Assembly: GCA_019359715.1 (NCBI GenBank)
Contig: JAHHGS010000088.1
Span: 1-55,432, forward strand
DNA: 55,432 nt
From: Aphanocapsa sp. GSE-SYN-MK-11-07L
GTDB lineage: Bacteria; Cyanobacteriota; Cyanobacteriia; Thermosynechococcales; Thermosynechococcaceae
Reading direction: 5' to 3'
Positions 1 through 55,432 of the stretch are shown here, piece by piece. The notes under the pieces were generated by a model. That model made no database searches, was not told where the DNA came from, and saw nothing but the letters and a program-made list of their open reading frames with translations. Within the stretch, counting starts at the first letter, position 1. Every line of letters starts with the position of its first letter. A program made the position numbers and the translations under genes.

Positions 1-64
1 GTCGCACCCCACACAGCCGCTTAAATGCTGCGGGGTTGAGGTCTTTAACATCGTTGTAGGTCAT
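1..64 (-). CDS. IS transposase, N-terminal fragment (runs off window)
   Basis: Only the first 21 codons are in the window, reading from ATG at 64 down to base 1. A strong AGGAGG ribosome binding site lies 8 bases upstream. The short peptide (MTYNDVKDLNP then AAFKRLCGV) resembles the N-terminal segment of cyanobacterial IS5-group (DDE_Tnp_4) transposases, which open with a 'LxxxxFKRLTGV' helix. The family call is from recall and the fragment is very short. Its position immediately inside the break in the methyltransferase gene supports a transposase. Confidence 0.5.
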   Translation of the reverse strand, partial: MTYNDVKDLNPAAFKRLCGVR

Positions 65-122
65 GAACAAATCCTCCTTTGACCTACTTTCTCCTTAATA
101 CAAATACTTTCGCAAGAGGTCT
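1..122 (-). mobile_element. End of an insertion sequence interrupting the methyltransferase gene
   Basis: On the minus strand the methyltransferase reading frame is normal down to about base 123. It then passes into unrelated sequence that starts AGACCTCTTGCGAAAG and leads within 60 bases to the transposase start. That places the element boundary at about 122/123. The other end and the target duplication are outside the window, so the terminal inverted repeat cannot be checked here. Confidence 0.5.
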
Positions 123-608
123 AATCTCTTCGGTCGGACTTAACCCTGCTTTTTCTCGAATTATGGTAGCTGAGTAATCTCGGATATCTCCAATGAGTGC
201 TATGTCTGGACGAATTGTTTTTCGGGCTGCTGGGTCAACCTCGCAGGCAAGAAGCACCTTGATTCCTTCCCTCTCTAGCCCTAGGTCTAAACCCATGCAG
301 CCAGAAAAAAAGCTTAAAGCTTTGAGGTTTGGCTTACTAAAAGACCTTCTTGCATGGTCAGGGACAGGTACACTAACATCTTCTCCCTTCCAGCGATACT
401 CGTTTACGGATTCCGATGCAACAATCCAGCGACTGCTAATCCTCTCTCCAATGATTTCACCGTATCGGAGTAGTTTGCGAACATATTGCTCTGAACAATT
501 CAATATTTCAGAGGTTTCTTTGACAGAGATGTATTGCTCAGGCACGATTTCGGACACGAAACTAAAATTAGGTACCCAGTAATAGTTAGCGGAGGATAGT
601 ATGTGCAA
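84..608 (-). pseudogene. Truncated HTH-C5 DNA cytosine methyltransferase, 5' part
   Basis: The N-terminal part (roughly residues 26-75) looks like an excisionase/MerR-type helix-turn-helix ('ISVKETSEILNCSEQYVRKL'). It is followed from about residue 96 by C5-methyltransferase motif I (LSFFSGCMGLDLGLE) and motif II (ACEVDPAA). The protein should continue to the catalytic Pro-Cys-Gln motif IV. Instead, after 'GLSPTEEI' it changes to 'RPLAKVFVLRRK' and stops, which is where the insertion sequence begins. Without motifs IV to X it cannot methylate DNA. The longest frame starts at TTG 608; GTG at 557 or 545 is also possible. Target sequence unknown. Confidence 0.75.
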
Positions 609-656
609 GCTTTTTCACAAATGTTCTTATGCTGTGGTTTTGCTCAGAAGCATCTC

Positions 657-1688
657 CTAACTGCGTTCTAAGCGACGGCTGAGTTGCGACATTGTGAAAC
701 AGAATATCCAGTAGAGCAGACCAATAAACACGTAGGCTTCGGCATAGCGACCAAAAAACTGCGGTTGGGCCAAGATGGAGCGCGTCATGCCCGTTAGTTC
801 TAAGAGGGCAAATAGAGAGAGCAGTGACGTGTCTTTGAACAAAGAAATGAACTGACCGACGATCGCTGGTGTCACCGTGCGGAGAGCTTGCGGTAGCACA
901 ACAAGCGCTAAGGTGAGAGGTACATTCAAGCCCAGCGCTTTGGCAGCTTCAACCTGCCCTTTTGGAATCGATTGCAGCCCGCCGCGCACATTTTCGGCCA
1001 GGTAAGCAGCGTTGAATAAAACTAGCCCGGCGATCGCCCGCAGCAGCCGATCTAAACGCCATTCCCCTGGTAGCACTAGCGGCAGCATCACCTGAGCCAT
1101 GAATAAAATTCCAATTAGGGGCAAGCCGCGCATAATTTCGATGTAAGCCGTCGCAAAGCCGCGCAGAATCGGCAGCTCACTCTTGCGCCCCAAGGCCAGC
1201 AGCACCCCCAACGGAAAGGCCAAAAAGATACTGACTGAAGCCAGCAGCAAGGTCAACAGCAACCCATTCCAAAGGTTGTTATTGACTATCGGCAATCCCA
1301 GCCCACCCCCAATCAGCCAAAGTACGAGTAAAAATGAGACGGGCAGCAGGTAGAGGGTCAGGGTAAACACGCTGATCGGTTTCTGTTTAGCTTTTATCCC
1401 GTACCAAGTTAGCCCACCGCCAAGGCCCAAAATTAGGGCTAAAACAACCCACAGCCGCCAATACTGCTGGGGCGGGTAGCGCCCCACCAACAAGCGAGAG
1501 AAATTTTGCTGCACGATCGCCCACTCAGCCTTAACGAATAGCCAATCCAAAACCTGCCAGCCCGCATACAAGACCACCCACAAGCAAACTAGGGTGAACA
1601 GGCTGCTCAGCCAAGAATCAAACAGATTGCGCTTTAACCAGTGCCAGACGGTTGAAGTTGAGGCTAACTCAGGCGGTTTGGAAGTCAT
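657..1688 (-). CDS. natH: Polar amino-acid ABC transporter permease (BztC/AapM/NatH type)
   Basis: Inner-membrane permease of a polar amino-acid ABC importer, 343 residues, with several extra N-terminal membrane segments as in BztC/AapM proteins. The EAA loop that contacts the ATPase is visible near residue 240 (GGLQSIPKGQVEAAKALGL). The MRGLPLIGILF stretch before it is also typical of this family. It lies 3 bases after the companion permease, so the two are co-transcribed and probably form a heterodimer. The binding protein and ATPase expected for a NatFGH-BgtA type system are not in the window. The symbol follows cyanobacterial usage by analogy. Confidence 0.8.
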   Translation of the reverse strand: MTSKPPELASTSTVWHWLKRNLFDSWLSSLFTLVCLWVVLYAGWQVLDWLFVKAEWAIVQQNFSRLLVGRYPPQQYWRLWVVLALILGLGGGLTWYGIKAKQKPISVFTLTLYLLPVSFLLVLWLIGGGLGLPIVNNNLWNGLLLTLLLASVSIFLAFPLGVLLALGRKSELPILRGFATAYIEIMRGLPLIGILFMAQVMLPLVLPGEWRLDRLLRAIAGLVLFNAAYLAENVRGGLQSIPKGQVEAAKALGLNVPLTLALVVLPQALRTVTPAIVGQFISLFKDTSLLSLFALLELTGMTRSILAQPQFFGRYAEAYVFIGLLYWIFCFTMSQLSRRLERS

Positions 1689-1691
1689 GGG

Positions 1692-2642
1692 TTAGCGCTC
1701 CACCAGTTGGACACTGCGATTGTAGAAGTTGAGCAACAGAGAAATCACCAGACTGATCAGCAGATAGCTGCTCATAATCAAAATCATCACTTCTACCGCT
1801 CGCCCGGTTTGGTTATAAGTTGTAGAGGCAATCGCATACAGATCGGGATAGCCGACCGCGAGCGCCAAGCTAGAATTTTTGGCCAAGTTGAGATACTGGT
1901 TGCCCAAGGGCGGCACAATCGACCGCAGCGCTTGGGGCAAAATTACTAACCAGAGGACAAGGGCTGGTTTTAAACCCAGCGATCGAGCTGCTTCCGACTG
2001 TCCCCTGGGCACAGACTGAATGCCAGCCCGAACAATTTCGGCAATGAACGTGCCGGTGTAAAACGTTAGCCCCAACAGCAGGGCCGAAAACTCTGGCGAA
2101 AGTTGCAGCCCCCCCGGCAGCGTAATTCCAGCATTACTGATCGAAATTCCGGCTAAATTAATCTCACCCTCTTTGGGCAAACTCAAGAAAACCGCAAAGT
2201 ACCAAAAGAACAATTGCAGCAGTAATGGCGTATTCCGCAGTATTTCAACATAAACCATGGCCAGTTGCCGCAGCAGCCAGTTTCGCGATAGGCGGGCAAT
2301 TCCGGCTGCCAGACCGACCGCAGTGGCTAGCCCGATGCCAAACACAATTACTCGCAGCGAGTTGACTAAGCCGACAAACAGGGCCCGCCAATAGCTGTAG
2401 GTGGGCTGATAGGCGATCGGGGTTTCGCCAATCCCAAATCCGGCTTGAAACTTGAGAAAGTCAAACCCTGGTTCTAGACCTAACCGCTGCAAATTACGGG
2501 TGAGATTGCTCCAGAGCAAGAACAAAATTAGCCCCACCACTGCCACAGCCAATCCCTGCCCTGCCCACTGCCAGAACCGAGCATCCCGCCAGAGGGCAAC
2601 TCTAGAAGTTGAAGGTGTAGATCTAGCCGATCTAGACGTCAT
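1692..2642 (-). CDS. natG: Polar amino-acid ABC transporter permease (BztB/AapQ/NatG type)
   Basis: Partner permease of the next gene. A hydrophobic helix near residues 25-45 is followed by a periplasmic segment and a HisM-like permease domain. Family motifs are ILRNTPLLLQLFF and the EAA loop AGIQSVPRGQSEAARSLGL. I chose ATG at 2642, which has GGAG about 9 bases upstream, over an in-frame TTG at 2651. The gene is divergent from carB, and the roughly 200-base gap probably holds both promoters. Specificity for acidic or neutral polar amino acids is inferred from the family only. Confidence 0.8.
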   Translation of the reverse strand: MTSRSARSTPSTSRVALWRDARFWQWAGQGLAVAVVGLILFLLWSNLTRNLQRLGLEPGFDFLKFQAGFGIGETPIAYQPTYSYWRALFVGLVNSLRVIVFGIGLATAVGLAAGIARLSRNWLLRQLAMVYVEILRNTPLLLQLFFWYFAVFLSLPKEGEINLAGISISNAGITLPGGLQLSPEFSALLLGLTFYTGTFIAEIVRAGIQSVPRGQSEAARSLGLKPALVLWLVILPQALRSIVPPLGNQYLNLAKNSSLALAVGYPDLYAIASTTYNQTGRAVEVMILIMSSYLLISLVISLLLNFYNRSVQLVER

Positions 2643-2860
2643 CTTGGGCAACTCCAGTTAAAACTCAACTATCGCACCTCTTTTGATCGGTTCGGTATAG
2701 AAGCAACGTTACCTGATTTGGATTGCCCCTCTGGCTTGTCTGCCTTTTCCGCTTCTGCTTTCTAAATCTCTAAATGCAGTATCGGCAACAATGTTTTACC
2801 ATGCTACGGTTTAGGATTAAAACGCTGCCTACCCGTCCTTCTTTAATTCGTAGTCTTCCT

Positions 2861-5800
2861 ATGCCTCGCCGTAACGATCTCAACAAAATTCTCTTGATTG
2901 GTTCTGGCCCGATCGTGATTGGGCAGGCCTGCGAGTTTGACTATTCTGGCACTCAAGCTTGTAAAGCCCTGCGGGACGAAGGTTACGAGGTGGTGTTAGT
3001 CAACTCTAACCCGGCCACGATCATGACCGACCCTGGCACTGCCGATCGCACGTATATTGAACCGCTGACACCGGAACTGGTCGAAAAGATCATTGCCAGA
3101 GAGCGCCCAGATGCTCTGTTGCCGACGATGGGTGGACAAACAGCCCTCAACCTGGCCGTGACGTTGGCTAAAACGGGCGTGCTGGAAAAATATGGAGTAG
3201 AGCTGATTGGGGCCAAGCTACCGGCGATCGAAATGGCCGAAGACCGCAAGCTGTTCAAGCAGGCCATGGAGCGGATTGGAGTCGGGGTTTGCCCGTCTGG
3301 CTTAGCTGAAACAATGGCCGAGTCAAAGGCGATCGCTCAGCAAATTGGCAGTTACCCAATTATCATTCGGCCTGCCTTTACGATGGGCGGCTCTGGCGGC
3401 GGCATTGCCTACAACCAAGAAGAATTTGAAGAAATTGCCCAATCCGGCTTAGATGCCAGCCCCGTCTCGCAGATTTTGATTGAGCAATCGCTGATTGGCT
3501 GGAAGGAGTACGAGCTAGAGGTGATGCGGGATTTGGCAGATAACGTGGTAATTATCTGCTCAATTGAAAACCTTGACCCGATGGGCATTCATACGGGGGA
3601 CTCGATCACCGTTGCCCCAGCCCAAACCCTGACCGACAAAGAATATCAGCGGCTGCGGGATGCCGCAATCAAAATCATCCGTGAAATTGGCGTGGAAACA
3701 GGTGGCTCAAATATTCAATTTGCCGTCAATCCCGACACCGGCGACATGATCGTGATTGAAATGAATCCGAGAGTTTCTCGTTCGTCGGCCCTGGCCTCGA
3801 AGGCCACCGGCTTCCCGATCGCCAAGTTTGCGGCCAAGCTTGCGGTCGGTTACACCCTAGATGAAATTCCGAACGACATTACCAAAAAAACACCGGCCAG
3901 CTTTGAGCCGACGATTGATTATGTCGTGACCAAAATTCCCCGCTTTGCCTTTGAGAAGTTTCCAGGGTCTTCGCCCGTGCTGACCACCCAAATGAAATCG
4001 GTTGGGGAAGCAATGGCGATTGGGCGCACCTTCCAGGAGTCGTTTCAGAAGGCGCTGAGATCGCTGGAAACGGGTCGGGCCGGCTGGGGCTGCGACAAAG
4101 CCGAAAAATTGCCCAGCCTAGAGCAAATTCGAGCCGGACTGCGCACCCCCAACCCAGAGCGGATTTTCACGGTGCGGCACGCCTTCTTAATGGGAATGAC
4201 GATTGAAGAAGTTTACGAGCTAACCGCCATTGACCCCTGGTTCCTGCGCCACATGCGCGACCTGCTGGAAACCGAAAAATACCTGAAGCGCAAGTCCCTC
4301 AGCCAACTGACGGTGGGAGATTTCTGGGCAGTTAAGCAGCAGGGATTTAGCGATCGCCAAATTGCCTTTGCTACCAAATCGACCGAAGATGAAGTGCGAG
4401 CCTATCGCAAGCAGCTCGGCGTGATCCCGGTTTACAAGACGGTTGATACCTGCGCGGCTGAGTTTGAAGCCTTTACGCCCTACTATTATTCCGCCTACGA
4501 GATTCCCAGTCAGCAAATTACCCTGCAAGACTCGGAATCAGTGACCGTCGTCGCGCCAGAATCAGAAATTTTGCCCTCAGAGCGCCGGAAAGTAATGATT
4601 TTGGGTTCCGGGCCCAACCGAATTGGGCAGGGAATTGAATTTGACTACTGCTGCTGCCATGCTTCCTATGCTCTGCGGGCAGATGGGTTTGAGACAATCA
4701 TGGTTAACTCCAACCCAGAAACCGTCTCGACCGACTATGACACCAGCGATCGGCTCTACTTTGAACCCCTGACCAAAGAAGATGTAATCAACATTTTGGA
4801 AGCTGAAAATCCAGACGGGATCATTATTCAGTTTGGCGGGCAAACTCCGCTCAAGTTGGCGGTGCCGCTGCAAGAGTACCTCAACCACCCAGCGACTGGC
4901 GTCACCAGTAAAATTTGGGGCACTTCCCCTGACTCGATTGATATTGCCGAAGACCGAGAACGATTTGAAGACATTCTGCGCGAACTCGACATTGACCGCC
5001 CTCCCAACGGCATGGCCCGTAGCTACGATGAAGCCCTCACAGTCGCCCGCCGGATTAACTACCCAGTCATGGTGCGCCCCAGCTACGTGTTAGGGGGTCG
5101 GGGGATGGAAACGGTCTACTCAGATGCCGAGCTAGAGCGCTACATGACCTATGGAATTCAGGTTGAACCCGACCACCCAATTCTGATCGACAAGTTTCTC
5201 GAAAATGCGATTGAGGTGGATGTGGATGCGATCGCTGATGCAACCGGTCAAGTGGTGATTGGTGGGATCATGGAGCACATTGAGCAAGCCGGGATTCACT
5301 CCGGCGATTCGGCCTGCACTTTACCTTCGATCTCGTTGTCTGCGCCTGTCTTAGAGAAAGTCCGGGCCTGGTCGATCGCCCTGGCCAAGCGGCTGCATGT
5401 TTTGGGTTTAATGAACCTGCAATTAGCGGTTCAAGGTGATCAGGTCTACATTTTAGAAGCCAACCCGCGCGCCTCGCGGACGGTGCCCTTTGTCTCGAAG
5501 GCGATCGGGGTTCCCTTGGCCCAAATTGCCGCTCGAATTATGTCTGGGCGCACTCTAGCTGAATTGAAGTTCACTGAAGAGAAAGTGCCCAGCTACGTCT
5601 CGGTCAAAGAAGCCGTGCTGCCGTTTGATAAGTTTGCCGGCACCGATACGCTGCTCGGCCCAGAAATGCGATCGACGGGGGAAGCAATGGGGGTCGATCA
5701 AGATTTTGGGCGGGCCTTTGCCAAGTCGCAGCTCTCGGCCAACCAGCGCTTGCCCCTGAGTGGGACAGTGTTTGTGTCGATGAGCGATCGCGATAAAGCT

Positions 5801-6184
5801 CCCGTTGTGCCAGTGGTCAAAGACTTGATGGCAATGGGCTTTCAGGTGATTGCTACCGAGGGAACTCGCCGCGTGTTGCAAGAGCACGGGCTAGCCGATG
5901 TCGAACTGGTGCTGAAACTGCATGAGGGTCGTCCCCATGTCCTGGATGCGATTAAAAACCAGAAGGTACAACTGATCTTGAACACGCCTTCAGGCGAGGA
6001 AGCGCAAGTTGATGGGCGCCTAATTCGTCGATCGGCCCTGATGTACAAAATTCCAATTATCACCACGCTGGCTGGGGCAAAAGCCACGGCGGCAGCGATT
6101 CGGGCCCTGCAATCAGCTCCGCTGGCGGTCAAATCAATTCAGGAATATCATCTTGCCCAGCCGCCCGTTAACATTAGTAAATAG
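2861..6184 (+). CDS. carB: Carbamoyl-phosphate synthase large subunit
   Basis: Makes carbamoyl phosphate from bicarbonate, ammonia (from the CarA glutaminase) and two ATP, for arginine and pyrimidine synthesis. Two homologous halves are clear: [17 protein letters not shown] at the N terminus and [17 protein letters not shown] in the middle, each with an ATP-grasp signature ([18 protein letters not shown] and [18 protein letters not shown]). A C-terminal methylglyoxal-synthase-like regulatory domain contains [13 protein letters not shown]. Length from ATG 2861 is 1107 residues, near the usual 1080-1100. The frame is open upstream to 2774, but homology begins at [14 protein letters not shown]. 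CarA is not adjacent, which is common in cyanobacteria. Confidence 0.96.
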
Positions 6185-6553
6185 AGTGAAACTTGTGAGT
6201 CACCAGCCAGTTGCTTATCTTCTCGACTAACCAAAGTCTAGAACGTACCAATAGATTGAATTTAAGCTGTTTTTCCGTCAGCACTTCTAGCCTTGGCTCC
6301 TCAGCCCAGAAGGATGAATATCTTAAGCAATCTTTAAAAAAGTCAGAATTGGTCACCGAATAATGAGAAGAACCAGCTTAGGAATGTTACAATTGTTTAC
6401 ATAGTGTTATCGAATTGCTTTGAACTGACTAGTCTGGTCACAAAATTGAACGAGATTGAATTTTACTCTTCCTATTCGGCCATGCTGTCGCCGGCCGGCC
6501 CACATTCCCTTAACTTTGCGTTTTGCTTCCCATTAGGACTGCGGGGCTAAATT
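6185..6553. other. Intergenic region between carB and the sigma factor gene
   Basis: About 370 bases with no convincing gene on either strand. AT-rich segments around 6385-6440 probably contain the sigma factor promoter, but no box pair is convincing. I see no terminator hairpin after carB. Confidence 0.4.
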
Positions 6554-7510
6554 ATGAAAACTGCCGAGACTTCTAAAGATTTAGTGCGTGCCTATCTGCG
6601 TGAGATTGGGCGTGTGCCTCTGCTGACCCATGAGCAGGAAATCCTCTATGGCAAGCAGGTGCAGCAGTTAGCGATGCTCAACCAGGTTCGAGAACATCTG
6701 ACTGAGCAACTAGGGCACGAACCAACTGAAGCTGAGTGGGCGATCGCTGCTCAGGTCGAAGTTGCCAACCTGCAAGCCACTTTAGCTAAGGGCGAAGTCG
6801 CCAAGCGCAAGATGGTTGAAGCCAACCTGCGGCTGGTGGTTTCAGTCGCCAAGAAATACATTAAGCGCAATGTTGACCTGCTGGATTTGATTCAAGAAGG
6901 CACAATCGGCATGCAGCGCGGGGTAGAAAAGTTTGACCCGACCAAGGGCTATCGGTTTTCTACCTACGCCTATTGGTGGATTCGGCAAGCAATCACGCGG
7001 GCGATCGCCGAAAAGGGCCGCACCATCCGACTGCCAATTCACATTACTGAAAAGCTGAACAAAATTAAAAAAGCTCAGCGATCGCTCTCCCAGCAGTACG
7101 GGCGGGCTGCCACCATGAGCGAATTGGCTGATGAGCTAGAACTCACACCCAAGCAAGTGCGGGAATATTTAGAACGCTCTCGGCAACCCTTGTCGCTGGA
7201 TGTGCGGGTGGGTGACAACCAAGACACTGAGCTGGGCGAACTATTAGAAGACACCGCCGCTTCTCCCGATGATTTTACGGCTCAAGCTTCCCTGCGGGCA
7301 GACTTGGAGCGCCTGATGGCAGACCTGACTCCCCAACAGCGGCAGGTGCTAGCCCTCCGGTTTGGGCTAGAGGATGGTCAACCGATGACGCTAGCCAAGG
7401 TGGGCGATCACCTGAGTATCAGTCGAGAACGGGTGCGTCAAATTGAGCGGGAAGCCCTTGGCAAACTCCGCAAACGCAAAAGCGACATTCACGAGTACCT
7501 GGCCAGTTAA
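6554..7510 (+). CDS. Group 2 RNA polymerase sigma-70 factor
   Basis: Non-essential RpoD-like sigma factor that redirects RNA polymerase under stress or in the light/dark cycle. The 318 residues start with region 1.2 ([21 protein letters not shown]). Region 2 is complete ([47 protein letters not shown]), followed by region 3 and region 4.2 ([20 protein letters not shown]). The short N terminus without region 1.1 separates it from the principal SigA. The opening motif is most like the cyanobacterial SigB/SigD group, but I cannot choose between them. Its stop overlaps by 4 bases the end of the convergent gene. Confidence 0.93.
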
Positions 7511-7935
7511 TCAATAAACCCCATTAGTTCAAATGGGTTGTCAATGTCATTCGAGCCGATCGGACGATGATTGGGTAGTTCAGGACATTCCTCTAGCAGA
7601 ATTGGGCTAGGCGCAATTGGCCGATCGCCGGAGACTGTAAATGTTTCCCAATCTACCAGTTCACTGCTAAAGAGCGGGCGATTATGGGGTAGCATGACGT
7701 TTTCGATTTGCTTCAGCGAGCTGGCTCCAACTGGGCGACCATACATAATTGAACTCCAAGTTACAACTTCTGCTGGAGCATCAAAGATTGGCCGATCGTC
7801 CGGTAAGTCAGCCAGCCGATAGGATTCAGTATCGGCAAAAATCGGTCGATGCTCTGGCAAATCGGCAAACCGATAGGGCTGGATACTGGACTCAAGATCA
7901 CAGCTTGGAGGTTCAGGTAAATCGGCACTGTTCAT
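7507..7935 (-). CDS. Hypothetical protein with six RP[ILV] repeats of about 19 residues
   Basis: A 142-residue acidic protein without signal peptide or membrane segment. An Arg-Pro-hydrophobic motif occurs at residues 30, 48, 67, 86, 105 and 124, giving spacings of 18, 19, 19, 19 and 19. The fullest forms read [24 protein letters not shown] and LPNHRPIG. The two N-terminal units (residues 21-38 and 39-56) are nearly identical, so this part is a recent duplication. I recall short RPI-motif proteins in other cyanobacteria but cannot confirm a family or function. Codon use and HIP1-like GATCG sites match the neighbours, arguing for a native gene. Confidence 0.75.
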
Positions 7936-8034
7936 TGGATCACACCTTAATTGCGAGAGTCCTGCAATGGTTCTGTTTGAAGATTATATCAATCCCCAAT
8001 TGATCCAGAGCAGTCTTTCTAACAGCGCAACCTG

Positions 8035-8895
8035 CTAAGGATTACAGTAGGCACACTCTGCCGGACTGGCCTTTTCTTTGCCCTCCGGAAAGTCGATCGT
8101 TTGGCGATGCCCACATTTTTGACAGCCATACACCTGCGATCGCACCTCAGCCGTCGGCAAGCCACACCACTCACAGGGGAGACCTGGTACGGTTTCGATT
8201 AGATCAAAGCCTGGCGACTCACAGCGCGGACAAAGACGCAGCAGCTTTGCGATTAAATCTTGGGTGGCTTGGGCGATCGCCTGCATCCGGGTTGGATTGT
8301 AAAGCGCCCGCATGTCGGTTTCGAGCTGGGCCTTGCCGGTGATAGCCAAGGCGTGCTGAACTGCTTTTTCTAAAGCGGCTGGACTGGTAATCCCCTTAAA
8401 AATCTCGGCTTCGGAGGGTGCTTCCGGGCGAGTGATTACGACCAGACCGTGTTGCGGAAAGCCGACTTGCTGGGCAAAGGCTTGGGCGGCTGGCAAGTTA
8501 GTGACAACTTTATGACTGTAATTGGTTTCGGGGGTGAGGACTTGTCCGATCACCTCCAACTCATGCTGGCGATCAATCAGCACCACCAATTCGCGATCGC
8601 AGGACAGGTAAGGAAAAGCAGGGTGGGGGCCAAAGCTACCTTCGCTTGCCAACGCCAAGGTTTGGCCCGTTAGCTCCATCGCCGTTTCGGCTTTTCGCCG
8701 CGCTGCTTCTAGCTGATTGCCAGCCCGATCAATGTCTCGTGTAAACGTACCAAAAGCATCGGTGTTAAAGTTGGTGGGCACTTGCACGGTTACGCCCAAG
8801 GCGGGTTCAATCAGGGGCGCGATCGCCTTTTCTTTTTCGTGCATGGTCGCCAAGACTGCTACTCGCCCGGCAAATCGCTGCGATGGGTGGGTCAT
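8035..8895 (-). CDS. DUF6671-like protein with C-terminal zinc ribbons
   Basis: A 286-residue soluble protein. The N-terminal domain (about 1-210) contains GRVAVLATMHEKE and ASEGSFGPHP, which I associate with the uncharacterised DUF6671 family. The C-terminal 70 residues carry four paired cysteines (CPRC, CEWC, CQKC, CAYC), which can form two zinc-binding knuckles. ATG at 8895 is the only good start. No function is known to me, and the zinc ribbon is compatible with nucleic-acid or protein binding. It is on the same strand as the RP-repeat gene but about 100 bases upstream of it. Confidence 0.7.
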   Translation of the reverse strand: MTHPSQRFAGRVAVLATMHEKEKAIAPLIEPALGVTVQVPTNFNTDAFGTFTRDIDRAGNQLEAARRKAETAMELTGQTLALASEGSFGPHPAFPYLSCDRELVVLIDRQHELEVIGQVLTPETNYSHKVVTNLPAAQAFAQQVGFPQHGLVVITRPEAPSEAEIFKGITSPAALEKAVQHALAITGKAQLETDMRALYNPTRMQAIAQATQDLIAKLLRLCPRCESPGFDLIETVPGLPCEWCGLPTAEVRSQVYGCQKCGHRQTIDFPEGKEKASPAECAYCNP

Positions 8896-8902
8896 TAATC
8901 TA

Positions 8903-9295
8903 TTAGAAGAAAAATATGTCAGTCACCACTGTAACTAAGGCAGCCAAGGTAGCTGTGGCTGTCACCGTCTCTGCCGGACATTTTTTGCTTGTAAATTGGC
9001 CGAGTAAGAATGAAATCATTGCAAACACGCAGATCCCATTGAGGGCGTCTGCCCAGGAAACTCTCAAAGCTGGATGATCAACATTTAGATATCGGGTGGA
9101 TTGGTTAAAGACAATGCTCCAATTCCAGGCGATCGACGTCAGTGCAGTCGCAATTGCAGTCATAATCTGAGAGCTGCGAGAAATGTGAATCTTAATCAGC
9201 CTGATCAAGCCATAGACAATTAGACCATTCAGAATCGACCAGAAGACAACATAGGGCGTGATGTAAAAAATCGGAGTTGTAAAAAAATTAACCAT
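8903..9295 (-). CDS. Small hypothetical membrane protein
   Basis: About 130 residues from ATG 9295 (a TTG at 9322 would add 9). Hydrophobic segments suggest three or four transmembrane helices, with a hydrophobic C terminus (TAALAALV-type stretch ending TDIFFF). The middle segment contains ALTSIAWNWSIVFNQS and the polar loop VDHPALRVSW. I do not recognise a family. It ends 7 bases before the DUF6671-like gene and on the same strand, so the two may be co-transcribed. Confidence 0.6.
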   Translation of the reverse strand: MVNFFTTPIFYITPYVVFWSILNGLIVYGLIRLIKIHISRSSQIMTAIATALTSIAWNWSIVFNQSTRYLNVDHPALRVSWADALNGICVFAMISFLLGQFTSKKCPAETVTATATLAALVTVVTDIFFF

Positions 9296-9627
9296 AAATC
9301 TTAGTTTAAGAAACTTACCCAAGCATTCCCAGAACAGGTTGAGCCATTTCTACCCTTGCCCGAAACTCGCGATCGCCAAAATTGGATCTTGAGGCAACGG
9401 GTTGATTTGCCCAAAATAGAATAGAAATGTTGAACTCTTAGTTTAGGGTGCCCAGAAAGAATCTTTGCTCAACAATCTTTTGCCCTTAGCCTCCGCCAGT
9501 TGCTTTATGGTCGGCTTTCCAGAATTTATGCCAAGGTTTACTCATCAAGCATTTCGGGGCAATCCCAGCTTGATCAGAAGGCTTCATTAGTTTTCTGGAT
9601 TTAAATTCTCGGTGAGCAGAGATGTTC
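9296..9627. other. Intergenic region, no feature recognised
   Basis: About 330 bases between the small membrane protein and the TerC-family gene. It includes one GCGATCGC site near 9370. I see no coding frame with a ribosome binding site and no strong hairpin. Confidence 0.4.
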
Positions 9628-10431
9628 TTAATCCTGATCTGAGGTCACAGATTCAGGAATTTTGAGTGTTTCCTCAACAATCAAGGGTGGAACCTCAGCC
9701 AAGCCCTCACCTAGCTGAGATGGCTGGTTGATCGGGACAGCATCTGTCACATCTGCTGCCGGCTCCCGCTTCGAGAAACCCCAGAGAAAGCAAATCATAA
9801 TTGCCGAAATCATCAGCCACTCTGGTGGCACAAGTTGAGAATCAAACACCTTCAGTAACAGCCGCAGCCCGACCAGGGTAACCGTTGCATAGCCAGCATC
9901 CTGGAGATGAGTAAATTCTTTTAACCACTGGATGAACAGCCCGGCCAAAAACCGGAGGGCAATAATCCCCAAAACGCCCCCAGTTAGAACCAGCCAGCGT
10001 TCTTCAGAAACGGCGATCGCCGTTGTTACGCTGTCGAGAGAAAATGCCAGGTCGGTAAAGGCGAGCAGGGGAATAATCTGCCATAAAGACGTATAGTCTG
10101 GCCCGTGGTGATGATGCTCTGCGTCTTCTTTAAAGCTGAAGTACTGGGCCGACAGCCAAAGCAGGTATGCTGCCCCGGCCAACTCAAACTGCCAGAACTT
10201 AATCACCCATGTCGCGGTAAAAATCAGCCCGACCCGCAGCACAAACGCAGCCACCAAACCTAAATTCAGAGCTTGCTTCTGGAGTTTAGGATTTTCAATC
10301 CCTTGGACTAGGGAAGCCAGGGCGATCGCGTTATCAGCAGATAGGATCGACTCTAGGGCGACTAAGATTCCCAGCGTCAGCAGGGTATCTATACTGATCG
10401 CGGGAAGTACCTCTAAAACTCGATCTAACAT
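9628..10431 (-). CDS. TerC-family integral membrane protein
   Basis: 267 residues with about seven hydrophobic helices. The TerC signature is clear: ESILSADNAIALASLV near residue 27 and FTDLAFSLDSVTTAIAV near residue 124, with the acidic residues thought to bind metal. A His-rich loop (EDAEHHHHGPDY) sits between helices. TerC relatives export or handle manganese and other cations; the substrate here is inferred only. I looked for the manganese-sensing yybP-ykoY leader that often precedes such genes and did not find it. The C-terminal tail after about residue 225 is polar and probably cytoplasmic. Confidence 0.85.
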   Translation of the reverse strand: MLDRVLEVLPAISIDTLLTLGILVALESILSADNAIALASLVQGIENPKLQKQALNLGLVAAFVLRVGLIFTATWVIKFWQFELAGAAYLLWLSAQYFSFKEDAEHHHHGPDYTSLWQIIPLLAFTDLAFSLDSVTTAIAVSEERWLVLTGGVLGIIALRFLAGLFIQWLKEFTHLQDAGYATVTLVGLRLLLKVFDSQLVPPEWLMISAIMICFLWGFSKREPAADVTDAVPINQPSQLGEGLAEVPPLIVEETLKIPESVTSDQD

Positions 10432-10943
10432 TCAATTTTGTCAGGGGCAGCGAAAGTGTAAACAGGCAAAACAGAGTCCTCAAGGGAAATTCTCTTTATC
10501 CACCGTAACCTTAAACGATTTATTTTGGGGGAAGTTATCCCTGCAAGGGTTGAAGCTAATTGTATATATATGGTTGGGCTTCACCCGCAGGATAGGGATG
10601 GGGCAGCGACATCATCGGGTTGGCTACTTGACGAACGCCCGCGATCGCCTGCACTGACGGCGCATCTTGATGCCAAAATCAACCGTCAAACCTACATTCC
10701 AGCTTGTTTGATCCCCCCAAGCATGGCAAATCAGGCAGATTTAGTTTTAATCAGAAATTACTAATTAAAAACATAAGTTGCAGTTGCTTAATGGCTAGCG
10801 ATCGCGGATGCTGAATTCTTTGATATTGCGGGCAATTGCGTAAAGAATTATGCGGCAAGTCAAGATCAATTCAAGCCTCGAATATATTGAAATTATCCAA
10901 GAGAATATGTGGTAACAGAAAAAGCATTTTCAAGGAGAATCTG
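10432..10943. other. Long leader region between terC-like gene and small protein gene
   Basis: About 510 bases separating divergent genes. It contains the irregular hairpin at 10536-10594 (listed separately) and an AT-rich stretch from 10740 to 10930 that should carry the small gene's promoter. A 79-codon open frame at 10525-10764 lacks a plausible ribosome binding site and coding character, so I leave it out. Confidence 0.4.
10536..10594. other. Long irregular hairpin in intergenic region
   Basis: The arms are 10536-10556 (TATCCCTGCAAGGGTTGAAGC) and 10578-10594 (GCTTCACCCGCAGGATA). They pair as 5+4+3+5 base pairs with small bulges on the left arm and a loop of about 21 bases. A cis-acting leader or small RNA is possible on either strand. 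It does not match a riboswitch I know. Confidence 0.4.
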
Positions 10944-11084
10944 ATGAAAATTGTGCACATTGTCCAGTCTATGATTGACTTTGTTTCTGATGCTGTGAGT
11001 CGAATTTTTGCCCCCAATCATGATCACTATCCAGCCACAGGCATGGTTCCGTTTGCGGGAGAGGTTTCCAAACATTCTCACTAA
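10944..11084 (+). CDS. Conserved-looking 46-residue small protein
   Basis: ATG at 10944 is preceded by AAGGAGA with 6 bases of spacing, a good ribosome binding site. The protein has an amphipathic N-terminal helix (MKIVHIVQSMIDFVSDAV), then RIFAPNHDHYPATGMVPFAG and a His-rich tail. The 'RIF.P..D.YP.TG..PF.G' pattern resembles small cyanobacterial proteins I recall as hypotheticals, but this is from memory. It stands alone with a long leader and a strong hairpin downstream, as an independently regulated gene would. Function unknown. Confidence 0.65.
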   Translation: MKIVHIVQSMIDFVSDAVSRIFAPNHDHYPATGMVPFAGEVSKHSH

Positions 11085-11180
11085 AATTGGTTGCCAAGAT
11101 TTTTCGGCAAATATTAAATTAATCTTCAGCTACACCAATTGAATTAAAAAATTGGCTGTCCTCAATCTGTCAATAATTTT

Positions 11181-11209
11181 AAGTCGCCTCAGCAATGCTG
11201 AGGCGACTT
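11181..11209. terminator. Terminator-like perfect hairpin
   Basis: Perfect 13-bp inverted repeat AAGTCGCCTCAGC / GCTGAGGCGACTT with a 3-base loop, flanked by TTTT on the left and AATTTT on the right. It lies about 100 bases after the small protein gene and 44 bases before the next start, so it probably ends the small-gene transcript. Confidence 0.65.
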
Positions 11210-11252
11210 AGAATTTTAAAGTCACTAGTTTGCAACATCGGCGCTTTTTGCT

Positions 11253-11678
11253 ATGGCTCAGGGAGCTTTTTGGTCACTACTGCTAATTTTCTTTGTCATC
11301 TTGGCTGGGTTAGGCTGGGTGGAATATCAAAAAATTGAAGCCTATCGGCTCTGGGCCAGCCAGTTTGATCAAGCCAAGTACGATATTTATGCCATGTTGG
11401 GCTTGAAAGGCGACCAATTGGTTTGGGCCAAACCAACTCGCCGGGGCCCAACGGAGGTGAATCAGGTTTCTCTACAGCAGGTGGCTGCTGTTCATCTTTA
11501 TGTTGATAATCAGCTCGTTACGTCTGAAAATTTACCCAAACGCGGCAAAAATATTAATTTGAGCCTTCAGCTTCGCAGTCTGGGTTCAGACTCGCCGCAA
11601 GTTTTACAAATTCCATTCACAGAAGTTGCCCTAGCAGACCGCTGGCTGAGTTTTTTGCAGGCAAATTTGGTCAGTTGA
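11253..11678 (+). CDS. Hypothetical membrane-anchored protein
   Basis: 141 residues with one N-terminal transmembrane helix (about residues 5-24, [20 protein letters not shown]). A soluble domain follows that contains [16 protein letters not shown] and a C-terminal helix ([12 protein letters not shown]). ATG at 11253 is the first start in frame. The family is unfamiliar by name; the layout suggests a conserved cyanobacterial protein. It precedes nrdR on the same strand by about 100 bases. Confidence 0.6.
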
Positions 11679-11778
11679 CGTTAGTCTAGTCTCAGCGCAG
11701 ACTATTAAGAAAAGCCGATCTAAAAAAGACCGCAATTTAATATTTTTATCCCTGCTTACCTGCCGGACTGGATCAACC

Positions 11779-12291
11779 ATGCAGTGCCCATTTTGTCAGC
11801 ATACCGATAGTCGAGTGCTGGAATCTCGTTCAGCCGAAGCAGGGCGCAGCATTCGGCGGCGGCGAGAGTGTTTGAAGTGCGATCGCCGATTTACGACCTA
11901 CGAAAGAATTGAGTTTGTCCCGATTACTGTGATTAAGCGCGATGGCCAGCGCGAGTCTTTTGATCGATCTAAGCTCCTGCGAGGCATTATTACCGCCTGT
12001 GGTAAAACCGGCATTTCTACGCTCAAACTGGAAGCTCTCGTCGATGAAATTGAAGCTGAATTGCAGCAGCGAGCCGTCCGCGAAGTCACCAGTACGGAAA
12101 TTGGCGAAGCTGTTCTGAAAAATCTTCAAGACTTGAGTGAAGTCGCTTATGTCCGTTTTGCTTCGGTTTACCGCCAATTTCAGGGCGTACGCGATTTTGT
12201 AGATGAACTCAATCACCTGCAAGACCTGGGTGGAGCAGGGCGGGGCAGTTCACCGCTGGCAGAGGACGCTTCGATTTTGATCAGAAGCTAA
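11779..12291 (+). CDS. nrdR: Transcriptional repressor NrdR
   Basis: Repressor of ribonucleotide reductase genes that senses dATP/ATP. The N-terminal zinc ribbon has cysteines CPFC and CLKC with the basic link RSIRRRRE and the strictly conserved RRFTTYER. The ATP-cone domain follows ([20 protein letters not shown]). At 170 residues it is slightly longer than the usual 150-160, because of a variable tail after about residue 150. In many cyanobacteria nrdR lies upstream of rps1, as here. No nrd genes are in the window. Confidence 0.95.
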
Positions 12292-12338
12292 ACCGCTGGT
12301 TAAAGGGCAAAAGCTCAGTCCATTCGCGGCGATCGCAA

Positions 12339-12368
12339 TTGGCAGGTGTACCACCATCACGCTATGAT
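12339..12368 (+). promoter_or_regulatory. Candidate sigma-70 promoter for rps1
   Basis: TTGGCA at 12339-12344 and TATGAT at 12363-12368 with an 18-base spacer. The -10 box lies 140 bases upstream of the preferred rps1 start, giving a long 5' leader, as is common for ribosomal protein genes. Confidence 0.4.
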
Positions 12369-12508
12369 GGAAAGTCCAGCCTCAAGCTTGCTGACAGTTC
12401 GCTGCGCTGCGAGGTTAGCCTTCTAGCCCTCCCGTTCTAACCCAACGAGAGCGGATGTCTGTACTAGTAGCAATTGATGATGGAGTAACTTTCCAGGAAA
12501 AATTTAGC

Positions 12509-13486
12509 ATGGTCAATCAGGAACTCAAAGCACCAGATATTGGTTTTACCCACGCAGATTTTGCGGCTCTCCTTGACAAATACGACTATCACTTTAATCC
12601 GGGTGATGTTGTGGCAGGGACAGTGTTCAGCATTGAACCCAAAGGTGCTCTGATTGACATCGGTGCCAAAACGGCGGCCTACATTCCAATTCAGGAGATG
12701 TCAATCAACCGGATTGATGCGCCGGAAGAAGTCCTGCACTCCAACGAAACCCGCGAATTTTTTATTCTGGCTGACGAAAACGAAGAAGGGCAACTGACCC
12801 TCTCAATTCGCCGGATTGAATATATGCGGGCTTGGGAACGGGTGCGCCAACTGCAAGCCGAAGATGCCACCGTGCGATCGGCGGTGTTTGCTACCAACCG
12901 AGGCGGTGCGTTGGTCAGAATTGAAGGGCTACGCGGGTTCATTCCCGGTTCTCACATCAGCACCAGAGCCACTAAAGAAGACCTTGTGGGCGAAGAACTG
13001 CCGCTCAAGTTCTTGGAAGTCGATGAAGAACGCAATCGGCTTGTCTTGAGTCATCGCCGCGCTTTGGTTGAGCGGAAGATGAACAAGCTGGAAGTGGGCG
13101 AAGTCGTGATTGGGGCTGTCCGTGGTATCAAGCCTTACGGTGCCTTTATTGACATCGGCGGCGTGAGCGGGCTGCTTCACATCTCAGAAATTTCTCACGA
13201 TCACATTGATACTCCGCACAGCGTCTTTAACGTCAATGACGAGGTGAAGGTGATGATCATTGACCTGGATGCCGAGCGGGGACGAATTTCGCTCTCGACC
13301 AAGCAGCTTGAGCCAGAGCCAGGCGACATGGTCAAAAATCCGCAGGTTGTCTACGACAAAGCTGAAGAAATGGCCGCCAAGTATCGAGAAGAGATGCTGG
13401 CTAAGCGTTTAGGCACAGCTACGGCTGAAGTTGAACCTGAACTAGAGGAAGAAATTCCTGCTGCTTCTGAAGACGACGAGGAGTAA
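12509..13486 (+). CDS. rpsA: 30S ribosomal protein S1
   Basis: RNA-binding ribosomal protein of the cyanobacterial/chloroplast type, about 325 residues with three S1 domains instead of the six of E. coli. Domain starts are visible at GDVVAGTVFSIEPKGALIDIG, in the middle at SAVFATNRGGALVRIEGLRGFIPGS, and at GEVVIGAVRGIKPYGAFIDIG. The acidic tail is rich in Glu/Asp. I chose ATG 12509 (MVNQELKAPDIGFTH) because homology starts there and AGGAAAA lies upstream; the frame is open to 12455. The end of the gene provides the GAGGAG site for pdxA. Confidence 0.94.
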   Translation: MVNQELKAPDIGFTHADFAALLDKYDYHFNPGDVVAGTVFSIEPKGALIDIGAKTAAYIPIQEMSINRIDAPEEVLHSNETREFFILADENEEGQLTLSIRRIEYMRAWERVRQLQAEDATVRSAVFATNRGGALVRIEGLRGFIPGSHISTRATKEDLVGEELPLKFLEVDEERNRLVLSHRRALVERKMNKLEVGEVVIGAVRGIKPYGAFIDIGGVSGLLHISEISHDHIDTPHSVFNVNDEVKVMIIDLDAERGRISLSTKQLEPEPGDMVKNPQVVYDKAEEMAAKYREEMLAKRLGTATAEVEPELEEEIPAASEDDEE

Positions 13487-13513
13487 GCTATTTCTGCCCT
13501 ACCCCGCTTAATT

Positions 13514-14530
13514 TTGACGCTGGGAGATCCAGCCGGAATTGGCCCAGAGGTAGTGCTGAAGGCACTGGCAGATCCAACCGTTATTCAAGGCTGTCAAGTA
13601 GCGGTTCTTGCTGACGCTGGTTTGCTTCGGAAAACCTATCAACGGCTACAGGGGTGCCAGCAACTCTTGGCTAACCCGGTTGACCTGGAATTAATCCAGG
13701 CAACCGGGTTTTTTAATCAAGATTTTCAACTTGGCCAGCCCAGTGCTGCCACAGGGCAAGCCAGCTTTGCGGATTTACAGCAGGCGATCGCCCTCACCCT
13801 GTCTCGGCAATTTGACGGGATTGTGACCGGGCCGATCGCTAAATCCGCCTGGAAGCAAGCGGGGCATCTTTATCCGGGACAAACTGAGTTGCTGGCCGAA
13901 AAGGCTGGCCTAGAGAGATTTGGGATGCTATTTGTGGCTGAATCTCCCCATACGGGCTGGATGCTGCGGACGCTGCTGGCCACCACCCATATTCCCTTAC
14001 ATCAGGTGGCTACCACCCTTACCCCAGCCCTGATGAGCCAAAAGCTAAAGCTACTGGTTGACTCGCTCCGATTTGATTTTGGTTTGGATCAGCCCCGAAT
14101 TGCGATCGCCGGTTTAAACCCCCACAGCGGCGAACAAGGGCAACTAGGGACAGAAGAACAAACCTGGCTGATTCCGTGGCTGAAAGAGCAGCGATCTCGT
14201 TACCCTAATCTCACCCTGATTGGCCCGGTTCCCCCGGATACGCTTTGGGTACAACCTGGCCAAGCTTGGTTTGGCGGCAGCGGGAGCGCAGCCAAACCGC
14301 CTGCCGATGCTTACCTTGCCCTTTACCACGACCAAGGCTTAATTCCAGTTAAACTAATGGGCTTTGACCGGGCGGTGAATACCACGATTGGCTTACCGTT
14401 TGTCCGCACTTCCCCCGATCATGGGACTGCCTTTGATATTGCTGGTCAGGGGATTGCCAATCCGACTAGCATGAAAGCAGCGATCCGTTTAGCAGCAACC
14501 CTAGTGCGGCAGCGCGCCCTCGCCTGTTGA
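13514..14530 (+). CDS. pdxA: 4-hydroxythreonine-4-phosphate dehydrogenase PdxA
   Basis: Oxidises 4-phosphohydroxy-L-threonine in the DXP-dependent vitamin B6 pathway. Signature [17 protein letters not shown] is at the N terminus, metal-binding histidines are in [11 protein letters not shown] and [11 protein letters not shown], and the C-terminal [14 protein letters not shown] is conserved. The coordinates use the conventional TTG start, but that removes the first beta strand. The same frame reads upstream as ISALPRLIL from an ATT at 13490, which lies 6 bases after GAGGAG. The true start may therefore be the unusual AUU. The gene follows rps1 directly and touches the P450 start. Confidence 0.92.
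13673..13714 (+). other. Terminator-like hairpin inside pdxA
   Basis: AACCCGGTTG-A-CCTGG at 13673-13688 pairs with CCAGGCAACCGGGTT at 13696-13710, a 15-bp stem with one bulged A and a 7-base loop. It is followed directly by TTTT, giving TTTTTT in total. It lies wholly within the pdxA coding sequence (residues [14 protein letters not shown]). Confidence 0.6.
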
Positions 14531-15927
14531 TGAGTAAATTTGTCGATCAGGAAGTGAATGAAATGAAATCAATTGCCGGCTCTAAGTCACCTGCGTTGGT
14601 GCAGCTCTTGGAATGGATTTTTAATCCGCTGGGCTACCTGCAAACCAACCATCAGAAGTTTGGTGACTGCTTCCAAATGCATTTCACAGGCTTTCCTCCG
14701 TTTGTGATGGTCAGTCACCCAGAGATGATTGAGCAAATCTTTACTGCCCCCGCCAGTCAGTTTGATGTCGGCAACAGCAACTTCCTGCTTTTGCCCACGC
14801 TGGGAGAAAATTCGCTGCTGTTGCTTGATGGCGATCGCCATCAGCGCCAACGCCAGTTGCTGATGCCACCCTTCCACGGCGAACGAATGCGGGCCTATGG
14901 GCAATTGATTTGCCAAATTACTGAGCAGGTGATTGACCAATGGCAACTCGATCAACCCTTTACCCTGCGAGATTCCATGCAGGAAATTTCCCTACAGCTA
15001 ATCATCGAAGCTGTGTTTGGGGTGAGAGAGGGCGATCGGGTTGTGCAGCTAAAACGCCTGCTGCAAGAGCTAATCGAAGCAATGACCTCTGTCTCCGGGA
15101 CAGTGGCGATGTTTTTTTCCAGTTTGCAGCTAGACTTGGGCGATTGGAGTCCCTCTGGCAAGTTACTGCGGCGACGCGCCCAGATCGATCAGCTGATCTT
15201 TGCTGAAATTGCCGAGCGACGGCAAACCCCGAATCCAGATCGGACAGATATTCTTAACTTGATGATGCTGGCTGTAGATGAAGCAGGACAGCCGATGACG
15301 GATCAAGAGTTGCGAGATGAGTTGATGACGTTGCTGATCGCAGGTCATGAAACTACTGCGACTGCGCTCACCTGGTCTATCTACTGGATTCATCGTCTGC
15401 CAGCGGTGAAAGATAAACTGCTGCAAGAATTAGCTAGCTTGCCAGATCACCCTGATCCAAGCAGCATTGCTAAATTGTCCTACTTGAGCGCAGTTTGTTC
15501 CGAAACGCTGCGAATTTATCCGATCGCCCTCATGACCCAACTCCGCACCGTCAAAGCCCCCTTTCAGTGTGGCAATCATTTGTTCCCACCAGGGACAATC
15601 CTGGCAGGTTGCATTCACCTCCTGCATCAGCGCCCTGACCTCTACCCGGACCCTGAGCAGTTTCGCCCGGAGCGCTTCCTGGAGCGACAATTTTCCGCCT
15701 ATGAATATATTCCCTTTGGGGGCGGCAACCGCCGCTGCATTGGCGCGGCCTTTGCCCTGTTTGAAATGAAGCTAGCTTTAGCAACGATTTTGAGCCACTG
15801 CCAACTCACTCTGGCAGAGACGAAGCCTGTGTTGCCTAAACGGCGAGGATTAACGATGACTGCGGCAGGCGGAGTAAAGATGGCGCTCAGCGATCGCCGC
15901 TCACTGCCACACCTCGCCCCCAGCTAG
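14530..15927 (+). CDS. Cytochrome P450 (CYP110-like)
   Basis: Haem monooxygenase of about 465 residues. The I-helix oxygen-binding motif AGHETTATALTW, the K-helix ExxR (SETLRIYP), and the haem loop FGGGNRRCIGAAFALFE with the ligand cysteine are all present. The N terminus (GSKSPALVQLLEWIFNPLGYL) resembles the cyanobacterial CYP110 family, whose members hydroxylate fatty acids, alkanes or terpenes. The substrate here is unknown. ATG 14530 overlaps the pdxA stop by one base. ATG 14563 with AGGAA upstream is an alternative that fits the family N terminus better. Confidence 0.92.
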   Translation: MSKFVDQEVNEMKSIAGSKSPALVQLLEWIFNPLGYLQTNHQKFGDCFQMHFTGFPPFVMVSHPEMIEQIFTAPASQFDVGNSNFLLLPTLGENSLLLLDGDRHQRQRQLLMPPFHGERMRAYGQLICQITEQVIDQWQLDQPFTLRDSMQEISLQLIIEAVFGVREGDRVVQLKRLLQELIEAMTSVSGTVAMFFSSLQLDLGDWSPSGKLLRRRAQIDQLIFAEIAERRQTPNPDRTDILNLMMLAVDEAGQPMTDQELRDELMTLLIAGHETTATALTWSIYWIHRLPAVKDKLLQELASLPDHPDPSSIAKLSYLSAVCSETLRIYPIALMTQLRTVKAPFQCGNHLFPPGTILAGCIHLLHQRPDLYPDPEQFRPERFLERQFSAYEYIPFGGGNRRCIGAAFALFEMKLALATILSHCQLTLAETKPVLPKRRGLTMTAAGGVKMALSDRRSLPHLAPS

Positions 15928-15992
15928 GCTGTCGTATTCACGTTAAAGCTTTAAAAATTCTAGAACTCTTAGCAAAAAACCTGAGCAGAAGA

Positions 15993-16037
15993 AAAAGCCT
16001 CTGGGAGTCTTGCCGTGTTTCGACCCCAGAGGCTTTT
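15993..16037 (+). terminator. Terminator after the P450 gene
   Basis: AAAAGCCTCTGGG and CCCAGAGGCTTTT form a perfect 13-bp stem with a 19-base loop, about 65 bases after the P450 stop. The run of T at the right arm end fits rho-independent termination of the rps1-pdxA-P450 transcript. Confidence 0.75.
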
Positions 16038-16193
16038 CGTTTGCGAATCACTCCTCACTGGACTTAGAATATCGCCTGGCTCAAAACTGCACATCTTCGC
16101 AAGTGCCACTTTGGCGATTGTCACCCTAATTTGAGACTTGGCTTAATTTACTTTGAAGACTCAAATTAATCTTGCTGCTAAATAATCGACTGC

Positions 16194-16541
16194 TCAGTAG
16201 TCGTCGGTCTTGCGCTCCATGACCAGCCACTCAGCGAAGGCTGGATTATCCATTCCTAGAAAATCAGCCGCATCGCTAATTCGCGACAGCCGATCTTTGG
16301 CTGCTTTTAAAACGCGGGGGTCAGAGGCCCAAATTGACTCCAAACGCCGACCTACCTTTTGATACAGGACTTCTACCATTTCAACGGCGGGATGAGTCGA
16401 TAAGAAGCGGGCGATCGCCATTGCCTGCGGTTCTGTCTCGCAATAGGTGGCCCCAAAGGCCTCAGTCAGCCAATCCCAATCCTGCTGATCAGGATTTCTA
16501 AAGATGGCTTCAACAATGTACTTATCTCGCTGCTCTATCAT
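16194..16541 (-). CDS. Hypothetical protein, 115 residues
   Basis: Small soluble acidic protein with no signal peptide or membrane segment and mostly predicted helical content. Recognisable stretches are DWDWLTEAFGATYCETEPQA near the start and ISDAADFLGMDNPAFAEWL near the end. I cannot assign a family. ATG 16541 is the first start; the gene stands alone between two genes on the other strand. Codon use looks like the neighbours. Confidence 0.5.
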   Translation of the reverse strand: MIEQRDKYIVEAIFRNPDQQDWDWLTEAFGATYCETEPQAMAIARFLSTHPAVEMVEVLYQKVGRRLESIWASDPRVLKAAKDRLSRISDAADFLGMDNPAFAEWLVMERKTDDY

Positions 16542-16700
16542 GGCGGATATGATGCCTACGCTTCCACTTTAACCACGGGCTTTGGAATTGGTAAATCTAT
16601 CAAATTGATGTTTTATGTGCATTTCGAGCACAATCATCGCAATTAGACTATAGGTTTAAGATTACCCAGAATCTTCCAGCGATCGCGCAGGTCAACCAAG

Positions 16701-18410
16701 GTGATTAGATCCCTCCGCAAGGTACTGCACAAGCATGGGCGGTTTATAGCTTTGCTGCTCTTGGGCTTGGGACTGGTTGCCTATGGAATCAGCCAAATTC
16801 CCCATTCAGCGCTTCGGATACAGAATCTTAGCTCTCTCCCCCAGTATCCGCTGATTCAGGTCTACATGAACCATCGTCAGTCTCAATCTTACACTGACCC
16901 CTATCGCCAGATCAGCCGTCCTGGAGACAATTTAGAACAAATCATGCTGGATGCGATTCGGCAGGCGAAAGTCTCAATTGATGTCGCTGTCCAAGAATTC
17001 CGCTTGCCTCAGCTTGCCCATGCCCTAGTCGAGCGGCAGCAAGCAGGGGTGAAAGTGCGGGTTGTAATGGAAAACACCTACACTCAGCCTTGGAGTAGCT
17101 TGAGCGCTAGCGACTTGACGAATCCGGTGATGCGAGAACGCTACGAAAGCTGGAAGAAACTGGTCGATTTAAACGCAAATGGCGACTTAGCTCCAGCCGA
17201 GATTAATCAGCGAGATGTCTTAAGCATTCTGAATCAGGGGCAAGTGGCTTGGCTTGACGACACTGCCGATCGCTCCCAGGGCAGTCTGCTGATGCATCAT
17301 AAATTTATCGTGATCGATGGTCAGACGCTGGTCGCAACAACAGCCAATTTCACGTTGAGCGATGTGCATGGGGACATTGGGCAGCCCGACACCCGTGGCA
17401 ACGCCAACTCTTTACTGCTGATTGATAGCCGCGACTTGGCCGCTTTGTTTACCCAGGAATTTAACTACATGTGGGGCGATGGCCCCGGTGGCGAGGCCGA
17501 TAGCCGATTTGGCGTCAATAAACCGTTTCGTCCCCCGCAGCAGGTGAAGGTGGGTGAGGCAACTGTCGATGTCAAGTTTTCGCCTTCTTCTCAAACCGTT
17601 GCCTGGGCGCAAACCACGAATGGGCTGATTGGCAGTACGCTCAGCAGCGCTCGCAAATCGATCAATATGGCTCTATTTGTCCTGTCTGACCAGCAGTTAG
17701 CAGATAACCTAGAAGCTGACCATCAGCGGGGCGTAGGCATTCGGCTGCTGGTTGATCCGGGGTTTATCTACCGAGATTTTAGTGAAGCTTTAGATCTGCT
17801 AGGAGTTCAACTGGCGAATACGGGGCAGGCCAAGCAAGGCAAATGTTACTACGAAGCAGACAACCGCCCTTGGGCAAGTCCAATTCCAACGGTCGGCACC
17901 CCAGTTTTACCCGCCGGAGACAAACTGCACCATAAGTATGGGGCGATCGATGGACAAACTGTGATTGTTGGCTCTCATAACTGGTCGGCCGTCGCCAACC
18001 GAGGCAATGATGAATTTCTGTTAGTGATTCGCCATCCAACCGTTGCTGCCCACTATGAGCAGGAGTTCGATCGTCTCTATGCCAATAGCCGCTTGGGAAT
18101 CCCAAAATTTCTGCAAGCAAAGATTGCCGATCAACTCAAGCAATGCGGTGGGGTTATTCAAGCCAGAGGGGCCACTGTAGCTCAACCTAGCAGCTCAAGC
18201 GTCGCTGCAATCATGACTGACCAGCGGATTAACCTCAATACAGCCACGGCTACCCAATTAGAGAGCCTGCCTGGGGTTGGCCCTAAACTGGCAGCAGAAA
18301 TCATTGCAACCCGGACTCAGAAAGCATTTACTTCTTTGAAAGATATAGACGAAGTGCCAGGGATTGGCCCCGGTCTACTGGATAAAATTAAAGACCGCAT
18401 CACTTGGTAA
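16701..18410 (+). CDS. Phospholipase D-like protein with C-terminal helix-hairpin-helix
   Basis: 569 residues starting at GTG 16701. An N-terminal hydrophobic helix (about 14-32) acts as signal or anchor, so the protein is probably extracytoplasmic. Two PLD-type halves each contain an HxK...D core: HHKFIVIDGQ near residue 200 and HHKYGAIDGQ near residue 412. A ComEA-like helix-hairpin-helix pair occupies the last 60 residues (NLNTATATQLESLPGVGPKLA, then EVPGIGPGLLDKIK). This combination suggests an exported phosphodiesterase or nuclease that binds DNA; that role is inferred. An EF-hand-like DLNANGDLAPAE lies near residue 155. Confidence 0.82.
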   Translation: MIRSLRKVLHKHGRFIALLLLGLGLVAYGISQIPHSALRIQNLSSLPQYPLIQVYMNHRQSQSYTDPYRQISRPGDNLEQIMLDAIRQAKVSIDVAVQEFRLPQLAHALVERQQAGVKVRVVMENTYTQPWSSLSASDLTNPVMRERYESWKKLVDLNANGDLAPAEINQRDVLSILNQGQVAWLDDTADRSQGSLLMHHKFIVIDGQTLVATTANFTLSDVHGDIGQPDTRGNANSLLLIDSRDLAALFTQEFNYMWGDGPGGEADSRFGVNKPFRPPQQVKVGEATVDVKFSPSSQTVAWAQTTNGLIGSTLSSARKSINMALFVLSDQQLADNLEADHQRGVGIRLLVDPGFIYRDFSEALDLLGVQLANTGQAKQGKCYYEADNRPWASPIPTVGTPVLPAGDKLHHKYGAIDGQTVIVGSHNWSAVANRGNDEFLLVIRHPTVAAHYEQEFDRLYANSRLGIPKFLQAKIADQLKQCGGVIQARGATVAQPSSSSVAAIMTDQRINLNTATATQLESLPGVGPKLAAEIIATRTQKAFTSLKDIDEVPGIGPGLLDKIKDRITW

Positions 18411-18461
18411 ATTGAGCGGTTTCCGCCTAAAAACCAATATTAAAATTGCCATTGCTTTTGA

Positions 18462-19574
<1,113 letters not shown>

Positions 19575-19582
19575 GTGCGTCG

Positions 19583-19921
19583 TTAACGGCTATAGCAGCT
19601 CAGGAATTCCCGAATCACCCAGCCCCAGGTTCGATACCTACTGTCATAGTAGCCGCCAATTTTGACCCAGGCGCGACCTTGACTGTCGCGGGCAACTTCG
19701 TGAATGTAAACTTCTCGGCCGTTTCTGAGGGCATTCACAATTTCACCATTGGGCGAACTGCGAACGTTGAGCGGGGTGCCGGTGGGATCTGTAACTTTGC
19801 AAACTTCTTCTGCCTGGACAGGGACGATCGCGACTCCACTAACAACAGTTAAGGAGATTAAAGTGAGCAGAGCATGCAGATTCAATGATTTGAATCTGTT
19901 TTGTTTCCTGGGCAAGAACAT
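19583..19921 (-). CDS. Secreted SH3-type domain protein
   Basis: 112 residues. A hydrophobic signal segment (about 17-37) ends in VPVQA, followed by a small bacterial SH3-like domain with the typical LNVRSSPNGEIVNALRNG start and AWVKI core. Two cysteines (residues about 41 and 109) could form a disulfide. Such domains bind peptidoglycan or peptides outside the cytoplasm. Its end lies 9 bases from the convergent tocopherol cyclase end. Partner and role are unknown. Confidence 0.7.
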   Translation of the reverse strand: MFLPRKQNRFKSLNLHALLTLISLTVVSGVAIVPVQAEEVCKVTDPTGTPLNVRSSPNGEIVNALRNGREVYIHEVARDSQGRAWVKIGGYYDSRYRTWGWVIREFLSCYSR

Positions 19922-20056
19922 TCAAATATCCACTGATAAATTTTAGACTTATCGCTAATTCAAAAAACTCGGCCCAGCATCTTGCTAAACGCCTGCAAGC
20001 ATTATATAGCGCATCTCGTTTTAACCCATGACAGTTGATGTCAGCCCATGTCAGCT

Positions 20057-20863
20057 TTACAGGAGTGCCCGGCGAACAATTTGGAAAAACAGACTGTCGG
20101 GTAACAGCTTCCGCAGGGTGAGCAGCAGGATTGAATTAGCCCCATAGCGAAGTCGCGGGCTATTGTCAGTTGCGGCTTGATAGATTACCTGGGCGACGCT
20201 TTCAGCAGAAGCACCAGTAGCACCAGCTTGATTCATTTTGGGCATGGCCGTGTTGACAACGGCATCATAGGCGGTCAGCCCTGGCTGCGTCATCACATCC
20301 ATAGAGCGATCGTAGAAATCGGTTTTAATCGGCCCCGGCTCAATGATTTTGACTCGAATCCCCAAGGGAGACAGTTCGTACTGGAGAGATTCTGTAAACC
20401 CTTCCACTGCCCATTTGGTGGAGTGATAAAGACTATAGAGCGGAAACGTAACTCGGCCGCCGACCGAAGCAACATTGATAATGGTGCCGTGCCCTTGCTG
20501 GCGAAAGTGGGGGAGGAGGGCGCGGGTGACTTCCATTAAGCCAAACACGTTGGTAGCAAACTGCTGTTGAATTTGAGCCGGACTAGAAGCTTCAAACGGG
20601 CCGACCAAGGCATAGCCAGCATTATTAACTAAGACATCAATTTGACCTAATTGAGCGATCGCCGCTGCCACCGCCTGCTGAATCGTATCGCTATCGGTGA
20701 CATCTAGCCCCAGCACCGTCAATCGTTTGAGTTGTTTGAGGTCTGTAGCTTGGTCGGGCGATCGCACCGTGGCAATCACATGCCAGCCTTGTTGAGCAAA
20801 TAACTCAGCCGTAGCTTTGCCAATTCCACTCGAAGCGCCTGTGATCAGCACTGTTTTACTCAT
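20057..20863 (-). CDS. Short-chain dehydrogenase/reductase (SDR)
   Basis: Classical SDR of about 268 residues. The cofactor motif TGASSGIG is near residue 7, NNAGYA marks the NNAG motif, and the catalytic Ser and YHSTK (YxxxK) follow. Arg/Thr spacing after beta-2 (TVRSPDQ) favours NADP(H) but this is weak. ATG at 20863 (MSKTVLITG) is chosen; the frame is open to 20977 but would overlap ilvA. It lies 33 bases after ilvA on the same strand, so co-transcription is likely. Substrate unknown. Confidence 0.88.
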   Translation of the reverse strand: MSKTVLITGASSGIGKATAELFAQQGWHVIATVRSPDQATDLKQLKRLTVLGLDVTDSDTIQQAVAAAIAQLGQIDVLVNNAGYALVGPFEASSPAQIQQQFATNVFGLMEVTRALLPHFRQQGHGTIINVASVGGRVTFPLYSLYHSTKWAVEGFTESLQYELSPLGIRVKIIEPGPIKTDFYDRSMDVMTQPGLTAYDAVVNTAMPKMNQAGATGASAESVAQVIYQAATDNSPRLRYGANSILLLTLRKLLPDSLFFQIVRRALL

Positions 20864-20895
20864 CGTTTCGCTCCACAACATGCACCAGCAACAGC

Positions 20896-22407
20896 CTAGC
20901 CCAAAAACAGCTTGTAGGCAGGGTTTTGGCTTTCGTCCCAGTAACGATAGCCCAGCGTGTCGAGAAAGGCTTGCCACTCTGCCATCTCGTGGGGCGGCAC
21001 CTGCATGCCAACCACAATTCGCCCATAGTCTGCGCCATGATTGCGGTAGTGGAAGAGGCTAATATTCCAGTCAGGACTCATTGAGTTGACAAATTTCATC
21101 AGCGCGCCTGGTCTTTCTGGGAACTCAAACCGATAGAGGAGTTCATTCTCAGCCAGGGGCGATCGCCCACCCACCATATGGCGCAGGTGCAGTTTGGTTA
21201 GCTCATCATCGGTGAGATCAATCGTTTTAAACCCGCAGTCTTCAAAATGGGCCACCATTTGGGCTGCATCGGCTCGATTTTGAATTTGGGCTCCGACAAA
21301 AATATGGGCGGTCTGCTGGTCAGCAATTCGGTAGCTAAACTCAGTTAAGTTGCGCCGGCCCAAGCATTCGCAGAATTTACGCAGACTGCCCGGCGCTTCC
21401 GGAATATTGACCGCAAAAACCGCTTCTCGACATTCGCCAAATTCGGCCCGTTCGGCCACAAACCGCAGCCGATCGAAGTTCATGTTGGCCCCGCAGGCGA
21501 TCGCCACTAGGGTTTGCCCCTGAATTTGCTCCCGCTGCACGTAAGCTTTGGCAGCGGCGATCGCTAGTGCGCCAGCCGGTTCCAAAATCGATCGGGTGTC
21601 TTCAAACACATCTTTGATCGCCGCACAGATCGCATCTGTATCGACCAGGATCACTTCATCAACGTACTGCTGACAGAGCCGAAACGTTTCTTGCCCGACT
21701 TCTCGCACGGCCACGCCATCGGCAAACAAACCCACCTGGGGGAGGCGCACCCGTTCTCCGGCTTGCAGCGATCGCGACATCGCGTCTGCATCGACCGGCT
21801 CAACGCCAATGATTTTGATTTCCGGGCGCAGCCGCTTCACGTAGGCAGCAATCCCAGCAATCAAGCCGCCGCCACCGATCGCGACAAAAATAGCCTGAAT
21901 CGGCTGCTGGTATTGGCGCAAAATTTCCATCCCGATCGTGCCTTGTCCGGCAATCACATCTGGGTCATCAAACGGATGAATGAAGGTCAAGCCTTTCTCG
22001 GCTTCCACCTGACGGGCGTAAGCGTAGGCATCATCGTAGGTGTCGCCGTATAGGACAACCTCACCCCCTCTGGCTTTAACCGCATCCACCTTGACTTGCG
22101 GCGTAGTCTCAGGCATGACAATAATCGCCTGGGTGCCCAATCGCTTGGCGCTGAGGGCCACCCCTTGAGCATGGTTGCCCGCCGAAGCGGCAATTACGCC
22201 TTGAGCCAGCACGTCGGCTGGAAGCTGAGCCATTTTGTTGTAGGCTCCCCGCAGCTTGAACGAAAACACAGACTGCATGTCTTCCCGCTTCAGCAGCAGC
22301 TTGTTGCCCAGGCGAGCAGAGAGATTGGGCGCAACTTCCAGCGGAGTTTCTTGAGCAACATCGTAAACGCGGGCATTCAGAATCCGCTCTAGGTAATCAG
22401 AAGGCAT
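20896..22407 (-). CDS. ilvA: Threonine ammonia-lyase, biosynthetic
   Basis: PLP enzyme that deaminates threonine to 2-oxobutanoate, the first step of isoleucine synthesis. The PLP lysine lies in SVFSFKLRGAYNKM, the Gly-rich phosphate loop is IGGGGLIAG, and two ACT-like regulatory domains fill the C-terminal third (EAPGSLRKFCECLG and ERPGALMKFVNSM). This two-ACT form is the isoleucine-inhibited biosynthetic type. I chose ATG 22407 (MPSDYLERILNARVYDVA) because it matches the E. coli N terminus; TTG 22431 is open too. About 503 residues. Confidence 0.95.
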   Translation of the reverse strand: MPSDYLERILNARVYDVAQETPLEVAPNLSARLGNKLLLKREDMQSVFSFKLRGAYNKMAQLPADVLAQGVIAASAGNHAQGVALSAKRLGTQAIIVMPETTPQVKVDAVKARGGEVVLYGDTYDDAYAYARQVEAEKGLTFIHPFDDPDVIAGQGTIGMEILRQYQQPIQAIFVAIGGGGLIAGIAAYVKRLRPEIKIIGVEPVDADAMSRSLQAGERVRLPQVGLFADGVAVREVGQETFRLCQQYVDEVILVDTDAICAAIKDVFEDTRSILEPAGALAIAAAKAYVQREQIQGQTLVAIACGANMNFDRLRFVAERAEFGECREAVFAVNIPEAPGSLRKFCECLGRRNLTEFSYRIADQQTAHIFVGAQIQNRADAAQMVAHFEDCGFKTIDLTDDELTKLHLRHMVGGRSPLAENELLYRFEFPERPGALMKFVNSMSPDWNISLFHYRNHGADYGRIVVGMQVPPHEMAEWQAFLDTLGYRYWDESQNPAYKLFLG

Positions 22408-22518
22408 GGTAAGGGCTGCAACTGCCGACAAATATCTTTAACTGTACATTGCCGCTGAATCTGCATTGTGCTTCTGGGGGTGGCGGATAAAAATATTTCT
22501 TGATATTCCGTCAAGCTA

Positions 22519-22567
22519 GCTGTGCGAGATAAGTTCCCCGCATGGCTGGGGACTTATCTCGCACAGC
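22519..22567. terminator. Strong hairpin between ilvA and the upstream secreted-protein gene
   Basis: GCTGTGCGAGATAAGT at 22519-22534 pairs perfectly with ACTTATCTCGCACAGC at 22552-22567. An inner CCCC/GGGG closes an 8-base loop, with one bulged T. It sits about 50 bases downstream of the minus-strand gene ending at 22620. There is no clear T-run, so it may be a terminator or a stabilising hairpin. Confidence 0.55.
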
Positions 22568-22619
22568 CCATCAAAACTTAATTGACACAGGACGCTGATA
22601 TAGCTGGAGTTAATTTGAA

Positions 22620-23723
22620 CTACTTCCGTTTGGAATAGCCATTGCCGTCCAGCCAGATTGAACTTTTCGGATCTTTGGGATTGGTAATTAGCATCCGCTC
22701 TTCCGTTGTTCCATCATCGTAGCGAATGCGCAAAATCAGACCATCGACTTGGTAGCGTCCACGCTGGTTCGGTGCAGTTGAGGATGTCACTGTGCCATCG
22801 GATGATGCTCCAGCACCGCCATCTCGGACGACTCGACCATCCGAGGAGAATGTATAGGTGCGCCAAGCCGCAACTGAACTGCTACCACCGATCGCGACAT
22901 TCCCAGTCCCAGACAGCGATCGATACGTGCCCTCTAACCGAAACTGATTGGGTAAGGACTGATAGGTCTGCGAAAAAGGCAGAGGTTTCCAGCCTTCGGA
23001 AGTCTGTAGCTCCACCCGCCCGCCATTGCGTCGCCATCGAGTCCAGTCGTCTGGATTGGAGCTGCGATGGGCGCTGAGACCTCCAGAGTAGGTCAGCCCC
23101 TTGACATCTTTGAGGGCCTCACCGTTACGGAACAATACAACCGGATAGACATCCTGGATCAGGAAACCACCCACGCCCATCGTCATTCGCGTATTGAAGC
23201 CAAATGAGTCGATCGTTGTAATCAGATTAGCAACTTTTGAATTTGCCGACAGTGGGGTTGAACTGGATTTAGATGGAGCGGCCGAGGTCGTCTCTCCTGG
23301 TTTAGTTTCGTTTGTCGAGCCAGGCGGATTTGCAGTGGCAAGTTTTGCAGAAGAAGTGGTTGTTAGGGCTAAGGCAAGCGCACAGGGATCGTCATTGGAG
23401 CGCTGATTGAGTTCATTTATCAGCATCGTGGCAGCTTTCTCGACGTGTTTCTGCATATCGGCTGATCTCCCACGCATCTGGGTGCGGATAACGCTGACAC
23501 CCTGTTCCGATTCCCAAGTGGCAATTGAGGCTGCTTCACGATCATTGAAACCGCGTCCAGACTTACACTGGGCAGCTAATTGATCAAAGGCACGCACGAG
23601 CAGGGCAGCCCGCACCAGGGATTTGTCGACCGTGGGTGGTTGCTGAGCACAAGCAGCGGTGGACGAGCCAAGTATGAGTCCAGCAGCGATTAAACCACTT
23701 AGCCGTGAGCCATCAAGAATCAT
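22620..23723 (-). CDS. Secreted hypothetical protein with beta-rich C-terminal domain
   Basis: About 367 residues. A signal segment at the N terminus (LIAAGLILGSSTAACA, cleavage likely before QQ) marks it as exported. A Ser/Thr/Pro-rich linker spans about residues 125-165. The C-terminal part (about 170-365) has repeated short beta segments: TYSGGLSAHRSS, RLEGTYRSLSG, YTFSSDGRVVRDGG and LRIRYDDGTTEERML. These resemble uncharacterised bacterial exported domains. ATG 23723 is preferred, with AGGAG further upstream. Function unknown. Confidence 0.6.
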   Translation of the reverse strand: MILDGSRLSGLIAAGLILGSSTAACAQQPPTVDKSLVRAALLVRAFDQLAAQCKSGRGFNDREAASIATWESEQGVSVIRTQMRGRSADMQKHVEKAATMLINELNQRSNDDPCALALALTTTSSAKLATANPPGSTNETKPGETTSAAPSKSSSTPLSANSKVANLITTIDSFGFNTRMTMGVGGFLIQDVYPVVLFRNGEALKDVKGLTYSGGLSAHRSSNPDDWTRWRRNGGRVELQTSEGWKPLPFSQTYQSLPNQFRLEGTYRSLSGTGNVAIGGSSSVAAWRTYTFSSDGRVVRDGGAGASSDGTVTSSTAPNQRGRYQVDGLILRIRYDDGTTEERMLITNPKDPKSSIWLDGNGYSKRK

Positions 23724-23926
23724 CAATAAAACACGCTCCTGGATTCTAAAAACGAGGCTCCTAAACTAGCCTATCAGGATGCATCATTGCTGTAATCGCA
23801 TCCCAGAAGCATTGTAGATTAAGGAATACAGTGCGATTGGTTCAGTCGAATCGAATCGCAACGGCAAATCGGCAACACCATCACTAGTTATAGGCTCGAC
23901 GGCTTGCCATAAAATAAAACTACGCT

Positions 23927-25033
23927 ATGAAACTTCCGCACTTATTTTTGTTGTCTGGTAGCCTGACCGCCCTGCTGGCGATCGCGGCTGCCCCAATTGG
24001 GCTGACCCGTCTAGCCCCTGCCGCCTTGGCAAATCCTCCAGACCAGATCGCCCAGGCTCCAACCGCTCAACTGCCGCCCAAACTGGCCCAAATCATTCGG
24101 CAAGACTTGGCCCAAAAGACAAACCTGGCGATCGCCAAGCTAAAAATTATCTCGGCTAGCCGTCAAACTTGGCCAAATGGCTGTCTGGGGTTGCCGACTG
24201 CTCAAGAATCCTGCTCGCAGGCCCTAGTCCAAGGCTGGCAGGTGAAAGCATCCGATGGCGCACAGGTCTGGACATACCGCACCAACGGCTCAGGCACGCA
24301 ACTGCGCTTAGAAAATCTCCAGTCGCCGCAAGTGTTTTTGCCGGCTGGGATTGTCGAGCAGGTATTAGCTGATGCCGCTGCTCGGTCTGACTTGGAGCCA
24401 AGTCAACTCAAAATCAGCAAAGCAGAGCCAAAAATTTGGTCAGATGGTTGCTTGGGCTTAGGCGGCTTAAATGCCCTCTGTACGGAGGCGCTAGTCCCTG
24501 GCTGGCAAGTGGTAGCCCAGAGCGATCGCCAGCGCTGGGTTTATCGCACTAACCAATCGGGTTCCCAAGTTATGCTTGATCAAGCCGGTAGCCAGGTGGT
24601 GGGGCAACTGATTCAGCCGCCGCAAACCATCCCGCCCGCAGAACTCCCTCCACCCTTGGGCACAGACAGCGTGTTTCGGCTCATTAGCTACAGTGGGGTA
24701 AACAACCGCAGCACTCAAACAGTCCTGATGGCAGATGGGCGAGTTTTAATCACTAAACCTAATATTCAAGGGGTTATGGAGACACGCCCTGGGCGGCAAG
24801 TCAACCCTGAGATGGTGAGTAAGTTTCAGCAGCTTTTGCAAGAAAAACGGTTTGCCCGGTTTAATCAACTTGACTATCCCGCCCCGGTTGAGGCACCGGC
24901 CTATGCAACGATTACCCTGTCTACACCCGATGCCACCCTGCGGTTTGCTGATATTCAGCAATCCCAGCTATCGGCGGATGTGCAAGACACACTCAAAGCC
25001 TGGAATGCCCTGCTCCGGCGGGGTAAGTTTTGA
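23927..25033 (+). CDS. Secreted hypothetical protein with a duplicated Cys-pair domain
   Basis: 368 residues with an N-terminal signal segment (about 5-36). Two homologous units follow at about residues 45-130 and 140-210. Each has WxxGCLGL (WPNGCLGL, WSDGCLGL), a second cysteine about 8-10 residues later, then GWQV and YRTNxSGxQ. The cysteine pair in each unit can form a disulfide, which fits an exported location. The C-terminal 120 residues are a different domain (GVNNRSTQTVLMADGRVL). ATG 23927 starts directly at the signal. I recognise no named family. Confidence 0.65.
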   Translation: MKLPHLFLLSGSLTALLAIAAAPIGLTRLAPAALANPPDQIAQAPTAQLPPKLAQIIRQDLAQKTNLAIAKLKIISASRQTWPNGCLGLPTAQESCSQALVQGWQVKASDGAQVWTYRTNGSGTQLRLENLQSPQVFLPAGIVEQVLADAAARSDLEPSQLKISKAEPKIWSDGCLGLGGLNALCTEALVPGWQVVAQSDRQRWVYRTNQSGSQVMLDQAGSQVVGQLIQPPQTIPPAELPPPLGTDSVFRLISYSGVNNRSTQTVLMADGRVLITKPNIQGVMETRPGRQVNPEMVSKFQQLLQEKRFARFNQLDYPAPVEAPAYATITLSTPDATLRFADIQQSQLSADVQDTLKAWNALLRRGKF

Positions 25034-25071
25034 TCTGCTGTTGACCTCACTCACTGCTGGGAGGATTGATC

Positions 25072-25485
25072 ATGCTGATGTTTTTAACTTTGCTAGCTTC
25101 AACCCCACCCCCTGGCTGGCAGCCACCGCCCTCCTATCGGCAGCAAATTCTGCAACATCAGTTGCGGGAGCAGCAGCAGATTCAAAATCAGCTTCAGCGC
25201 TATCGTCAACAGCAGCAGCTTAATGTCCAGCAGCTCCAGCAATTTCAAAAAGCTCAGCAGCAGCAGTTTCAGCTTCAGCAGCAGTATCCACAGCAAATTC
25301 AACCACAGCCACAGATTTACAACCAATTGCAGCCCTATCCACAGCAAATTCAGCCCTACCCGCAGCCACAGATTCAACCTTTTCCGCAGTCGCACTATTT
25401 TCAACCACCGCTACAGGTTCAGCCCCAACCCTTGCCACAGCAACAAAACCAGCCCTATCCACAGTGGCGCTACTATCAAAGGTAG
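25072..25485 (+). CDS. Gln/Pro-rich low-complexity small protein
   Basis: 137 residues from ATG 25072, with GGGAGGA 6 bases upstream. After a short hydrophobic start (MLMFLTLLAS), which may be a weak signal or anchor, the sequence is almost entirely Gln, Pro, Tyr and Leu. It has a Q-rich helical half (about 20-70) and a YPQQIQP-like repeated half (about 70-137). The antisense frame is open too, but that follows from CAG/CTG composition. Such low-complexity proteins may be disordered or wall-associated; no function can be given. It sits 38 bases after the preceding gene. Confidence 0.5.
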   Translation: MLMFLTLLASTPPPGWQPPPSYRQQILQHQLREQQQIQNQLQRYRQQQQLNVQQLQQFQKAQQQQFQLQQQYPQQIQPQPQIYNQLQPYPQQIQPYPQPQIQPFPQSHYFQPPLQVQPQPLPQQQNQPYPQWRYYQR

Positions 25486-25772
25486 CTGCGGTCTGAATAA
25501 CCGCGCTCTTGCATTGATGTCTTGATAAATGAGCTTTTGCCCCCTTAGCCCCCCAAATTTGGGCAGGGCTGATTCTTTAGAGCAATCGCCAAAAAGGTGG
25601 GGGTGCCGTTGGTGGCAAAGCCGGTGAGTTGAGCTATGGCTAACGCCAGCAAGCAACGGCCAGTTGACCCGTCCCTGGGCAGGTCGGTGACTTCGATGTT
25701 GAGGTTAAATGGAGTGGTTCCCGTCAGGAAGCTTGTCCAGGTGGGGACGGTTGTGTTTTGGAGAGCGTAGTT
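25486..25772. other. Debris region with a possible coding relic on the minus strand
   Basis: No intact gene. The minus strand from about 25770 to 25548 reads in one frame through VPTWTSFLTGTTPFNLNI and EVTDLPRD to a short end. This looks like real protein sequence, possibly the remains of an exported protein, but without a start or domain. On the plus strand CCCCCTTAGCCCCCCAAATT around 25540 is a decayed version of the C-rich repeats common between cyanobacterial genes. Confidence 0.35.
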
Positions 25773-25934
25773 ATGACTGCTCAGGAATTGTTTGAGCGCC
25801 TGGCCTTGGAAGAGTGGCAATTCTCCGGCGTAGATCTGAGTGGAGCTGACCTGAGTGGAGCTAACTTGAGTAACGCTATGTTTTATGAAGTCAATTTCGC
25901 TGCCACTAACTTGAATCACCCAAGGACAAGTTGA
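25773..25934 (+). CDS. Short pentapeptide-repeat protein or fragment
   Basis: A 53-residue frame: MTAQELFERLALEEWQFSGV, then DLSGADLSGANLSNA, then an end at NHPRTS. Four to five A(D/N)LxX units form the start of a right-handed pentapeptide beta helix. The helix is far too short to be a normal member, so this is probably a fragment or very small member. There is no clear ribosome binding site. It precedes the Rpn-type gene by 27 bases. Confidence 0.5.
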   Translation: MTAQELFERLALEEWQFSGVDLSGADLSGANLSNAMFYEVNFAATNLNHPRTS

Positions 25935-25961
25935 GAACTCCCCCCAAGCTGTACTTTCTCT

Positions 25962-26888
25962 ATGACCGACCACGATCGCCTGTTCAAAGAGCTCCTGTCT
26001 ACCTTCTTGCTGGAATTTCTGGAACTCTTTTTGCCCCAAGTGGCCGCTCAGATTGACCCCACCTCTTTGACCCTGCTCCCCCAAGAATATTTTGCTGACT
26101 TGACGACGGGCGAGAAGCACATCGTCGATTTGCTCGCTCAAGTCCAACTGGCAGGACAGTCCGTCGGATTTCTGATTCATGTTGAAGCCCAGGCGACCTC
26201 AAAAGCTGATTTTGCCCGGCGAATGTTTTTCTACTTTGCGCGGCTGCATCAGAAATACTTACAGCCGATTTATCCAGTCGTGATCTTTTCCTTTGACGAG
26301 CCGCTGCGAGAAGAACCCCATACCTACACCGTCGAATTTCCTGATCTGAAAGTGATGGAGTTTAACTTTACGTCTATCCAACTGAATCGATTGAACTGGC
26401 GGGATTATCTGCACCAACCCAATCCAGTGGCAGCGGCTCTGATGGCTAAAATGCAGATTGCACCAAGGGAGCGTCCCCGTGTCAAAGCGGAATGTTTGCG
26501 ATCGCTGGCAACTTTGCGCCTCGACCCGGCCCGCACGCAGCTCATTTCTGGCTTTGTCGATACGTACTTACGCCTGAACACTCAGGAAGAACAGGTGTTT
26601 CAGGCAGAGATTGGTAGACTGGATGCAGCCGAACAGGAGGGAATTATGCAAATTGTCACCAGTTGGATGGCACAGGGGATTGAACAGGGAATTGAGCAGG
26701 GGATTGAGCAGGGTGAGAAGTCCCTGATCCTGCGTCTGCTCACCCGTCGCGTTGGTGCACTTTCTCCGGGGCTGCAATCCCAGGTGGAAGCGCTGCCATT
26801 GCCTCAACTGGAAGCCTTGGGAGAAGCCCTCTTGGACTTTACTGGGTCAGCCGACCTCGAACAATGGTTGGCCGCCACTCGACAATAA
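25962..26888 (+). CDS. Rpn-family nuclease/putative transposase with DUF4351
   Basis: 308 residues. The N-terminal PD-(D/E)xK-like domain contains MTDHDRLFKELLSTF, VDLLAQV and FLIHVEAQATSKADF, the expected D...ExQ nuclease core. This family (Rpn/YhgA-like) cleaves DNA and promotes recombination in E. coli; here that role is inferred. A Gly-Ile-Glu-Gln unit repeated three times (about residues 232-247, from 12-bp tandem DNA repeats) links to a C-terminal DUF4351 domain (LILRLLTRRVGALSPGLQ). Such genes are numerous and variable in cyanobacteria. ATG 25962 is the first start. Confidence 0.8.
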   Translation: MTDHDRLFKELLSTFLLEFLELFLPQVAAQIDPTSLTLLPQEYFADLTTGEKHIVDLLAQVQLAGQSVGFLIHVEAQATSKADFARRMFFYFARLHQKYLQPIYPVVIFSFDEPLREEPHTYTVEFPDLKVMEFNFTSIQLNRLNWRDYLHQPNPVAAALMAKMQIAPRERPRVKAECLRSLATLRLDPARTQLISGFVDTYLRLNTQEEQVFQAEIGRLDAAEQEGIMQIVTSWMAQGIEQGIEQGIEQGEKSLILRLLTRRVGALSPGLQSQVEALPLPQLEALGEALLDFTGSADLEQWLAATRQ

Positions 26889-27119
26889 TTGCCTTGATCT
26901 AAGCGAGACTCCCACCACGGCGGCTACTTTCAAAACAGGTCTAGTCACTTAACCGATCAGTGTCGGGCGATCACGCATTGTTTTGAAGCCAGACAAGTAG
27001 AGCACTCTAGAGGCCGAAAGATAATTGCTCTTTTACAAATAATCTAGGACTGGTATATTCTGTATGGCATTGGTGGAGACAGTGTGGTTCACCGCACGGG
27101 GGAGTGTTTTAAGTAAGCT

Positions 27120-28100
27120 ATGTCGCAATATCAACGCCCTAGTAGCACAGATGGGGCAAACAGTTTAGGCTACGACGTTGAATCTTGCCAGGCAGAAGTT
27201 AAAGCGAATTGCCTGCTTGATGAAGTCTTTCGTGAATTTGAGCAAAGCTTGGAGCCTGCTTACCCGCTGTCGATCGAGCTGCTGCCTGCTTGCTTAGAGA
27301 ATCAAGCCTCAACCGCACAGCCGCCAGACCAACGTGCAGAGTCTGATCTGTTTGTGCCCTATGCCCCTTATCCTGGTGAACCTTTTGCCGGTGAGAGTGC
27401 CAACCCTGCGCCAGCGGCTGAGACGGTAACTCAGGCGAATCACTGGCTGCAAAATCCAGCCGAAAATAGCGATCGCCTGTTCCTGGGGTTAGCCTGCGCC
27501 TCGATTTTAATGACAGCTGGGTTGTGGGTGGCCAGCAAATACGTGTTTCGGCCGCCGGTGATGCCGGTAGCCATCGCTTCGCCAGCCCTGCCGATTAATC
27601 CAGCCGAGACTCAATTTGCCCAGTACATGCAGCGGGCGCTAGACATTATTGGGCAACAGCAGACGGCAACAGTTCCCCAGCCAGCCATTACTTCCGCTTT
27701 GCCCCCGACCGTTGAGGCCAATGCTTCTGCCGTTGGGGCAACGGCTAGTGGCGTCGAGCGGGTCTATATTCCGGTTTATAAACCGCAGCCCGCCCAAACC
27801 GTGACATCGACGACTTTGAGCTTGCCGCCCCAAGTGGCGGCTGTCGCCCCGACGGCTCCGGCCGCTGCACCTGTTGCCAAACCCCTAGCGCCTCCGAAGG
27901 CCAAGTACACGCTGCGGGGAGTGATGGAAATGGGCGATCGCTCAGTGGCGCTGCTAGATATTGACGGCACAACCCAGCGGATTACAGTTGGGCAACCTTT
28001 GGGGGCAACTGGCTGGGAACTGGTGCAAGTCGCTGACCAAAAAGCAGTCGTGCAGCGCCAAGGCGAGGTAAGGTCAATTACGGTTGGGCAGCAGTTTTAG
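27120..28100 (+). CDS. Cyanobacterial hypothetical protein with GspC/PilP-like C terminus
   Basis: 326 residues. A soluble N-terminal part of about 120 residues leads to one transmembrane helix (about 123-142, FLGLACASILMTAGLWVAS) and a Pro/Ala-rich stalk (about 145-255). A compact C-terminal beta domain follows (KYTLRGVMEMGDRSVALLDI, then QRITVGQPLG and RSITVGQQF). The domain resembles the pilotin or clamp-type domains of GspC and PilP, which act in type II secretion or type IV pili; this is a shape-based suggestion only. It ends overlapping by 4 bases with the convergent small membrane protein. Confidence 0.6.
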   Translation: MSQYQRPSSTDGANSLGYDVESCQAEVKANCLLDEVFREFEQSLEPAYPLSIELLPACLENQASTAQPPDQRAESDLFVPYAPYPGEPFAGESANPAPAAETVTQANHWLQNPAENSDRLFLGLACASILMTAGLWVASKYVFRPPVMPVAIASPALPINPAETQFAQYMQRALDIIGQQQTATVPQPAITSALPPTVEANASAVGATASGVERVYIPVYKPQPAQTVTSTTLSLPPQVAAVAPTAPAAAPVAKPLAPPKAKYTLRGVMEMGDRSVALLDIDGTTQRITVGQPLGATGWELVQVADQKAVVQRQGEVRSITVGQQF

Positions 28101-28300
28101 TCTTTGACTGCATAGCGCCAGAGGAGGGCGACAGTCAAAACAACGGTGGGCAAAAAAACCAAAGCCAGAATCACAGCGATGGTTGGGGGCAGCGCTAAAT
28201 CAGGCCCCAGCGTCTTGATGCCAATTGAGATTAAAACTGAGAGCAAAATCAGCTTTAGAACCCAAATCCCATCGGATGACCAAAAACGATCTTCTTCCAC
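28097..28300 (-). CDS. Small two-helix membrane protein downstream of minE
   Basis: 67 residues starting from GTG 28300. Two hydrophobic helices (about 13-31 and 38-60) are separated by a short polar turn (GPDLALPP), with a charged C terminus. It starts 12 bases after minE on the same strand and therefore belongs to the min operon transcript. I recall similar small membrane proteins in cyanobacteria but no function. Confidence 0.6.
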   Translation of the reverse strand: MEEDRFWSSDGIWVLKLILLSVLISIGIKTLGPDLALPPTIAVILALVFLPTVVLTVALLWRYAVKD

Positions 28301-28312
28301 GATTGTTGTTGC

Positions 28313-28627
28313 CTAATCCTGGGATTCAGCCGCCACATTTTCAGGCTCGTAGGGCGGATAGGGTTCGGCTTTGACCCGGCGGATCGGCAGGTTGGCAATC
28401 AGGGCCGTTGTCCGCTGATCAGATTCCAGGGAAAAAGCCAAGCCTTCGGCGTCTAGCTCGACGTAGCGCAAGACGACTTCCAGAATTTCTCGCCGCATGT
28501 TTTCCAGCATTTGCGGGTTTAGATCAGACCGATCGTGGGCCAGCACCAGCTTCAGGCGCTGTTTAACCTGATCACGACTCGTCGCCCCAGTTTTAGAGAA
28601 AATCCGTTCTAGCAGGTCACTCAGCAT
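28313..28627 (-). CDS. minE: Cell division topological specificity factor MinE
   Basis: Partner of MinD that drives its ATP hydrolysis and removes it from the membrane, setting the division site. The N-terminal membrane-binding start is [10 protein letters not shown]. The MinD-binding segment [20 protein letters not shown] is typical, and the C-terminal dimer domain follows. At 104 residues it is slightly longer than the 88 of E. coli, with a tail after residue 90. It lies 17 bases after minD. Confidence 0.95.
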
Positions 28628-28644
28628 GGTGTTATGGGGTGAAT

Positions 28645-29442
28645 CTAACGAAAGAAGCGACGAACACGGGCCAGCAGGCTCTTGTCGTAGGCAGCATCTA
28701 AATCAATAAAGTCTACTTTTTGTCCTTCTAGGCGGCGGGCCACGTTACTAATCGCTAGACCCGGCAGCGAAAGATTATCGGCTAAAACTAGTGGCTCCCC
28801 CTTATTGGTGGAAACAATCACCTGCTCGTCGTCTGGGATAACCCCAATCAGCGGAATTGAGAGAATTTCCTGCACATCCTGGACTGACATCATGTCGTTG
28901 GCCTGCACCATAGCGGGGCGGAGTCGATTCACGACGAGGTTAATCGTCTTGATTCGGTTGGCTTCCAGTAGCCCGACCACTCGATCAGCGTCTCGCACAG
29001 CGGCGATTTCGGGCGTGGTCACAACCAGCGCCTCTTGGGCAGCGGCGATCGCGTTCCGAAACCCCATTTCAATCCCAGCCGGACAATCGACCAGCACATA
29101 GTCAAATCTTTGCGATAGCTCCAGGGCCAATTGCTTCATCTGGTCTGGGGTAATCGCATCTTTATCGCGGCTTTGGGCGGCGGGCAACAGCACCAATTGA
29201 TTCTGGCGTTTATCTTTGACCAAGGCTTGATCGAGTCGGCACTGTCCAGACACCACATCCAGAGCCGTGTAAACAACCCGATTTTCCAGCCCCAGCAGCA
29301 AATCTAGATTTCTCAGCCCAAAGTCGGCATCCATCAGGGCAACTTTTTTGCCAAGTCGGGCTAAGGCCATCCCTAAATTGGCAGTGCAGGTGGTTTTGCC
29401 TACCCCTCCTTTGCCGGACGTTATGACAATAATGCGACCCAT
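28645..29442 (-). CDS. minD: Septum site-determining ATPase MinD
   Basis: ParA-family ATPase that recruits MinC to the membrane. The deviant Walker A motif GKGGVGKTT is near residue 10, [14 protein letters not shown] is switch I/A', and DCPAGIE is the Walker B region. The C-terminal amphipathic helix ([12 protein letters not shown]) anchors it in the membrane. 265 residues, normal for the family. ATG 29442. It is between minC and minE as in most cyanobacteria. Confidence 0.97.
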
Positions 29443-29495
29443 AAACCTTCGATGAAAAGAAAATTTTGGCCAAAAGCCAGCTTTGCCTGACTAGT

Positions 29496-30308
29496 TTACA
29501 GTGCTTCTTGAGGCGGCACAAAAATATTTTTACCAAACTCAGTCGCGCTGGCCAGCTTAATGCCTTCTGAGCTAATGTAGGCCACTTCAGGATAGAACTG
29601 GGCGGGTGGTTTGGGGGTACGCGCTACCTGGTTAGCAATTCGCAGTTGGGTGGCTTCAATTTGGAGGGCCATAATTCGACAGTCGGGATTGCCCTGCGCC
29701 CCTGCGTGGGCAACACCGCGCAGCCGCCCCCAAACTAAAATGTCGCCTGTCGCGATCACGCTGCCGCCTGGGTTAATGTCGCCGACAATCACAACATTGC
29801 CGTGGTGACGAATTTCTGTCCCGGAGCGAATCGTGGTTTCTAAATAGAGGGGATTTTCCAGTGGGGCAGCGTTGGCGGCTGACTGGAGGGGTAAAGCCGG
29901 GGACTCCTGCTCAACGGCATAGCCCGCTGCGGCTGCGGCCATGGCGGTCTGCCGCCGACTGGTATTGACTCGCTTTAATTTAAGCTGCACCTGATCTAGG
30001 GCTGCCGCAATCATTTGCAACTGTCCCTGATCAAGCAGGCGATCGCTGACAATCAGCTCGACTTCGGAATTAACCTGCCAGAACCGCTCACCCGCCCTGA
30101 TTTGCTGCTGAAGCTCCTCCCAGAGCGGCAGCCAGGCCACGTTGGGTTCGACGGGTTTGGGTAAGGTCAGCAGCAGCTTATCGCGCTCGGACTTAAAGTA
30201 GACGCTACTTGGCCCTGGGCCATGCCGCGGGGCTTCAGACTCTGGCTCGGTGTCCTGAGGCTCTGGCACCGGGGAAGTTGCTGGCTTTAGCAACGGATCA
30301 GCATTCAT
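29496..30308 (-). CDS. minC: Septum site-determining protein MinC
   Basis: Inhibits FtsZ assembly when recruited by MinD. The C-terminal beta-helix dimer domain is clear (ETTIRSGTEIRHHGNVVIVG, then SVIATGDILVWGRLRG). It is preceded by a FtsZ-interacting N-terminal domain and a disordered, Pro/Glu-rich leader of about 40 residues, which is typical of cyanobacterial MinC. About 270 residues. ATG at 30308 overlaps the previous stop in a TGATG junction; GTG 30311 is an alternative. This overlap implies translational coupling. Confidence 0.92.
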   Translation of the reverse strand: MNADPLLKPATSPVPEPQDTEPESEAPRHGPGPSSVYFKSERDKLLLTLPKPVEPNVAWLPLWEELQQQIRAGERFWQVNSEVELIVSDRLLDQGQLQMIAAALDQVQLKLKRVNTSRRQTAMAAAAAGYAVEQESPALPLQSAANAAPLENPLYLETTIRSGTEIRHHGNVVIVGDINPGGSVIATGDILVWGRLRGVAHAGAQGNPDCRIMALQIEATQLRIANQVARTPKPPAQFYPEVAYISSEGIKLASATEFGKNIFVPPQEAL

Positions 30309-31186
30309 CACTTGACAACCTTTAGGCGCTGCGTAATCAGGGTGATGCCAGAATCTCGAATCAGGGCAATTGAGATCCAGCGATCGCCGGGTTGGCTAGG
30401 AGCCTTGCCCAATTTAAAAATCCCCCCGGCTGATAGCAACTCTAATTCCAGCTTAGGAGATTTCAGGTAGGCTTCTGGGGTGACAGCAGTTTCGGTGGCT
30501 GTGCCAACCAAGAGACTGTCTTGCAGCGGTTCCTGCACTACTACATCCAAGTTGTAATCTTGCCCAACTTTCACTTCGGTGGGTAAGCTCATTTGCACCG
30601 TGGGTGGCGCTTCGCCAGAGGTGACTTGGCTATTTTCACTCAGAATGTTTTGGCTGACAATGGTTTGCCCGACTAACTGCTGTTCGGCTTTTAGGGTTGA
30701 CTTTAAAGTCAGCGTTCGCTCCGCCGTTGTTTCTGTGCCGGTAATGGTCGTGGTCACATTGGCAATAAAGCCGTCATTCGTTGCTTTCCAGCTATTAATT
30801 TCTGTCTTGTAGGTCAAGGTTTGATAATCTTGCCAAAGTTTTTTGAGCGCTTCCTCTAACGCTTGCCGATTTAAGCCATCGGCAGTTGTAAAATTCGCCC
30901 CATAAAACTTTATGACTGCGGCTAAGTCGCGACGGCTAGCAGCCGCATCTAGGTCAGCCAGGGTTTTTTGCAGTTCCGCTGGAGCGGCCGCCTGGGCAAT
31001 CTGGACGGGTCGAGGGGCTGCTTGCACAGAGACAGGCAGCAAAGCTAATCCGCACAGCAGACCGATCGCCAGTCCACTTTTACAAAGCATAGAAGCCTGA
31101 TGGGGCTGAGTTTGCGGGACAGAGCGATCGCTTGACCCTGAATTATTGATAAAGCGCATGGGTTGAACCATAAGAAGCGATAACAT
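30308..31186 (-). CDS. Exported hypothetical protein upstream of minC
   Basis: 292 residues from ATG 31186. In-frame ATGs at 31171, 31159 and 31090 also exist, and 31090 (MLCKSGLAIGLLCGLALLPV) starts at a good signal peptide with cleavage after VQA. A NTF2-like domain follows (about residues 65-160, LQKTLADLDAAASRRDLAAV). The C-terminal half is beta-rich. The stop overlaps the minC start. Conserved linkage to min genes suggests a link to the envelope or division; this is inference from position only. Confidence 0.65.
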   Translation of the reverse strand: MLSLLMVQPMRFINNSGSSDRSVPQTQPHQASMLCKSGLAIGLLCGLALLPVSVQAAPRPVQIAQAAAPAELQKTLADLDAAASRRDLAAVIKFYGANFTTADGLNRQALEEALKKLWQDYQTLTYKTEINSWKATNDGFIANVTTTITGTETTAERTLTLKSTLKAEQQLVGQTIVSQNILSENSQVTSGEAPPTVQMSLPTEVKVGQDYNLDVVVQEPLQDSLLVGTATETAVTPEAYLKSPKLELELLSAGGIFKLGKAPSQPGDRWISIALIRDSGITLITQRLKVVK

Positions 31187-31236
31187 AACTGAGCTGAGAT
31201 GCTTAGATTGTATTGTACGGTTGAAACCAAGTTTAG

Positions 31237-32298
31237 ATGCAGCCAGTCAAATTATTAGTCGCCGCCAGTGGGACAGGCGGGCACCTGTTTCCAGCGATCG
31301 CCGTTGCCCAAGAATTGTCTTGTCAAATTGAATGGCTAGGTGTGCCTGAACGGCTGGAGAATCGGCTTGTCCCGACTGACTACCCCTTGCATATTATCAA
31401 TGTGGAAGGATTTCAGACCAAACCAGGCTTAAAGACACTGCTAATTTTATGGCGCTTGGTCAAGGCAACCTGGGAAACTCGCCGCTTGCTGCAACGGGGT
31501 CAGTTTCAGGGCGTGTTCACAACTGGCGGCTACATTGCTGCTCCAGCGATTATCGCTGCTCGCAGTTTAGGGCGACCGGCAATTTTGCACGAGGCGAATG
31601 CCATCCCTGGCAAAGTCACCCGCTTGTTGAGTCCGTGGTGCAGCTTGGTGGGGCTGGGGTTTGCCGAGACGGCTCGCTATTTTCCTAACACTAAAACCGA
31701 CTATGTGGGGATGCCGGTTCGGGCTGAGTTTACTCAACCCCAGCCGCTAGATTTGCCGATTCCAACTGGAGTTCCCCTGATTGTGGTGGTGGGAGGCAGC
31801 CAAGGGGCGCTGGCGATCAATCGACTGGTGCGGCAGGTAGCAAGTCGCTGGCTGGGGTTGGGAGCTTGGGTGGTGCATCTAACGGGCGACAGCGACCCAG
31901 AAGCCAATTCCTTTAGCCATCCCCAGTACCTGGCTCTGCCGTTTTACGACAATATGGCGGGGCTGCTCCAACGGGCAGATTTGGCGATTAGTCGGGCCGG
32001 AGCAGGGACGCTGGCTGAATTGGCTGTCACGGGCACGCCAGCCCTGCTGATTCCCTATCCTTACGCCGCCGAAGATCACCAAACCCACAATGCGGCCGTT
32101 TTTGTCGCGGCGGGGGCGGCCAAACTGCTCCGCCAGCAGGACTTAACGGCTGAAGGGCTAGAATCTGAAGTCCTGCAACTGCTGGAGTCTCCAGATTCGC
32201 TGCACATGATGCGTCAACGGGCGATCTCCCTCGGCATCCCTGACAGCAGCCAGAAGTTGGTCAAGTTGATTAATCAACTCATTGGTAGCAATGGCTAG
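31237..32298 (+). CDS. murG: UDP-N-acetylglucosamine transferase MurG
   Basis: Adds GlcNAc to lipid I to make lipid II, at the cytoplasmic membrane, for peptidoglycan. The first GT28 G-loop is ASGTGGHLFPAIAVAQELS; the second is VVGGSQGALAINRLV. The UDP-GlcNAc-binding segment SRAGAGTLAEL and the PYPYAAEDHQTHNA stretch are clear. 353 residues, normal length. It is divergent from the min operon, and the 50-base gap must hold both promoters or they overlap. Confidence 0.95.
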   Translation: MQPVKLLVAASGTGGHLFPAIAVAQELSCQIEWLGVPERLENRLVPTDYPLHIINVEGFQTKPGLKTLLILWRLVKATWETRRLLQRGQFQGVFTTGGYIAAPAIIAARSLGRPAILHEANAIPGKVTRLLSPWCSLVGLGFAETARYFPNTKTDYVGMPVRAEFTQPQPLDLPIPTGVPLIVVVGGSQGALAINRLVRQVASRWLGLGAWVVHLTGDSDPEANSFSHPQYLALPFYDNMAGLLQRADLAISRAGAGTLAELAVTGTPALLIPYPYAAEDHQTHNAAVFVAAGAAKLLRQQDLTAEGLESEVLQLLESPDSLHMMRQRAISLGIPDSSQKLVKLINQLIGSNG

Positions 32299-32304
32299 CC
32301 AAAA

Positions 32305-32517
32305 TCACGCTTTCACGACTGGGCGAGTCGCCCTTGGGGAGACTTGGCCAACACCACTATTGGCTACCGTCTTGTCTCGTTCGGCTTGCTGCGCCATCTG
32401 GAGTTGCACCATCGATTCAGGCACTTCGACCCGACACTCTTGGCAGAAATAATAAAGGTGAGCGATCGAGCTTAGATGAGGCAGTAGCACACTGGAGCAG
32501 TAGGGGCAATTCGGCAT
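32305..32517 (-). CDS. Small zinc-ribbon hypothetical protein
   Basis: 70 residues with two CxxC pairs (CPYC at residue 4 and CQEC near 25), a zinc-ribbon pattern. The remaining tail is polar and probably disordered. ATG 32517 is the only start. It ends 7 bases from the convergent murG end. No known function. Confidence 0.6.
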   Translation of the reverse strand: MPNCPYCSSVLLPHLSSIAHLYYFCQECRVEVPESMVQLQMAQQAERDKTVANSGVGQVSPRATRPVVKA

Positions 32518-32701
32518 CGGTCTGACCTCGTAACTCGCTGCATTTAATCTCTATTAGCTTTGCAGGTTGTCCTGAGCCAGCAATCTATCTGAAGTATGAG
32601 AGCCTATTAAGGATTGTAAATAAATCAACTTCGACTCCTAGGGAAAAGGCAGGACGCAGAGAGCCAAGAAAAAATTTCTGTGAGCAAGCTACCCTAGCGG
32701 G

Positions 32702-33532
32702 CTAGCTCTGCTTATGCTCAACGACGAGGGTAAGGCTGACCCATTCACCGCTGGCGCTGTAGCTGCGAATCATCCGCTGCCGCAAGTTGGGCTGAATCAA
32801 CCAGCCCATTTCTAAAAACAGGGGTAAACGAGGCTGGATTTGTCTAGGACACGTGCAAGAAGCGCCATCGGGCAAAAGCAGCACCTGTACGGGCTGGCTA
32901 CCCTGATTGAATTTCAAAACGCCATTGCTAATCTCTGCCTTGGAGATAATCTCCAACCCGCTGCTCGTTGTCAGGTGCTGAGTTAACTCGCTGCCTTGCT
33001 GATCTAGGTTGAGGTGAGTGGTGTAGGTGTCTGGCGATCGCAGGTCTGGGTAGAGGGTAATTGCTTCGCCTTGCCATTGCCCCAGCAGCATCTCCAGGGT
33101 CAGCGGTGGGCGCTCTGGGGCGGTGGTGCCTAATCGTTGCTCTCGAATCAGGGTAATTCTGTCCAGTTGACCTTGGGTGTCAAACAGTTGGACTAGCCGG
33201 AGGCGGCGATTGCCCTCAATTAAGCCAAATTCGGCCCCAAATTCGGTATGGGGAGCCAGTTGAATTGACCCTTGGGAGAATCCGCCCTGCTCAAAAAACA
33301 GAATGCTGCGGCTGAGGGTGCTAAATTCAAATACTTTTTCGGAAGTCAGCGTTTGGCGATCGGCAGTAAAAAATTGCAGAATCAGACGAGCGGTTTGATT
33401 TTGGTTTAAGCCTTCTAAATTGAGCAAACTTGGCGTATCTTCTAACTCTTGCCCATCGGCATCTAGGCGGGTAAATGACCCCTGCCATTGCCCTAAATTT
33501 TCCACAAAACACTGCCACTGCGACTTTGACAT
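32702..33532 (-). CDS. DUF3598-type calycin-like protein
   Basis: 276 residues. Two similar beta-barrel halves (QCFVENLGQWQGSFTRLDAD at the N terminus, LLGQWQGEAITLYPDLRSP in the middle) match the layout of the cyanobacterial/plastid DUF3598 lipocalin-like family, related in fold to bilin lyases. A CTCP motif lies near residue 230. Substrate unknown. ATG 33532 is followed upstream by the SprT-like gene, 13 bases away and on the same strand. It may bind a pigment or lipid; this is inferred from the fold. Confidence 0.7.
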   Translation of the reverse strand: MSKSQWQCFVENLGQWQGSFTRLDADGQELEDTPSLLNLEGLNQNQTARLILQFFTADRQTLTSEKVFEFSTLSRSILFFEQGGFSQGSIQLAPHTEFGAEFGLIEGNRRLRLVQLFDTQGQLDRITLIREQRLGTTAPERPPLTLEMLLGQWQGEAITLYPDLRSPDTYTTHLNLDQQGSELTQHLTTSSGLEIISKAEISNGVLKFNQGSQPVQVLLLPDGASCTCPRQIQPRLPLFLEMGWLIQPNLRQRMIRSYSASGEWVSLTLVVEHKQS

Positions 33533-33545
33533 ATAAATTTCTCTC

Positions 33546-34046
33546 CTAAAGCGGAATCCAGGTCAGTAAAAACTGTTGGCTCCAGCGTTTGCCCGCTTGC
33601 CGGGAACAGGCTCCACAGGCCAAGCCCTTGCAGCGGCGATGGTAAAGCCGCGATCGCCCACAGTGATCACAGTACGCCTGATAGCGAGCCAGAGCTTGCG
33701 TATTGAACTGATGGCGGAGGGTAACTTGAATCTGAGCTTGAGCCGCATTAATCTCCCGCATTTTGGCTCGGAACATTGCCCCATGTCCTTCCTGGGGGCG
33801 ATCCTGCACCCGATGACACCAGACATGAATCATTTCATGCAGGAGGGTGCTGATTAAAGCTTCTGGTTTATTTAATAACAGAGGGCGAGAGAGGGCAATG
33901 CAGCCCCGCTGCCCATAGTAAATCCCGGCGGCGCGGGTCATCCGGGTTGACCATCGCACTTGCACAGGCGGGAGGGCACCAGCAAAAAATTGCTGGTTTA
34001 AGTCACGATAAAACTGATCGAGGTTAGGGCCAGCTAAATCAGGCAT
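33546..34046 (-). CDS. SprT-family zinc metalloprotease
   Basis: About 166 residues. The zinc-protease motif HEMIHVWCH (HExxH) is at about residue 68, with the upstream TRAAGIYYGQRGCIALS and downstream GHGAMFRAKM typical of SprT/Spartan-like domains. A C-terminal zinc-binding set CDHC...CACG/CGAC follows. SprT-like proteins in eukaryotes cleave DNA-protein crosslinks; the bacterial role is uncertain. ATG 34046 is used; a GTG at 34058 is an alternative. Possibly co-transcribed with the DUF3598 gene. Confidence 0.8.
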   Translation of the reverse strand: MPDLAGPNLDQFYRDLNQQFFAGALPPVQVRWSTRMTRAAGIYYGQRGCIALSRPLLLNKPEALISTLLHEMIHVWCHRVQDRPQEGHGAMFRAKMREINAAQAQIQVTLRHQFNTQALARYQAYCDHCGRSRLYHRRCKGLACGACSRQAGKRWSQQFLLTWIPL

Positions 34047-34150
34047 CGCCAATGGCACTTAATTAGACAAAATCCCATCAGATAATATAGCCAAGGGCGG
34101 TTGGATTGAAGTCAGGACTTTGGGCGCCCCAGCCAGGAGAGATTGCCAAG

Positions 34151-34354
34151 ATGCCAATAGAACTGATTATAACGATCGCCGCCGTAGTGGTCTCTCTGCT
34201 TGTGTTTACCTGGTTTCTGAAGGTATTTAAATCCACCTTTGGCACTGCCCTCAAGATTGCCCTAATTGCGCTGGCACTTCAGGTTTTTTTCGGGATTGGC
34301 CCGCAAGTGATTTGGCAACGGATGATGGAACTTGTGCAGCAGGTTTGGAAGTAG
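34151..34354 (+). CDS. Small membrane protein, 67 residues
   Basis: ATG 34151 has AGGAGA about 11 bases upstream and fits the hydrophobic start MPIELIITIAAVVVSLLVF. Two hydrophobic helices (about 4-26 and 31-50) are followed by a short amphipathic C terminus (QRMMELVQQVW). I recall similar small proteins in cyanobacteria. The role is unknown. The frame extends upstream to a TTG at 34106, but the RBS favours 34151. Confidence 0.6.
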   Translation: MPIELIITIAAVVVSLLVFTWFLKVFKSTFGTALKIALIALALQVFFGIGPQVIWQRMMELVQQVWK

Positions 34355-34444
34355 AGGGGCTGCGTAAATAGCTCTGAGTGCTTAAAAAAGATCAGCCTTT
34401 GCAAATTGAAGGCGATCGCAGTCTCTAAATCGAGTTGAATGCTA

Positions 34445-34515
34445 AGCGGGCGAGGGGAATCGAACCCCTATAATCAGCTTGGAAGGCTGGAGTTTTACCA
34501 CTAAACTACGCCCGC
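34445..34515 (-). tRNA. trnG: tRNA-Gly (anticodon UCC)
   Basis: The minus strand folds as a complete cloverleaf. The acceptor GCGGGCG pairs with CGCCCGC, the D arm contains AGTGGTAA, the anticodon loop CTTCCAA holds TCC, and the T arm is AGGGG-TTCGATT-CCCCT. The 3' CCA is not encoded, as is common in cyanobacteria. It would read GGA and possibly GGG codons. Confidence 0.95.
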
Positions 34516-34691
34516 GCTTGGCAAGATTTACCCTATCATAAATTGACCTTGACTGTCTTGGCAGGGCGATCGCCCCTATTTTTGCTAATTTTGAGTTGCT
34601 CTGGGCGACTCAGGCGTCATGAGTGCTTAGCGCTTTTGACCGAAATTAGGTCTTATACTTCAGCTTAGTCTCAGGTTTAACATCTATTTTC

Positions 34692-35333
34692 ATGACTCAG
34701 CCGCCAGATTTGGTTGATCGCCTCTCTAACACCTTCGATCCATCTCGTCCATTGCCACCAAGCGACCAGTTTTATGTGGACTGTCATGCGGTGCGTGGCA
34801 ACGACAATATTTTGAGAGAGCTGGGTAGAAAAATTGAGCGTTCAGATCAACCCACCTGCCAACTTTACACAGGGCATCGCGGAGTTGGCAAAACCACAGA
34901 ACTCCTGCGGCTCAAGCAAGCGCTAATTCAAGCTTGGTTAGACGAACCGAATCAAAAGCCTGATTTGCTAGCTGACTTGTTGATTCAACAGGGGGTTTTG
35001 TTTAGTATTTCCAGAAGATATGTAGCAGCGATCGCCAGCTATGATCAAGCCTTGAAAATTAAACCCGATAAACCCGAAATCTGGTTTAACCGTGGTAATG
35101 CTCTGGGTATCTTGGGGCGCTATGAAGAAGCGATTGCCAGCTACGACGAAACCCTAAAAACCATGCCCGACAAGCACGAAGCCTGGTTCAACCGGGGCAT
35201 TGCTCTGTATGAATTAGGGCGCTATGAAGAAGCGACGGTTAGTTACGACTATGCGCTGAAACTAAGGCAGAATGATCAAAGGGTTTTAAATCACCGCAAG
35301 ATTATTGTGCTCGACAAATTAGAGCAGCATTAA
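34692..35333 (+). CDS. Short NTPase/TPR fusion protein, probably shrunken by deletion
   Basis: 213 residues. The N-terminal 75 residues match the start of a larger ATPase (DPSRPLPPSDQFYVDCHAVRG) and include a Walker A loop GHRGVGKTT at about 61-69. The frame then passes at once into two or three tetratricopeptide repeats (from about residue 108: YDQALKIKPDKPEIWFNRGN and its copy). Walker B and the rest of the ATPase are absent, so ATP hydrolysis is unlikely. A deletion between an ATPase gene and a TPR gene, or within one long gene, is the simplest reading. Confidence 0.7.
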   Translation: MTQPPDLVDRLSNTFDPSRPLPPSDQFYVDCHAVRGNDNILRELGRKIERSDQPTCQLYTGHRGVGKTTELLRLKQALIQAWLDEPNQKPDLLADLLIQQGVLFSISRRYVAAIASYDQALKIKPDKPEIWFNRGNALGILGRYEEAIASYDETLKTMPDKHEAWFNRGIALYELGRYEEATVSYDYALKLRQNDQRVLNHRKIIVLDKLEQH

Positions 35334-35473
35334 GAAACGATCGCAAACTCTCAAAATTAGCCAGAACTGAGATCAGGCGATCGCAGCGCTGATCTTTGCT
35401 GGTGGGGTATGGTACTACTGAGAGCAGGACTTAACTGTTTCTGGCTGCTATTCTTAATTTTTACTGTGACGAT

Positions 35474-38146
35474 GTGAACGTCTCTAACCGACTGCCGGAG
35501 TTTGATCAACTTTTTCCATTTCAGCTTGATGAGTTTCAGCAGCAGGCGATCGCCGCTCTGGAAGCCGACCAGTCGATTGTGGTGTGCGCGCCAACTGGCT
35601 CTGGTAAGACTTTAATTGGTGAGTATGCGATTTATCGGGCGTTAACTCGCCAGCGGCGGGTATTTTACACCACGCCCCTGAAGGCGCTCTCAAATCAAAA
35701 ACTGCGGGATTTTCGCGATCGGTTTGGGGCAGAGCAAGTCGGTCTGCTAACTGGAGACGTCTCGATTAATCGGGATGCGCCGATTTTGGTGATGACGACC
35801 GAAATTTTTCGGAATATGCTCTACGGCACCCCGATTGGCGAAGTTGGCACCTCAATGACTGGGGTAGACGTGGTGGTGCTAGACGAGTGCCACTACATGA
35901 ACGATCGCCAGCGGGGCACGGTTTGGGAAGAGTCGATTATTTACTGCCCGTCGGAAATTCAACTGGTGGCGCTATCGGCAACGGTGGCGAATGGCGACCA
36001 GTTGACCGATTGGATTGACCGGGTTCATGCTTCAACTCGGCTGATTTATTCTGACTGGCGACCCGTACCGCTGCAATTTCATTTTTGCCATCCGAAGGGG
36101 CTGTTTCCGCTCTTAAATCGGGAAGGCGACAAAATTAACCCCCGCTTGCAGCCAAAAGGCGGCAGCCAAGATCGGCGGCGAGGTGGCTCCCGCAAAGACC
36201 GCCGGGCTGAAAGTCCAGCCTTGGGCTACGTGGTCAGTCAGCTCCAGCAGCGCGATATGCTGCCAGCGATTTACTTTATTTTTAGCCGCAAGGGCTGCGA
36301 CCAAGCGGTTAAGGATGTGGGTGCGATTAGCCTGCTGACTGAGGACGAGAGCGATCGCCTCAAAACGCAAATTGACAAGTTTTTGCAGCATCACCCAGAA
36401 GTGGGGCGGGCTGATTATTTAGAGCCGCTCTACCGAGGAATTGCTGCCCACCATGCCGGAATTTTGCCGCCCTGGAAGGCGATCGTCGAAGAACTGTTCC
36501 AGCAGGGGCTGATCAAAATTGTCTTTGCCACCGAAACCCTGGCGGCGGGGATTAATATGCCCGCCCGGACAACGGTGATTTCTAGCCTTTCGAAGCGGAC
36601 GGACTCTGGACATCGGCTGCTGACGCCGTCGGAGTTTCTGCAAATGGCTGGGCGGGCTGGGCGACGGGGGATGGATTTAGAAGGGCACGTTGTGACCGTG
36701 CAAAGCCCGTTTGAGGGTGCGCGGGAAGCCGCTTATTTGGCCACCTCAAAAGCCGATCCGCTGGTCAGTCAATTTACGCCGGGCTACGGGATGGTGCTGA
36801 ATCTGCTGCAAACCCACACCCTGGAGCAGTCTAAAGATTTAGTCGAGCGCAGTTTTGGGCAATATTTAGCTACCCTGCACTTAATGCCGCAGCAGCAGGC
36901 GATCGCCGATGTTGAAGCTGAGCTAAACCAATCCCAAGTTCGCTTAGCCGGGGTAGACTTGGTGGCTCTCAACAGCTACCAAAAACTGAAAGAGAAACTG
37001 CGCGAAGAGCAGCGGTTGCTCAAAATTTTGCAGCAGCAAGCCGAAGAAAACCAGCACCATACCCTAGCCCTCAGCCTGATTCATGCCGCGCCCGGGACGC
37101 TGCTCAGCCTTAAACCCAAGGCTGCCTTTCGGGCTACCAATCCAGAATTGGACAATAGCCTAGCGGCTGTCTTAGTGACTCATTTGCCCAGCTCTGGACA
37201 GTTTCCCCACCTGGCTTGCCTGGGCAAAGACAATCGCTGGTATATTGTCAGCCCCGACCATGTGCTAGAAATGCATGGCGAGTTTAAGCTACCTGACCTC
37301 AGCCTGCCGCCAGAGATGCCGCTCAAGCTAGGGCAATCGCACCGGGGGGATGAGGCGACAGCGGCGATCGCTGAGCAAATTCCCGCCTTTGCCCTCACCC
37401 TGGCCCCCGAAGTCGTGACGCAAAGTCAACGAGTCACCGCCATAGAAGCCAAGCTAGCCAACCATCCAGGGCAGCAGTACCCAAATCCGGCGGCGCTGCT
37501 GCGGCTGCAACGGCGGGTCAACGATTTGCAAACGCAGCTTAGCGATCGCCAGCAAAAACTTCAGCAGCAGTCCCATCGCCACTGGCACGAATTTCTGCGC
37601 TTGATCGAGATTTTGCAGCATTTTGGCGGACTGGCAGAATTTACGCCGACCCAGTTAGGGGAAACCGCTGCCGCCCTGCGGGGAGACAACGAACTCTGGC
37701 TCGGACTGGCGATCGCTACGGGCGGACTCGATAACCTAGCTCCCCATCATTTAGCGGCGGCCTGTGCTGCCTTGGTGACAGAAGCGCCCCGCTCCGATAG
37801 CTGGACGGCCTATTTGCCACCGGAGGAAGTGGAAATTGCCCTAGCCGAGCTGCGCCCGCTGCGGCGGCAATTGTTCCAAGTCCAGCGGCGACAGCAGATT
37901 GTTTTACCGATTTGGTTAGAAATTGATCTGGTCGGCTTGGTTGAGCAGTGGGCTTTAGGGGTGGAATGGCCAGAACTGTGCGCCCACACCAACTTAGATG
38001 AAGGCGATATTGTCAGGCTGCTCCGGCGTACCCTCGACTTTCTCTCGCAGCTTCCCCATGCTCCCCATACTTCCTCGGAACTGCGGCGGAATGCGATTCG
38101 GGCGGGGCAATTACTCGATCGCTTCCCGGTCAACGAAGTGCTATAA
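35474..38146 (+). CDS. Ski2/Mtr4-like DExH RNA helicase
   Basis: 890 residues from GTG 35474. Helicase core: motif I CAPTGSGKTLIGEYA, motif II DECHYMNDRQRG (DExH variant), motif III LSATVAN, motif VI QMAGRAGRRGMD. The C-terminal half (from about 450) ends with a DSHCT-type helical domain (ELRRNAIRAGQLLDR). A basic insertion (GGSQDRRRGGSRKDRRAE, about residues 232-250) sits between the two RecA domains. Cyanobacterial and plastid relatives (ISE2-like) act in RNA processing; substrate not known. Confidence 0.88.
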   Translation: MNVSNRLPEFDQLFPFQLDEFQQQAIAALEADQSIVVCAPTGSGKTLIGEYAIYRALTRQRRVFYTTPLKALSNQKLRDFRDRFGAEQVGLLTGDVSINRDAPILVMTTEIFRNMLYGTPIGEVGTSMTGVDVVVLDECHYMNDRQRGTVWEESIIYCPSEIQLVALSATVANGDQLTDWIDRVHASTRLIYSDWRPVPLQFHFCHPKGLFPLLNREGDKINPRLQPKGGSQDRRRGGSRKDRRAESPALGYVVSQLQQRDMLPAIYFIFSRKGCDQAVKDVGAISLLTEDESDRLKTQIDKFLQHHPEVGRADYLEPLYRGIAAHHAGILPPWKAIVEELFQQGLIKIVFATETLAAGINMPARTTVISSLSKRTDSGHRLLTPSEFLQMAGRAGRRGMDLEGHVVTVQSPFEGAREAAYLATSKADPLVSQFTPGYGMVLNLLQTHTLEQSKDLVERSFGQYLATLHLMPQQQAIADVEAELNQSQVRLAGVDLVALNSYQKLKEKLREEQRLLKILQQQAEENQHHTLALSLIHAAPGTLLSLKPKAAFRATNPELDNSLAAVLVTHLPSSGQFPHLACLGKDNRWYIVSPDHVLEMHGEFKLPDLSLPPEMPLKLGQSHRGDEATAAIAEQIPAFALTLAPEVVTQSQRVTAIEAKLANHPGQQYPNPAALLRLQRRVNDLQTQLSDRQQKLQQQSHRHWHEFLRLIEILQHFGGLAEFTPTQLGETAAALRGDNELWLGLAIATGGLDNLAPHHLAAACAALVTEAPRSDSWTAYLPPEEVEIALAELRPLRRQLFQVQRRQQIVLPIWLEIDLVGLVEQWALGVEWPELCAHTNLDEGDIVRLLRRTLDFLSQLPHAPHTSSELRRNAIRAGQLLDRFPVNEVL

Positions 38147-38182
38147 AACCCATTTGGGATCTATTTCCCCACTAACCCTAAT

Positions 38183-39178
38183 CTATCGCCCTGGTACATA
38201 GCCGTGCTGAATAAACCAATCGACTGCTTCTTTGAGGGCTAATGAGACTGGGGTTTGAGGTAAGCCCAACTCCTGGACAGCTTTCGAGGGATCGTAGTAC
38301 ATTTTTTGCTGGGCCATTCGCACCCCATCCAGGGGCACCGAGGGCGATTTGCCAAATCGGGCTAGCACATATTCATCCACCCAGGCTGCACTGAGCGGAA
38401 TCCAAGCCGGAATCGTCTGTTGAGGAGCAGGCAGCCCGGTTAGCTCAGACAACTGGTGCAGAATTTGCTGAAGGCTGAGGTTTTGGTGCCCCAAAATGTA
38501 GCGATCGCCCGCTTTTCCCTTTTCTAAAGCCAGCAAGTGTCCCCTTGCGACATCCTGAACGTGAATTAGGTTCAACCCTGTATCCATATAAACTGGCATT
38601 TGTCGCCGCAGGAAGCGCAGAATTAAGTCTCCAGTTGGGGTTGGTTTAACATCCCAGGGGCCGATCGGCGTGCTGGGGTTGACAATCACTATATCTTGCC
38701 CCACCGCCACTGCCTTGTGAGCTTCTTGTTCGGCCCAATACTTGGACTTTTTGTAGTCGCCGACCAGCTTTTCGGGCCGGCTTTGATAGGTTTCATCAGC
38801 GACTTGGCCGCTGGCTGGCACCCCGATCGCCGCCACAGAGCTAGTGTAAACCGTGCGCTCAATTCCGGCTTCAGCCGCCGCTGCTAAAATCTGCCGCGTT
38901 CCCAACACATTGCTCCGGTAGAGAGCGTCTCGATCTGAGCGCCAAAGACTGTAGTGAGCCGCGACATGAAACAAGACCTGACAGCCGCGCAGATGCTCGA
39001 CCAGATTGGTTGCTAATAAATCAGCTTGGACAATCTCGACCGGCAATCCCTGCAGATTCGCCAGTGAGCTGCTACTTCGGACTAAAGCTCGAACCTGATA
39101 GCCCTCGCTCAGCAATAGACGGACTAAGTTTGCCCCGACAAATCCAGTCCCGCCGGTGACAAAGGCCCGTTGAGTCAT
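38183..39178 (-). CDS. hpnA: HpnA-like NAD-dependent sugar epimerase
   Basis: Extended SDR protein, 331 residues. The NAD motif VTGGTGFVGANLVRLLL begins at residue 8, the catalytic YKKSKYWAE (YxxxK) is near 145, and NPSTPIGPWDVKPTPTG is a hallmark of the hopanoid-associated HpnA family. The enzyme is proposed to act in making modified hopanoids, but no squalene-hopene cyclase is in the window. The start overlaps the ATPase gene stop by 4 bases (ATGA), so they are translated together. Confidence 0.82.
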   Translation of the reverse strand: MTQRAFVTGGTGFVGANLVRLLLSEGYQVRALVRSSSSLANLQGLPVEIVQADLLATNLVEHLRGCQVLFHVAAHYSLWRSDRDALYRSNVLGTRQILAAAAEAGIERTVYTSSVAAIGVPASGQVADETYQSRPEKLVGDYKKSKYWAEQEAHKAVAVGQDIVIVNPSTPIGPWDVKPTPTGDLILRFLRRQMPVYMDTGLNLIHVQDVARGHLLALEKGKAGDRYILGHQNLSLQQILHQLSELTGLPAPQQTIPAWIPLSAAWVDEYVLARFGKSPSVPLDGVRMAQQKMYYDPSKAVQELGLPQTPVSLALKEAVDWFIQHGYVPGR

Positions 39179-39933
39179 GCAGCAAAGCGGGAAAAATTGC
39201 TTGGGTTATCTGTGATCATGCCGTCTTCGACATGCACGACTTGGTCAGCAATATCAATAATCCGGGCATCGTGAGTCACCATGACCACGGTGCAGCCTTC
39301 TTCCTTGGATAACTTGCGCAGTAATTCAATAATCGCCCGTCCTCGGTGGGAATCGAGGGCAGCGGTGGGTTCGTCAGCCAAAATCAGCTTCGGTTGACCG
39401 GCCAGGGCGCGGGCGATCGCCACCCGCTGCTTCTGCCCACCGGACAAATCGCGGGGTAAATTATCAGCGCGATCAGCTAGCTCGACTTGGTCTAGCAATT
39501 TTAAGGCGTGTTGCCGAGCGGCTTGACCTCGAATCCCCTTCAGGTTAAGCGCGGTCTGAATATTCTCAGAAGCAGTCAAGGCTGGGAAAAGATTAAACCC
39601 CTGAAAAATAAAGCCAATATTTTCTAGCCGGAAGCGGGCTAATTTGTTCTGAGACAAGCGGGTAATTTCTTGCCCCAGCAAATGCACTTCGCCAGCCGTA
39701 GGCGTAAGAATACCGCCTAAAATTGATAGCAGAGTCGTCTTGCCTGACCCAGAGGGGCCCATTAATAACTCTATGTCACCCGAAAAAACCTGCAGGTCAA
39801 TCCCTTTCAGGGCCTTAAACTCTTGGTTGCCGGAATGGAAGATCATCTCTAACCCTTCAGCGACAATGACTTTCTCAGGGGTAGGCTCAATTGTTGTCAA
39901 TGGCTGGGGCTGTGTCACCAGGGGATTTACCAT
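39175..39933 (-). CDS. DevA/LolD-type ABC transporter ATPase
   Basis: 252 residues. Walker A GPSGSGKTT, signature LSGGQKQRVAIARAL, Walker B LILADEPTAALDS and the H-loop THDARI are all present. It belongs to the LolD/MacB branch that pairs with FtsX-type permeases. In heterocyst-forming cyanobacteria the related DevBCA system exports glycolipids; here it could serve another envelope lipid. The permease lies 150 bases upstream on the same strand. A membrane-fusion DevB partner is not seen nearby. Confidence 0.9.
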   Translation of the reverse strand: MVNPLVTQPQPLTTIEPTPEKVIVAEGLEMIFHSGNQEFKALKGIDLQVFSGDIELLMGPSGSGKTTLLSILGGILTPTAGEVHLLGQEITRLSQNKLARFRLENIGFIFQGFNLFPALTASENIQTALNLKGIRGQAARQHALKLLDQVELADRADNLPRDLSGGQKQRVAIARALAGQPKLILADEPTAALDSHRGRAIIELLRKLSKEEGCTVVMVTHDARIIDIADQVVHVEDGMITDNPSNFSRFAA

Positions 39934-40010
39934 GAGAGAAGTTTAAAGCAACTACTGGCAGATAGAGCAGCCAAATATTTTCTGCATCCTATACTTTTTA
40001 GTCAATCGTT

Positions 40011-40038
40011 GACAGGCTAAGTGTGACACTTACCTGTC
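40011..40038. other. Hairpin between permease and ATPase genes
   Basis: GACAGG-C-TAAGTG and CACTTA-CCTGTC form a 12-bp stem with one unpaired C and a TGA loop. It is in the 150-base gap between the permease and the ATPase on the minus strand. It may be an attenuator or an operator; nothing more can be said. Confidence 0.4.
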
Positions 40039-40083
40039 CGAACGGTGATCATGATCACTAATTACTAGGATGCCCGGTTGGGC

Positions 40084-41265
40084 TTAAGACTTAAACACCA
40101 TTGCTGGATCAAGGTGAGTTACTTTCCGAATCGCAAACGCCGCTGCTCCAGTGCACATGACAATTGTCATCCCAAACACTGCGATCGCGGTGCTAGGCGT
40201 AATCAAAATGGCGATCGCTCGCGTCTGCATTGTCCAAGCCGACAAGCCCAAACACAGCCCCATGCCGGGTAAATACCCCAGCACCGCCATCCAAAGCGCC
40301 TGCTCAATGATCACCCGATAGATATACCAGTTAGAAGATCCCATTGCCTTCAAGGTGCCAAACTCTTGCAGGTGGTCAGACACGGATGAATAAAGAATTT
40401 GCCCCACTACGACCATGCCAACCACAACCCCAACTGCCGCTCCCATCCCAAGAATGAAGCCAACGCCAGTACTGCGACGCCAATAGGTTTGGTTTAACTG
40501 CGCCATTTCTTCCAGCGTAAAAGCGCGGGTATCGGGCAATGCTGCTTCTAGCCGCGATTTCAAATCCGTCAGGTTTTGCCCTGGCTCTGCCCGCACCAAA
40601 ATATAGGTAATTTGATCTTTGGCAGTTAGGGCTGGCGGAGTTGTCGGTTGGGTTGTGCCCGTAGGCATTGCCTGAGACACAAAATAGTAGTTGGCGTTGG
40701 GCAGAGAGCTAAACACAAACGGACTTGAAACAATTGAATGAATGCCCTGCGTAATCCCTTTCACCGTAACTTTAACGCTGCTAATTTCGGCGGTATCACC
40801 AATCCCACTAATATCAAGAGCTTTTAGATTCGATCGATCAATCATCACTGTGTAGGGCTGCTTGAGATCACTCAAATTACCCTGGTTAATTCGCCAAGGC
40901 GTAAAAAGCTGTCCGTCCGGGTCAAAACCAATCAGTCGGATCGGGTCAATCTGCGCACTTGAGTTTTTGCGCCACAGCGACCCCCGCGTAATTAGGGCTT
41001 CGGCTCGGTCTACCCCCTCAACCCGCTGCGCTTGTGCCAACCGCTCGTAGGGTAAGGGAATTGTCAGCTCCAGGTAGCGCATATCCTTAGATGCAACCCA
41101 GATGTCTGCCTTAGAGTTATCAACGAGCAAACTGGCAGATTTGGTAAAGCCATCAAGTAAGCCGGTTTGAATCGTGACTAGACCAACCGCAAACATGATG
41201 CCTGCTTGGGCAACCATAAACCGGGGCAGATCTTCAAATAGATTTTTGCGGGCAATGGAAACCAT
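40084..41265 (-). CDS. DevC-like FtsX-family ABC permease
   Basis: 393 residues. One N-terminal transmembrane helix (about 18-36) is followed by a periplasmic domain of about 200 residues. Three C-terminal helices come next, in the FtsX/MacB arrangement (GVGFILGMGAAVGVVVGMVV, then QALWMAVLGYLPGM, then the last helix). The motif LQEFGTLKAMGSS at the start of the second helix is typical of DevC, and ATRKVTHLDPA-like text closes the protein. It forms an exporter with the ATPase encoded downstream. Confidence 0.88.
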   Translation of the reverse strand: MVSIARKNLFEDLPRFMVAQAGIMFAVGLVTIQTGLLDGFTKSASLLVDNSKADIWVASKDMRYLELTIPLPYERLAQAQRVEGVDRAEALITRGSLWRKNSSAQIDPIRLIGFDPDGQLFTPWRINQGNLSDLKQPYTVMIDRSNLKALDISGIGDTAEISSVKVTVKGITQGIHSIVSSPFVFSSLPNANYYFVSQAMPTGTTQPTTPPALTAKDQITYILVRAEPGQNLTDLKSRLEAALPDTRAFTLEEMAQLNQTYWRRSTGVGFILGMGAAVGVVVGMVVVGQILYSSVSDHLQEFGTLKAMGSSNWYIYRVIIEQALWMAVLGYLPGMGLCLGLSAWTMQTRAIAILITPSTAIAVFGMTIVMCTGAAAFAIRKVTHLDPAMVFKS

Positions 41266-41547
41266 GACAGTAAATCCAATGGAAGGGCATTTCTGGGTTT
41301 TAGCCTATGACAGAATGCTGCCCAGAGTCAGGTTTATTCTAGCGATTTTTGCTTTGCGCCTCGGTGAGAATATAGGAGGAGAATATCTAAAATTTCTTGT
41401 CCTCGCTGCAGGAGCAAGCCCACTCTGTAATCCCGCCCCTGATTTAGGATGGTTCTAGATCAAATCTTGTTGTTTGTCATCCTGAAAGCAATATTTGGCA
41501 CAATAGCGATCGCTCCTTAAGCAAAGAAAGTTACAGAGAGAACCTGT
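41266..41547. other. Intergenic region, no clear feature
   Basis: About 280 bases between divergent genes. No frame with a start and RBS is convincing. It contains the likely promoters of the permease and coiled-coil protein genes, but no clear boxes. Confidence 0.35.
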
Positions 41548-41850
41548 ATGACCCAAGCCACAGATGCCTTAGAGGTCTTAAAACGATTAGATAAGCTCAC
41601 AACGAACATTGAGAGTCTTCAGTCGGGTATTCAGGAAATCAAGATCAGCCAAGCCAGAACTGAAGAGCAAATCAAGTCTGTTCAGCAGCAAATTATTGAC
41701 CTTGATAAGTCCCTCAATAAGCGAATTGATACCCTTGAGACACGTGGCAATAGTCAAGAAAATCGATTCTGGTCATTGGTAGCAATTTTAGCGACGGCTT
41801 TGCTAGGCATTCTTGGCAAAATAGTTTTCTTCCCAGTAGGAAAAATTTAA
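41548..41850 (+). CDS. Coiled-coil protein with C-terminal membrane helix
   Basis: 100 residues. Residues 5-72 are strongly heptad-like (LKRLDKLTTNIESLQSGIQE and KSVQQQIIDLDKSLNKRI), followed by a transmembrane helix (about 76-95, WSLVAILATALLGILGKIVF). Such short tail-anchored coiled-coil proteins are frequent in cyanobacteria and have no known role. ATG 41548 has an AGAGAG about 7 bases upstream. Confidence 0.65.
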   Translation: MTQATDALEVLKRLDKLTTNIESLQSGIQEIKISQARTEEQIKSVQQQIIDLDKSLNKRIDTLETRGNSQENRFWSLVAILATALLGILGKIVFFPVGKI

Positions 41851-41904
41851 GACACTAGCTGCGCTGTGATTTAGTCGCGATTACGTCATCTTCTTGGCTT
41901 TTGC

Positions 41905-42105
41905 CGGTGACATCCTCCCGCCACTGATCTGAGTACAGGTACAGCGCGGGCTTCCCACCTCACGGATAAACCCCTGTTTACCCCGGCATCTTGGGAAGTT
42001 CCTGCTTCAACTGGTAGTGTCTAGCCGTAGTTTGTCCTACAAAGCCCCGATCAAATCCCATCCACAGGCAATTTGTTTAGAGTTCACGAGATAGTCCTCC
42101 CGCCA
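41905..42105 (-). mobile_element. IS200/IS605-like relic: possible tnpB 3' end and right end
   Basis: The minus strand shows a coding end, then a hairpin with CCCGC (41917-41921 on +) pairing with GCGGG (41946-41950), then GTGGCGGGAGGATGTCAC. I associate this layout with the right end of cyanobacterial IS200/IS605 elements, where the guide-RNA scaffold of TnpB lies. The 11-base TCCTCCCGCCA occurs at 41913-41923 and again at 42095-42105, so two relics may be nested. No transposase gene remains. Confidence 0.4.
41978..42076 (-). pseudogene. Possible tnpB C-terminal fragment
   Basis: A 32-residue reading frame between stops, starting TNCLWMGFDRGF and ending in the basic tail QLKQELPKMPG. It stops 28 bases before the right-end hairpin. 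Short Gln/Lys-rich tails are typical of TnpB-like proteins in cyanobacteria, but the fragment is too short for a firm call. Confidence 0.3.
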
Positions 42106-42266
42106 ACTGTTGATTAAAATGTTTGTCTTTTGCATTTCCTATCCGCCGCACTGTTCACCAGCAAGCTGTACGTTTGTGTCGGGACAGAAAGTTGCCACTA
42201 GTCTTGTTCAAAATGTAAGTCGATTATATCGAAGATTGTTTGTCTCGGCGGTGATGGTCTTCCTGT

Positions 42267-42325
42267 CCCCTTCGGCCCAGCTCAGGGGCCATTTGGAATC
42301 TGGCCCCTGAGCCGGGCCGAAGGGG
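42267..42325. terminator. 24-bp near-perfect palindrome downstream of thrB
   Basis: Left arm 42267-42290 begins CCCCTTCGGCCC and the right arm 42302-42325 ends GGGCCGAAGGGG. The two pair over 24 bp with a single A/C mismatch and an 11-base loop. GATGGT before and ACCATC after extend the symmetry. It is about 100 bases past the thrB stop. It may be a bidirectional terminator or a palindromic mobile repeat. Confidence 0.5.
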
Positions 42326-42425
42326 TCAACCATCCCACCTCAACAAACCTGGCTTTCATCCCACACCAATCTGCAAATGATATGGTGTGGGGATTCCCGC
42401 CGAACTAGCTAAACAGGTGGCGAAG

Positions 42426-43352
42426 TTAGACCTGGATAGCGATCGCCCCTTGACTATCCAACTGCAAAGCCTGCACCTGAGCCGTCACAGCAGCGGTTGA
42501 CCAAGCAGTTTGGATCGCTGCTACGACCGTTGGTGCCTTGGTTGCATCTGCTAAAGCCAGCAAAGTTGGCCCAGCGCCGCTGATCACTAGTCCGTGGGCT
42601 CCGGCTGCTAGGGCGGCAGCGTGAACTGCTGTATAGCCTGGAATTAAGCGTTGACGGTAGGGCTGGTGCAGTTGGTCTTGTAGAGCAGCTTGCAGCCAGT
42701 CGCCGCGACCGGTTTGCAAGCCGCGCACCAATAGCCCCAAATGAGCTGTGTTGAAGATGGCATCTGCATAGGTGCAGGCTTTGGGCAACACCTGCCGAGC
42801 TGTCCGGGTCGAGAGTTCAAATTCAGGAATGGCGACAATCGGCACTAGGTGCTCTGCCCAGGCTAAATCACAAATTTCCCAAGCATCTGCTTCTAGCCCC
42901 GTTGCGGCCAAACAGCAGCCTCCCAACAGAGCCGGAGCGACATTGTCGGGATGTCCTTCCAGGGCGATCGCTAGTTTTAAGACCTCACTAGTGGTCAGCG
43001 GTTGACCAGCTAGCCAATTTGCCCCAACCAGCCCACCGACGATCGCTGTGGCTGAACTGCCAAGACCTCTGGCTAAAGGCACACCTAATTTAATTTCCAG
43101 CTTGATGTTGGGCGGAGTTTGCCCCACATGCTGATGAAAATGGGCGAAGGCTTGGTAAGCCAGATTGGTGCGATCGCAGACAACCCGTTCAGCTTCGGTT
43201 CCAAAGGCTTGAATTTGGGTTTCTGCAACTGGAGTAAGTGAAAAAACAAACTGGTTATAGAGGCTGAGGGCTGCCCCCAGACAATCAAAACCGGGGCCAA
43301 GGTTGGCAGTGGTTGCCGGCACGGTGACGCTAATCGTAGATAACTCAGACAC
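42426..43352 (-). CDS. thrB: Homoserine kinase
   Basis: Phosphorylates homoserine in threonine synthesis. GHMP-kinase family: the ATP motif GVPLARGLGSSATAIVGG is clear, with the N-terminal VPATTANLGPGFDCLG and a C-terminal VISGAGPTLLAL. 308 residues, normal length. The start is GTG 43352. It is separated from the hydrolase gene upstream by about 70 bases on the same strand; other threonine genes are absent apart from ilvA elsewhere in the window. Confidence 0.94.
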   Translation of the reverse strand: MSELSTISVTVPATTANLGPGFDCLGAALSLYNQFVFSLTPVAETQIQAFGTEAERVVCDRTNLAYQAFAHFHQHVGQTPPNIKLEIKLGVPLARGLGSSATAIVGGLVGANWLAGQPLTTSEVLKLAIALEGHPDNVAPALLGGCCLAATGLEADAWEICDLAWAEHLVPIVAIPEFELSTRTARQVLPKACTYADAIFNTAHLGLLVRGLQTGRGDWLQAALQDQLHQPYRQRLIPGYTAVHAAALAAGAHGLVISGAGPTLLALADATKAPTVVAAIQTAWSTAAVTAQVQALQLDSQGAIAIQV

Positions 43353-43421
43353 TTGAATCTAGCTCGACTTGCAATTAGTAAATGCAGAGGGTTGGGGAAT
43401 TCCCCGGTATTCAAATTCAAT

Positions 43422-44333
43422 CTAAATGGCTTCTAGAAACTGGTCAACACTTCGCCGCCAAAGTTGTTGATCTGCCGTCACCAAGAGTTGATGTCCTGCT
43501 TCCGGAAAAATCACCAGTTGCTTGCGCCCCTTGAGCTGATCGAATAGCTGTCTGATTTCTGCCAAACTTGTCCACTTGTCTAACTGACCTTGCAAAATCA
43601 AGGTCGGGCACTTAACCTCACTGGCGTAAACGACTGGATTGTGGGTAAACCCATTCACATGGTGCTGAACACTGCCCCAAAAGACGATCATTTCAGCAAC
43701 CGGAAAGGGGGGCAGCCGCAGGACTCGCAAGCGACTTCTGACAGCATCCAGCAGCCGCACAAACGGTAATTCCAGCACGATCGCATCCACGGCAACTTTG
43801 TTTTGAGCCACGCCCTTCAAAATTGCCACACTGCCCATGGAAACGCCATACAAAACCAGCGGCGGCGGCAGTTTTTGGGCTTGAGCAAACCGAACCGCTA
43901 GGGCGACATCTTCAGCTTCCCGCATCCCCACTGTCGATGTATTGCCACTGGAGCCACCAACGCCGCGAAAGTCTACTAGCATCAAGTCATAGCCCAAATT
44001 GTGCAAGACTTGGGCGGGAGCCAGCAATTGGCTTCCCTTACTGCCGCCGTTGCCAGGAAAGAGCAGTACGGTTCCCTGAGCTGAAGCATGAGAGGCTGGA
44101 ATTAACCACGTTTCTAACCAAGCTTGCCGACCAACTGGAATCCGTCGGGTAATATAGGCTAACCCAGCCTCAGAGGGCAATTTAGAGCTGTCCGGCCGGG
44201 TTTGACCAAACCCAAATTGTCCTGGCGATCGATAGTGGGTAAACCCGTAAACACCAACATAGGACAACAAGTTAAGCAGCAAAAAAATAAGTAGAGCAGC
44301 TTGCCAAAGCCGTTTTCTCAGTCTTTTGCTCAT
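43422..44333 (-). CDS. Alpha/beta hydrolase
   Basis: 303 residues with one N-terminal membrane helix (about 7-30). Hydrolase fold: oxyanion region FPGNGGSKG, VDFRGVGGSSG, nucleophile elbow YGVSMGS, acid in ILQGQLDKWTS and the catalytic histidine in PEAGHQLL. The closest general type is the Bem46/ABHD-like group of membrane-tethered hydrolases. Substrate unknown. ATG 44333. Confidence 0.85.
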   Translation of the reverse strand: MSKRLRKRLWQAALLIFLLLNLLSYVGVYGFTHYRSPGQFGFGQTRPDSSKLPSEAGLAYITRRIPVGRQAWLETWLIPASHASAQGTVLLFPGNGGSKGSQLLAPAQVLHNLGYDLMLVDFRGVGGSSGNTSTVGMREAEDVALAVRFAQAQKLPPPLVLYGVSMGSVAILKGVAQNKVAVDAIVLELPFVRLLDAVRSRLRVLRLPPFPVAEMIVFWGSVQHHVNGFTHNPVVYASEVKCPTLILQGQLDKWTSLAEIRQLFDQLKGRKQLVIFPEAGHQLLVTADQQLWRRSVDQFLEAI

Positions 44334-44368
44334 GCTTAAAAAGTTTTTAGGCGATCGCCCCCACCCTA

Positions 44369-45499
44369 CTATCCTCGCCCTGGAATTAAGCCACTGCTCA
44401 GCCGTTTGATCGCTGTTGCCGCTACATCTCCATAGCGAGACTCACCAGCTAGAATTTTGCCCATCCGGCGGGTTGCAGCGGGTTTCTTAATCCCTAAGCG
44501 GTAGCCTACTCCTGGCACCCGGTAAAAGACTCCGGCCAGGCGCTGGGCCCAAACCATATCGCTACCCCACTCTTGATTGATGACTTGGGTATAGTTTTCG
44601 AGCGCATTGCGATCGCCTGCCAAGGCAGCATTAATTGCCTCTGCCGCCTTGACACCGCTAAAGATAGAAGGTCGAATGCCTTCGGCCGTGAAGGGGTCAA
44701 CTACGCAGGCGGCTTCGCCCGCCAGCAGGGCATTTTGCGTGTGCAGTTTCTGATCGCCGTCCCATAGACAGAGCGGATGCCCGTACTGTTTGATTTCTTT
44801 GAAATTAACGCCAAACATATTGGCATACTCGGTGACGATTTCCCGTAGGTTTTGCGGTTCACCGCCCCGGAAGGTGCCAATCCCGATCGAGTAACCATCA
44901 GCTTTTGGGAAATTCCAGATGTAGCCGTTATTGACCATGCCAAAATCAAAGTGAATGCTCTGCTCATCTTTGATTTCGGTCATCGCTTCTGCTTCCAAAG
45001 CGGCTCCCATTCGCCGCTTGCGCTCCTTAAATCCCAGCCACTTGGCCATTGGGCCTTTGGCTCCATCGGCGGCAATCAAATAGCGACCTTCGACTGGGCC
45101 AGCCGCAGTGTTGACCTGCCAGCGATCGCTCTTAAACTCAATCCCGGCCACTTCTGTACTGTCGCGGAGTTCTGCTCCCTGCTTTTGAGCCTGCTGAACC
45201 AAAAAGTGATCAAAGACATCCCGGCGCACCATCCAAATTGGCTCTTGGTTTTCCAGCTTGGCTTCGACGGGGTCGTCCATCTTCCAGGTGTAGCGAATGC
45301 TGTTAATCCGTAGGGAAATAGCGGGGCTAAAGTCAAAATCAAACCAGGCGGCGATCGCTGGCGAAACTCCACCGCCGCAGGGCTTATAGCGGGGTAAGCT
45401 CTCTTTTTCTAGGATCAGGACTGACCGCCCCCGCTTCGCCAAATGATAAGCAGCAGCGCCGCCGGCTGGCCCAGCTCCAACAATAATGCAATCGTACAT
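44369..45499 (-). CDS. Geranylgeranyl-reductase-family FAD protein
   Basis: 376 residues from ATG 45499 (MYDCIIVGAGPAGGAAAYHL). The Rossmann FAD motif GAGPAGGAAA, the PYKPCGGGVSP-like stretch and DGAKGPMAKWLG and GEAACVVDPFTAEGI motifs are those of the GGR family. This family includes ChlP, which reduces the phytyl chain, but this protein is about 30 residues shorter and has divergent segments, so I do not call it ChlP. It may act on another isoprenoid such as a quinone, tocopherol precursor or lipid. The frame is open to 45529. Confidence 0.85.
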   Translation of the reverse strand: MYDCIIVGAGPAGGAAAYHLAKRGRSVLILEKESLPRYKPCGGGVSPAIAAWFDFDFSPAISLRINSIRYTWKMDDPVEAKLENQEPIWMVRRDVFDHFLVQQAQKQGAELRDSTEVAGIEFKSDRWQVNTAAGPVEGRYLIAADGAKGPMAKWLGFKERKRRMGAALEAEAMTEIKDEQSIHFDFGMVNNGYIWNFPKADGYSIGIGTFRGGEPQNLREIVTEYANMFGVNFKEIKQYGHPLCLWDGDQKLHTQNALLAGEAACVVDPFTAEGIRPSIFSGVKAAEAINAALAGDRNALENYTQVINQEWGSDMVWAQRLAGVFYRVPGVGYRLGIKKPAATRRMGKILAGESRYGDVAATAIKRLSSGLIPGRG

Positions 45500-45581
45500 A
45501 GTGATTCGCCTTAACTCCTGAGCCAACATAGCAAAAACCCGACTTTAAGACCAGACGGGGAGGTTGGATTGTTGATTAAAT

Positions 45582-46037
45582 CTAGTGCTTTTGGCGAGAT
45601 GAGAGTTTCTGGGCAATTCCACCAGCAAGGGCAGCGAAACCGATCACAACAATTTGTTTGCTCCCGTTTGCCTGCTCTGGCACACCCTCCGAATCGACTT
45701 CTGCTCCTTGATCCGTAACTGTGAGTGTGACAATATCGCCATGATCAGACTGGCCAATTTTGACTGTCCATTCGCCGGGCAGCTTGCGATCGGGCTGAAA
45801 AGCAAACTTCCCCTCGGCATCTGTGGTGGACTCCAGCCAAGGCTTAGTCGGGTCAGAAGGTGAGTAAACTTTTACCACTGCCTTTTCCATTGGCTCTCCC
45901 GTGCTGTAATGGCTGCGGGTTTCCAGGGCAGCTTGAGCGTTAATCAAATAATCAGTCTCGACTGCGTGGGCAAACGCTGGGGCAGGTAAGCCCAAAGTTG
46001 TCAGCAGCAGGAAGAGTGCCAGAATTAGTGTTCTCAT
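45582..46037 (-). CDS. CbiL/NikL-like exported carboxypeptidase-regulatory-like protein
   Basis: 151 residues. A signal peptide (LILALFLLLTTLGLPAPAFA) is followed by a single immunoglobulin-like domain (about 45-110: STGEPMEKAVVKVYSPSDP, then DAEGKFAFQPDRK). The short Asp-rich loop and hydrophobic C-terminal segment (about 128-144) suggest membrane anchoring. Similar proteins occur with cobalt or nickel uptake modules, but none is beside it here. Role unknown. Confidence 0.65.
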   Translation of the reverse strand: MRTLILALFLLLTTLGLPAPAFAHAVETDYLINAQAALETRSHYSTGEPMEKAVVKVYSPSDPTKPWLESTTDAEGKFAFQPDRKLPGEWTVKIGQSDHGDIVTLTVTDQGAEVDSEGVPEQANGSKQIVVIGFAALAGGIAQKLSSRQKH

Positions 46038-46130
46038 AAAGTTGCTTTACAGCCAGAAGTCAAGGGCTTTTTCCGTGAACTGATCATAGCAAGACAGGCA
46101 AAGTAGACAAGGGTGACTAAGGAGTTTTAC

Positions 46131-46223
46131 ATGGGGGTAGCAATAATTAACCCACTTATTGACCGCGATCAAAAATCGCGAGCGCCAGAGCCAGTTTGTC
46201 CTTCACAATGGGGACTAGGGTAA
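46131..46223 (+). CDS. Possible 30-residue upstream ORF before trpC
   Basis: ATG 46131 has AAGGAG about 7 bases upstream. The frame reads MGVAIINPLIDRDQ, then KSRAPEPVCPSQWGLG and a stop. One Trp lies near the end, so a Trp-sensing leader is not well supported. It is about 60 bases upstream of trpC. Confidence 0.2.
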   Translation: MGVAIINPLIDRDQKSRAPEPVCPSQWGLG

Positions 46224-46281
46224 ATTGCCCAATTTCTACGATCAGCTTGTCAAAATAATCTAAAGACGCTCAGAGACAGTT

Positions 46282-47193
46282 ATGCAAATTCGTCGTCGTT
46301 CTCCCAACCCGACTGTGGCTGTACAGGAATTACGCTACCAGACCAAGGTAGAGAATGCTGCCCCCCGTCATATTTTGGAAGAAATTGTCTGGCAAAAAGA
46401 AGTAGAAATTGACCAGATGCGCGAAAAACTGCCGCTGTCGGAACTCCGGCAGCAAGTGGCAGCCGTGCCGCCAGCCCTCGATTTTGTGGCGGCTCTCCGC
46501 GCAGGTCAGACGCAACCCGCTTTGATTGCCGAAGTCAAAAAAGCTTCTCCTAGCAAAGGCGTCTTGCGACCTGACTTTGACCCAGTGGCGATCGCCCAAG
46601 CCTACGCTGCCGCTGGCGCTGCCTGCCTCTCTGTTTTGACCGATCAAAAGTTTTTCCAGGGCAGCTTTGCCAACCTGCAACAAATTCGTCAGCAGGTGAA
46701 GATTCCGCTGCTGTGTAAGGAGTTTATTATTTATGCCTACCAAATCTACCTGGCTCGGCTGTATGGGGCCGATGCGGTACTGCTGATTGCCGCGATTCTG
46801 TCTGATCAAGACCTCAGCTATTTTCTTAAAATTGCTCGTGCTTTGGGAATGGCTGCGCTGATTGAAGTTCACACTCTGGCAGAAATGGATCGAGTCTTGG
46901 CTCTTGATGGAGTCAAACTGATTGGGATCAATAACCGCAACTTGGAAGATTTTTCCGTTGATTTGCAAACCACCGGCGATATTCTGTCTGCCCGTTTAGC
47001 TGGGCTGCAAGAACGACAAATTTTGGCTGTCAGCGAGTCGGGTCTGCATACTGCGGCTGATTTGCAGCAAGTTGCTAAAGCCGGAGCCAGCGCGGTCTTG
47101 ATTGGTGAATCTTTAGTCAAGCAATCTGCTGAGGAGAGATTTACTAGTGAAGACGAACGGATGCGATCGAAAATTTCAGCCCTGTTTTCCTAA
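46282..47193 (+). CDS. trpC: Indole-3-glycerol phosphate synthase
   Basis: Closes the indole ring in tryptophan synthesis. TIM-barrel motifs: [19 protein letters not shown] at the substrate-binding loop, [21 protein letters not shown] and [16 protein letters not shown]. The N-terminal [20 protein letters not shown] extension is typical of cyanobacterial TrpC. 303 residues. No other trp genes are near, as is usual in cyanobacteria. Only 14 bases separate it from cynS. Confidence 0.95.
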
Positions 47194-47207
47194 CCGAGAA
47201 ATAAATC

Positions 47208-47657
47208 ATGTCAAACATTGAAATTCCTGTCATTACTCAACAGCTCTTGGCAGCCAAGCAAGCCAAGGGACTCAGTTTTACTGACCTCGAACAGGTGTTA
47301 GGGCAAGATGAAGTCTGGATTGCATCTCTCTTCTATCGACAGTCGGCGGCTTCTGAAGATGAAGCGCAAAAACTGCTCCAAGCGCTGGATCTACCCTTGG
47401 ATTTGACCCCAGAGTTGACGGCGTATCCGACCAAAGGGTTAGGGCCAATCGTGCCGACTGACCCGCTGATCTACCGCTTCTATGAGATCATGCAGGTCTA
47501 CGGGATGCCAATCAAAGAAATTATTCAGGAAAAATTTGGGGATGGGATTATGAGCGCGATCGATTTCACGCTCGACATTGAAAAAGTGACAGACCCGAAG
47601 GGCGATCGCGTCAAGGTGACAATGAATGGAAAGTTTTTACCCTATAAAAAATGGTGA
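47208..47657 (+). CDS. cynS: Cyanate hydratase (cyanase)
   Basis: Converts cyanate and bicarbonate to ammonia and carbon dioxide. The catalytic domain contains the conserved [17 protein letters not shown] (Arg and Glu of the active site) and the C-terminal [16 protein letters not shown] (Ser). The N-terminal helix-turn-helix-like domain is also present. 149 residues, normal length. It starts 14 bases after trpC. Its stop codon overlaps the first bases of the MITE-like repeat. Confidence 0.95.
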
Positions 47658-47774
47658 GAGAGTGTTTTAGAGGCATCTTGGACGACGTTGCTATCTTTAG
47701 ATCCCCCCAACCCCCTTAAAAAGGGGGTTGGGGGGATCTAAAGATTTTTAGGCAGAGCAAATTTGACTTTTAAA
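47653..47774. repeat. MITE-like repeat, copy A
   Basis: Starts GGTGAGAGAGTGTTTTAGAG, passes through TCTTGGACGACGTTGCTA, a perfect palindrome and a right end AGGCAGAGCAAATTTGACTT. The same left and right flanks with a different centre occur at 53656-53833. It is about 122 bases and begins within the cynS stop codon. A miniature transposable element is likely. Confidence 0.6.
47695..47743. other. 23-bp perfect palindrome within the repeat
   Basis: The left arm ends ACCCCCTT, the right arm begins AAGGGGGT, and all 23 bases pair, around an AAA loop. C-rich runs of this kind are frequent in cyanobacterial intergenic regions. It may end cynS transcription and tyrS transcription from either side. 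Confidence 0.6.
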
Positions 47775-47814
47775 GCACCCGCTGAGATCCTGATTATGCT
47801 GGATAGGGCAACCG

Positions 47815-49026
47815 TCAGGTGAAACGGACAAATTTCTTTTTGCCAATTTGGAGAATCAAACCTGTTAGCTCGGAAGCAGCATCGACCACGTAATCAATTT
47901 GGGTAATTTTCTCGCCGTTGAGCTTAACCGCTCCGCCTTGAATTTGACGACGGGCTTCGGTGCTACCGGGCACTAAGCCAGTTGCGCCAATAATATAGGT
48001 TAGCTTGCAGGGAAAATTAATTTCTTGCAGCGAAAACTCAGGCACCAGATCAGCTTGGCTCATTTGTCCCTGCATCACCATTGCCGCCAGCTCTTGCTGA
48101 GTTTCCTGGGCGATCGCGTCCCCGTGATATTGCCCGACAATATCTCGCGCCAATAGCTTTTGGCGATCGCGGGGATTCTCCGGCAGTTGATCAAGCGGCA
48201 GATCGGTCAGCAGTTCAAAATATTGGGGAATAATCGCATCCGGGATTTTTTCTAGCTTGGAGTACATGCTGATTGGGTCTTCTGCCAAACCAACGTAATT
48301 ATTGAGCGACTTCGACATTTTCTGACCGCCGCCGATGCCAAGCAGAATTGGCATCAGCAGTCCAAACTGAGGTGACAGCCCAAACTGGCGCTGCAAATCT
48401 CGCCCGACCGCAATATTGAACTTTTGATCTGTGCCCCCCAATTCAACGTCTGCCTGAATTGCCACCGAGTCGTAGCCCTGCATCAGCGGGTAGAGAAACT
48501 CATGCAGAAAAATCGGCTGCTCCTTGCTAAATCGCTCCGCAAAGCCTTCTTTGGCTAACATTTGCCCGACCGTCATCGTGGCCAGCAGTTCGGCAATTTT
48601 GCCTAGATCAAGCTGCGAGAGCCAAGTTGAATTGTAGTGAATTTCTAGGCGGGCGTCAAAATCCAGAATCGGGCGAATTTGATCCAGATAGGTTTTAACG
48701 TTGGCTGCCACTTCGTCCTCGGTCAACTGTCGCCGCACTTCCGACTTGCCAGTTGGATCACCAATTCGGGCCGTAAAGTCACCAATAATTAAAACCGCAG
48801 TGTGGCCTGCATCCTGAAAGGCCCGTAGCTTCCGAATCGGAATACTGTGCCCTAAATGCACATCCGAGCCGGTTGGATCAATCCCAAATTTAATCCGGAG
48901 CGGGCGATCTGGTCTTAATAGCCGAACCGCCAAGTTCTCAGCCGGCTGCTCTGAGTCGGCAACGTGGGGAAAGACCTCACTAACTCCCCGTTCGATTAAT
49001 CTTGAAATAGCATCCATAACAGCCAT
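47815..49026 (-). CDS. tyrS: Tyrosyl-tRNA synthetase
   Basis: Charges tRNA-Tyr. Class I motifs: HLGHS (HIGH) in [14 protein letters not shown], and KMSKS in [15 protein letters not shown]. The C-terminal S4 RNA-binding domain ([17 protein letters not shown]) is present. About 403 residues from ATG 49026; ATG 49017 and TTG 49038 are also open. The sequence is of the TyrZ-like type with KFGIDPTG. It is divergent from the PBP gene, separated by about 165 bases. Confidence 0.94.
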
Positions 49027-49120
49027 ACAGTTCAGCAACGAGCATGATCTCGCAGCATAAGCATCAGTTGATTTGACGAGTAACTCTCAGGTTTTAACCC
49101 CAACGAACTCTGAATAAGAG

Positions 49121-49149
49121 TTGACACTGCGAATGCTATGCTACCTAAT
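49121..49149 (+). promoter_or_regulatory. Candidate promoter for the PBP gene
   Basis: TTGACA at 49121-49126 and CCTAAT at 49144-49149 with a 17-base spacer. The -35 box is a full match and the -10 box matches 4 of 6. It is 43 bases upstream of the start. Confidence 0.3.
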
Positions 49150-49192
49150 TAATGTGACACGGGGTTACTGCCAAACCTAGAGGAAAGTTAAA

Positions 49193-51109
49193 TTGTCAAT
49201 CCGAATAATTGGCCAAAAATCTCATCCCTCTTCGCCCAATTCTTTTTTTAAATCGATTGGCAGAATTGCTGGTACGACAATTTTGGGAGCCAGCATGGTC
49301 GGGAGTGCCGCGATCGCCGGCGGCTTAGTTGGGTTGGCAATCAGCTATCGCAATTTGCCGGATGTGCGATCGCTCAAAGGCTATGTGCCCAGTGAAACCA
49401 CTCACATCTACGACATTAACGGCAAAGTTTTAGCCAGTCTGCACGACGAGGAGAACCGGGAAGTTGTCCCCCTCAACAAAATTTCTCCAGATTTAAAGCG
49501 GGCCGTCTTGGCGATCGAAGACAGTAACTTTTTCCAGCATCAAGGCATTAACCCGGTTGGGATTTTGCGGGCTACTTTAGCCAATGCCCAATCCGGTCGA
49601 ACGGTAGAAGGGGGGTCTACCCTGACCATGCAGTTGATCAAGAACCTCTTTCTAACCCCAGAGCGAGCAATCAGCCGCAAAGTCGCAGAGGCAGTGCTTG
49701 CCCTGCGGCTAGAGCAAATTTTTAACAAAGACGAGATTCTGGAAATGTACCTGAATCAAGTCTATTGGGGACACAATACCTACGGAGCTGAAACTGCCGC
49801 TGAGAGCTACTTCAACAAGCCAGCCGCAGATTTAACCTTAGCTGAAGGAGCCATGATGGCCGGGATTATCCAGGCCCCTGAAGCCTATAGCCCCTTCGTT
49901 GACTTGGAGTTAGCCAAGCGCCAGCAGAAAATTGTCCTCAATCGGATGGTGGAGCTGAAGTGGATCACCTCAGCCGAAGCCGAAGCTGCCTATGACCAAA
50001 AACTGAAGCTGGGTAAAATCACTTCTTTCCAAAGCAGCCGCAGCCCCTATGTGACGGATGCAGTTGTCCAGGAGTTAAGCCAGCGCTTTGGCCGCGAAGC
50101 CGTGATTAAAGGTGGAATGCGGATTCAAACGACGGTTGATTTAAAACTGCAAAATCTTGCCGAGGAGACTGTGCGGCGAGGTCATGCCCGCCTGATCGGT
50201 CAAGGGATTCGGGCCAACCAGATGGCCCTGGTTGCGGTTGACCCCCGCACCCACTTCATTAAAGCGATGGTGGGTGGCATTGATTACAGCAAAAGCCAGT
50301 TTAACCGAGTGACCCAGTCCGTGCGTCAGCCGGGTTCGGCCTTTAAGCCTTTTGTTTACTACACTGCCTTTGCCACGGGCAGATATACGCCTGACTCCAC
50401 TGTTCAAGACAAACCGATGACCTTTAATGACGGTGAACCCTACTCACCGCGCAACTACGACAACTCCTTTAGCGGAGCAATGTCAATTCGGTCTGCCTTG
50501 GCCTCGTCGCGCAACATTCCGGTGATTGCCTTGGGGCAAAGAGTTGGGATTGAAAAAGTAATTGATGTCTGTCGCACCTTGGGGATTAAAAGCCCAATTC
50601 CACCGGTGATTTCTTTACCCTTGGGTTCTGTCGATCTGACTCCCTTGGAAATTACGAGTGCCTATGCTACCTTTGCCAACGACGGCTGGCAATCAGACGC
50701 GACTGCCATTTTGCAAGTCACCGACAACAGCGGACATTTACTGTTAGACAACACACCGCAACCTAAGCTGGTGCTTGACCCTTGGGCGGCCGCTTCCCTC
50801 AACAGCGCCTTGCAGTCTGTGATTACGGGTGGTACGGGGGTAGCGGCGGCGATCGGTCGCCCGGCTGCTGGCAAAACCGGCACCACGTCTGATGAGCGAG
50901 ATATTTGGTTTGTTGGCTATGTGCCCCAACTAGCGGCCGCTGTTTGGGCGGGCAACGATGACTACAAGCAAATTGGTAAAGGAGCTACGGGAGGCGGGTC
51001 GATCGCGCCGATTTGGGGAGATTTTATGCACGCAGCCCTCAAAGGGGTTCCAGTCGAACAGTTTACCCCAGCCTCTAAGTTCGAGCGCCCGCGAAGCCAG
51101 CGGGAATAA
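49193..51109 (+). CDS. Class A penicillin-binding protein (PBP1A type)
   Basis: Bifunctional peptidoglycan transglycosylase and transpeptidase, 638 residues. An N-terminal signal-anchor helix (about 26-50) is followed by the GT51 domain (AIEDSNFFQHQGINPVG and GGSTLTMQLIKN). The transpeptidase has GSAFKPF (SxxK), SSRNIP (SxN) and AGKTGTTSD (KTG). It starts at TTG 49193 with AGAGGAAAG at the right distance, so the TTG is credible. The downstream hairpin ends the transcript. Confidence 0.93.
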   Translation: MSIRIIGQKSHPSSPNSFFKSIGRIAGTTILGASMVGSAAIAGGLVGLAISYRNLPDVRSLKGYVPSETTHIYDINGKVLASLHDEENREVVPLNKISPDLKRAVLAIEDSNFFQHQGINPVGILRATLANAQSGRTVEGGSTLTMQLIKNLFLTPERAISRKVAEAVLALRLEQIFNKDEILEMYLNQVYWGHNTYGAETAAESYFNKPAADLTLAEGAMMAGIIQAPEAYSPFVDLELAKRQQKIVLNRMVELKWITSAEAEAAYDQKLKLGKITSFQSSRSPYVTDAVVQELSQRFGREAVIKGGMRIQTTVDLKLQNLAEETVRRGHARLIGQGIRANQMALVAVDPRTHFIKAMVGGIDYSKSQFNRVTQSVRQPGSAFKPFVYYTAFATGRYTPDSTVQDKPMTFNDGEPYSPRNYDNSFSGAMSIRSALASSRNIPVIALGQRVGIEKVIDVCRTLGIKSPIPPVISLPLGSVDLTPLEITSAYATFANDGWQSDATAILQVTDNSGHLLLDNTPQPKLVLDPWAAASLNSALQSVITGGTGVAAAIGRPAAGKTGTTSDERDIWFVGYVPQLAAAVWAGNDDYKQIGKGATGGGSIAPIWGDFMHAALKGVPVEQFTPASKFERPRSQRE

Positions 51110-51137
51110 GGATTGAGATATCTAATTCAAGCAATTC

Positions 51138-51180
51138 AAGCTTTTAAGTCCCACTGCTTAGCAGTGGGACTTAAAAGCTT
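51138..51180. terminator. 20-bp perfect hairpin between convergent genes
   Basis: AAGCTTTTAAGTCCCACTGC and its exact reverse complement, with a TTA loop. It lies between the PBP gene (+) and psbM (-). TTTT and AAAA near the stem ends suit termination in both directions. Confidence 0.65.
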
Positions 51181-51227
51181 AATGAATTTTGGGAGAGAGG
51201 AGCGATGCTCAATCCAAATTGCTAACT

Positions 51228-51344
51228 CTAGGTATCCTTGCTGCTCTCTCTACTGGCAGTTTGTACGTAAAGAATAATCAGAAACACTGTCGGCACAATC
51301 ACAAACAGTGCTGTGGCGATCAGTCCCAGGTTATTTACTTCCAT
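51228..51344 (-). CDS. psbM: Photosystem II protein PsbM
   Basis: 38 residues reading [17 protein letters not shown], then [18 protein letters not shown]. One transmembrane helix with the conserved PTVFLxILYxQT motif identifies PsbM, a single-span subunit at the PSII dimer interface. ATG 51344, stop TAG at 51228-51230. It is about 67 bases downstream of the ferredoxin gene on the same strand. Confidence 0.95.
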
Positions 51345-51410
51345 AATAGCCTCAGTGCTTTATCTTCATAGGTTTGCCGACACTTTTCAGGATACCATCT
51401 GCTGTTCCCC

Positions 51411-51707
51411 TCATGGCTTGGTTTTGACACTGACTAAACCATTAACTAGGGTTTGACAGGCCAGCCGATAGCTAGGGGGGCGCTTTTTGAGTTTGCGATT
51501 TTCAACGGGCGTGCGATCGCTGAGATTCTCCATCCCTTCCTCAATCTCAACAATGCAAGTTCCACACTGACCATAGCCACCGCAGTTAAACAATTTTCCT
51601 TTGAGAGTGTAAATATCAATACCTGCTTCCAGTGCTTTCAAGCGTAAGTTAGCCCCATCTGCGACAACAACTTCTTGCTCTTCTTTAATAAACTTAATAG
51701 TTCCCAT
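51411..51707 (-). CDS. 2Fe-2S ferredoxin
   Basis: 98 residues from ATG 51707 ([18 protein letters not shown]). The cluster ligands lie in [10 protein letters not shown] and the fourth cysteine in LACQTLV. This is a plant-type ferredoxin, but unlike PetF it lacks the long acidic regions and has a basic C-terminal segment ([13 protein letters not shown]). In many cyanobacteria a ferredoxin of this type lies next to psbB, as here. It is divergent from psbB. Its redox partner is unknown. The frame is open to 51734. Confidence 0.85.
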
Positions 51708-51909
51708 GGGGATTCCCTGCGAATGTGCTTGCAATCAGTTCTCACACTGGTTACACTTCTTTATACACTCTTATTTTTACAAAAAAACGCTAGCTTTCTA
51801 GCTTTTACAAGGGTGAGCTAGACCGCTACACTCGTCATAGTGCCCCAAAGTATCTATGGTGATCAGGCACTTTATTAAGCCGCTAACTGCAAAATGTTGA
51901 AGTTTTTTT

Positions 51910-51916
51910 AGGAGGA
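51910..51916 (+). promoter_or_regulatory. psbB ribosome binding site
   Basis: AGGAGGA 9 bases upstream of the psbB ATG, a near-consensus Shine-Dalgarno sequence, stronger than most in this window. It fits the high expression of CP47. Confidence 0.7.
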
Positions 51917-51925
51917 GCGTAGTCA

Positions 51926-53458
51926 ATGGGACTACCCTGGTACCGAGTACACACGGTTCTGATTAACGATCCAGGACGACTAATTGCCACTCACCTGATG
52001 CACACTGCACTCGTTGCGGGTTGGGCAGGTTCGATGGCTCTGTACGAGTTAGCCGTTTTCGATCCCAGCGATCCAGTGCTTAACCCGATGTGGAGACAGG
52101 GCATGTTTGTTCTGCCCTTCATGGCTCGGTTGGGCATCACAGGTTCTTGGGGTAGCTGGAGTATTACAGGAGAGACCGCCGTTAATCCTGGATTCTGGAG
52201 CTTTGAAGGTGTAGCCCTAGCCCACATTGTGCTGTCTGGACTATTGTTTTTGGCAGCAATTTGGCACTGGGTAAACTGGGATCTAGAGCTATTTAGAGAC
52301 CCGCGTACAGGTGAGCCTGCCTTGGATTTGCCCAAGATGTTTGGTATTCACCTATTTTTGTCTGGGCTACTTTGCTTCAGTTTTGGTGCCTTCCATCTAA
52401 CGGGTCTGTTTGGCCCAGGCATGTGGGTTTCTGACCCCTATGGGTTAACTGGTAGCATTCAACCCGTTGCGCCAGCTTGGGGGCCAGATGGCTTTAACCC
52501 CTTCAACCCAGGCGGGATTGTTGCTCACCACATTGCTGCGGGTGTCGTTGGCATTATTGCCGGACTGTTTCACCTGATTGTGCGTCCTCCCCAAAGGCTG
52601 TATAAGGCTCTGCGGATGGGTAACATTGAAACCGTGCTTTCGAGCAGTATTGCCGCCGTCTTCTTTGCTGCTTTCGTGGTCGCTGGGACGATGTGGTACG
52701 GCAGCGCTGCAACCCCGATTGAACTGTTTGGCCCCACTCGTTATCAATGGGATGGCAGCTATTTCAATCAGGAGATTAATCGCCGCGTTCAAACTAGTTT
52801 GGCGCAGGGAGCATCTTTGTCTGAAGCTTGGTCAGCCATTCCAGAGAAGCTGGCGTTCTACGATTACATTGGTAATAATCCCTCCAAGGGCGGCTTATTC
52901 CGTACAGGAGCCATGGACAATGGGGATGGGATTGCTAAAGGCTGGATTGGCCATGCAACCTTCCGGGATGCTGAAGGTACGGAGCTATTTGTGCGGCGGA
53001 TGCCCAACTTCTTTGAAACCTTCCCAGTCATTTTGACTGATAAGGATGGAGATGTCCGGGCTGATATTCCTTTCCGTCGAGCTGAGTCGAAGTATAGCTT
53101 TGAGCAGCAGGGCGTAAACGTTAGTTTCTATGGTGGTGAGTTAGACGGGCAGACTTTTAAGGATGCGCCAACCGTCAAAAAGTATGCTCGCAAAGCTCAA
53201 TTGGGTGAACAATTTGAGTTTGATCAGGAAACGCTTAGTTCAGATGGTATTCTGCGGACAAGTCCGCGGGGCTGGTTTACCTACGGGCACGCCTGCTTTG
53301 CTCTCTTGTTCTTCTTTGGTCATATTTGGCATGGGGCTCGCACCTTGTTCCGTGATGTGTTCTCAGGGATTGACCCTGAATTATCGGAAGAGCAAGTTGA
53401 GTGGGGCTTCTATCAAAAGCTGGGTGATACTTCAACCCGTCGCAAAGAGACTGTCTAA
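51926..53458 (+). CDS. psbB: Photosystem II CP47 reaction-centre protein
   Basis: Inner-antenna chlorophyll-binding protein of PSII, 510 residues, full length. The N terminus [20 protein letters not shown], chlorophyll-ligating histidines in the six transmembrane helices ([49 protein letters not shown]) and the large lumenal loop E (about 260-450) are all visible. psbT follows 19 bases after the stop, as in other cyanobacteria and chloroplasts. Confidence 0.98.
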
Positions 53459-53477
53459 TACTTGAAGGAGTCATGCT

Positions 53478-53576
53478 ATGGAAAGCATTGCTTACATTTT
53501 GATCATAGCTTGTTTGATTGGTCTGTTCTTTTTTGCTATTTTCTTTCGTGAACCGCCTCGGATTACCAAGAAATAG
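53478..53576 (+). CDS. psbT: Photosystem II protein PsbT
   Basis: 32 residues: MESIAYILIIACLIG then LFFFAIFFREPPRITKK. One transmembrane helix and the conserved FREPPRI tail identify PsbT, a dimer-interface subunit. AAGGAG is 9 bases upstream of ATG 53478. The stop is TAG 53574-53576. It is co-transcribed with psbB. Confidence 0.97.
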   Translation: MESIAYILIIACLIGLFFFAIFFREPPRITKK

Positions 53577-53606
53577 CCTTGAATTAGTCTAAATAGCTAG
53601 CTTATT

Positions 53607-53636
53607 AAAAAGCCGCTTCTGACAAGGCGGCTTTTT
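53607..53636 (+). terminator. Terminator after psbB-psbT
   Basis: AAAAAGCCGC pairs with GCGGCTTTTT over 10 bp around a 10-base loop, ending in TTTTT. A classical rho-independent terminator 30 bases after the psbT stop. Confidence 0.85.
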
Positions 53637-53655
53637 ACTGATTAATAGAATTCAG

Positions 53656-53833
53656 GGTGAGAGGATGTTTGCAAAGTATCTTGGGCGACCTTGCTAGCTT
53701 GAAGATCTTCCTTGGTTCCTCTTAAAAAAGGGGAACGGTTTCAAAGTCCCCCTTTTTTCTAGTGGAGCGGCCCGATAGTGTGGGAAGTTAGAGGGATTAA
53801 AGATTTCCAGGCAGATCAAATTTGACTGTTTTA
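53656..53833. repeat. MITE-like repeat, copy B
   Basis: Left flank GGTGAGAGGATGTTT, then TCTTGGGCGACCTTGCTAG, and right flank AAAGATTTCCAGGCAGATCA, followed by AATTTGACT. These match copy A at 47653-47774. The centre differs and includes an AAAAAAGGGG / CCCCTTTTTT pairing (53725-53760) and a stretch absent from copy A. It is about 178 bases and lies between psbT and ndhD. Confidence 0.55.
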
Positions 53834-53852
53834 ACCGTATTTCAAACCCAGA

Positions 53853-55313
53853 CTAATCAAGCGTGGCTATTACAGGAGCAGGATCTGAAACTGCAATCCT
53901 TGGAAACCAAAAACCCTCAGCATAAACCTGTGGATTAACGTGAGAAATTTGGCTGTAGGACTGGCGTACATGGTTATTCACAGCCACAGTCTTCACGTCA
54001 TACATCTGGGTTGCTAGCTTAGGATAAACCCCTACTCCAACAATCAGGAATAGAAAGCAGGCAGCAATAAATATTTCCCGTGGTTTGGCATCGCTGAAAT
54101 CAGCATTGGTGGGCAAAACACAGCTTGTCCCAAAGCAGTTGGCCGCTTGACTGTTTTGAAAGTCTTTCTGGAGAGAGACATCGCCCAACAGACACGCAGG
54201 TTCATTACCAGCACTGTAAAAGATTTGTCTAAGCATTGAAAGCAGATAAATCGGGGTTAGGATTAACCCGATCGCTGACAAGCAAACCATTCCCGTCCGG
54301 AAGCCGGAACTATAGACATCGCTGTTGCTTAAACCCACGAAGACCGATAGTTCACTCACAAAGCCACTCATCCCAGGCAGCGCCAAAGAGGCCATGGCGG
54401 CAATCGTAAACAGCGCAAACACTTTTGGCATCAACTTGCCAATGTTGCCCATTTTCTCTAGTTCCATCGTGTGGGTGCGATCGTAAGTCACACCCGCCAA
54501 GAAGAACAGCACTGCAGCAATTAACCCGTGGGAGAGCATTTGCAGCATCGCTCCACTAATGCCCAAATCTGTAAAGGAAGAAATACCCAGCAGGACGAAC
54601 CCCATGTGAGACACGGAAGAATAAGCCAGGCGACGCTTCATGTTTGACTGAGCAAAGGAAGCAAATCCGCCATAGACAATATTGACAATCCCCAAACTCG
54701 CCAGCACTGGTGCAAAGTAAACATGGGCATTGGGCAGCAACTCCATGTTGAGCCGAATTAGCCCATAGGCCCCCATCTTCAGCAGCACCCCGGCTAGAAT
54801 CATCGACACCGGAGAAGAGGCTTCACCGTGGGCATCGGGTAGCCAGGTATGGAGCGGGAAAATTGCCAGCTTTACCCCAAAAGCAATCAGCAAGCCAGCA
54901 TACAGTAGCAGTTCCAAAATCAGCGGATAGTGCTTCATGCCCAGCTCAGCCATATCAAAGGTGATGTTTTCACCCCCATAAAGAGACATTGCTAACGCTG
55001 CTATCAGGATAAAAATTGAAGCCGCCGCCGTATAGAGCAAAAACTTGGTGGCAGCATATTGCCGATTCTGTCCACCCCAGATCGACACCAGCAGGTAGAC
55101 CGGCACCAGCTCGACCTCCCACATGATGAACAGCAGCAGCAAGTCTTGGGCCACAAAGACGCCAACTTGGGCTGAGTAGAGCACCAACATTAGGAAATAA
55201 AATAGACGCGGCTTGTGATCGACTTGCCAGGCCGACAAAATCGAGAGGGTTGTCACCAGACCTGCTAGCAATACCAGCGGCATCGAAATCCCATCGACTG
55301 AGACTGCCTGCTT
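53853..55313 (-). pseudogene. ndhD: 5'-truncated ndhD (NDH-1 subunit 4)
   Basis: Proton-pumping membrane subunit of NDH-1, of the NdhD1/NdhD2 type by its C terminus ([19 protein letters not shown] and [13 protein letters not shown]). The retained part is about 480 residues with normal helices, including [22 protein letters not shown] and [19 protein letters not shown]. The preceding sequence [12 protein letters not shown] is still NdhD, but upstream of about 55313 the frame meets the transposon end. About 50-80 N-terminal residues are missing. The ATG at 55283 is an internal Met, so the gene has no native start. Confidence 0.8.
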
Positions 55314-55432
55314 AAAGACACTAACCTCGGCAGCCCAAAGACACTAACTTCGGCGGCCTAAAGACACTAACTTCGGCACCCAAATGACAGCAACCTCGGC
55401 GGGTCATTTTTGAGAAACTTCGGCAGGTAATA
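55314..55432. mobile_element. Transposon end with five 23-bp spaced repeats
   Basis: Units of AAAGACACTAACYTCGGC occur at 55314, 55337, 55360, 55383 and 55406-55407, so spacing is exactly 23 bases for the first four. The last two units are degenerate. Arrays of transposase-binding sites like this are known at the ends of IS21-type elements and of Tn7/TniA-type transposons. The transposase genes lie beyond the window. The boundary in ndhD is near 55310-55315. Confidence 0.6.

Follow-up and report, generated by a model that had tools for sequence, protein, structure and literature searches.

We believe that this cyanobacterium once had a Type II restriction-modification system for GGWCC, of the AvaII/SinI type, and that the beginning of this contig holds what is left of its modification gene, now dead; we regard this as the probable explanation of the data. 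The host is placed among the cyanobacteria by the names of the relatives and by how abundant HIP1 is. The window, meaning the whole stretch of DNA analysed, is an entire contig (C88) of 55,432 bases whose base 1 is the contig end; the genome is 5.1 Mb in 159 contigs and is 99.48% complete. Since neither an AvaII/SinI-type endonuclease nor the C-terminal half of the methyltransferase was found in this assembly, the remnant points to a system that was lost recently. The event is an ordinary insertion sequence knock-out with a strong genomic ghost of restriction. The known kinds of thing that it represents are a decayed restriction-modification system and a restriction ghost.

The remnant gene and the insertion sequence

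The features of the window that matter to the argument are as follows.

1..121, minus strand: left end of an insertion sequence of IS5-family type, cut by the contig end; AGGAGG at 78-73 and the transposase start codon ATG at 64-62; typed from a related element
122..123, no strand: TA adjoining the end of the element, taken to be the target dinucleotide
124..545, minus strand: 5' remnant of an HTH_17 - m5C methyltransferase gene with a probable GTG start at 545; motif I retained, PCQ motif and all later parts gone
171..323, minus strand: start of the DNA_methylase domain PF00145, residues 96-146 of the 608-84 reading frame, profile positions 2-54 of 324 only
212..213, minus strand: point between motifs II and III where three codons are deleted in frame, unique to the window (0 of 34 other aligned rows)
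387..533, minus strand: HTH_17 DNA-binding domain, residues 26-74 of the 608-84 reading frame, profile match 3.4e-6
548..577, minus strand: conserved upstream element GGGTACCTAATTTTAGTTTCG-TGTC-CGAAA, 30 bases, with the inverted repeat TTTCG/CGAAA, directly before the start codon
579..608, minus strand: predicted methyltransferase promoter, TTGCAC at 608-603, 18 bases, TATTAC at 584-579

The minus-strand reading frame spans 608-84, and its part from 545 to 124 codes for roughly 140 residues at the N-terminus of an m5C methyltransferase, with the HTH_17 domain and motif I. The initial annotation held that an insertion sequence cuts a cytosine methyltransferase before its PCQ motif while motif I is kept, and our results bear this out. 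Membership in PF00145 is given by the SAM-binding motif I start. Homology to full-length relatives ceases at base 123-124, the catalytic PCQ and the later motifs are absent, and what follows is the left end of the element. As its sequence reads, 124..545 is a remnant that would make no working m5C methyltransferase. The true start is probably the GTG at 545, where most relatives among the aligned loci have ATG, and we infer that the TTG at 608, which opens the reading frame, is the first base of the predicted -35 box. Two amino-acid-type ABC permease genes (window 657-2651) terminate a short way upstream of the remnant; at the fetched related methyltransferase loci no counterpart of 45% identity or more was found for either.

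The three-codon deletion accounts for the only departures of the window at 76 conserved columns (two gap positions), and an intact copy (L056) departs at 4 of 75. We considered relaxed selection acting through substitutions in the remnant and rejected it because there are none at these columns besides the gap. This disfavours a long decay, and the loss of the gene looks recent.

The 18-base terminus of the element, TAGACCTCTTGCGAAAGT, occurs exactly seven times in the genome, and at each occurrence the contig ends 122-127 bases into the element. Over 121-122 bases six of these left ends do not differ at all, and the seventh has 93% identity, so that the window's own copy (123-1) is matched exactly over this length at five other contig ends and at 93% at a sixth. 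The right end is a variant of the terminus and stands at five contig starts. These are inverted termini on a repeated element, and all twelve ends found, seven left and five right, adjoin TA. Two contigs, C101 and C79, resemble the two sides of one insertion whose flanks, by eye, rejoin in frame when one TA is kept, and TA therefore behaves as a target duplication. For the insertion in the window TA is seen on the visible side, and the contig ends before the other side.

The genome also carries two related elements of 921 bases (C6 and C80) whose ends differ by one base. The one on C6 has overlapping reading frames with HTH_Tnp_4 and DDE_Tnp_4 and appears to be of IS5-family type; the window copy, which holds only the first transposase codons, is typed through this relative. 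The likeness to the IS5 family (presumably the IS427 group) consists in this pair of overlapping frames in the related element, the inverted ends and the TA target, but unlike the full elements of the family the copy at the window's end is only 121 bases long. The initial annotation had read a transposase start at 64, and AGGAGG-N8-ATG does stand at 78-62. Two short elements elsewhere (L114:1501-1620 and C125:8042-8174, L120/L121) have ends of the TAGACCTCTTGC type facing each other with no room for a transposase, and they are MITE-like.

The initial annotation proposed to look for the rest of the methyltransferase past the other end of the element. It is not encoded in the 1.5 kb of flank next to each of the five assembled right ends. 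When a relative's C-terminal half was searched against this genome, it matched only two other m5C methyltransferases, on C129 (36%) and on C150 (30%, E = 0.09). The left ends on C14 and C44 also cut reading frames and likewise have no visible partner, so a missing half need not mean a deletion, and the missing partners are partly an assembly matter. At the junction the base after ...GAGATT is A. All 60 rows of relatives (59 distinct, all chosen for carrying GGPPCQ) have Asp as the next residue, and a normal copy should therefore not show TA at this point. Read together, the three-codon gap and the mismatch between TA and Asp suggest damage to the gene, or loss of part of it, that goes further than the insertion.

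It had also been proposed that the strain lost this methylation activity or relies on another copy. The idea of loss fits the assembly, in which no other copy of the gene was found; two other PF00145 genes are present, and neither is known to be a replacement. The methyltransferase on C129 is 27% identical to an intact relative and sits beside Mza genes, and on these grounds we reject it as a replacement. Among the matches listed, its best long one across the 57 relatives described below is 37%, and a match of 29 residues reaches 83% in G055. It forms part of a Mza-type defence operon (L186:6243-12818) of an m5C methyltransferase, MzaB (HATPase_c_3), MzaC (Z1) and MzaD (DUF4420, PD-(D/E)XK). 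The second PF00145 protein (C150, L002:505-2091) has PEC where PCQ is usual, lies among short reading frames and is possibly phage-derived.

The predicted target and the scarcity of GGWCC

A contig search gave 57 related loci in cyanobacteria and, more distantly, in other phyla. Matches occur in 18 of the 58 genomes searched, this one included. Six other genomes (G002, G003, G030, G037, G044 and G052) have matches over nearly the full query at 78-83% identity, G045 and G049 have fragments at 80-91%, and the remaining matches are weaker; none of the matches comes from another member of the genus. Most relatives of usable length have the PCQ motif. Split or truncated cyanobacterial copies of the same methyltransferase are found at L070 and at L072 (the same place as L030), so decay of this methyltransferase seems to be repeated.

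The neighbours of these relatives are what predicts the target. At 35 of the 57 loci one protein cluster lies beside the methyltransferase, usually convergent with it and touching it; seven loci have an unnamed cluster, three a TdeIII-type and two an EcoO109I-type partner, and at the other 10, several of which are cut by contig ends, none of the four clusters was seen. With one representative scanned per cluster, the 35-locus partner matches RE_SinI (4.9e-37), the TdeIII type matches RE_TdeIII (2.2e-56) and the EcoO109I type matches RE_EcoO109I (2.3e-85). TdeIII and EcoO109I recognise GGNCC-type sites. The unnamed second partner has no Pfam or NCBIfam match, and its best match in the PDB is at chance level (E 0.51). 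The RE_SinI-type partner also matches the solved chain of AvaII (PDB 6g3b/6s48/6s58, 2.1e-28), an enzyme that cuts G^GWCC (excerpt of PMC7337904). Because the methyltransferase in its relatives usually stands beside an AvaII/SinI-type endonuclease, we predict from sequence that its target is GGWCC.

The comparison with known GGWCC systems of this type, such as AvaII of Anabaena variabilis, is therefore a close one in some respects: the commonest partner in the relatives matches both Pfam RE_SinI and the solved AvaII sequence, the methyltransferase is an m5C enzyme with a predicted GGWCC target, and full-length copies exist in many cyanobacteria. It differs in that only the first part of the methylase is present here and the assembly has no such endonuclease, and the likeness drawn here is that of the partner endonuclease. 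The search of this genome covered the SinI/AvaII and second partner types; it gave no match to the RE_SinI/AvaII type even at E = 10 and none to the second type at E <= 0.001. The same queries found the RE_SinI type in 7 of the 58 genomes (two of the seven, G030 and G045, flagged with an internal stop codon) and the second type in one.

The predicted target is nearly absent from the DNA. A maximal-order Markov model predicts 53.9 GGWCC for the 55 kb window, which has a single one; CCWGG occurs 144 times. A sample of 455,432 bases, made up of the window and 20 stretches of 20 kb (L131-L150) and covering about 9% of the genome, has 32 GGWCC against 490.3 expected, with 12 GGTCC against 235.9 and 20 GGACC against 254.4. 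These two words have the lowest observed/expected ratios of all 1024 5-mers, and the next lowest ratio is 0.57. Counted over the whole genome, AGGWCCR has 78 occurrences and the reversed control pattern 3043, a ratio of 0.026 that is the third lowest of the 58 genomes.

Genomes with a RE_SinI-type endonuclease (n=7) have ratios of 0.031-0.127 with a median of 0.041, against a median of 0.468 in the negatives (n=49; G047, a carrier of the second partner type, has the lowest of all ratios at 0.017 and is not counted here); the Mann-Whitney p of 1.5e-5 ignores relatedness. Eight of the 49 negatives (G009, G057, G055, G032, G035, G008, G056 and G010) nevertheless have ratios of 0.13 or less, so GGWCC depletion is not specific to the SinI/AvaII-type endonuclease, and these eight may have other GGWCC systems or be ghosts. 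We consider G009 (ratio 0.021) a probable second restriction ghost. It carries a scrap of 39 residues of the same methyltransferase (L193:7149-7265), and neither partner endonuclease type was found in it, including in the 14 kb around the scrap.

GGWCC is not the sole avoided site either, since several six-base palindromes are also strongly depleted in the sample from this genome: CTCGAG (2 against 70.3), GTCGAC (4 against 79.4), CAGCTG, GAGCTC, CTGCAG, TTCGAA and GGCGCC, suggesting several past or present restriction-modification systems. Systems that have been lost are known to leave site avoidance behind as a trace (Rusinov et al. 2015; excerpt of PMC4687349). The present case resembles those traces, in what that excerpt describes, in its strong avoidance of a Type II site by a genome in which the system is not found, and it differs in that the broken gene is still beside the trace.

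The element upstream of the gene

The 30-base element at 577-548 is conserved at about 1.25-1.4 bits per column against 0.33 upstream of it (41 distinct cyanobacterial rows, window included). Allowing at most one mismatch, the pattern GGGTACYTARTTTTAGTTTCG has a single match per genome in 31 of the 388 genomes that represent the class, and the reversed control gave one match (G101). In 30 of the 30 loci returned, out of the 31, the N-terminus of the methyltransferase follows right after the element. TTTCG-N4-CGAAA occurs once in the window and not at all in a 400 kb sample. The same order of elements, with an imperfect or weaker repeat, is seen in the alphaproteobacterium Robiginitomaculum (L067-L069), and two Bacteroidetes loci (L066 and L082) have GGTACC after the repeat, L082 also having GGTACT before it. 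By a loose match the element stands beside all four kinds of partner endonuclease, most weakly for the TdeIII type (one of three). We rejected the idea that it is coding sequence because, by eye, its distance from CGAAA to the start codon varies in steps not divisible by three.

The promoter next to it was predicted from the sigma-70 consensus, and by eye many relatives have TTGCAA-like and TA-rich hexamers at about the same place. Repression of its own gene by a methyltransferase with an N-terminal HTH has precedents (excerpt of PMC3874152), which makes the role of an operator likely, and we read the element as a probable operator through which the HTH domain regulates its own gene. Like M.SsoII, M.Ecl18kI and M.ScrFI, which are self-repressing, this protein has an N-terminal HTH fused to an m5C methyltransferase, and an inverted repeat lies beside the predicted promoter; unlike in them, the HTH matches HTH_17/excisionase profiles; the likeness drawn here is one of layout. 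The titles and abstract openings listed from open-licence papers gave no description of the operator or of GGWCC depletion in cyanobacteria.

A different conserved stretch, of the TACAAT..TGGAC type, lies upstream of the endonuclease gene in relatives such as L036 and L039; a loose pattern picks it up in 14 of 35 rows. An inverted repeat of the TCTGGACAT...ATGTCCAGA kind precedes the endonuclease start in 6 of 35 rows. These may mark a second regulatory site.

Competing explanations and what the loss would mean

The initial annotation raised the possibility that the methylase targets a HIP1-related site, and the abundance of such sites (76 GCGATCGC in the window) speaks for it. We find it hardly credible. 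The partner endonucleases that were identified are of the RE_SinI, TdeIII and EcoO109I types, in other words GGWCC and GGNCC enzymes, the commonest being RE_SinI/AvaII-like, and it is GGWCC and not CGATCG that is depleted. CGATCG is over-represented, which by itself would be compatible with an orphan methylase. The CGATCG m5C methyltransferases form a group that excludes AvaII, in the excerpt of PMC4390886. An assembly artefact that wrongly joined the end of the element to the methyltransferase is very improbable too. The contig does terminate within a repeat, but seven different flanks are all joined at the same base beside TA, and those of C101 and C79 rejoin in frame.

Two other explanations deserve more weight, and we still consider each of them unlikely. 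The system may only be interrupted, with the endonuclease gene and the missing part of the methyltransferase on an unassembled contig between this copy of the element and another repeat. The excess of left over right ends, the unpartnered C14 and C44 and the number of contigs all leave room for this. The high completeness of the assembly and the failure to find either the endonuclease or the 3' half in it speak against it, as does the expectation that an active endonuclease would kill the cell once its methylase was gone; the deletion and the TA junction that does not fit the invariant Asp suggest prior damage or an adjacent deletion. Alternatively, the depletion of GGWCC could come from another system, such as Mza on C129 or a GGWCC type beyond the two searched, and have nothing to do with the remnant. 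That eight negatives are depleted as well is in its favor. However, no partner endonuclease of the SinI/AvaII or second type was found in this genome, it has only two other PF00145 genes, one of them with the Mza genes, and the depleted site is the predicted target of this gene's commonest partner.

We therefore return to the loss of a GGWCC system as the better explanation. The intact system would have cut unmethylated GGWCC long enough to purge the site, and the HTH domain of the methyltransferase would have repressed its own promoter at the TTTCG-N4-CGAAA element. Since the loss of modification alone should be lethal, the endonuclease would have been lost first or together with the methyltransferase. 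The insertion, possibly with an adjacent deletion, would then have ended the gene recently. A bolder idea, which we hold only tentatively and think somewhat less likely than not to survive, is that the HTH-methyltransferase makes up, together with its 30-base element, a compact and mobile unit of regulation in which one protein modifies GGWCC-like sites and reads an operator that is unique in the genome.

The predicted target of this methyltransferase shifts from HIP1 to GGWCC, and this offers an explanation for a striking gap in the word use of the genome. Here a broken restriction-modification gene can be observed alongside the footprint that it probably left in the genome. The strongly conserved upstream element is a candidate operator, open to direct testing, for a whole family of such methyltransferases. 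If this explanation is true, genomes with a freshly broken unit in which GGWCC is still nearly absent would give the timing of how purged sites recover after restriction is lost.
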